Shown piece after piece: positions 1-30,757 of a stretch of DNA of 30,757 nucleotides (positions are counted from its first letter, which is position 1; each line of letters starts with the position of its first letter). The stretch is taken from the IMG/VR virus record IMGVR_UViG_3300035190_000518, positions 1-30,757 of that record. The stretch is one strand, 5' to 3'. The notes beneath the pieces were generated by a model. It did no database searches and was not told the DNA's origin. It saw nothing but the letters and a program-made list of their open reading frames with translations. Position numbers and translations under genes: made by a program. Source of the stretch: a virus.

Positions 1-1
1 A

Positions 2-1651
2 CCTAGTTCAAACTCACCCACAGAGCCGCGCCGAACTGCTGCCATTTCCAGTGGTAAGTATTCATCGGGTTCTGTATTTCGTTTAGTACGGGAGATCCGT
101 GGTTCCGCGTACTCTGTGGGTGACGAGTTTATTCTTTCAGAAGAGCAGGACTGCTTTAATCCTAGCATTCTCAGGCTTGGTGGTGTTGGCGAAAACTATT
201 TCGCTGATCCAAGTGGTCGCCCTCTTAAAATTGAAGCGGGAGACAAGCAGATTGATTCTATCTTTCAGTTGGTAGAACCCACTGCTGTACCATTACTAGA
301 AGAAATTAAAGTGGTTTCGCCTCCTGTCCGAAATGTTTCAGAGACAGAGTTTTCTGCATTCCGTTCAGGATTGGCTGATCTACTCACTGAGATTTCTGCT
401 GTTACTCCCGCACAAGGTGAACGGGGCGAACGCGGTACTCGTGGATACACAGGTGTTCAGGGAGCAAAAGGCGATAAGGGTGAAAAGGGAGATCAGGGAG
501 AACAAGGACAAGCAGGAATCACTGGTGAACGGGGACAGCAAGGTGAGCAGGGAGTTGCTGGCGTTCAGGGTGAAAAGGGAGACAAAGGCGATACGGGTAG
601 TAGTGGTGCGGATGGAGCGCAAGGAGTTCAAGGCAACAAGGGTGATAAGGGCGACAAAGGTACTCGTGGAGATCAGGGTCTGCAAGGAGTTCAGGGCAAG
701 AAGGGTGACACGGGAGTTGCAGGTAAAAAGGGAGACAAGGGCGACAAGGGAGATCGCGGTGAGCAAGGACTTCGCGGTGTTAGTGGTGCGCGAGGTGAAA
801 CAGGAGTAGCAGGTAAACGCGGTGCTGATGGTGCGGACGGCAAGGCGGGAGCCAAGGGAGCCAAAGGATCAAAGGGAGATAAAGGCAGCACTGGCGATTC
901 AGGTATTATTTCTGCTAAGTTTCCACTTGTTTATGACGCAGCCGAAAAAACCATTTCAATTGATGAAGCACGCCTAGACAAGATTCTAAAGAAGATTCTT
1001 GGCGGCGGCAAGGTGTCTCCACAAGACATGGGTTGGCTTGCGTCCACAGGTGGTGGCGGCAAGGTGGCTGTGTATATCAACGGCTCCAAGATTACTCCTG
1101 ATGTTCGCACACTAGATTTTGTTGGTGCAGGAGTCACGGCTTCCAAGGTTGGCGGCAAGGTTACTGTTAACATTACAGGCACAGGTGGTGGAACCGCCGC
1201 AGCAGGAACAAACTTCTACTATCGAGAAAATCCACCTGCTGCGATTGATGGAGTTACTATTGGTTCTCGTTGGATGGACTCCGACAACGGGCAAGAGTAC
1301 ATCTATATCAATGACGGAAATACTCAGCAGTGGGTGCAGCCAGCAATTCCAAATGTAATATCAAGTGTTGTTCACACCGTTGTGACTATTAGTGCCGCAA
1401 CTTATGAAGCAAGCAACCTAGACTATTATATTGGGGTTAGTTCTGGAGTACCATCAACTATTACCCTGCCTGAAGGACCAGCATACGGGCGAGAGGTAAT
1501 AATTAAAGATGAATCAGGGCAGTCAAACACCTACCCCATCACGGTGGTTGGTGCAGATTCCGCTCTCATAGATAATCAGGCTGGTGTTACTATTGATACC
1601 AACAATAGAGCAATTCATTTTATATACAACAGTGGATGGAGAATAATATAA
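2..1651 (+). CDS. Collagen-like tail fibre / virion protein, 5' partial
   Basis: The reading frame is open to the left edge: codons from base 2 to the GTG at 116 contain no stop and no ATG, so the true start lies upstream and the GTG is probably internal. Numbered from that GTG, residues about 1-100 are a non-repetitive head. They are followed by 54 uninterrupted Gly-X-Y triplets (bases 416-901), rich in GDKGDKG and GEQG, which should form a trimeric collagen-like stalk. After it come a Gly-rich segment and a beta-rich C-terminal domain ending in IHFIYNSGWRII. Collagen-like stalks are known in phage fibres as trimerising spacers. It is followed 4 bases later by the next structural gene. The exact virion location (fibre, fibritin or decoration) is not decidable here. 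Confidence 0.85.
   Translation, partial: PSSNSPTEPRRTAAISSGKYSSGSVFRLVREIRGSAYSVGDEFILSEEQDCFNPSILRLGGVGENYFADPSGRPLKIEAGDKQIDSIFQLVEPTAVPLLEEIKVVSPPVRNVSETEFSAFRSGLADLLTEISAVTPAQGERGERGTRGYTGVQGAKGDKGEKGDQGEQGQAGITGERGQQGEQGVAGVQGEKGDKGDTGSSGADGAQGVQGNKGDKGDKGTRGDQGLQGVQGKKGDTGVAGKKGDKGDKGDRGEQGLRGVSGARGETGVAGKRGADGADGKAGAKGAKGSKGDKGSTGDSGIISAKFPLVYDAAEKTISIDEARLDKILKKILGGGKVSPQDMGWLASTGGGGKVAVYINGSKITPDVRTLDFVGAGVTASKVGGKVTVNITGTGGGTAAAGTNFYYRENPPAAIDGVTIGSRWMDSDNGQEYIYINDGNTQQWVQPAIPNVISSVVHTVVTISAATYEASNLDYYIGVSSGVPSTITLPEGPAYGREVIIKDESGQSNTYPITVVGADSALIDNQAGVTIDTNNRAIHFIYNSGWRII
416..901 (+). repeat. Collagen Gly-X-Y codon repeat, 54 triplets
   Basis: A period-9 coding repeat: every third codon is Gly (GGN) for 54 triplets without interruption. 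X and Y positions favour Asp, Lys, Glu, Gln and Arg (GDKGDK, GEKGDQ, GKKGDT), which favours inter-chain salt bridges. Pro is absent from the run, so stability would not depend on prolyl hydroxylation. The repeat also creates long spurious open frames in the other phases. Confidence 0.95.
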
Positions 1652-1655
1652 TTCC

Positions 1656-2087
1656 ATGCCACTAGATTTCCCCCCATCACCAAGCGTAAACAATACCTAC
1701 TCCTTTGGCGGAAAAACATGGAAGTGGAACGGTGCTGCATGGGAGGTATATTTCAGTATTGATAGCGGTGCTGCTGTCGTGGGTACCTCATTTGAAGTGG
1801 AAGTAACTGCTGGAGCAACTCAATACATTATTGGATTGCCTAATGATGTGGTGATAGGCAGTGGAATCAGCACAAATTATTTAAATTTTGCTAATGGAGC
1901 CACATTTTCGGGAAACTCTTCAGGAGTAACCTTATCAAATAGTTTGAATGTTTCGGGTGATCTAAATATAGCAGGACGACTCCTCGTAGATGGGGTCATT
2001 GTCAGCAAATCAGGATTCAGTGGATTTACTGGAAACGGTATAGTTGAGCCAGTAACTGATGTAGACCTAGACGGAGGAGAATTCTAA
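1656..2087 (+). CDS. Small fibre-associated protein, 143 aa
   Basis: The protein begins MPLDFPPSPSVNNTYSFGGKTWKWNGAAWE, a short motif (pro-rich start, then 'G..W.W.G..W') common at the N-terminus of fibre and baseplate-associated proteins of marine T4-like phages. The middle (residues about 60-125) is Gly/Ser/Asn-rich beta-repeat material like the shafts of its neighbours. It ends in VDLDGGEF, one of four related C-terminal tags in this cassette. The start is ATG 4 bases after the previous stop, with GGAGAA upstream at about 1637. The last codons contain the ribosome-binding site of the next gene. The function is inferred from context as structural. Confidence 0.7.
   Translation: MPLDFPPSPSVNNTYSFGGKTWKWNGAAWEVYFSIDSGAAVVGTSFEVEVTAGATQYIIGLPNDVVIGSGISTNYLNFANGATFSGNSSGVTLSNSLNVSGDLNIAGRLLVDGVIVSKSGFSGFTGNGIVEPVTDVDLDGGEF
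2073..2080 (+). promoter_or_regulatory. Shine-Dalgarno for the next gene inside the DGGEF codons
   Basis: GGAGGAGA lies 8 bases before the ATG at 2089 and at the same time encodes the Gly-Gly-Glu of the C-terminal DGGEF tag of the preceding gene, which stops at 2085-2087. This directly couples the two reading frames. Confidence 0.75.
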
Positions 2088-2088
2088 A

Positions 2089-3651
2089 ATGGCAATTATC
2101 CGTATAAAACGATCAACAGGAAGCAATTTACCATCAGGGCTTACCTTTGGCGAGTTGGCGTTTGTGCAAGGCACTGGAGCCACCGCAAATCGTTTGTATA
2201 TTGCAACCAGTTCAGGTGGAACCGCATGGGTCGGCGCAGAGATTCTCAATTCTCCCACAAGTTGGCAGAATGAAACTGCCCAAACAACTATTCCAACTCT
2301 TCAGGCTGTTCGTGATTTTGTGGTTGGATTTGGTGGTGGCACATTCTCATCAGATGTTACTCTAAACCTTTCGGGATCAAAGAGTTTTGGAAAATATACC
2401 AATGGTCAAGTTTTGCCAGCGTCAGGAAGAACTCCCATTCAAGTTATTCTTGACGCACTTGTTGAGTCTATAGTTCCTGGTGTAACGGTTCGTGCTCGTC
2501 CAGGACATGGCGACCCAACAATCACATACGCTGCCATTCCGTTTGGTGCAACTGCGATACGAAATGGTATAACATGGGGATACCAAATTAATACTCCTGG
2601 TGCTACTGCTTACGGTGCAACGCTAGAGTTTAAGCGTGGTGGAGGATTCAGCACAATATCTGGATCTTTTTGGGACACCACATCGCCTTTCTGGACACAA
2701 GCAGACGGCGGATACACGCTAAACTCGTACTTACACTCTTTCGCGCAGGATCAATACGATACATCAGCAATAACATATCGGTACAGCGTCCACGATAGTG
2801 GTGGAGCGGGATTGTCGTATTCGGAGGTCGTGGTAACTCCCACTGCTTATGTCATTCCAACAAACACTCTTACACCAACCCCACATATTGCAGGATCAGA
2901 TAGCGGAACAAACCGAGAACGCGGAAACACTGGTACAACTCTGTCGGGAAATATAACCAGTTCCAACGACACTAGGTGGATCAACATAACCGCATATCTT
3001 GTTCAATATCAAATTAATGGAAACTGGTATAATCAACTAAACAACACACTCAACGATGCCACATACACCACACTGGCTGCACCCGCTGGTTCAACCGCCG
3101 TTAGTCTATCAGTCAAGCCAACGATTTCACCGATAGACTCTATTGCATTCCGAGTGTATGTAAAAGACACATACAGTACACTCGGTGCACAGTCTACTTC
3201 GCCTTCAACAGTTTCGTTCTACAAGAAACTGTTTTACGGTGCAACTTCGGATATCCCGACCACCGCAGCACAAGTACGACAACTTCCAAGTTCAGCAAAA
3301 CTTGCTTATAACGATACATCTCATAAAACAACAGCAACATTTACTTTCCCAACAGGAACAGAATACAGAAAATTCGTTATTGCTCTTCCTGCGGGATTGA
3401 CTCTAAACGGTCCTGCATTTGCAGGAGCGGGAACTCAGGGTGTAAAAAATCTTACAACTCCAGAAACTCTGTTTGGAAATTCCGTGGAAGCGTTGGATAA
3501 ATTTGTTTTATCTACAGCAATTACTGTTGCAGACGACTTTTCAGGAACTGACATTAATTATAATATTTACACATACACGGCAGATACACCGTATGGCGGA
3601 TCACAGGACTTCCAAGTCAACTACACTGGAAGACTGATCAATACCACATAA
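2089..3651 (+). CDS. Tail fibre / baseplate-associated structural protein with GLT-GE head
   Basis: Residues about 1-50 form the fibre head domain shared with three other genes here: MAIIRIKRSTGSNLPSGLTF, then GELAF...NRLYIATSSGGTAWVG. Residues about 95-130 (SFGKYTNGQVLPASGRTPIQ then VILDAL) resemble a segment found in structural proteins of marine T4-like phages. The remainder is Thr/Ser-rich, beta-sandwich-like, with few charged residues and no enzyme motif. The start is ATG one base after the previous stop, driven by the GGAGGAGA site inside that gene. Unlike its neighbours it lacks the DGGxF tail and ends GRLINTT. The structural role is well supported; the precise position in the tail is not. 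Confidence 0.75.
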   Translation: MAIIRIKRSTGSNLPSGLTFGELAFVQGTGATANRLYIATSSGGTAWVGAEILNSPTSWQNETAQTTIPTLQAVRDFVVGFGGGTFSSDVTLNLSGSKSFGKYTNGQVLPASGRTPIQVILDALVESIVPGVTVRARPGHGDPTITYAAIPFGATAIRNGITWGYQINTPGATAYGATLEFKRGGGFSTISGSFWDTTSPFWTQADGGYTLNSYLHSFAQDQYDTSAITYRYSVHDSGGAGLSYSEVVVTPTAYVIPTNTLTPTPHIAGSDSGTNRERGNTGTTLSGNITSSNDTRWINITAYLVQYQINGNWYNQLNNTLNDATYTTLAAPAGSTAVSLSVKPTISPIDSIAFRVYVKDTYSTLGAQSTSPSTVSFYKKLFYGATSDIPTTAAQVRQLPSSAKLAYNDTSHKTTATFTFPTGTEYRKFVIALPAGLTLNGPAFAGAGTQGVKNLTTPETLFGNSVEALDKFVLSTAITVADDFSGTDINYNIYTYTADTPYGGSQDFQVNYTGRLINTT

Positions 3652-3663
3652 TAGAGAACACCG

Positions 3664-5736
3664 ATGCCTACTGTACCATATCCAGGATTACCGTTCTCAC
3701 GAGGAATTCAACCGACCAACAAAGGTCCTGTTGACGCATATATCGGTCCATACGGACATAATAGTACATCATATGGACCTGCTGCTGGCTCAACAGGAGC
3801 AGGAATTTGCCTTGCAAACGATAGTATTGCTCCTATTCTTCGTTATGTTGGTCAGTCTGTAATAATTCACGGTTGGTCTGCTTCTGAAGGAGCGACCTAT
3901 GCGTATCTGTATTGGTATCGCGGCGGAACCGCAGACGATGATCTTGAACTGTTTTCAGCAGGTTCTGCTTCCACTGCTTCCACTGATTCTGGTGTAACAC
4001 TAGCAGTCGCTGGTGCAGGAATTCGTCTTTCTCCAGTAGGTGGAACAGGAACAGTTACATTTATCAATGATGGTGTGTTGTCGTTCAACGGCAATACGGG
4101 TGCTGTTACTGGTGCTTCACTTGGTGCAAACACCTTTACTCAATTAAATACCTTTAATGCAGGTATCACCACATCATCCATCTACGCTTCGACAGGATCC
4201 ACATTTGCTGGAACTCTGCAAGTAAACGGTGGTGTCACACTAGCAGCAACTCTTGATGTGACTAGTGTTGCTAAATTCAACAGCAATGTTACTCTCGGCG
4301 ATGAAGTTACAGATATTATAACTGTAAATGGTCGGTTTATAGCAAATGCAGGTATTACAGCAAATGCAGGTATCACTACCTCATTCATTTACGCATCCAC
4401 GGGTTCTACTTTTGGTGCAAGAGTTGATGTTGCAGGTGTTCTTGATGTTGTTGGTGGCGTAACATTTGAAAGCACATCAGATCATGCTGGTGTTGCTCGG
4501 TTTGCGGCAGGAATTACATCATCAACGCTTGATGTTACCAACCTTGCCAAGTTTAACAGTAATGTAACAATAGGCGACAACGCAGCAGATGTTCTAACAG
4601 TCACATCGGGTGCTACTTTTGGGATCACTGACCACAGCGGTGCCGCTAGATTTGCATCTACAGTTACAACAACAGGTATTCTTACTGCTAGTGGCGGAAT
4701 TACCGCATCTACTGTAGATGTAACTGGTCTTGCCAAGTTTAACGGTAATGTAACCGTAGGAGACAACGCTGCCGATGTTCTAACAGTCACATCGGGTGCT
4801 ACTTTTGGAATCACAGACTACTCAGGTATTGCTCGGTTTGCGGCAGGATTAACCACAAGCACTCTTGATGTTACTACTGTTTCTAAGTTTGCAGGTGGAG
4901 CAACATTCTCTTCCCCTGTTGATTTTGCTTCTGCTGCCAGATTTGCTTTGGGATTGACCTCTAGTGGAGATGTGGTTGTTGGGTCTGCTGGCACCGTACT
5001 CAAAACAAACGGCGATGCCACCATTGGTGCAACTCTCACGGTGAACGGCAACTTCTTTGTTGCAGGAACACTGACCACGGTTAACAAAACCACTCTTGAA
5101 ATTGACGATCCGACCATTACTCTTGGTAGAACTCTGGGCAATGATGCTCTTGCAGACGGCGGTGGACTGTCTCTCAATGGAACATCTCCTAGAACACTCA
5201 CTTGGAGCAACAGTGCCGCCGCGTGGACAAGCAACGACAACTTTAATGTTATTACTAATGTCGCTGGTTACGGCTATAAGATAGACAACACCACAGCCCT
5301 TGCTTTAGGCATGGTTCACGGGTTGAGTGCTTCGGCAGGAATAATTACTGGTGGCACATGGGCAGCAAACTCAATTGGTCTTACCTACGGTGGAACAAAC
5401 AAGAATCTTGCTGCGGTGGGTGCCTCTGGTGGCGTGGTGTACAAAGACGGAACAGGACTAACGATTACCGCTGCGGGAACAGTTGGTCAGATTCTCCAAG
5501 CAAACAGCAGTGGTGCACCTGTATGGGTTAACACTACTTCCCTCACAGGAATCACAGCCGACAGAGTTAAAACCACCGACACGAATTCAGGAACATACTT
5601 CCTTACATTCGTGGCGGGTGCTTGTGCTTCCACAGATCTGCTTATTGATACCGCCGCAGGAGTAACTTATAATGCTGCATCTGGTGTACTGTCTTGTGTA
5701 CAGTTGGAAGCACTTGTTGACGGTGGTACATTTTGA
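3664..5736 (+). CDS. Long modular tail fibre shaft protein, 690 aa
   Basis: A repetitive, low-charge beta-rich protein built of short modules such as STLDVT-LAKFNSNVTIGDNA, DHSGAARFA and YASTGSTFGARVDVAG. An internal duplication (bases 4561-4627 and 4747-4813) repeats the segment GDNAADVLTVTSGATFGITD. Residues about 460-520 carry the VNGNFFVAGTLTTVN...IDDPTITLGRTL module characteristic of long fibres of T4-like phages, shared with the gene at 6907. The protein ends LVDGGTF. It lacks the GLT-GE head and instead begins MPTVPYPGLPFSRGIQPTNK, so it may attach differently or stack on a neighbour. No strong Shine-Dalgarno sequence is visible (AGAG at about 3653). Confidence 0.8.
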   Translation: MPTVPYPGLPFSRGIQPTNKGPVDAYIGPYGHNSTSYGPAAGSTGAGICLANDSIAPILRYVGQSVIIHGWSASEGATYAYLYWYRGGTADDDLELFSAGSASTASTDSGVTLAVAGAGIRLSPVGGTGTVTFINDGVLSFNGNTGAVTGASLGANTFTQLNTFNAGITTSSIYASTGSTFAGTLQVNGGVTLAATLDVTSVAKFNSNVTLGDEVTDIITVNGRFIANAGITANAGITTSFIYASTGSTFGARVDVAGVLDVVGGVTFESTSDHAGVARFAAGITSSTLDVTNLAKFNSNVTIGDNAADVLTVTSGATFGITDHSGAARFASTVTTTGILTASGGITASTVDVTGLAKFNGNVTVGDNAADVLTVTSGATFGITDYSGIARFAAGLTTSTLDVTTVSKFAGGATFSSPVDFASAARFALGLTSSGDVVVGSAGTVLKTNGDATIGATLTVNGNFFVAGTLTTVNKTTLEIDDPTITLGRTLGNDALADGGGLSLNGTSPRTLTWSNSAAAWTSNDNFNVITNVAGYGYKIDNTTALALGMVHGLSASAGIITGGTWAANSIGLTYGGTNKNLAAVGASGGVVYKDGTGLTITAAGTVGQILQANSSGAPVWVNTTSLTGITADRVKTTDTNSGTYFLTFVAGACASTDLLIDTAAGVTYNAASGVLSCVQLEALVDGGTF
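4390..4476 (+). repeat. Fibre shaft module, copy 1
   Basis: Encodes YASTGSTFGARVDVAG followed by VLDVVGGVTFEST. Nearly the same 29 residues are encoded at 8092-8178 and 12537-12623, in two other genes, mostly with synonymous nucleotide differences. Confidence 0.9.
4561..4813 (+). repeat. Internal direct repeat in fibre gene
   Basis: The 67-base segments 4561-4627 and 4747-4813 are near-identical direct repeats (shared core GTTCTAACAGTCACATCGGG). Both encode NVT[I/V]GDNAADVLTVTSGAT followed by FGITD. This is recent duplication or gene conversion within one shaft. Confidence 0.85.
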
Positions 5737-5777
5737 TCATCTAGTTTAATCGCCTAGATAGAGTGAAAGGCTTTACT

Positions 5778-5993
5778 ATGAACGAACCAAATTACAATGA
5801 GACTGTTGTGATTCCGTTGCTTCAGAAGAAGTTTCAGGAACTCACTAACGCAAATCTAGTATTGGAGGCTAATCTTCTTGTAGAAAAGGAGAAAAATGCC
5901 TATTTACAAAAGCAGATAGCGTACATTCGTGGCGACACACCACCAAAGAAAAAGAAAAAAGATGACTTGGTGATAGACGGCAACGCTGTCTAA
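5778..5993 (+). CDS. Small coiled-coil protein before a fibre gene, 71 aa
   Basis: Starts MNEPNYNETVVIPLLQKKFQ and continues as one predicted long helix with heptad-like Leu/Ile spacing (LTNANLVLEANLLVEKEKN), then a Lys-rich tail with five consecutive lysines. I chose ATG 5778 over the in-frame GTG at 5763 because AAAGG (5766-5770) is correctly spaced before it. Its N-terminal half is paralogous to the gene at 9267 (NETILIPLLNKRLTDL). Each of the two lies directly upstream of a fibre gene with a GLT-GE head. A role in fibre assembly, trimerisation or connection is inference. There are only 8 bases to the next gene. Confidence 0.7.
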   Translation: MNEPNYNETVVIPLLQKKFQELTNANLVLEANLLVEKEKNAYLQKQIAYIRGDTPPKKKKKDDLVIDGNAV

Positions 5994-6001
5994 AATATTT
6001 A

Positions 6002-6856
6002 ATGGCACAAATAATCACAAAATATTCAACGACTTCTAACACCTCGCCAACTGGCTTGACCACTGGCGAGTTGGCTGTGAATATTTCAGACAGAAAACTA
6101 TACATTGGTGGCATAGTAGGAACGGTAAATCTGTCTGATTCGTATGTAACCTCTTTTAATGGTGTAACAGGTGCAGTTCAGGGTGTGTCTGCCGCCAACG
6201 GACTTACAGGTGCGGTTACATGGGCAGCGGGTACAGGTCTAGATGTTTCCTCTGGTGGTGGAGCCATTACCTACGGAATTGGTGCGGGATTCGCACTACT
6301 ACGCTCTGTTGGAAACACAGGGGATTTGGATAACATACTTAATCCGAACATTGGCGACTTGGTGTTTGTGCAAAACCCTAACGGAACTTATTACTACTGG
6401 GATTACTACGCAGCAGGAGCGACACTCGCGTGGATTAACATTAGTTTAATTTCAAATGCACTGCAAGGAGATCTGAACGGTGACGGATCTGTTAATGGTG
6501 CAGACCTTGGTATCTTGCTTAATGGTTGGGGAGACAATACTAACCGTTCCTTGACTGTCGGTATTAAAGACGGCATAACAGGTGCTTTTAAAATATTTGC
6601 AGACGGAAGCAACAATCCGAAAAAGCAAGACATGGTTGTGGTGTCAACCGAAGGCTTGACATCAGAATTTCGAGTAAACACAAACCAACTGTACTTTACG
6701 GGATTAGTTGAAATAGACGGAGAGAATGTGGATAAGGTTGCGTTAACCGTCTACAACGGAAAAACAGAACTGCTCAACACCACCGTTGACGGAACCCTGC
6801 AACTCCTTAACGGCGGAATTTCGGGTGGATTTATAGACGGTGGAACATTTGTATAA
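6002..6856 (+). CDS. Tail fibre protein with GLT-GE head and dockerin-type calcium loop
   Basis: Residues 1-45 are the shared fibre head (MAQIITKYSTTSNTSPTGLT, then TGELAVNISDRKLYIGG). Residues about 50-155 are beta-rich repeats with SFNGVTGAVQGV motifs. Residues 156-179 form a textbook dockerin-type calcium loop, GDLNGDGSVNGADLG followed by ILLNGWG, with ligand positions D157, N159, D161, S163, N165 and D168. The C-terminal part ends FIDGGTFV, a variant of the cassette's C-terminal tag. ATG follows the preceding stop by 8 bases and no clear Shine-Dalgarno sequence is visible, so initiation may depend on coupling to the coiled-coil gene upstream. Confidence 0.8.
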   Translation: MAQIITKYSTTSNTSPTGLTTGELAVNISDRKLYIGGIVGTVNLSDSYVTSFNGVTGAVQGVSAANGLTGAVTWAAGTGLDVSSGGGAITYGIGAGFALLRSVGNTGDLDNILNPNIGDLVFVQNPNGTYYYWDYYAAGATLAWINISLISNALQGDLNGDGSVNGADLGILLNGWGDNTNRSLTVGIKDGITGAFKIFADGSNNPKKQDMVVVSTEGLTSEFRVNTNQLYFTGLVEIDGENVDKVALTVYNGKTELLNTTVDGTLQLLNGGISGGFIDGGTFV

Positions 6857-6906
6857 TTACCTATATAGTAACAGCATACTTTACTATTAACTTTTAAGGA
6901 AACTAC

Positions 6907-9180
6907 ATGGCAACTCAACTAACTTTCCGCAGAGGCACATCCGAACCAACTCAAGCATCAGGGCTGACTCTTGGTGAACCAGCGTTTAATACCTCGCTGA
7001 GTACTTTCCATATTGGACGAGGAGCAGGTGTTACGGCTGCTTGGGTTGGTGCACAAATCAGTGGTCTGTCTACGGGTATTGCTGCGGGACTTACCTTGCA
7101 GGTTCCAACCATGTCTGCGGTTAAAGACTATGTTGCAAGCACCACATCTGGTGTTGCCACTCTAAACAGTTTAACAGGCGCAGTTACCCTTGCTGCTGGC
7201 ACCAACATTGGAGTCACCGCTGCTAGTGGAAGTATTACTGTTACGAATCAGGGTGTGCAAACCTTTAACGGTGCAACAGGTGCGGTAACAGGTGCATCTC
7301 TTGGTGCAAACACCTTCACGGCACTCAATACTTTCAACGCAGGTATTACTGCATCATCCATCTACGCGTCCACAGGATCTACCTTTGGTGGAACTCTAAA
7401 GGTCGTTGGTGGAGCAACCTTTGATGGACGAGTTTATGTTGGTGGTAATGCTTTTGTTTACGGTGATTTTACCTCCAATGGTTCTGCGGTATTTGAGAGA
7501 GGCGTACAGTTTAAAAGCGGAGTAACATTTGATGCCGCAGCACACTTCGCAACTGGTTTAACTTCTGCTGGAGATATTCGGTTCAGCGGAACCGCAACAA
7601 AAAATATTCGTAGTAGCCAAGCACCCATAGTCATAACTGGTGTTAGTTCTGGTGCTACTGTTTCGTTAAATCGTATAACTCTACCTGTTACTGCCTCGGC
7701 ACTGGAGTTGGGTTCGGCATCAGGGAATGTAAATATTGTAAACACATTTACTAGTGCTGCTGTTCCTGGATTAAGAATCCTAACAGACGATCAGGATTTC
7801 ATTGGACAGTTCGGAACAGTTATTAAGCCTGGTACTTACGCAAGTGCGGAAAGAACACAGACTCTCCAAGACGCAAGCGGCGTAATTGCACTCACTAGTC
7901 AGTTGATGGGGGCAGTGAACGGCTCTACCGCTGCAACCAACGCAGTGACTTCGTTCAACGGACTCACGGGTGCAGTTCAAGGTATTCAATCCTTTAACGG
8001 TGCAACAGGTGCAGCCACAGGTGCATCTCTTGGTGCAAACACCTTTATTGGACTGAACACATTTAACGGAGGTATCACTACCTCATTCCTCTACGCATCG
8101 ACTGGTTCTACCTTTGGTGCACGAGTTGATGTTGCTGGTATTCTTGATGTTGTTGGTGGTGTTACACTGGAATCCACCAGTGATCATGCTGGTGCTGCCA
8201 GATTTGCTTCAACAGTTGTTTCCACTGGTTCAGTAACCGCGAATGGTGGATTGACTGCTTCCACCTTTGATGTGAGTGGTACTGCTCGTTTGGCTAGTAC
8301 ACTTGCTGTTACTGGTGTTCTGACACAAACAGGAGGTGCTACCTTTGCATCCACCACTGATCATACTGGTGCTGCCAGGTTTGCATCAACGCTTGTTTCC
8401 ACTGGTTCAGTAACTGCCAACGGCGGATTGACTGCTTCCACTCTTGATGTTTCGGGAGCGGCTCGTACCACAGGAGATGTTACTGTTGGTGCAACTCTAA
8501 CAGTCAACGGAAACTTCCAAGTTTACGGAACGCTTACTACTGTTAACCGCACAGACCTAAACATTGACGACAAAACCATTACGATGGGTCGCACCCTTGC
8601 AAATGATACTCTTGCAGACGGCGGTGGTTTAAGCCTGTCTGGAACTGCTGCTCGTACATGGACATGGAGCAATACTCGTTCAGCATGGGAAAGTAATCAA
8701 GGCGTAAATGTTGCTTCAACTTACGGGTATGCCGTAAACGGTACAAGTGTTCTTACAAGTAATACACTGGGCAGCGGTGTTACTGGATCTAGTCTTACCA
8801 AAGTTGGAACACTGACAACAGGCGTATGGCAAGCCACAGCGATTGGTGCAACCTACGGTGGTACGGGAATTATTTCATACACCATTGGTGATGTGCTGTA
8901 CGCAAACGGCACAAGTTCTCTTGCTAAACTTACTACTACCACGGCAGGGTATCTGCTGGCGGCAAACGGTTCTGGTGCTGCTCCTGAGTACAAGCAAGTA
9001 CTGATTAAAGACGCTGCTGCAAACTCTATTGCCACGATCCTATCTGGATCAGGAACTCTTACTGCTACTATTCAGAATGCTACTTCATCAGCCAAGGGAG
9101 TTGCATCGTTTGATAACACAAACTTTACTGTTAGTACTGGAGCAGTTACGATTACAGGAGTAGACGGTGGCACTTACTGA
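6907..9180 (+). CDS. Long modular tail fibre protein, 757 aa
   Basis: Residues 1-55 are the shared head (MATQLTFRRGTSEPTQASGL, then TLGEPAFNTS). The shaft contains FNGATGAVTGASLGANTFTA segments (twice), YASTGSTFG modules, and two DHTGAARFAST...TANGGLTAST repeats. The VNGNFQVYGTLTTVN...IDDKTITMG module begins near residue 533, as in the gene at 3664. The end is VDGGTY, another copy of the C-terminal tag. AAGGAAA lies before the ATG. Length and architecture fit a distal or long tail fibre. The large amount of sequence shared with 3664 suggests duplication and continuing module exchange. Confidence 0.82.
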   Translation: MATQLTFRRGTSEPTQASGLTLGEPAFNTSLSTFHIGRGAGVTAAWVGAQISGLSTGIAAGLTLQVPTMSAVKDYVASTTSGVATLNSLTGAVTLAAGTNIGVTAASGSITVTNQGVQTFNGATGAVTGASLGANTFTALNTFNAGITASSIYASTGSTFGGTLKVVGGATFDGRVYVGGNAFVYGDFTSNGSAVFERGVQFKSGVTFDAAAHFATGLTSAGDIRFSGTATKNIRSSQAPIVITGVSSGATVSLNRITLPVTASALELGSASGNVNIVNTFTSAAVPGLRILTDDQDFIGQFGTVIKPGTYASAERTQTLQDASGVIALTSQLMGAVNGSTAATNAVTSFNGLTGAVQGIQSFNGATGAATGASLGANTFIGLNTFNGGITTSFLYASTGSTFGARVDVAGILDVVGGVTLESTSDHAGAARFASTVVSTGSVTANGGLTASTFDVSGTARLASTLAVTGVLTQTGGATFASTTDHTGAARFASTLVSTGSVTANGGLTASTLDVSGAARTTGDVTVGATLTVNGNFQVYGTLTTVNRTDLNIDDKTITMGRTLANDTLADGGGLSLSGTAARTWTWSNTRSAWESNQGVNVASTYGYAVNGTSVLTSNTLGSGVTGSSLTKVGTLTTGVWQATAIGATYGGTGIISYTIGDVLYANGTSSLAKLTTTTAGYLLAANGSGAAPEYKQVLIKDAAANSIATILSGSGTLTATIQNATSSAKGVASFDNTNFTVSTGAVTITGVDGGTY
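8092..8178 (+). repeat. Fibre shaft module, copy 2
   Basis: Encodes YASTGSTFGARVDVAG followed by ILDVVGGVTLEST. It differs from the copy at 12537 at the nucleotide level but not in the encoded residues of the core. Confidence 0.9.
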
Positions 9181-9204
9181 TTGAAAATATTATAGTGGTT
9201 GGGT

Positions 9205-9226
9205 AGCAGAGCGTAAAGGCTCTGCT
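9205..9226 (+). other. Intergenic hairpin
   Basis: AGCAGAGC (9205-9212), loop GTAAAG, GCTCTGCT (9219-9226): a perfect 8-bp stem in the 86-base gap between two fibre-cassette genes. It is not followed by a T run, so a standard intrinsic terminator is unlikely. An RNA processing or attenuation element, or a mutated terminator, is possible. Confidence 0.6.
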
Positions 9227-9266
9227 GTCCACATACATACTACAGCCTCTTGAAAGGAGATATATT

Positions 9267-9785
9267 ATGGAAAGCAAGAACCCGAACGAAACTATTTTGA
9301 TTCCCCTTCTAAACAAGCGACTCACTGATCTTGTTGTTACAAATATTTTAACTGAAGCCAGGTTACTGTACTGCGAAGAAGAGAAAACAGAACTGAAAAC
9401 ACTGTTGGAGAAAGAGCAGACTGCCGCAAAGCAGTTGGCTGAAGACAACTCATCTGCTTTCTCCAAAGCACTGCAAGAGCAAACGCAGAGCATTCGTGAT
9501 ACCTGTGAGCAGGAAAAAACTGCTGTGCAACAGGCTGCGGAGCACAGCAAGCAAGAAATTGCTAAAAATTGGGGGCAAGAACTTGCAACCCAAACAGGAA
9601 ACCTTAATGCAAGGATTAGTGCCTTAACGGCAGAACTCCAATCATCCAATCAAATGGTTAGTTCTCTTCGCAAAGAGATTCAGGAGTTAACGGTACCAGT
9701 CGTTGTTGTGGAGGAAAAAACTACCCCACAACCGAAGCGAAACAGCAAAAAACTGGCTCCTGCAATGAGTAGTGATACCTACTAA
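9267..9785 (+). CDS. Coiled-coil protein before a fibre gene, 172 aa
   Basis: Starts MESKNPNETILIPLLNKRLT, matching the start of the 71-residue gene at 5778. It continues as a long Glu/Gln/Lys/Ala-rich helical region (residues about 35-145) and ends in a basic tail with PQPKRNSKK. There is no signal peptide or membrane segment. A good Shine-Dalgarno sequence (AAAGGAGA) precedes the ATG. It sits immediately upstream of the fibre gene at 9807, as its paralogue does before 6002. An assembly factor, connector or minor virion protein are all possible; the coiled-coil call itself is firm. Confidence 0.75.
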   Translation: MESKNPNETILIPLLNKRLTDLVVTNILTEARLLYCEEEKTELKTLLEKEQTAAKQLAEDNSSAFSKALQEQTQSIRDTCEQEKTAVQQAAEHSKQEIAKNWGQELATQTGNLNARISALTAELQSSNQMVSSLRKEIQELTVPVVVVEEKTTPQPKRNSKKLAPAMSSDTY

Positions 9786-9788
9786 ATA
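9782..9788 (+). promoter_or_regulatory. Late-promoter-like motif CTAAATA
   Basis: CTAAATA overlaps the TAA stop of the coiled-coil gene and is followed by TAGGAGAA and the TTG start at 9807. It resembles the TATAAATA -10 element of T4 late promoters. Confidence 0.5.
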
Positions 9789-9806
9789 GGGGTAGGAGAA
9801 TTTACA

Positions 9807-11933
9807 TTGGCAACACAAATTCAAATCAAGCGTGGCTCTACCACTCCAGCAGGACTAACTGTTGGCGAAAGTGCCATGAACACGAGCACCAACCAAATCT
9901 ACTTGGGTGGAACGGGTGGAACTGTTTTGGTTGGTGGAGAAGTCACGGGTGGTGTAGACATGGGTGCAGGTTCGGCTGTTTCTGCCAATCGCATTCCCAC
10001 ACAGAGTGGTGTCTACAACTATGTTCGCAATAGTACCGTTACTTCGTTTAATGGACTCACAGGAGCCGTGGGTGGTGTGTGTGCAGCGCAAGCAAACACC
10101 TTTACCGCACTACAGACATTCACGGCAGGTATTTCCGCTGCGGGTGGCATGACGCTTGACGGCGGCAAGGTGTGGCACTCCCTAAATGACGGAATCACAT
10201 CTGGTCTTGATGCAGGATTGGTTCACGGCGTGTGTGGTTCTAGATTCTTGGAGAACCTACAGACAGGTCTGCTGTACGGTGGACTCATTAGTGTGAACGC
10301 AGGAAACACTGCACAAGTGGATATTACCGCAGGTGCAGGAATAGTTGTTTCTCCTGGAGCATCACTCACAGCATACCCTATTCCCACGGTTACACCTGTT
10401 ACATGGGCAGCAAAAACAGGGGTCACCCTTGCTGGATTGACTAGTAGTGACGAAACATGGATTGCTATTGATAGCAGTGGTAATCTTGTACAAACGCTTG
10501 TTGCATTTACTGATGCACAGTACTCTTCACAGATTCCCCTTGGCGCAGCACTTCACTTGTCGCGCACATACATTCAGTTGGTCAAGGGATATCCCCATGT
10601 TTCGTATGGGCAACCAGAGCAGTTTGATCCGTTTATTCGTGCATTCGGACTCCTGAAACTATCGGGGCACGAAATCTCTGCAAACGGAGCAAACCTAAAT
10701 GTGAATCGCAGCGCAGGAAAAGCGTATGCGACGGGAAGAAACTACAGCAACGATCCAAACAATCCCAACATTGTTACCGATACGAGTGCTGCTCCTGCAA
10801 CTGGAATATATCGTTTCTATCGCAACGGAAGTGGTGCATTCACCTCCGTTATCAACTCGGCAATTGATCCAACCAAGTACGATAACGGAACAGGCACTCT
10901 TGCCACCACCACTTCTGCAAAGTTTACGATTCAGCGAATATTCTATCTGCCTAATGAGCCATCTTTGTTGGGTGTGTATTACGGAAGACAAGAGTACAAT
11001 TCCATTTCGGATGCACAGGCAAACATTCCATTTGAACCGTTTTCTGAAAGCGAGTCTACGGCAACACAGGGCATTTTCTGTGGATGGCTCATAGTTCAAG
11101 GAAACTGCACAGCCTTAAACGACACAGCCGATGCCAAATTTGTTAATGCAGGGCTGTTTCGAAACACTTCAAATATTGGTGGTGGCGGTCTTGCAATTGC
11201 GTCTATTGACGACTTGAGTGATGTTACAACAACCACACCATCCAACAACCAAGTGCTTCGGTGGAACAACGGCACAGCACAGTGGGTAAACAGCGATGTT
11301 TCCTCCTTGGCTGTTTCGTCCTTTAATGGACTCACTGGCGCAGTCACGGGTGTCACGGTGGGTGGTGCAAACACCTTCACGGAACTCAATAGTTTCAATG
11401 CAGGTGTTTCTGCATCTGCTCTTACAGTTTCAGGTGGAGCAACCTTCTCAGGTAATGTGTACTTGGGAGATTCCGCAACAGGAGTTACTGCCGAGTCAAA
11501 TGATTTTGTGAGAATACTGGGAGGCACAGGAAGTGCAGCGTTCAAGTCTGGTTTTTACCAAACATATAAAGTACTTGCTGGATCTACAACTGGTGTTATA
11601 TGTGCAACTCCAGAATTTAATTCTAATACCACTAGTGGTAGTTCTACTTTGGAAATTACTATATCATATACTCACCTTGTTGCTGGTCCCGTTTATACGA
11701 CACCTATTGTTCATAAAATTATAATTCCTCTGATTTTTAGTTACGATGGTCTAATAGTTCTGGGTGATTATACGGAGTCAATTGTTAAAGGGGACTCTGG
11801 TTACTCACCACTCACTTTTACCATAGGTACGGAGGGAGGTTATTATAACAGATTAAAAATTTCTACCACTACACCAGCAGATGCTAAATTTACTTCTGGT
11901 CGGGGATTCCGAACAACAGTACAGGTACACTAA
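9807..11933 (+). CDS. Tail fibre protein with GLT-GE head, TTG start, 708 aa
   Basis: The start is TTG: TAGGAGAA (9793-9800) is well spaced, and the product MATQIQIKRGSTTPAGLTVG lines up residue by residue with the ATG-initiated paralogue at 6907. The head (1-50) is followed by a segment with SFNGLTGAVGGV and AGGMTLDGGKVWH, a central region (residues about 170-480) with few repeats that may be a globular receptor-facing or carrier domain, then IDDLSDVTTTTPSNNQVLRW, a linker common in marine phage fibres. A second SFNGLTGAVTGV block follows. The last ~130 residues are unrelated to its neighbours and visibly more AT-rich at DNA level. It lacks the DGGxF tail. Confidence 0.8.
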   Translation: MATQIQIKRGSTTPAGLTVGESAMNTSTNQIYLGGTGGTVLVGGEVTGGVDMGAGSAVSANRIPTQSGVYNYVRNSTVTSFNGLTGAVGGVCAAQANTFTALQTFTAGISAAGGMTLDGGKVWHSLNDGITSGLDAGLVHGVCGSRFLENLQTGLLYGGLISVNAGNTAQVDITAGAGIVVSPGASLTAYPIPTVTPVTWAAKTGVTLAGLTSSDETWIAIDSSGNLVQTLVAFTDAQYSSQIPLGAALHLSRTYIQLVKGYPHVSYGQPEQFDPFIRAFGLLKLSGHEISANGANLNVNRSAGKAYATGRNYSNDPNNPNIVTDTSAAPATGIYRFYRNGSGAFTSVINSAIDPTKYDNGTGTLATTTSAKFTIQRIFYLPNEPSLLGVYYGRQEYNSISDAQANIPFEPFSESESTATQGIFCGWLIVQGNCTALNDTADAKFVNAGLFRNTSNIGGGGLAIASIDDLSDVTTTTPSNNQVLRWNNGTAQWVNSDVSSLAVSSFNGLTGAVTGVTVGGANTFTELNSFNAGVSASALTVSGGATFSGNVYLGDSATGVTAESNDFVRILGGTGSAAFKSGFYQTYKVLAGSTTGVICATPEFNSNTTSGSSTLEITISYTHLVAGPVYTTPIVHKIIIPLIFSYDGLIVLGDYTESIVKGDSGYSPLTFTIGTEGGYYNRLKISTTTPADAKFTSGRGFRTTVQVH

Positions 11934-11934
11934 A

Positions 11935-12354
11935 ATGATAAGCAAAAAGTACACAGTAAACTCAGTAGACTCAACTAATTTGCAAATCAGTGATATTACT
12001 GCAACCGATACTACCGCTGAAACTACCACGGCAGTATACTCATTCACCATTGGAGAAGTACAGGGAGTGGTGTATCTAGTGCCACGAGAAGGAGTTTCTC
12101 ATGTTGTGTTTGAAGCACTAAATAACTTTGTGCAGTCTCTAGAAGACGCAGAAACTAATTTTAATGCTCACACATTTTTCCGATTCATTATGGCAGCAGC
12201 AATACACCACCAAACAGAAACAGGCATAGTGTCTCTTATATACAAGACCAAATCTGCACAGAAGCACAGAATTTATCAACTAATGTCTACACGCACGGGA
12301 ATTCCTGCTGTGAACGAGTGGGAAGCAGAAATGACTGAAGGGGGTGTTGACTAA
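11935..12354 (+). CDS. Small protein in fibre cassette, 139 aa
   Basis: I take ATG 11935 (MISKKYTVNSVDSTNLQISD) as the start, one base after the previous stop. A longer in-frame start at 11881 would overlap the fibre gene. The product is not repetitive and is more charged than the fibres, with a probable helical middle (FEALNNFVQSLEDAETNF; FFRFIMAAAIHHQ) and a C-terminal EWEAEMTEGGVD. I do not recognise the family. Position between a fibre C-terminus and the next fibre suggests an accessory or assembly function. Its TAA overlaps the next ATG (TAATG). Confidence 0.6.
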   Translation: MISKKYTVNSVDSTNLQISDITATDTTAETTTAVYSFTIGEVQGVVYLVPREGVSHVVFEALNNFVQSLEDAETNFNAHTFFRFIMAAAIHHQTETGIVSLIYKTKSAQKHRIYQLMSTRTGIPAVNEWEAEMTEGGVD

Positions 12355-13097
12355 TGGCAGTAGTTTCATACAATTCCGTTGGTGGGTACTCCACTGGTCT
12401 AACAATGACCGCTGTGATTGATCCCACTGCTAATATTACTGGTGTTGGTGCAACATTCACAGGAACCTTTAGTGGCACAACAGGATCATTCTCTAGACTA
12501 CTGACTGCAAGTGCGGGTATCACCACATCATTCATATACGCTTCCACAGGATCTACCTTTGGTGCACGAGTCGATGTTGCTGGCATTCTTGATGTTGTTG
12601 GTGGAGTCACACTAGAATCAACTCTTGATGTAGTGGGTGTTTCTAGATTTGCTGGTGGTGTGACTTTTGCAGGAACACTTCAAGGAGCAACAGCATCTTT
12701 TAATAGATTAGTAAGTTTTACCGCAGGACTGTCGGGAACAGGCATTACACTCAGTGGAAATCTGTCTGCTGCCACAAAGTCATTCGTGATTCCCCATCCA
12801 ACCAAGCCACACATGACACTGCAACACGGTTCGTTGGAAGGACCAGAAAACGGCGTGTATGTTCGTGGTCGGCTCACAGACACGGATACTATTCCGCTTC
12901 CTGAGTACTGGCATGGACTCGTTGACAGCAGCACCATTACAGCATCTCTTACGGAGATCGGCAACTGCAACCACCACTGGATAGCCGCAGTGGAGGGCTA
13001 TACAGTCACAGTGAACAGCGAGAGTGGTGCTATTGACTGCTTCTATACCGTGTGGGGTGAACGAAAAGATGTGGGCAAAATGCCTGTGGAGTATTAA
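12354..13097 (+). CDS. Short fibre protein with conserved IPHPTK...LEGPENGVY C-terminal domain
   Basis: Residues 1-140 are shaft modules, including a copy of YASTGSTFGARVDVAG (bases 12537-12623) and TFAGTLQGATASFNRL. Residues about 143-247 are a distinct domain starting KSFVIPHPTKPHMTLQHGSL and continuing with EGPENGVYVRGR, LPEYWHGLV, CFYTVWGERKDVG and a final MPVEY. I recognise this as a C-terminal domain found at the end of many phage tail fibre proteins; its role is not settled and may include trimerisation or folding. The start codon overlaps the previous stop. It lacks the GLT-GE head. Confidence 0.75.
   Translation: MAVVSYNSVGGYSTGLTMTAVIDPTANITGVGATFTGTFSGTTGSFSRLLTASAGITTSFIYASTGSTFGARVDVAGILDVVGGVTLESTLDVVGVSRFAGGVTFAGTLQGATASFNRLVSFTAGLSGTGITLSGNLSAATKSFVIPHPTKPHMTLQHGSLEGPENGVYVRGRLTDTDTIPLPEYWHGLVDSSTITASLTEIGNCNHHWIAAVEGYTVTVNSESGAIDCFYTVWGERKDVGKMPVEY
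12537..12623 (+). repeat. Fibre shaft module, copy 3
   Basis: Encodes YASTGSTFGARVDVAG followed by ILDVVGGVTLEST, as at 4390 and 8092. After this segment the sequence diverges (LDVVGVSRF instead of SDHAG). Confidence 0.9.
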
Positions 13098-13099
13098 TC

Positions 13100-13801
13100 A
13101 TGGCTGTGCAATACAATGCTGGCACTATAGCCACTGATGGACTCGTTATTCTGATTGATCCAGGTTCGGAGCAATCATATAATGGTTCTGGTGTAACCAT
13201 GACCAACCGTACAGGAAACGGACTGAACGGAACGCTGACCAATAGCCCCACATACACTTACGCTAATGCGGGATCGTACATCACTACGGATGGTTCCAAC
13301 GACCGCATTCAGTTTCCTGATAGCAGTCAGTACCAATTCCTGGGAACATCACCCTTTACCATTGATATGTGGATATATCCACTTGCAGTTGGTGGATATC
13401 AGCGAATACTAAACCGTGAAAGCAATCCTGGTGGTCTTCGTGATGGTTATACTGCATGGTTTTTAGTAAGTACGGGAGTTTATTATATTGGATTTGAGCG
13501 ATTCGGTGCTAATGTGAATGGGGGAATTAGTACCACCATTAGTAACCCAATAGGAATATGGCACAATTTTTCTTTTGTGTACAACGGAACCACTCTAACA
13601 ATATATCAGTCTGGATTGCAAATCGCAGCCGCCACCTCAAGCCCAAGTATTACCAACACAACAGAATTGTTGGCTTTTGGTGGAGCAATAACATACGGTT
13701 CGTACTCAAACAACAGATTCGGACAGATCAAAGTGTATAACCGTGGTTTATCCGCAACCGAAGTATATAACAACTACACCGCTATACGAGGAAGGTACTA
13801 A
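13100..13801 (+). CDS. LamG-like (concanavalin A-like) adhesin 1, 233 aa
   Basis: The first of three tandem paralogues. It has the LamG-type layout: N-terminal GLVILIDPGSEQSYNGSG, then ITTDGSNDRIQFPDSSQYQF (residues 61-80), strand motifs FTIDMWIYP and WHNFSFVYNGTTLTIY, and the closing helix-like signature YNRGLSATEVYNNY (213-226) before IRGRY. Such jelly-roll domains bind sugars or proteins and are common in marine phage virion proteins, where they are probably surface-exposed adhesins. There is no signal peptide. It starts 2 bases after the previous stop, so it is likely cotranscribed with the fibre genes. Ligand unknown. Confidence 0.78.
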   Translation: MAVQYNAGTIATDGLVILIDPGSEQSYNGSGVTMTNRTGNGLNGTLTNSPTYTYANAGSYITTDGSNDRIQFPDSSQYQFLGTSPFTIDMWIYPLAVGGYQRILNRESNPGGLRDGYTAWFLVSTGVYYIGFERFGANVNGGISTTISNPIGIWHNFSFVYNGTTLTIYQSGLQIAAATSSPSITNTTELLAFGGAITYGSYSNNRFGQIKVYNRGLSATEVYNNYTAIRGRY

Positions 13802-13806
13802 CTCTA

Positions 13807-14529
13807 ATGGCTCTTCAACACTCACCACAAATACCTGGGGACGGCATCATCTGGTTCATGGATGGGGCTAATTATCGCTGTTATGCTGGTACAGGTTTAA
13901 CTGCTTCAGACATAAACACAACCACAACAAAATATTCTGGTTCTTTGGTGAATGGGGCAACATTTAGCAGAGAAGGTGGTGGATGTTTTGTGTTTGACGG
14001 CACTAATGACTATATTACAGCAGGAGATGTTCTAGACCAAACCGCATCTGATATCTCTTTGGTATGTTGGGGAAACCTGCCGACTTTAAATAGTAGCGCA
14101 TCACAGGTGAATGCATTCATTCACAAGTTTGGGGCAAACGGCAACTACCGCTTATATGTAAGCGGTGTATCTCCAGCAACTAGTGGTAGTTTAAACTATC
14201 AGATACGAAACAGTGTGAGCACAATTGATGCTATAAGCAATTATGTGGGGCTTCCAACCGTTACAATAAATACATGGAATCATATGGTGCTTACTCACTC
14301 GTATGCTTCCCGTGCTGTGCGGTTGTATCTGAATGGAACTCTTCGGAGTAGTTGCACATTTGGAATAGATCGTGGAGATACAGCGGCAACCCTTGACTTG
14401 GGTTACGCATCAAACAACGCTGCGTATCTTAATGGAAAGATAGCCGTTGCTATGATATACAATCGTGTGCTTTCGGCAGATGAAGTTTCCCTTATGTACA
14501 CATCTACGAAAGGCAGGTTTGGACTGTAA
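13807..14529 (+). CDS. LamG-like adhesin 2, 240 aa
   Basis: The second tandem LamG-like protein. Diagnostic parts are GDGIIWFMDGANYRCYAGTG, VFDGTNDYI (62-70), the strand WNHMVLTHSYASRAVRLYLN, and the closing IYNRVLSADEVSLMYTSTKG before RFGL. It is strongly diverged in sequence from adhesins 1 and 3 while keeping the same order of elements, which suggests old duplications under diversifying selection. Its TAA overlaps the ATG of the next gene (TAATG at 14527-14531). Confidence 0.78.
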   Translation: MALQHSPQIPGDGIIWFMDGANYRCYAGTGLTASDINTTTTKYSGSLVNGATFSREGGGCFVFDGTNDYITAGDVLDQTASDISLVCWGNLPTLNSSASQVNAFIHKFGANGNYRLYVSGVSPATSGSLNYQIRNSVSTIDAISNYVGLPTVTINTWNHMVLTHSYASRAVRLYLNGTLRSSCTFGIDRGDTAATLDLGYASNNAAYLNGKIAVAMIYNRVLSADEVSLMYTSTKGRFGL

Positions 14530-15278
14530 TGGCAATACACGCAGGACCAGATACAACTGATTCAAATATCATATTTCAGTTTGATGCGCGTAATACTCGC
14601 TCGTATCCTGGATCGGGTTCTGTTTTATCTGATTTGGCTTCGCAGTTTTCTGGTAGTACGCTTACTAATGGTGCGGTGTACAGTCAGGAATCTTATGGAA
14701 GCATTTTGTTTGACGGAACAAATGATAATATAGAAACACCAATACGAGCAGAAACATATGTACCCGCTCTTTCTAGTTGGTCTATGGCGTGTTGGATCAA
14801 AGTCACTAATTTTCCAACTGGTGGCGCAACAAATAGAGAGGGAATGGTGTTTGGTAGCGCGTACTATTCGGGAACAGGAATTTATTTTTCTTGTACTCCA
14901 GCAGGAGACTTTAGAGTTCGTGGGTATATTCGAGGACAAGATCAGCAAAGGATTACTAGTAATTACAGTTTAGTATTGAACAAAGCGCACAATCTGTGTA
15001 TTGTTAATGATCGTTCTGATACAACCTTCAAACTGTATATTGATGGAGTATTGAAAGAATCAATAACTAGTGCTAGTCAGCAATACAATCCAGCATTAGC
15101 CATAGCACCAAATTTTGAAAATATTCGTATAAACAGAAATCAAATTGATGGTGGTGGAGATCAAACATACACATACTTTCAAGGTTATGGATATCAGGCA
15201 AGCATTTATAACAAAGCACTTTCTGCGTCAGAAGTGCTTTCAAACTATAACGCACTACGAGGGAGATTTGAACTATGA
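14529..15278 (+). CDS. LamG-like adhesin 3, 249 aa
   Basis: The third tandem LamG-like protein, with IIFQFDARNTRSYPGSGSVL, LFDGTNDNI (60-68), SSWSMACWIKV, the strand HNLCIVNDRSDTTFKLYIDG, and the closing IYNKALSASEVLSNYNALRG before RFEL. At DNA level it is more AT-rich than adhesin 1. Both ends overlap its neighbours (TAATG at the start, ATGA at the end), indicating tight translational coupling. The virion-surface role is inferred from family and context. Confidence 0.78.
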   Translation: MAIHAGPDTTDSNIIFQFDARNTRSYPGSGSVLSDLASQFSGSTLTNGAVYSQESYGSILFDGTNDNIETPIRAETYVPALSSWSMACWIKVTNFPTGGATNREGMVFGSAYYSGTGIYFSCTPAGDFRVRGYIRGQDQQRITSNYSLVLNKAHNLCIVNDRSDTTFKLYIDGVLKESITSASQQYNPALAIAPNFENIRINRNQIDGGGDQTYTYFQGYGYQASIYNKALSASEVLSNYNALRGRFEL

Positions 15279-15529
15279 GTTATGAAAACAGAGAATACCT
15301 GATTTTTAACGCTAGTGATGTGGGTACGGTGGACTTCAACGAGGTCTTGGAGACTTCGGCTGAAACTCTTCGCTATTCCACAGACACAACCCGTACATTC
15401 ATTAAGTGGGAGGGAGAAACGGCTCCCGCTTTCACGGGATCACTTACTGGAGTCTCAGGACCGTACACTCATAGCGAAATCCTAAATATACTGTCAACCG
15501 AAGAGTGGTCACGGGCTGAAATTGAATAA
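15275..15529 (+). CDS. Small acidic protein in fibre cassette, 84 aa
   Basis: MSYENREYLIFNASDVGTVD continues with FNEVLETSAETLRYS and ends THSEILNILSTEEWSRAEIE. Short proteins with this LIFN...V-F--VLETSAETLR pattern recur next to fibre genes of marine T4-like phages as far as I recall; no function is known to me. The ATG overlaps the previous stop by 4 bases (ATGA), so translation is probably coupled to adhesin 3. There is no membrane segment or signal peptide. Confidence 0.65.
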   Translation: MSYENREYLIFNASDVGTVDFNEVLETSAETLRYSTDTTRTFIKWEGETAPAFTGSLTGVSGPYTHSEILNILSTEEWSRAEIE

Positions 15530-15532
15530 ATA
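15526..15532 (+). promoter_or_regulatory. Late-promoter-like motif ATAAATA
   Basis: AATAAATA overlaps the TAA stop of the preceding gene and is followed by ATAGGAG and the ATG at 15549. It is the closest match to T4 TATAAATA on the + strand of the fibre cassette. Confidence 0.5.
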
Positions 15533-15548
15533 AGGATATAGGAGTCAC

Positions 15549-16778
15549 ATGGCTAACAGCGACAAAAATATCATCATTACACCGTTTATCAGTGGTGTAA
15601 CACAGCCACAAATGAAATTTGTTGGACAGGGTAATGATCCAATTTACCTGAAAGTTCTTGATGGCATCACAGGAACGGGAGCCACCGCAGGAGGAGCACT
15701 ATCGGTTGAAGGCTCCGCAGGACAACTGTTTTCCATCGTGAATCGTTTGGGTACTGGCAGTATTTTCTCGGTGAATGATATTTCTGGCATTCCCATTATT
15801 GACGCAAATGCCAACGGAAATATCTCTCTTGCAGGATATTTTGGTAATGTTGGAGTAGGATTAACTGCTCCAACAGAGAAGTTTCAAGTACTCGGCAACA
15901 TATCCGCAAGTGGGCTTGTTACCGCAGTGTCTGGCATTAGTGCTGCTGGTGGTGTAACTCTTGCAGGAACACTCCAAGGAACAACAGGCTCATTCTCTAA
16001 ACTGCTGACTCTTTCTGGTGGATTGAGTGCTTCTGGTGGAATTACATTCTCAAGTCCAATAGTATTGCCAATCAACACTGCTCCCGCAATCACAATTGGA
16101 ACTCATTCAACAAGAAATCTTATTCTGTCATGCGTTGATAGTGTGGGACTCATAGAAGTAGGAGGAAATACAACAGCATCACTAACAGTTCGTCAGGCAA
16201 GTGGTGGACCTGTCCTAGTTGGTGGACCAACCAACGCATATCTTGCACTATATGAAGACGATAATAATGCCTATTTACAAAGCACAAATCTATTTATTGG
16301 AGATGCTGATGGTGTGGCAAATGGTAACTACATTCATATTGATGATGCGTCTACGACCATCACCGCTACTTGTGGTAGTTTTGGTGTGAGTGGTCGTCTT
16401 GATATGAATGGTGGGTACTCCGAAGCGGGTGCCACTGCTACACAGGCAACAAACACCATAACATTCAATGCTGTTTCAGGAAACACACAGAAGTTTGTTC
16501 CTAGTGCGGTGGTCAACACCGTTAATTTTACTAACATAAATACCGCCTCAACACAATGCACATCCGCAACTCTAATATTCCTTCACGGTGCAACTCCTTA
16601 CGGACTTACTACGGGAACATTCTCTGTGCAACTAGCAGGAGTAACCAAAACTGTGAAGTGGTCTGGCGGATCCGCACCAGTACTCACAAACACTGCAAAC
16701 AAAACAGATATTCTTAACTTCCTGACATATGATGGTGGAACTACTTGGCTTGGATTTGTTGGAGGGCTGAATTTCTAA
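15549..16778 (+). CDS. Tail fibre / virion protein, 409 aa
   Basis: The N-terminus is MANSDKNIIITPFISGVTQP, then AGQLFSIVNRLGTGSIFSVNDISGIPIID (residues about 55-85), a motif I associate with structural proteins of marine T4-like phages. The middle has the local shaft repeats GGVTLAGTLQGTTGSFSKLL, close to the segment in the gene at 12354. The C-terminal ~100 residues (NTITFNAVSGNTQKFVPSAV onward, ending WLGFVGGLNF) form a beta-rich domain seen at the ends of several phage fibres. The start has AGGAG at the right distance. Stop and next start overlap (TAATG). Confidence 0.75.
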   Translation: MANSDKNIIITPFISGVTQPQMKFVGQGNDPIYLKVLDGITGTGATAGGALSVEGSAGQLFSIVNRLGTGSIFSVNDISGIPIIDANANGNISLAGYFGNVGVGLTAPTEKFQVLGNISASGLVTAVSGISAAGGVTLAGTLQGTTGSFSKLLTLSGGLSASGGITFSSPIVLPINTAPAITIGTHSTRNLILSCVDSVGLIEVGGNTTASLTVRQASGGPVLVGGPTNAYLALYEDDNNAYLQSTNLFIGDADGVANGNYIHIDDASTTITATCGSFGVSGRLDMNGGYSEAGATATQATNTITFNAVSGNTQKFVPSAVVNTVNFTNINTASTQCTSATLIFLHGATPYGLTTGTFSVQLAGVTKTVKWSGGSAPVLTNTANKTDILNFLTYDGGTTWLGFVGGLNF

Positions 16779-17182
16779 TGTTTCCATCAAAGGTAGGTTT
16801 TCACTCCTCTATTCTTGTTCCCAGGATCACCAGCACTCTTGTGGCTGCAAGTTTTTTATATTCAACTAAAGGAACGATTGGATATGTTCGTACAAACAAT
16901 TTAAACAAACGCGAAAGACTTTTTGTAACATTGACTAATAACTTTATTAATATTAAAGCAGAAATTACGAGTACATCAGCAGATCCTTTTACTAGATTTT
17001 CTCAAGGAACAGATGCTTTTACTACTCCTATTGAAGTAAAGATCAACAATGGAGAATATATGCATATTCATGTAACGGGAATGTCTGTCGGCAGTGGAAC
17101 TTTATCCGTGCGTTCAGGTAGTTCCACGGGACAAGTTTTGGTAAGCGTTGCGTATACAGTTACTGGCGGATTTGAAGAGTAA
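16778..17182 (+). CDS. Small beta-rich protein ending the fibre cassette, 134 aa
   Basis: ATG 16778 overlaps the preceding TAA; a longer in-frame start at 16745 would run inside the fibre gene and is less likely. Sequence MFPSKVGFHSSILVPRITST with later LNKRERLFVTLTNNFINIKA and a Gly/Ser-rich end (GSGTLSVRSGSSTGQVLVSV). Residues about 10-28 are hydrophobic but not convincing as a signal peptide. The DNA is visibly more AT-rich than the preceding genes. No family recognised; the position suggests a virion accessory protein. The intrinsic terminator follows 31 bases later. Confidence 0.6.
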   Translation: MFPSKVGFHSSILVPRITSTLVAASFLYSTKGTIGYVRTNNLNKRERLFVTLTNNFINIKAEITSTSADPFTRFSQGTDAFTTPIEVKINNGEYMHIHVTGMSVGSGTLSVRSGSSTGQVLVSVAYTVTGGFEE

Positions 17183-17213
17183 ACTATAAACCAAATAATC
17201 ATCCGAATACTTT

Positions 17214-17238
17214 AGAGGGGCGAAAGCCCCTCTTTTTG
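17214..17238 (+). terminator. Strong intrinsic terminator after the fibre cassette
   Basis: AGAGGGGC (17214-17221), GAAA tetraloop, GCCCCTCT (17226-17233), followed by TTTT: a perfect 8-bp GC-rich stem with a stable GNRA loop and a U tract. It separates the structural block from the ribonucleotide reductase gene. Confidence 0.93.
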
Positions 17239-17285
17239 TTATGATTTGCTCTACATACTCTACCTAATCAACACAGGAGTTCGCT

Positions 17286-19205
17286 ATGAAATCACTTCCC
17301 ACGCTGTACCAATCTTTCATTCACCTTTCCCGCTATTCCCGTTGGCTTGAAGCCGAAGGGCGGCGTGAGTCATGGGAGGAAACCGTTGACCGCTATTTCC
17401 GCTTCTTTGATGAACACTTTGCGGAAAAGGGTGTAAAACTAAATAAGACTATACGCGATGAGTTGCGTGATGCAGTTTTAAATTTGCAAGTAATGCCTTC
17501 TATGCGCTCTCTCATGACCGCAGGAGAAGCACTGAAGCGTGACAACACGGCAGGATACAACTGCTCGTATGTTGCCGTAAACAAGGTTCGTGCCTTTGAT
17601 GAGATTCTGTATGTTCTCATGTGTGGCACAGGAGTCGGCTTTAGTGTAGAAAGGCAGTATGTTGAAAAACTTCCTACAATTGCTGAAGAGTTTACACAAA
17701 GCGATACGCTCATTGTGGTCAAAGACTCCAAAGAAGGTTGGGCAAAAGCCTACCGCGAGTTGGTGTCCCTACTTATTGGAGGTCAAATCCCCCGATGGGA
17801 CACCTCTAAAATTCGTCCTCTTGGTGCGCGTCTCAAAACTTTCGGTGGACGCGCAAGTGGACCGCAACCACTGGAAGACCTCTTCCGATTTACCGTCAGT
17901 ACTTTTAAGAAAAGTGCTGGCAGAAAACTCACATCTATCGAATGCCACGACATTATCTGTAAGATTGCGGAAATTGTCGTGGTCGGCGGAGTGCGTAGAT
18001 CTGCTCTTATCTCTCTCTCGAACCTCACCGATGAGCGAATGCGTGATGCTAAAGTGGGGCAGTGGTGGTTGGAAAACCCACAGCGAGCGTTAGCGAACAA
18101 TTCGGTTTCATACAAAGAGAAGCCAGAGATTGGCGTGTTCATGGAAGAGTGGCTATCACTCTACAAGTCCAAGAGCGGTGAACGCGGCATCTTTAATCGT
18201 CAGGCTGCACAGAAAACTGTGGAGAAACTTGGTGATCGCCGTGACCCTACCTACGAGTTCGGAACCAATCCATGTTCAGAAATTATTTTGCGTGACAAGG
18301 AGTTCTGTAATCTCAGTGAAGTCATTGTTCGTGCAGACGATACTCCCGAAACTCTAAAGCGCAAGATTCGTCTTGCCACCATTCTTGGCACATGGCAAGC
18401 CTCTCTCACGAATTTCCCGTACCTGTCAAGTGAGTGGAAGAAGAACTGCGAAGAAGAGTGCTTGCTTGGTGTTTCGCTCACAGGCATTCTTGACAACAAA
18501 CTCATGCGTGATCAGGGTGCTGAATTGGAAAGACTGCTTGCTGGTCTTCGTGCCACTGCTGTTGAAACCAACAAGGAGTGGGCAAAGAAGATTGGTATTA
18601 ATCCTGCTGCTGCGATTACTTGTGTGAAGCCTAGTGGAACGGTGTCTCAGTTAACTGATTCTGCAAGCGGTATTCACGCTCGTCACAACGAGTACTACAT
18701 TCGTACTGTTCGTGCAGATCGCAAGGATCCCATGTGTCAGTTTATGATTGACAAGGGATTCCCTGCTGAACCGTGTGCCATGCGCCCTGATCACACAATG
18801 GTGTTCTCGTTTCCGCAGAAGGCAGTGGGATCGGTTACGCGTACAGACTTGACTGCTATTGCTCATCTAGAGTTGTGGCTGACCTATCAGCGGCACTTCT
18901 GTGAACACAAGCCGTCCATTACCGTGACTGTCAAGGAGTACGAGTGGATGGCGGTGGGTGCGTGGGTGTACGATCACTTTGATGAAGTGTCAGGTGTGAG
19001 TTTCTTGCCCCACTCCGATCACTCCTATGTTCAGGCTCCGTATCAGGACTGCACCAAAGAGGAGTACGAAGCAGCAGCAGCAAAACTGCCCCTGTCTATT
19101 GATTGGAGCGAGTTGACTAAGTACGAAAAGGAAGACACTACCAAGGGCACACAAACCTTTGCGTGTAGTGCTGGCTCATGTGAAGTAGTAGATCTGACTA
19201 ATTAA
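17286..19205 (+). CDS. nrdJ: Adenosylcobalamin-dependent (class II) ribonucleotide reductase, monomeric type, 639 aa
   Basis: Reduces ribonucleotides to deoxyribonucleotides with a B12-derived radical, supplying dNTPs for phage replication. All class II landmarks can be read: C93 in GYNCSY (first redox cysteine), FGTNPCSEI with N328, radical C330 and E332, second redox cysteine C341 in FCNLSEV, and the C-terminal shuttle pair C627/C632 in ACSAGSCEVVDL. The 11-residue spacing from C330 to C341 equals that in the Lactobacillus leichmannii enzyme (C408-C419). The protein is about 100 residues shorter than that enzyme; about 50 are missing between C93 and C330, so allosteric control may differ. 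ATG follows AGGAG and the gene stands after a strong terminator, so it needs its own promoter. Confidence 0.93.
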   Translation: MKSLPTLYQSFIHLSRYSRWLEAEGRRESWEETVDRYFRFFDEHFAEKGVKLNKTIRDELRDAVLNLQVMPSMRSLMTAGEALKRDNTAGYNCSYVAVNKVRAFDEILYVLMCGTGVGFSVERQYVEKLPTIAEEFTQSDTLIVVKDSKEGWAKAYRELVSLLIGGQIPRWDTSKIRPLGARLKTFGGRASGPQPLEDLFRFTVSTFKKSAGRKLTSIECHDIICKIAEIVVVGGVRRSALISLSNLTDERMRDAKVGQWWLENPQRALANNSVSYKEKPEIGVFMEEWLSLYKSKSGERGIFNRQAAQKTVEKLGDRRDPTYEFGTNPCSEIILRDKEFCNLSEVIVRADDTPETLKRKIRLATILGTWQASLTNFPYLSSEWKKNCEEECLLGVSLTGILDNKLMRDQGAELERLLAGLRATAVETNKEWAKKIGINPAAAITCVKPSGTVSQLTDSASGIHARHNEYYIRTVRADRKDPMCQFMIDKGFPAEPCAMRPDHTMVFSFPQKAVGSVTRTDLTAIAHLELWLTYQRHFCEHKPSITVTVKEYEWMAVGAWVYDHFDEVSGVSFLPHSDHSYVQAPYQDCTKEEYEAAAAKLPLSIDWSELTKYEKEDTTKGTQTFACSAGSCEVVDLTN

Positions 19206-19237
19206 AAAATCTGGACATTTTTACTCGACAGCCTCTT

Positions 19238-19244
19238 CTAAATA
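19238..19244 (+). promoter_or_regulatory. Late-promoter-like motif CTAAATA, 5 nt before a start codon
   Basis: CTAAATA ends 5 bases before the ATG at 19250. With T4-like geometry transcription would begin at or beside the A of ATG. No Shine-Dalgarno sequence is present, so a leaderless mRNA is predicted. Confidence 0.5.
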
Positions 19245-19249
19245 ATAGT

Positions 19250-20014
19250 ATGAAGAGGCGCGTAGTCCAATCTCTTCTGCTGGCTCTAGCACTCGTCTTG
19301 CTGCAAGCCTGTGTTCAAGATATAACTGCCGCTGCGCCGAAGAGCGTGGAGCCGCCGAAGAGCGGGGCAGTCGATCCAATGGCAGAAGCCCCTGTGGAGA
19401 CTCAGTTCTTCATGAGGGGTTTCTCGCCGTTGGCGGCAGACGAGGAAGCCGCTGTGGGGCATCTAGAGGGCGAGAACGGGGAAGTAATAGGCAGTGCGGT
19501 TCTCATTGCTCCCGATGAAATCCTTACCGCAGGACACTGCCTAGACGATACGGGGGCAGCGTGGTTCTCTACAGGCAACCACTGCTACAGAATAAGCAAA
19601 TCCACCACCCATCCCCTTTATAAAATTGGTGACACCATGCTGTACGATGTGGCAGTGGCGTGGCTAGAGGAACCTTGCGGTGTTCAACCCCTTTGTGTGG
19701 TGACAGCACCCCATTATTTCACTCGTACCGAACCACTCACCGTTATAGGATTTGGTGGGGGTATTAAGCGTAGAAGCAATCCCAACACATTCCACTACTT
19801 TGGAACGGTGGTGGAAGACCCCACATACTTTAAGTTTATTCCCTTTGAGGGCACCGTTTGGTTTGGTGACTCAGGTGGTGCAGTCATAGATGCCAACGGA
19901 GTACTTGTAGGAATTGTGTCTTCATTTACTATATTCAACGGTCACCTGTACGAAAACTCCGCAACTCGTTTGGATCTCGTAAGCGATTGGATCGCAGAAC
20001 AGAAGGGCAAATGA
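19250..20014 (+). CDS. Trypsin-like serine protease lipoprotein, 254 aa
   Basis: The N-terminus is a lipoprotein signal peptide: MKRR, a hydrophobic stretch, and the lipobox LLQAC with C21 as acylation site. A Pro/Ala-rich linker (about 22-60) follows. The catalytic domain carries the chymotrypsin-fold triad: H96 in LTAGHC, D133 in YDVAVAW, S208 in GDSGGAV. The length fits a single S1-type domain with no PDZ or other extra domain. It should act in the host periplasm or outer envelope of a Gram-negative cell. Targets are unknown; possibilities include envelope modification, superinfection exclusion or virion maturation. It overlaps the following micro-ORF by ATGA. Confidence 0.88.
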   Translation: MKRRVVQSLLLALALVLLQACVQDITAAAPKSVEPPKSGAVDPMAEAPVETQFFMRGFSPLAADEEAAVGHLEGENGEVIGSAVLIAPDEILTAGHCLDDTGAAWFSTGNHCYRISKSTTHPLYKIGDTMLYDVAVAWLEEPCGVQPLCVVTAPHYFTRTEPLTVIGFGGGIKRRSNPNTFHYFGTVVEDPTYFKFIPFEGTVWFGDSGGAVIDANGVLVGIVSSFTIFNGHLYENSATRLDLVSDWIAEQKGK

Positions 20015-20097
20015 AACTCACCCAAATTCAGCGTGTGCTTCTTGGTGCTTGCAGTTTTTTAGTTGGTGTTTTACTGGCTCGCGCAGTAGGTTTCTAG
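20011..20097 (+). CDS. 28-residue single-pass membrane micro-protein
   Basis: Reads MKLTQIQRVLLGACSFLVGV then LLARAVGF and stops at TAG. The ATG overlaps the protease stop as ATGA, the usual arrangement for re-initiation. Residues about 8-25 are a continuous hydrophobic segment flanked by Lys/Arg, so the product would be a single transmembrane helix. No Shine-Dalgarno sequence is needed if coupled. Coding status is inferred from the overlap, the membrane profile and the exact fit between two genes; chance cannot be excluded at this length. Confidence 0.5.
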   Translation: MKLTQIQRVLLGACSFLVGVLLARAVGF

Positions 20098-20105
20098 TAT
20101 TGCAC

Positions 20106-20113
20106 CATAAATA
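20106..20113 (+). promoter_or_regulatory. Late-promoter-like motif CATAAATA, 5 nt before a start codon
   Basis: Seven of eight bases match the T4 late element TATAAATA. It ends 5 bases before ATG 20119, the same spacing as for the protease gene, again with no Shine-Dalgarno sequence. Confidence 0.55.
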
Positions 20114-20118
20114 CTTAC

Positions 20119-20697
20119 ATGATAGTAGCGGGAATAGATTACTCATTGTGTGGACCAGCCGTGTGCCTGTTCAAGTCGAACGCCACGGGGAAATTTTCAT
20201 ACAGTGGATGCTCATTTTTTTTCCTTACTGAGAACAAGCGGCAATCCGAAATTCGTTGCATGAATGTGTTTGGTGAGCGGCTGAGTGATTGGAACTCAGA
20301 CGAACACCGCTACGAAAGCATTGCAGATTGGGCTGTGGACATTGTGATGGGCTGCTCCCATGTGGCTCTTGAAGGCTACGCGTACTCCGCTAGTGGCAAA
20401 GTGTTTCAGATTGCCGAGAACACAGGCATCTTAAAATATAAACTGTACCTGTTAAGCATTCCTGTCACGATCATCCCACCCACTGAAGTAAAGAAGTTCG
20501 CCACAGGCAAGGGTAATGCAGACAAGAACGCCATGTACTACGCGTTCTCCCATGAAACAGGTGTTGATCTAAAGAAGATGCTGACACCAAAACGAGCAGA
20601 CTCAGTGAGTCCTGTTTCGGATATTGTTGACTCGTACTACATCTGCAAGCGGCTGTACGAATCGCTGCCTGAAGACCTGCGATGCGCTAACGATTAA
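20119..20697 (+). CDS. RuvC-like Holliday junction resolvase, 192 aa
   Basis: An RNase H-fold nuclease of the phage RuvC-like type that would resolve branched DNA before packaging, the job done by endonuclease VII in T4. Acidic catalytic residues are visible in the expected order: D7 in AGIDYSL, E85 in VALEGYAY, and D168/D171 in SDIVDSYY. The conserved segment PPTEVKKFATGKGNADKNAM (residues 120-139) matches the family. The cysteines do not form a zinc motif. The start is fixed by MIVAGIDYS, which begins strand 1. The stop shares bases with that of the convergent gene. Confidence 0.85.
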   Translation: MIVAGIDYSLCGPAVCLFKSNATGKFSYSGCSFFFLTENKRQSEIRCMNVFGERLSDWNSDEHRYESIADWAVDIVMGCSHVALEGYAYSASGKVFQIAENTGILKYKLYLLSIPVTIIPPTEVKKFATGKGNADKNAMYYAFSHETGVDLKKMLTPKRADSVSPVSDIVDSYYICKRLYESLPEDLRCAND

Positions 20698-20996
20698 GGC
20701 ACCGTAGTGGTGCTGTCCTGTGGAGCAGGCTGTGTGCCGTGTTCGGGTTCTGCTTTGTCGTCAAGGCGCAGAGGCTTGTTTACGAATTCCTTCCAAGCCC
20801 ACGCAAGAATCAGTAGCAGAATAGGCACATACCACAGTATCCATCCCCAATTGCTTGTGATCTTGTCGCCGTTCAGAATGTCGTGCTTGAGTTTCAGCAT
20901 GACAGGGCTGTCCGATGTGGTGTCAGGAACAATAGCAGGTGTGGTGTTGCACGCTGCGAGGCAGAGAAGAGAAAAGATGTACGCTAGTTTACGCAT
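20694..20996 (-). CDS. Membrane-anchored lipoprotein, 100 aa (lysis-region candidate)
   Basis: The start is ATG at 20996, because AAAGGAGAAGCC lies directly before it; a longer in-frame form would overlap the upstream gene. MRKLAYIFSLLCLAACNTTP is a lipoprotein signal peptide with lipobox LAAC (C16). A second hydrophobic segment, WGWILWYVPILLLILAWAW (about residues 50-68), is a transmembrane helix, followed by a polar Pro/Thr-rich tail. It lies 10 bases after the holin-like gene. A spanin-like or other lysis-associated role is inference only; an outer-membrane spanin would not normally carry this second helix. Confidence 0.7.
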   Translation of the reverse strand: MRKLAYIFSLLCLAACNTTPAIVPDTTSDSPVMLKLKHDILNGDKITSNWGWILWYVPILLLILAWAWKEFVNKPLRLDDKAEPEHGTQPAPQDSTTTVP

Positions 20997-21006
20997 GGCT
21001 TCTCCT

Positions 21007-21444
21007 TTAAGACTTGTTGGAAGCAGCGGCTGAACCAAAGTAGAATCCTACGATGCTCACCAAGATTTGACGAGTTTCAGACGCAAACAGGAAGCCGTTG
21101 ATCTCTACGAAATACTTGCGGGTGGACTGCGGAATAAGCCCGAACAGCCCCTCGGGAGTGGTTGCTTCCACTTCCACGAATGTGGGTAGACCAAAGAACG
21201 GCAGGATAAAGGGAGCCATCAGGGTGGCAAACAGCACAGACAGCACGATGAGTTGCCGAATGCCTTTGCCCGTGTCAAGGGGAACTCGCAGGGCGGCTTT
21301 GTCTTGGTTCTCTGTGGTCTGCTTGTTTGCCGTTATGAGGCGTTCAAAGATTTCCTTTTGATCCTGGCTCTTCTGAGCCATGTATCGAAACAGGAATCCT
21401 GTAGCCGCGCCAGCAACAAGAGAAATGAGTTCAGGACTAATCAT
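21007..21444 (-). CDS. Holin-like membrane protein, 145 aa
   Basis: Hydrophobic segments lie at about residues 5-22 (ELISLVAGAATGFLFRYM), 62-86 (IRQLIVLSVLFATLMAPFIL) and 124-141 (TRQILVSIVGFYFGSAAA), with a charged helical stretch (KSQDQKEIFERL) between the first two. This layout matches membrane proteins often annotated as holins in marine T4-like phages, but no holin motif is diagnostic. GGAAGTG precedes the ATG, and a CTAAATA motif lies 37 bases upstream. With the lipoprotein downstream it may form the lysis unit; no endolysin is present in the window. Confidence 0.65.
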   Translation of the reverse strand: MISPELISLVAGAATGFLFRYMAQKSQDQKEIFERLITANKQTTENQDKAALRVPLDTGKGIRQLIVLSVLFATLMAPFILPFFGLPTFVEVEATTPEGLFGLIPQSTRKYFVEINGFLFASETRQILVSIVGFYFGSAAASNKS

Positions 21445-21480
21445 GTGGTCACTTCCTTTCTATAAAGCCAACCCACAAAG

Positions 21481-21487
21481 TATTTAG
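21481..21487 (-). promoter_or_regulatory. Late-promoter-like motif CTAAATA (- strand)
   Basis: Reads CCTAAATAC on the - strand, 37 bases before the holin-like gene at 21444. It overlaps the end of the small upstream gene, whose stop is at 21484. Confidence 0.5.
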
Positions 21488-21675
21488 GCTATGGGAGGTT
21501 TACGGCGAGCAATATTTGATTTTCTTTTGCGCTGTGCAGGAGTCTTCAGCGGCGGAATATCGGGTGGAAGCCCTGCAATATTGCCCGTTCCCGCGTTGTT
21601 GGTGGGCATAGCGATGGGTGGCGGAAAATCTTCGCTGACAAAAGAAGAAAATCGTTTAATTTTATTGTGTGCCAT
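21484..21675 (-). CDS. Small Pro-rich basic protein, 63 aa
   Basis: The start is ATG 21675, with GGAGGAAGAA directly upstream and inside the end of the previous gene (overlap of 14 bases). The product MAHNKIKRFSSFVSEDFPPP continues IAMPTNNAGTGNIAGLPPD and ends in a Lys/Arg-rich tail. Short proteins with a PTNN-G-GNIAGLPPD-PP core occur in many marine T4-like phages in my memory, with no established function; they may be minor virion components. No membrane segment. Confidence 0.65.
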   Translation of the reverse strand: MAHNKIKRFSSFVSEDFPPPIAMPTNNAGTGNIAGLPPDIPPLKTPAQRKRKSNIARRKPPIA

Positions 21676-23875
21676 TGGTGGTTCTTCCTCCAAACACCAT
21701 GAAGTTTATGCGCTGTGTTCTTCCGCGTTGATAGTGTATGGATGATGGGGTCCATGCACCAGCAAAAGTACTAGCAACAGTAGTTTGTCTGCGAGAAGTA
21801 ATTGTGAATAGACCAACCTGTCGTTGGATGTCTGTTGTATTGGACATGGAATTTTGTATGGTGTCTAGGGTGAATTCATTGGTGGGAGGGATGCTGCCAG
21901 CAAGCCCAATAGAGGATTCAGGCAAATGCACCGTTTCTTGTTCTGTTCCAAGAATCACACAGTAAGTCTCAACATCCATTTTGTCTGTGAAATATACATC
22001 AAAATGCGCGTTGTCTCGCGCAACCACTTTTTTTACCCCGTATGCGCCTTCCAAGTACGCACTGACTGTAGCACTAGTGCCTGCATTCGGAGGAATAACA
22101 ATTGTTCCCCATGCAGTGGCTTCTCGTCTACTCCGTGATTGTGATGGAGTGGATTGATAGGTTAGCCCTGCAACACGAGTGAATTGGGTTCCAACAGTGG
22201 TCGAAGTAGTTCTGATGTACGGACCTAAAACCGTGCCCCGTTCTAGTTGCGCTCCCCATATCAAAATTCCACTGCCGCTTACTCCTGCGTATGATGGACC
22301 GTATATTCCATTAACTTCCCCCAACATACCCACTGTGGCTCCGTTGTTTGGAGCAAAGCCTGGAGTGCTTGCGTTGTTTGATGGAGCAATATTTTTGAAA
22401 CTCACAGCAACTCTCCACCATCCATTGCCAGCATTCTGAATGATTGGAGTTCCTACGGATCTGCCAGTGATTGTGGTTGGCGTGGTTTCTGTTACAGTCC
22501 CGTTTTCTAAATCCACAACCACACGACCTATCGTACCGTAACTAAGGTCTGAAAACGCCAAGTGCTTTCGTTCTGCTGCTTTTGCGTAAACTGAAAGCGT
22601 CCAAGAGGTCAACTGTGCAGTTGAACCAGCAATCGTTTGATGGATTGATTTATAGTATGCACCGCCTTGAGGAGCAGCATCAGCAGGATCTAATTCCACT
22701 AGTTTCATTGCGGTTGTGGTTCCGTCAGGAGCAACATACCCTCCCGCAGATACTCCTACTCTTGTTTTAGCCCAAGCCGCATTGGTAAAGGTTTCGCTAT
22801 GTGTAAACAGATTTTGAAAACTGCGCTGCCCTAGTCCTGATGCACCAGGAGAAAAACTAATCAGGGCATCCTGATTTCCGTAAACAGGAACAGTGCCCTC
22901 TGTTTTGATGTACGGAGTGAGAACAGAGCCTTCCTCCTGTTGCGCTCCAAACACCAAGAAATTATTGTTGTCGAAAGCGTTCTTGAATAGGGGAGCGGGA
23001 TCGGCTAATGTGCTGTTGGAGTTGAATGTCATGGACAAGCGATTCCATCCATTTGCAAGACGGGTTATCTTGCCGTTTGAAGCCACTTGTCCTCCACTAC
23101 CAGGAACAGAAACAATCGCTCCAGTCGATACATTGTAATTGTATCCAAAATTGTTTCCGCCGCCACCGCAAAGCAATTGCAGTGTTGCACCGCCTATTGA
23201 TTTTGCGTGCAGCGAAAAGGTGTATGTTATTCCCGATGAACCATATGTCTTGGAAACAAAGTTGGAAACCGTGCTGCTGCCAGCAAAAGAAAAAACTCCG
23301 CTAGTGCCACCGTATGGATTCACAGCATTGACACCAGTAGACACTCTTTGCAGTGATCCTGATACCACTGGTGGAGTCCATCCAGTGAAGTCTTCGCTGA
23401 ACGACTGAAAGTTTGCCACAGCAGGTTTACGAGTATCGGAATCACTTCTAAGGCAGAAAAATGCTGCATTGGTTCTTGCCTTGAATGAATTCGACAAGTC
23501 CGAATATTGTTGCGCCTGTGTGGCTATGTTAGCAATATTGGCAAATCCCATTTGGTGTATATCACACGATCCACTCACACCAATTGCCAATGGAGAACCG
23601 TCTGATGGATTTCCATGAACCCGAGTAGTTCCGTATCCAACTTGTGCATTGCCAAGTTCCTGCTGCACCAATCCCACATACGCTCCGCTTGCAAACCTTT
23701 CGGGATTTGTGAAGTTTACTCGGAAAATTCCTGTTGAAATAAAGGTGACACTACTCACTCCCACCGAATCCAAAATAATAGGATTTCTGTTGCTGTCCAA
23801 TTCATAAACACACCAAGCATCCGCTGTTGGACGAGGCGTGGTAGAGTTTCCAAAAGAACCAATAGTACTACTCAT
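21662..23875 (-). CDS. Virion protein with two carbohydrate-binding-like modules, 737 aa
   Basis: Two tandem jelly-roll-like modules are visible: residues about 155-325 (FSEDFTGW ... FGAQQEEGSVLTPYIKT) and 354-556 (NLFTHSETFTNAAW ... IWGAQLERGTVLGPYIRT). The opening 'N--SE-F-N--W' and closing 'WGAQ-E-G----YI-T' signatures are typical of a module common in phage tail and adhesin proteins. The flanks (about 15-145 and 585-737) look like two copies of a third domain (GVSSVTF...FRVNFTNP / GVKKVVA...FDVYFTDK). The ATG overlaps the previous stop by ATGA. Probably a virion adhesin; binding target unknown. Confidence 0.75.
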   Translation of the reverse strand: MSSTIGSFGNSTTPRPTADAWCVYELDSNRNPIILDSVGVSSVTFISTGIFRVNFTNPERFASGAYVGLVQQELGNAQVGYGTTRVHGNPSDGSPLAIGVSGSCDIHQMGFANIANIATQAQQYSDLSNSFKARTNAAFFCLRSDSDTRKPAVANFQSFSEDFTGWTPPVVSGSLQRVSTGVNAVNPYGGTSGVFSFAGSSTVSNFVSKTYGSSGITYTFSLHAKSIGGATLQLLCGGGGNNFGYNYNVSTGAIVSVPGSGGQVASNGKITRLANGWNRLSMTFNSNSTLADPAPLFKNAFDNNNFLVFGAQQEEGSVLTPYIKTEGTVPVYGNQDALISFSPGASGLGQRSFQNLFTHSETFTNAAWAKTRVGVSAGGYVAPDGTTTAMKLVELDPADAAPQGGAYYKSIHQTIAGSTAQLTSWTLSVYAKAAERKHLAFSDLSYGTIGRVVVDLENGTVTETTPTTITGRSVGTPIIQNAGNGWWRVAVSFKNIAPSNNASTPGFAPNNGATVGMLGEVNGIYGPSYAGVSGSGILIWGAQLERGTVLGPYIRTTSTTVGTQFTRVAGLTYQSTPSQSRSRREATAWGTIVIPPNAGTSATVSAYLEGAYGVKKVVARDNAHFDVYFTDKMDVETYCVILGTEQETVHLPESSIGLAGSIPPTNEFTLDTIQNSMSNTTDIQRQVGLFTITSRRQTTVASTFAGAWTPSSIHYQRGRTQRINFMVFGGRTTNGTQ

Positions 23876-24375
23876 ATGACCACCACCTGTAATTGGAAAG
23901 TTCCACTCGCTGCGGATCTATTGAGGATTTCTCCGTAGGCAGGACGGTTTGTTATGTTAGTAGCAAACCCATCTGAAAAAGAGTTAATAAGATACCCAAA
24001 ACGAACCCAAAATCCGTTTACTGTTTTTGGATACTGTGTGGTGTCTAATGCGTGGGTAAACATATGAAGTGGTGTTGGAGATCCGCACGATCTAGGCTGA
24101 CAAAATATTTTATACTGTGTGTTGGGCATGGGAGTAATGAATTGAAAAGGAATTGCTCCTGTAGACAACCCTTGTTGAGTTGTACCACTGGTTATGGCAG
24201 GACTTGCTGTAAATTTTGCATTATCCAACACAAGGTTATAACCGTTTATGTGATTGTTTCTTAGATATGGTGCTAGAGGATATCCGGTGGCGGCATTAGG
24301 ATTGAAGCCAGTTAAACACCATCCGCGCACGGTTTGCCCTTTGCCTGCCCATCCTAGCATAGAACTGTTAGCCAC
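23872..24375 (-). CDS. Putative virion protein, 167 aa, GTG start
   Basis: The start is GTG at 24375, 6 bases after an AGGAGG site, overlapping the previous TAG (TAGTG). The product MANSSMLGWAGKGQTVRGWC is uncharged and beta-rich with PFQFITPMPNTQYKIFCQP near the middle, a strand pattern often seen in phage tail proteins, and ends FQLQVVVI. There is no signal peptide. Tight coupling to the large adhesin-like gene downstream suggests a shared structure. No family recognised. Confidence 0.65.
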   Translation of the reverse strand: MANSSMLGWAGKGQTVRGWCLTGFNPNAATGYPLAPYLRNNHINGYNLVLDNAKFTASPAITSGTTQQGLSTGAIPFQFITPMPNTQYKIFCQPRSCGSPTPLHMFTHALDTTQYPKTVNGFWVRFGYLINSFSDGFATNITNRPAYGEILNRSAASGTFQLQVVVI

Positions 24376-24758
24376 TATAACCTCCTAAGTATCTCTGCTA
24401 GTTTGCCGTCCATAGGAATGTCTGATACCACGATGCCATCAAAAATCATCCCGTCATCTATGTATTCCAAATACAGCAAAACGGTTTTGAGTGTGGGGTA
24501 TATATCAGGTTCCAATTTATGAAACAACATACGCGCCGCAGGAGTCTGCCCAAACACATTTCCTAGTATCACCAAATGATTAAGCAGCAGGATGGGGCGT
24601 ATCCTGCTGCTTCGGTTGTACTTCTTGAGCAACCGCTTTACATACTTGATTTTTGAAAGATCTTCGTTGAATTCAGTCATGCCCAAGCAATCAGGATTCC
24701 TGTAGTTTCCCATTGCATAAAGCATAAAGTTTTCTCGGTTCAATAGTTTAAAATCCAT
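24375..24758 (-). CDS. Conserved phage protein of unknown function, 127 aa
   Basis: MDFKLLNRENFMLYAMGNYR, then CLGMTEFNEDLSKIKYVKRL and the hallmark RPILLLNHLVILGNVFG followed by RMLFHKLEPD. This pattern (ENF--YA---Y--P-C, EF--DL--IKY-KRL, LNH-----NVFG----RML) recurs in many T4-like phages as I recall it; the function is unknown to me. Mostly helical, no membrane segment. No clear Shine-Dalgarno sequence precedes the chosen ATG; a second in-frame ATG at residue 12 has a weak GAGAAA upstream. It lies 18 bases after the preceding gene. Confidence 0.7.
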   Translation of the reverse strand: MDFKLLNRENFMLYAMGNYRNPDCLGMTEFNEDLSKIKYVKRLLKKYNRSSRIRPILLLNHLVILGNVFGQTPAARMLFHKLEPDIYPTLKTVLLYLEYIDDGMIFDGIVVSDIPMDGKLAEILRRL

Positions 24759-24776
24759 GATAAATGAGCGTTGGGA

Positions 24777-26111
24777 TTACCAACGCATCCCGTGCTGATC
24801 CAGTGTCTTCTTGATGGACTTTTGTCTGTCGATCACGCTTCTGGCTCCTGCGTTGGGATCCTGCTTTTTCACGGGCTTCTTGGCGGCTTCTTCCATTGAA
24901 GACTTGAGAGCCTTCTTGTGGAACCGCTTGCCCTTGCCGGTTTGATCGGCTTGCGACATTGTTGGATCAGGCTGCATGAGAGGAATGCCAGGCATCATTT
25001 CGGTGTACTCTTTGACCGACTTCTTCTTGTTGCGGAGCAAAGCAAAGTCGTGTGAGTCAAGTCGCTTGTTCTTGTTGACATCAAGTTTCTTCTGACCACC
25101 AACAAGTTCTTCCTTTACAGACTTCTTGGAGCGAAGCATCTTGAAGTCTTGTGAGTCAAGTCGCTTGTTCTTGTTGACATCAAGTTTCTTCTGACCACCA
25201 ACAAGTTCTTCCTTCACGGGCTTGCGCTTGCCCTTCACAATCTTGCCGCCGCGACCGTACAGTTTTTCAGACTCGTATTCCTTTGTGTCCTGCTTGATTA
25301 GACGGCGCACAGCAGTATCGTGCTTGTCTTCAAGTTTGCGTCCACGCTCCGCAGCCTTGCCGGTTTTGTTCATCTTGGCTTCGTAGCCGCGTTGAGCCTT
25401 GACATCGTGCCGCTGAATCTTGTGTTCCATGTCTCGCTGACGAGCAGGAGTCTGTGCCATCTCGTCAATGCTGTCGCCGTCAGTCTCCACGCCTTCTTCT
25501 GCAACAACAGGCTCGGTCTTGGGACCGAGTCTAGCCGTGACGCGATACAGCCCGTCTTCAGCAATTTCAATGCCAACTGTGAGGGCGAATTCTTTTAGCC
25601 CTGCGGTGGGGTTTGCCTTGCCGTTCATCACGACATTGCCGGTCACACTGTCAACACCGTCTACGCGACCAAACAAGGTCACAGTCAACGAAACAGTACC
25701 AGTGCCGCCGTCCTGCCACATATATGGAGTCCACGGAAAGTCTAGCATGAGCAGATTCAGGCGCGTCTTGATGCGGATGAACGCTTCATTGGGCGACTGA
25801 AAGGTGCTGCGGCTAATGGCGTTCAGCATGGCGTTGATCTGTGCCATGCGCTCGGGACCAAAGTTCACTGGTCCGTCTTCGGTGTTGATGCCACGATTGG
25901 GATAGCCCGTGAGGGTTTCCTTGTACTCGCTCTCGGTGAGAGTGTTACGGAAGTCTTTGAAACGCTTGTTCTCGTGTTGCATATGCTTTGCCTTTGAAAT
26001 TTCAATGGCAGCAAGTTGCTTCGCTGCCTTCTTCTTGGATGGATGTGTTCCCAATACCTTTGTGCCACTTTTGTCCGTGACTACGAATTTGCTGCCGTGC
26101 TTTTTAATCAT
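24777..26111 (-). CDS. Lysine-rich protein with duplicated EF-hand-like loops, 444 aa
   Basis: The N-terminus MIKKHGSKFVVTDKSGTKVL resembles a short motif found in many phage proteins (KKHG-K-VV-DKSGK-VLG-H-SKKKA--QL-AI). Residues about 60-205 form a folded-looking domain with TVSLTVTLFGRVDGVDSVTG; residues 225-444 are very basic and low in complexity. Two near-identical copies of VKEELVGGQKKLDVNKNKRL (about 299-320 and 332-353) carry calcium-loop-like D-x-N-x-N-x-R-x-D-x-x-D spacing. It starts 3 bases after the previous stop. Probably a virion or DNA-associated protein; no enzyme motif seen. Confidence 0.65.
   Translation of the reverse strand: MIKKHGSKFVVTDKSGTKVLGTHPSKKKAAKQLAAIEISKAKHMQHENKRFKDFRNTLTESEYKETLTGYPNRGINTEDGPVNFGPERMAQINAMLNAISRSTFQSPNEAFIRIKTRLNLLMLDFPWTPYMWQDGGTGTVSLTVTLFGRVDGVDSVTGNVVMNGKANPTAGLKEFALTVGIEIAEDGLYRVTARLGPKTEPVVAEEGVETDGDSIDEMAQTPARQRDMEHKIQRHDVKAQRGYEAKMNKTGKAAERGRKLEDKHDTAVRRLIKQDTKEYESEKLYGRGGKIVKGKRKPVKEELVGGQKKLDVNKNKRLDSQDFKMLRSKKSVKEELVGGQKKLDVNKNKRLDSHDFALLRNKKKSVKEYTEMMPGIPLMQPDPTMSQADQTGKGKRFHKKALKSSMEEAAKKPVKKQDPNAGARSVIDRQKSIKKTLDQHGMRW
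25051..25217 (-). repeat. Direct repeat, 68 bp, period 99 bp
   Basis: Segments 25051-25118 and 25150-25217 match over 68 bases with one visible mismatch (T/C near the end). The 99-base period is 33 codons, so the duplication keeps frame. It encodes the GGQKKLDVNKNKRLDS repeat. Confidence 0.92.
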
Positions 26112-26114
26112 GGT

Positions 26115-27113
26115 TCAGTAAGATGTGGTGTCGGAACGATAGTCTGCATCGGATGCTCTCTTGCTGCCGCTGCCAGACTTCTTGCGGCGATCCGCTGCCC
26201 ACGACATCTTGCCGCTCTTCTTATCTTGACGAGCCAGTGGATTGGTGGAGCCACGCGCAGGAGGAACAGGCTTCTTGATTTCCGCAGCGTGTGCTGCGTA
26301 ATCGCTCTTGGCTTTCTTGAGTTTGGCTTGAGCAGGGGAGCCTTCCCATGCTTCATCCAACTCTTCCGCAAACTTGAAGAACGACTTGCCTTCGCTCACG
26401 CTCTTCCAACTGCCGCCTTGTTCGTTGTACCACTTCACAGCCCAACCATTGGCGTAGGCTGAAGGGTACACATCAAACTTGGAACGCGCCTTGGACTTGG
26501 CTTGCGACCACAGTTGCGGATTTGTTGGCTTGTTCTTTTCAAGCAGGGTCTGTGCGTCTTCAACAAGAAAGAATTCCTGAAGTGTTTCCGCATTCGGAAC
26601 TTCAAACGATTCCTCAATGTCTTCCAATGGATTGCCCATTGTTTTCTTGAAAGCGTTGAACAGCACGGGTGAGCCAGTGATCTTCTTGACCATTGTGTCC
26701 ATCATGTCAATCATCATGTCGCGGTACACTTTGGACGCACCCATAGTCTTTGCGGTAGCCGTGGTGGGAGCCTCCAAGGCTCGGCGTGCAGCAACCACAT
26801 CCTTCTTCTTGACAAGCCCGGTGCGGAGCAGCGTCTTGGTGCGCTCCTTCTCTACATCCTCAATCACAGTGGCAGGCTCTTTTGCAAGGGTGGCACGCAT
26901 GGTGGTGTACAGGCTTTTGTTGTTCACAACCCGATCCACAACATCCACCATGATTTCCTGCATGAGAGTGCGGTACGCGGGATTCTTGAGTGCCTTGTCG
27001 GGATCAGCAAACAGAGTCATGGCACGGCGTACATTGTTTTTGGACACCAAGCCCATCCGTAGAAGGGTGTTTAGTTTAGACGAGATAGCGGAATTTTTGC
27101 CCATTGGGTCCAT
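26115..27113 (-). CDS. Duplicated-domain basic protein with YPSAYAN motif, 332 aa
   Basis: Residues 13-80 and 91-161 look like two copies of one helical domain: LNTLLRMGLVSKNNVRRAM ... RTLMQEIMVDVVDRVV ... MRATLAKEP against TKTLLRTGLVKKKDVVAARR ... RDMMIDMMDTMVKKI ... FKKTMGNP. Residues 194-236 hold KPTNPQLWSQAKSKARSKFD then VYPSAYANGWAVKWY and GGSW, a motif found in many phage proteins without an assigned function to my knowledge. The C-terminus is Lys/Ser-rich and probably disordered. ATG follows AGGAGACACAC, and CTAAATA lies 22 bases before the start. Confidence 0.68.
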   Translation of the reverse strand: MDPMGKNSAISSKLNTLLRMGLVSKNNVRRAMTLFADPDKALKNPAYRTLMQEIMVDVVDRVVNNKSLYTTMRATLAKEPATVIEDVEKERTKTLLRTGLVKKKDVVAARRALEAPTTATAKTMGASKVYRDMMIDMMDTMVKKITGSPVLFNAFKKTMGNPLEDIEESFEVPNAETLQEFFLVEDAQTLLEKNKPTNPQLWSQAKSKARSKFDVYPSAYANGWAVKWYNEQGGSWKSVSEGKSFFKFAEELDEAWEGSPAQAKLKKAKSDYAAHAAEIKKPVPPARGSTNPLARQDKKSGKMSWAADRRKKSGSGSKRASDADYRSDTTSY

Positions 27114-27133
27114 GTGTGTCTCCTGTTGTCTCT

Positions 27134-28183
27134 TTATTTAGATTTTTTAAGGTGGCTCGTCATGCGGGGAGGGTTACCTTTTCCGCTTCTTTGTGTATCA
27201 GGCTCCACCCGTCTTTTTTGAATTACTGCGCGTTTCCGCTCCTTGGGTGTCATTTCACCCACCGTTTCAGGAGTCTTGCTGCTTACTTTACGAGCAGGAC
27301 GGCACTTGGGGTACTTGCCACTGGATGTGTCTGCGCGACCACAGGGCGGATACTGCCCTGTCTTGGGGTCTTTCTTGCCGCCAATGTTCACCCATTTCTC
27401 TTTGAACCACCGCGCCAAGTCTTCATCAATCTTGCACGGGGGAGTGGGGAATATTTTATTGTGTTTGGAGAAGCCGCCAGTCTGCCCCGGCGTGTCGGAT
27501 CGCCGCTTGTACTTGTCGCTCTCCATGAGGCGTTGAGCAGCGGTGGCGTATATTTCTTTGTAGTCCACGCTTTCTTTGCGAAGTGTACGCATACCCTTCT
27601 TGAGATCGGAGAACAAAGACTTTACATCTGATGCGTTTGCACGGCGAGGCATTCCACTCTTAAAGGTAGCAAAATCATCTGCTGCCACAGAAGCACGAAG
27701 TTTGGACGCGCTCATGCCTTGCAGTCCACCTGCATCGGGATCGCGTTGCCCTGCGCTCACCACATTCAATGATTTAAGTTTGAGTGGTTCTTTTGTGGTG
27801 GGACTCATAAACTTTTTGAAAGTATCGTATTCGCCTGCGCGATCTTGCCCGCCCACCATGATGACATGATCGTATCCTTTTTTAGCCAACCAATACAGCA
27901 TATCCACAGGAGTCTTGATGGTGGCGTTGTCGATAAAGTTGGCTTCAGGAAAAAACTTCTTCAGGTAGTGAAACTTCTGTTTAGGAGTTAATGGATTTCT
28001 TTTAGGATCGTTGGTGCGACTGCTGAACATGGCGTGTTCTGCGCCGTGCGTCTTGGCAGTCTCCACCACTTTGTCAACGAGCAGTTGATGTCCGCTAGTA
28101 GGTGGCTGAAAGCGTCCGAATGCAACCACGATGGTTTTGCCGGGACGCGAAGTCTTAGATTTCTCTCCAACTTGTTTTGCCAC
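27134..28183 (-). CDS. Nucleotidylyltransferase (HIGH superfamily) with Cys-containing tail, 349 aa
   Basis: Residues 18-32, IVVAFGRFQPPTSGH, are the nucleotide-binding strand and (H/T)xGH motif (T29-S30-G31-H32) of cytidylyl-/adenylyltransferases; MSASKLR (157-163) matches the second signature of the fold (ISSTxxR type), and VGGQDR (110-115) sits where substrate is contacted. It would transfer a nucleotide from NTP; the substrate is unknown, with NMN- or pantetheine-phosphate-like substrates possible. Residues about 235-349 are an added basic region with FPTPPCKIDE, WFKEKWVNIGG, YPPCGR and YPKCRP. The start is GTG 28183 after a strong GGGAGGTGATC. Its stop overlaps the CTAAATA motif of the next gene. 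Confidence 0.8.
   Translation of the reverse strand: MAKQVGEKSKTSRPGKTIVVAFGRFQPPTSGHQLLVDKVVETAKTHGAEHAMFSSRTNDPKRNPLTPKQKFHYLKKFFPEANFIDNATIKTPVDMLYWLAKKGYDHVIMVGGQDRAGEYDTFKKFMSPTTKEPLKLKSLNVVSAGQRDPDAGGLQGMSASKLRASVAADDFATFKSGMPRRANASDVKSLFSDLKKGMRTLRKESVDYKEIYATAAQRLMESDKYKRRSDTPGQTGGFSKHNKIFPTPPCKIDEDLARWFKEKWVNIGGKKDPKTGQYPPCGRADTSSGKYPKCRPARKVSSKTPETVGEMTPKERKRAVIQKRRVEPDTQRSGKGNPPRMTSHLKKSK
27135..27141 (-). promoter_or_regulatory. Late-promoter-like motif CTAAATA (- strand)
   Basis: CTAAATA is formed by the last codons and stop of the nucleotidylyltransferase gene (TCT AAA TAA). It lies 22 bases before the ATG at 27113, with AGGAGA in between. Confidence 0.5.
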
Positions 28184-28225
28184 TTAGATCACCTCCCGAT
28201 ATGCACTAGAAACACCAACTGCTCG

Positions 28226-29434
28226 TTATTTTTTGCCCCAATTTTTCGGCACTGTGAAATTGCTGTGCGAAAAATCTAGGCGGTCTACTAGTTTCACTGC
28301 CGCATTGCTCATGCGATCAATGGCTACGAATCCTTCAGGTGCCGTGACACGGTAGCCTTTGCCGTCACGGATGAATGTTCCAATCTTACCCGACAAGGAC
28401 GCAAGTTTCTTTACCACAACCAGTTTGAGTTGTGCCAACTGATTATGTAGGGCAAACACCCGAGCAATCTGATTGCGATTACGCTTGATCCAATCCATTG
28501 ACGGTGTTGGTTTGGTCATCTTGGTTTTGCGTTTGGCTTGGGCTTTGGCTCCAAGGAAAGCAAGCATATCGTTTACATCTGCGTGTGAAGTCATTGTGCC
28601 TTGCGCCACAAGAGAATTCACATACATCTTGATTGCGTCTTTCACTCCATCATTTTTTGAAATTGCGTTCATGGTTATTTTTAATGATGATGCAGTGTCT
28701 TCAAGTCGCGCAATCACGGACTCAAGTTCTTTGCGATCATCCACCGAGAACAAACCACTGCCGTCTGCAATCCGCAGTGTGGCGTTGTCAAACCACACAT
28801 CTTTGGTGTTTCGCAGTCCGCTCAAGTCAGGATTAAACTTGGCGGTTGCAGTTGAGATGGTAGTGCCTTCGTATGCGGTGTGGAACACAATGCCTATCTT
28901 TGCGCCAGTGATGCGCTTGCCCAAATGACTGTTTGGCTCCACTGCGTAGGTAATAGTATTGGGCGTGAAGGTCAGCACGGACTTGCCGTCAATCTTGGTG
29001 CGGACAATAGTGCTGCTGTCAAACATGAGATCGCCTTGCAGAATGCCTGTGATGCCAAGTTTAGGCAAATACTTTAATGCAAGTTTGAGTTTCTCATTCA
29101 AACCCGGTGACGGGTGGTTTAGATCAATATCTGAATTCGTGAAGTTTAGTTTGGGTGTCACATTAAACACGCTCTTCGTGCCCACAAAGAACTTGCCACT
29201 AGACGGATCAATGCCACAAACGATGGCGGGTGCGCCATCCCATTTCACCGTGATTTCGTGACTGCTTGGAGCAGTGGCAGACAGTGAATCAGCAACACCA
29301 CGCACAGCAGCAACAGCAGATTTGAATCCAGAGTAGCCGTTGTTGAGGATTTCGTCCTCAAGATGCTCCAAATGGACATTCTTGCCACCGGAGGCTTTTA
29401 CTGCTTCTGTTAGGTGTTCCGTGAATCGTATCAA
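28226..29434 (-). CDS. Conserved phage protein with KxDG ligase-like motif, 402 aa, TTG start
   Basis: The N-terminus MIRFTEHLTEAVKASGGKNV, then HLEHLEDEILNNGYSG, and ITVKWDGAPAIVCGIDP with K64-W65-D66-G67, form a pattern I recognise from many marine T4-like phages as a family without assigned function. KWDG fits the nucleotidyl-acceptor motif I (KxDG) of DNA/RNA ligases and capping enzymes. GILQGDLMF (about 130-138), LTFTPNTITYAV (154-165) and AYEGTTIS (187-194) lie in the order expected for motifs III, IIIa and IV but match only loosely. TTG at 29434 is the start, with GGAGGAC before it. Adjacent to the nucleotidylyltransferase. Confidence 0.7.
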   Translation of the reverse strand: MIRFTEHLTEAVKASGGKNVHLEHLEDEILNNGYSGFKSAVAAVRGVADSLSATAPSSHEITVKWDGAPAIVCGIDPSSGKFFVGTKSVFNVTPKLNFTNSDIDLNHPSPGLNEKLKLALKYLPKLGITGILQGDLMFDSSTIVRTKIDGKSVLTFTPNTITYAVEPNSHLGKRITGAKIGIVFHTAYEGTTISTATAKFNPDLSGLRNTKDVWFDNATLRIADGSGLFSVDDRKELESVIARLEDTASSLKITMNAISKNDGVKDAIKMYVNSLVAQGTMTSHADVNDMLAFLGAKAQAKRKTKMTKPTPSMDWIKRNRNQIARVFALHNQLAQLKLVVVKKLASLSGKIGTFIRDGKGYRVTAPEGFVAIDRMSNAAVKLVDRLDFSHSNFTVPKNWGKK

Positions 29435-29452
29435 AGGTGTCCTCCGCTTCCG

Positions 29453-29459
29453 TATTTAG
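29453..29459 (-). promoter_or_regulatory. Late-promoter-like motif CTAAATA (- strand)
   Basis: CTAAATA overlaps the stop codon of the exonuclease gene (TCC TAA ATA) and lies 18 bases before the TTG start at 29434, with GGAGGA between. Confidence 0.5.
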
Positions 29460-30124
29460 GAAACTTGGACGGGCTGCTCCGCACGATAAGTCTGTATTGC
29501 TTCCACCAAATCAGGCACATAGTCCATTGGATCAGCGGTGAACACCTGACAGCCACCGTCCTCCACGCCAATCAGAATGGCAATATTTCGCAATTCCTGC
29601 CCAGTGAGATCTTGCCACATGAGCGCATACGCGGTAGCCTGCATGAAGTAGTCTTGAATCGCGTCCTCGGATTTTGGGTAATTGGATGACTTGAAGTCGA
29701 TGACAGACGGAACCCCATCGAATTCACCAATACAATCCGTCCGCCCCGCAAGACCCACCTTCTGTGACCACAGCGGCACTTCAATCGCGTAGATCGTCCC
29801 GATACGATCAATTTCTTGTTGCATCGACACAAATAAGTCCCTCTCTGTGGTTCCTTCCGACTCAGAGAGCGCAGTTGGCGTAAGATCGTTGCGGATATAG
29901 GTTTCGATGAGTGAATGTAGTTTTGTGCCACGGGATAGTACTCGTTTGGATTCTTCAGGATTGTCACGCCGCCACTTGGCAAAGAAAGCACGCTTCTTCC
30001 ATCCTGTCACGGTGGTGACAGACGGAAAAAGACCAGCAGGAGTCTTGTATCTCCTGCTGCCGTTGATTTCTATGGTTTCAATTTGTTCGTCTAGTGTCAC
30101 AAACGCATGATGAAAAGTTTTCAT
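29456..30124 (-). CDS. PD-(D/E)XK exonuclease, 222 aa
   Basis: A RecB/MGME1-like nuclease. Visible in order are FPSVTTVTGW (33-42, a helical motif common at the N-terminus of this family), RGTKLH (65-70), E115 in AIEVPLW, D130 in AGRTDCI, the core D143-x-K145 in VIDFKSS, and Q162 in MQATAYALMW. Together these give the metal-binding E/D...D...DxK site and the trailing QxxxY motif. The likely role is processing DNA ends in recombination or host DNA breakdown, consistent with the RuvC-like resolvase in the window. ATG 30124 lies 2 bases after the stop of the small upstream gene. No good Shine-Dalgarno sequence (AAAGAG only), suggesting coupling. Confidence 0.85.
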   Translation of the reverse strand: MKTFHHAFVTLDEQIETIEINGSRRYKTPAGLFPSVTTVTGWKKRAFFAKWRRDNPEESKRVLSRGTKLHSLIETYIRNDLTPTALSESEGTTERDLFVSMQQEIDRIGTIYAIEVPLWSQKVGLAGRTDCIGEFDGVPSVIDFKSSNYPKSEDAIQDYFMQATAYALMWQDLTGQELRNIAILIGVEDGGCQVFTADPMDYVPDLVEAIQTYRAEQPVQVS

Positions 30125-30126
30125 AT

Positions 30127-30306
30127 TTACTCTTTGGGTTGTTCGTCCACAATCTCTGTGCCTTCAGGCAACCCGTTGGGCTGTGTTGGCTTTGGTGGGT
30201 TCACGGGAGTCTGATTGCGATTCTGCCAACGGGTGGCATCACGCCATTCAGGATTGTTCTGTTGATTTTGCTTGATCCAAGCAAGATAGTCTTTCATGTT
30301 TGTCAT
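30127..30306 (-). CDS. Small hypothetical protein, 59 aa
   Basis: ATG 30306 follows ACAGGAGATCACT, an excellent ribosome-binding site, and the frame runs to TAA at 30127-30129, 2 bases before the exonuclease start. The product begins MTNMKDYLAWIKQNQQNNPE, continues WRDATRWQNRNQTPVNPPKP and ends EIVDEQPKE. It has an N-terminal amphipathic helix and a Pro/Asn-rich tail, no membrane segment. It fills an otherwise empty gap with correct spacing on both sides, which supports it being real. Family unknown. Confidence 0.7.
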   Translation of the reverse strand: MTNMKDYLAWIKQNQQNNPEWRDATRWQNRNQTPVNPPKPTQPNGLPEGTEIVDEQPKE

Positions 30307-30333
30307 AGTGATCTCCTGTAAGTATGTAGGGTG

Positions 30334-30757
30334 TCAATCTGAATTTGAAGAATTGCCATCCAATATTTCGGCGTATTCAGAAATGAAATCTGTACACGCG
30401 CCTGTATATTTTGAGGCAGCACTTGAAAATTCGGAAAAGATTGTTTGTGTGAACGGGTGTGCGTTTCCAAGGCGCACCACTGCTGGCAACAAAATTGCGG
30501 TGGTGGCTTCTCGGATATACGAATACTTGGTGTCGAATCCTCGCTCACCTGATTGGCGAACAGACAGCGCAGACAGTGCTTCACGGAAAGGCTGTTGCTG
30601 TCGTTCTGACAGGCAGTCCAATGCCGATGTGGCAGAGCGAATCAGTGCTTGCACACACGCAGCAGAGGTGCTTTTAATATTGTGATCGCACTCTTCTTTG
30701 ATAGACAAGAACTCAAATGGGGTGGTCTTCTTGCGAAGATCGTTCATCACGGCTCGG
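30334..30757 (-). CDS. Unrecognised protein, probably 5' partial (at least 138 aa)
   Basis: The frame stays open to the right edge of the window. An ATG at 30747 and a GTG at 30750 are available, but no ribosome-binding site can be seen in the remaining bases, so the gene may start outside. The visible part (MNDLRKKTTPFEFLSIKEEC ... CVQALIRSATSALDCLSERQ ... FISEYAEILDGNSSNSD) is mostly helical with an acidic, Ser/Asn-rich end. No motif recognised. It is the first gene of the - strand run visible here and is 27 bases from the next. Confidence 0.6.
   Translation of the reverse strand, partial: RAVMNDLRKKTTPFEFLSIKEECDHNIKSTSAACVQALIRSATSALDCLSERQQQPFREALSALSVRQSGERGFDTKYSYIREATTAILLPAVVRLGNAHPFTQTIFSEFSSAASKYTGACTDFISEYAEILDGNSSNSD

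Follow-up and report, generated by a model that had tools for sequence, protein, structure and literature searches.

Two adjoining genes in a virus genome fragment raise the question of whether a protein family listed as 'function unknown' contains a nucleotide-transferring enzyme and, if so, where and when in infection such an enzyme would act. The window analyzed here is the full 30,757-nt stretch of IMG/VR record IMGVR_UViG_3300035190_000518 (positions 1-30,757), the record itself being a 30.8-kb fragment. The original prediction, made from the sequence without database searches, had placed a 402-aa protein with a K-W-D-G motif next to a HIGH-type nucleotidylyltransferase. Both open reading frames were recovered at the positions given for them, on the minus strand and each with a GGAGG-type ribosome-binding site. 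The 402-aa gene (28226..29434, minus strand, TTG start) is followed after a 42-nt gap by the gene for the 349-aa HIGH-type protein (27134..28183, minus strand, GTG start), which has a GGGAGG ribosome-binding site (28192..28197, minus strand). Directly upstream of the 402-aa gene lies a PD-(D/E)XK exonuclease gene (phrog_298; 29456..30124, minus strand). The T4-type late promoter TATAAATA occurs 0 times in the window, and ATAAATA was observed 5 times versus 3.1 expected.

The 402-aa protein belongs to Pfam DUF6267 (E 9.3e-105) and phrog_455. The family was matched in 464 of 50,697 phage records (E 1e-5), with no match among plasmid records and none in T4. Mention of DUF6267 by that name was not found in the literature searched, and querying the PDB by sequence with the 402-aa protein or with profile A1 returned weak matches only, mostly to helical stretches. 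Before clustering, 3 of the 193 DUF6267 ORFs were removed on length or strand. A gene cluster resembling the upstream exonuclease, a likeness judged by eye, is present in 59 of 193 DUF6267 loci and sits at position -1 in 49 of them.

The predicted structure speaks to the class of enzyme. The AlphaFold2 model of the DUF6267 protein (pLDDT 88.5, pTM 0.85) has the core of a covalent nucleotidyltransferase, as the original prediction had supposed, and its fold is that of RNA ligases. In a fold comparison against the PDB (VIA), RNA/DNA ligases made up 49 of the 50 rows listed (Z 5.6-8.9; best ligase row Z 8.9, rmsd 3.6, 182 aligned), the other row being DnaK (Z 5.8). A Foldseek search of the PDB returned nothing below E 0.001, the top ten rows consisting of carbonic anhydrase and acetyl-CoA carboxylase (E 0.3-1.1). 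In the Foldseek viral library, 16 matches fell below E 0.001, apparently to like phage proteins (not each checked); RNA ligases came next, weakly, at rank 17 (Marseillevirus, E 0.0099). Profile alignments (hhalign) were not significant for T4 Rnl1 (probability 1.2%, E 0.046), where the pairing fell at motifs IV-V with PEGFVA on Rnl1 motif IV, or for T4 Rnl2 (probability 0.2%). The modeled core is split by a helical insert (residues about 231-345; 28400..28744, minus strand) between motifs IIIa and IV that is shortened in several cyanophage forms (alignment A6). An OB domain or motif VI is absent after motif V, the window protein ending 21 residues past K381, a stretch for which the model shows a single short helix. 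Most aligned homologues likewise end soon after motif V, the exceptions being L077, L078 and L080, which have a C-terminal extension of ~250 residues, and a fusion in phage S-PM2, which continues into a HIGH domain. Because nothing OB-like follows motif V, a classical DNA ligase or a capping enzyme, the latter an option in the original prediction, is unlikely. On the model, DUF6267 looks like a candidate stand-alone RNA-ligase-like covalent nucleotidyltransferase.

Conservation was examined in alignments of 33 sequences, of 114 sequences (the window's included) and of 14 sequences with short forms. Motif I, K64-W-D-G (29234..29245, minus strand), is present as predicted, and K64, D66 and G67 are invariant in 33/33, 114/114 and 14/14. 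The proposed motifs III and IIIa are also real and conserved. In motif III, Q133-G-D135 (29030..29038, minus strand), Q133 and D135 are invariant (114/114 and 14/14), with Asp at the position where ligases have Glu; in the motif IIIa candidate, F156-TPNTIT-Y163 (28946..28969, minus strand), the same holds for N159 and Y163 (114/114 and 14/14), as it does for K87 (114/114 and 14/14) in a motif Ia candidate, T86-K87-S88 (29171..29179, minus strand). The stretch EGTTIS, put forward earlier as motif IV, was rejected as not conserved: position 189 can be E, T, R, K, S, V or H, and short cyanophage forms have the stretch altered or interrupted by gaps. Conservation points instead to P366-EGFVA-371 as motif IV (PEGFVA(I); 28322..28339, minus strand), in which E367, G368 and V370 are invariant (114/114 and 14/14). 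It was missing from the original list, as was motif V, K381-LVD-R385 (28280..28294, minus strand), in which K381 is invariant in 114/114 and R385 in 14/14 and nearly so among the 114. Motif V has a single Lys, the second Lys of the ligase motif being replaced (K-LVD-R), and the E367-K381 spacing of 14 equals that of E312-K326 in the titles of Naegleria ligase PDB entries. K64, D66, G67, D135, E367 and K381 are unchanged in homologues only 27-43% identical to the window protein and where the helical insert is shortened, which is how an active site would behave.

The place and time of action are suggested by the N-terminus. The protein begins with a capsid-targeting-like decapeptide, M-I-R-F-T-E-H-L-T-E (residues 1-10; 29405..29434, minus strand), with a predicted gp21-type cut after E10, and it can be taken as part of the 402-aa protein because a GGAGG (29441..29445, minus strand) sits 6 nt ahead of the TTG start. 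In the model, residues 1-16 have pLDDT < 50. MIRFTEHLTE is in the same register as MKTYQEFIAE of T4 ipII/ipIII at F4, H7, L8 and E10, with His in place of Phe at position 7; according to PMC9026906, positions 4, 7, 8 and 10 matter in the T4 capsid-targeting sequence. A strict pattern was defined on these positions (F/Y at 4, F/Y/H at 7, L/I at 8, E at 10). It recurs in DUF6267 relatives and on unrelated neighboring families, in the T4 register at 83 of 1510 N-terminal Met versus 4 of 7892 internal Met, in counts that take in related sequences, a few of the 106 matches in one count falling on a later stretch and not at the start. With the DUF6267 and HIGH genes set aside, the figures are 29/1218 N-terminal versus 3/5045 internal Met (Fisher 4.9e-18, a p-value that overstates because related sequences are counted). 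In a T4 control of 253 open frames (69 kb), the pattern matches ipII and ipIII only, with ipI and Alt outside it.

The tag is unevenly distributed. Among relatives, Methylophilales phage Melnitz-3 has a tagged DUF6267. The window's own HIGH protein has none, nor does the cyanophage DUF6267 of P-HM2, S-PM2, S-CAM9, MED4-213, S-RIM44, S-RIM8, S-SM1, ACG-2014d, S-H34, S-MbCM25 or S-CREM2. From 108 loci with both genes, 83 distinct DUF6267-HIGH pairs were surveyed, and automatic patterns scored 10 of the 83 as tagged on neither partner. Inspection by eye, for which incomplete ORFs at contig ends were left out, shows that in each of those ten at least one partner begins with a variant that is shorter, longer or lies farther upstream; examples are MISFAQLTE and, on L180's HIGH protein, MRFLDFIKE. 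A rule that every pair has a tag on at least one partner was not upheld: P-HM2, MED4-213 and the S-PM2 fusion are untagged on both the DUF6267 and the HIGH part. A tag on the upstream exonuclease was also considered and rejected, since its start, MKTFHHAFV, looks by eye like part of its own fold. On capsid targeting in cyanophages, the literature searched gave only PMC9026906, in whose accessible text 'cyanophage' occurs in one reference title.

Virion proteomes offer a further view of these proteins. The HIGH homologue (T4-GC190, 'cytidyltransferase') was detected in S-SM1 virions (PMC3037559), where it starts MKKFSAFLNE, and in S-CREM2 virions, whose list holds 52 of 219 proteins (PMC10665884). 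The authors of the latter could not exclude contamination for 'cytidylyltransferase' and kinase signals in a cyanophage virion proteome. The strict pattern fits three annotated S-CREM2 proteins, gp6, gp14 and gp154 (HIGH), and 3/3 are on the virion list (p 0.013). With Leu allowed at position 4, 4/5 are (p 0.012; the miss is the 55-aa gp175), and with a loose pattern 4/6 (p 0.03). Among S-CREM2 proteins of at least 80 aa, Fisher tests put the loose pattern at p 0.12 and any early L/I-x-E at p 0.07; all of these virion tests were designed after the pattern had been noticed. Relatives encode a Peptidase_S77 of gp21 type in 13 of the 23 records examined, with 4/4 for complete reference phages. 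Judging from the sequence, DUF6267 is probably packaged in this phage. The reading we favor, to which we lean with some reserve, is that DUF6267 is an RNA-ligase-like enzyme that would be packaged in the head, injected with the DNA and work with its HIGH partner. The original prediction had overlooked the tag, and the probable place and time of enzyme action change accordingly.

One alternative does without packaging. The same fold and chemistry could belong to an ordinary early or middle enzyme that is produced once infection has begun and stays outside the head, the decapeptide being a coincidental or structural leader. The untagged cyanophage forms of DUF6267 would fit this, as would S-CREM2, whose untagged DUF6267 (gp87) does not appear on the 52-protein virion list of PMC10665884, and the position of the cyanophage gene beside replication genes (gp41, MazG, uvsX). 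Against it, the T4-register pattern stands far above the internal-Met background also on unrelated families, the T4 control picked out ipII and ipIII only, and all three S-CREM2 proteins with the strict pattern were in the virion. Moreover, at L178, L180 and L181 (genome_contigs) an untagged DUF6267 lies beside a visible HIGH gene whose product carries the tag or a 9-residue form. We consider an unpackaged enzyme a rather unlikely alternative.

The neighboring gene bears on what the enzyme would work with. Its HIGH adenylyltransferase domain (residues 16-204; 27572..28138, minus strand; from model, fold comparison and conservation) contains GRFQPPTSGH (28088..28117, minus strand) and SASKLR (27695..27712, minus strand), both as predicted, and at least 98% of the 107 sequences aligned retain G23, R24, P27, P28, G31, H32, S158 and R163. 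What had been described as a Cys-containing basic tail is Pfam DUF5872 (residues 241-325, CGR...YPKCRP; 27209..27463, minus strand; E 2.8e-12). A model built from 7 sequences, good only for about residues 16-204, has a Rossmann-like fold with (T/H)xGH and SxxxxR motifs and gave PPAT, NadD and NMNAT rows at Z 12.3-13.6. Fusions to RimK ATP-grasp, Zn_protease, Zeta kinase or PAP2 domains occur in some HIGH proteins, and two HIGH proteins have a weak Pol-beta-like match. The HIGH protein is present in 21 of 23 DUF6267 records examined, which were picked for length, as were those used for the protease count. In S-PM2, a single ORF (S-PM2d138) fuses DUF6267 (3-401) with the HIGH domain (408-590). 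DUF6267 (T4-GC71) adjoins the HIGH gene in P-HM2 and S-SM1, and in S-CREM2 the two genes are apart. The idea that the pair acts together thus gains from the co-occurrence, the ligase-like fold and the invariant K64, and it loses the capping option and has to be amended for a misplaced motif IV, a missed motif V and a missed tag.

The two proteins might instead serve NAD(+), with the HIGH protein as an NMN adenylyltransferase and DUF6267 as a nucleotidyltransferase that uses or consumes NAD+, recycling NMN or countering NAD+-depleting defenses. The S-PM2 fusion fits this, as do the resemblance of the HIGH domain to NadD/NMNAT and PPAT, weak family matches to nicotinamide-nucleotide adenylyltransferases (NCBIfam NMNAT models lie far below cut-off), and an annotated NAD synthetase ~10 kb downstream of the pair in S-SM1. 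On the other side, Pfam recognizes no LigA-type domain in DUF6267, and PPAT rows are on a par with NMNAT rows in score, so the HIGH substrate may be of either type and the product may be NAD+ or another dinucleotide. A NAD(+)-centered pair seems improbable to us. That DUF6267 is catalytically dead, a structural or nucleic-acid-binding head protein, is very improbable given its six invariant residues, even with the Asp of motif III, the single Lys of motif V and the lack of a significant sequence match to T4 ligases.

For the packaged ligase-like enzyme that we favor, the basis in this analysis is the predicted fold, the conserved motifs, the paired and in one case fused genes, and the tag sequence; we infer that the protein is catalytic and acts on RNA, that DUF6267 itself is packaged and injected, and what purpose it would serve. 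The MIRFTEHLTE tag would carry DUF6267 into the prohead, where a gp21-type protease would trim it after E10, and the enzyme would be injected with the phage DNA in the manner of T4 Alt and the internal proteins. By analogy with ligases, K64 would accept AMP from ATP or NAD+, with the metals presumably handled by D135 and E367 and the phosphate by K381. The nucleotide would then be passed to a nucleic-acid end, most likely sealing broken RNA early in infection, together with the adjoining HIGH-type adenylyltransferase.

Neighbors that might process ends, several of them tagged, include Zeta/AAA_33 kinases, HAD-like proteins and adenylate kinase. It is conceivable, and we propose it tentatively, that in many T4-type phages of marine and fresh waters the head holds a ready nucleic-acid end-repair kit. 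The DUF6267 ligase and its HIGH partner would form the base of the kit, to which different lineages would add tagged kinases (Zeta/AAA_33), adenylate kinase, phosphatases of HAD type, and RimK-type ATP-grasp and Pol-beta-like domains. One T4-type capsid-targeting sequence, able to sit on either partner of the pair, would direct all of them to the head, and they would be injected to reverse host cleavage of RNA (or DNA) before phage gene expression. If the ligase is injected, repair of RNA or DNA could precede phage gene expression, which bears on how phages meet host nuclease defenses. With a ligase-like active site recognized, a family of 'function unknown' acquires a chemistry that can be tested. 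From the shared head-targeting-like tag, a rule based on sequence alone suggests itself for telling which enzymes of marine phages are injected, and the tag could account for the puzzling 'cytidylyltransferase' and kinase signals that virion proteomes of cyanophages have shown.

Among known systems, DUF6267 is like RNA ligases (Naegleria Rnl, TbREL1, the Trl1 ligase domain, T4 Rnl1/Rnl2) in predicted core fold, and it shares candidate motifs I, Ia, III, IIIa, IV and V in order as well as the IV-V spacing. It differs in the Asp of motif III, the one Lys of motif V, a helical insert of ~115 residues between IIIa and IV, the absence of a C-terminal domain past motif V, and the lack of a significant profile match to T4 Rnl1/Rnl2. 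Tagged DUF6267 resembles T4 ipII/ipIII in its N-terminal decapeptide, and relatives encode a gp21-type protease; the putative cargo differs from the T4 internal head proteins and Alt in being a predicted ligase-like enzyme, of a family without a match in T4. The T4-GC190 HIGH protein of S-SM1 and S-CREM2 virions (PMC3037559 and PMC10665884) is a homologue of the window's 349-aa protein, whereas the window's copy is untagged and its DUF6267 partner is tagged instead. Polyvalent proteins, which are thought to be packaged and injected and have many enzyme domains (PMC5512222), find a likeness in some multi-domain HIGH fusions; DUF6267 differs in being mostly single-domain, with targeting that resembles the T4 signal. 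Jumbo-phage RNA-repair sets of Rnl1/Rnl2, polynucleotide kinase, HAD phosphatase and RlaP (PMC7824862) resemble some DUF6267 loci, where a ligase-like enzyme lies near kinases and HAD-like proteins. DUF6267 is not named in the RNA-repair section of that paper, as far as its accessible text extends, and several members at DUF6267 loci differ from those sets in carrying a head-targeting-like tag.

In this 30.8-kb IMG/VR virus record, the 402-aa open reading frame (28226-29434, minus strand; TTG start, GGAGG six bases upstream) matches Pfam DUF6267 and phrog_455. It follows a PD-(D/E)XK exonuclease gene (29456-30124, minus strand), which is first in transcription order, and lies 42 bases before the 349-aa ORF (27134-28183, minus strand, GTG start), which shows phrog_3041/phrog_395 'cytidyltransferase' matches and a DUF5872 tail. 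The phrog_455 profile (764 positions) spans the pair, with the 402-aa protein at 15-342 and the HIGH-type nucleotidylyltransferase (hereafter HIGH protein) at 419-616. Also in the window are a 332-aa basic protein (26115-27113, minus strand) that weakly matches DUF5872 (E 0.0054), the family of the HIGH-protein tail, and that by eye resembles a gene cluster found close to the pair at 54 of 193 loci; a 444-aa protein (24777-26111, minus strand) with a tandem dockerin/EF-hand-like unit, VGGQKKLDVNKNKRLDSxDF (Pfam Dockerin_1, E 1.4e-5), and an N-terminal match to phage family phrog_3684; and a ribonucleotide reductase (17286-19205, plus strand; phrog_367, E 2.5e-186) with a Pfam match to the insertion domain of the B12-dependent type.

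The model of the 402-aa protein (pLDDT 88.5, pTM 0.85) was built on an alignment with 113 related sequences taken from genome and viral contigs, and only residues 1-16 had a pLDDT below 50. Foldseek found no significant match to this model in the PDB. When VIA-align re-scored Foldseek's 1000 best chains (996 aligned), 49 of the 50 rows listed were ligases, led by Naegleria RNA ligase (Z 8.9, rmsd 3.6, 182 residues) and including TbREL1 (Z 7.8), Trl1 (up to 7.7), T4 Rnl2 (7.5) and T4 Rnl1 (7.3); DNA ligases among the matches listed scored 5.6-6.8, and the single non-ligase was DnaK (5.8). Despite the caution that a VIA-align Z near 8 may arise by chance, the ligase-type fold is accepted because nearly all rows belong to one superfamily and the motifs occur in order, and the predicted fold agrees with the original suggestion of a covalent nucleotidyltransferase.

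Residues invariant in all 114 sequences include K64, D66, G67, K87, Q133, D135, N159, Y163, E367, G368, V370 and K381. Aligning the window protein separately with 13 distant members, some of them short cyanophage forms without much of the helical region, again showed these residues invariant, together with R385. They read as motifs I (KWDG), Ia (TKS), III (QGD), IIIa (FTPNTITY), IV (PEGFVA) and V (KLVDR). The K64-W-D-G noted at first stands, while EGTTIS (189-194), first taken as motif IV, is variable and gives way to the conserved PEGFVA. The E367-K381 spacing of 14 equals that of E312 and K326, which are among the mutants in Naegleria ligase entry titles and belong to motifs IV and V of that enzyme. 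Profile comparison with relatives of T4 Rnl1 and T4 Rnl2 was not significant, the sole (non-significant) Rnl1 match falling on motifs IV-V. We are highly confident that the modeled protein has a fold and active site of ligase type, and it is likely to be catalytically active. Some relatives are longer: ORFs at three loci (L077, 2986-4983; L078; L080) carry a C-terminal extension of ~250 residues, and three others (L055, L056, L068) have long open frames 5′ of the domain.

For the 349-aa protein, residues 16-204 of the model adopt a HIGH-type adenylyltransferase fold (PPAT, NadD and NMNAT rows, Z 12.3-13.6), and NadD ranks first in Foldseek (E 8.5e-5). Among 23 DUF6267-bearing records (19 IMG/VR contigs of at least 49 kb and four reference phages), 21 had a phrog_395 match, a profile not specific alone since cellular relatives matched in 10 of 14 control genomes; the other two records, contigs of 66 and 72 kb, are possibly incomplete. 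Within short flanks, the HIGH gene was seen at 113 of 193 DUF6267 loci, and all 112 pairs measured share a strand. The S-PM2 deletion-mutant record LN828717 encodes both domains in one 591-aa ORF, which is split into two ORFs in the reference record NC_006820. The co-occurrence of the two genes, suggested as a check, is thus observed, and they very probably form a functional pair.

The window protein starts MIRFTEHLTE, a tag resembling the T4 capsid-targeting sequence (MKTYQEFIAE in ipII and ipIII), and fits the T4-register pattern with F4, H7, L8 and E10. According to a review (PMC9026906), head targeting of IPIII needs no more than the first 10 residues, with residues 4 and 7 having a role in targeting and 8 and 10 in processing, and gp21 cleaves after L/I-x-E. 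Non-cyanophage DUF6267 relatives mostly start M-x-x-F-x-x-[FYH]-[LI]-x-E, with the conserved KN.H within the next few residues. Counting only letters that the search pattern allowed, 62 distinct T4-register decapeptides have F (57) or Y (5) at position 4, Y (24), F (24), H (13) or L (1) at 7, L (50) or I (12) at 8, and E (62) at 10. A relaxed pattern places the tag on 157 of 188 usable DUF6267 ORFs, and a stricter one matches 106 of 162 distinct upstream stretches, a few away from the start. Among distinct plus-strand ORFs of the relatives' loci, the T4-register pattern occurs at 83 of 1510 N-terminal versus 4 of 7892 internal methionines (29 of 1218 versus 3 of 5045 with DUF6267 and HIGH genes excluded). 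Across 253 open frames in 69 kb of T4 it picks out just ipII and ipIII, and neither ipI nor Alt fits it. A looser pattern marks 189 of 4076 ORFs: 126 DUF6267, 13 HIGH and 50 others. Among these 50 are a Zeta/AAA_33 kinase at L131, adenylate kinases, and proteins taken as HAD-like from their DIDDTLF motif.

Two published cyanophage virion proteomes bear on whether the tag directs packaging. Table 3 of PMC10665884 gives 52 of 219 S-CREM2 ORFs as detected, and all three annotated proteins fitting the T4-register pattern are among them: gp6 (SAM hydrolase, MKDFDSFLEE), gp14 (kinase, MKRFDAFLTE) and gp154 (cytidylyltransferase, MKNFSSFLTE; p 0.013, post hoc test). If Leu is also accepted at position 4, two more proteins fit: gp13 (MKDLHSFLTE), which was detected, and the 55-aa gp175, which was not. 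Around residue 20 the Cas9-like gp12 (7704-10313 of its locus, L202), also detected in virions, carries RFASFMAE, which resembles the tag, and an internal form similar to it is present in S-CRM01 128c. The S-CREM2 DUF6267 protein, gp87, lacks the tag and is not among the 52 listed. According to PMC3037559, the HIGH protein T4-GC190 is in S-SM1 virions and was undetected in those of S-PM2. The S-SM1 protein starts MKKFSAFLNE, and the S-PM2 DUF6267-HIGH fusion has no tag. In these sources the tag tracks virion presence among HIGH proteins, and the sole datum for DUF6267 is an untagged, undetected member. A gp21-type protease was found in 13 of the 23 records and in all four complete reference phages. 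Packaging of DUF6267 in the window's phage appears reasonably probable.

Which partner carries the tag varies. It is on DUF6267 and not on HIGH in the window's clade; on DUF6267 in Melnitz-3, where HIGH has a form of the tag one residue shorter (MKKFSEIIE); on HIGH only in S-SM1, S-RIM8, ACG-2014d and S-MbCM25; and on neither in P-HM2 and MED4-213. At three genome-contig loci with untagged DUF6267 and a visible HIGH gene (L178, L180, L181), HIGH has the tag or a 9-residue form. We conjecture that, should the two proteins form a complex, a single tag might serve both.

HIGH proteins of some phages are fused to RimK ATP-grasp plus Zn_protease, Zeta/AAA_33 kinase or PAP2 domains, and others to a weak, sub-threshold Pol-beta-like region. 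The three-domain polypeptide with RimK-like ATP-grasp and 'Zn_protease' (Pfam PF05618), an unusual arrangement, occurs at L099 (1734-3785) and L115 (5408-8548). The Pol-beta-like-HIGH polypeptides at L161 (2512-4986) and L172 (7738-10623) are tagged (MRFKDFIKE) and lie downstream of a tagged adenylate-kinase-like gene (ADK E 1.9e-37 at L161). Some loci also have a HAD-like protein or a kinase. The HAD-like cluster is present at 12 of 193 loci, the one member scanned giving a weak polynucleotide-kinase-family match (E 3.7e-5); the best family for the HTVC008M gp129 kinase is phrog_2071 'ATPase', followed by polynucleotide kinase (E 8.5e-8). RNA end repair is favored for DUF6267 because jumbo phages use comparable sets of ligase, kinase, HAD phosphatase and Pol-beta nucleotidyltransferase in RNA repair (PMC7824862). 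By this analogy, RNA sealing would be a possible, rather than a probable, job for the protein.

The ligase consensus has Glu in motif III and two Lys in motif V. DUF6267 differs in having Asp in the former and one Lys in the latter, a helical insert at ~231-345, and no OB domain. The DUF6267 protein probably joins a known superfamily to a known targeting device, a combination that the sequence, structure and literature searches did not return.
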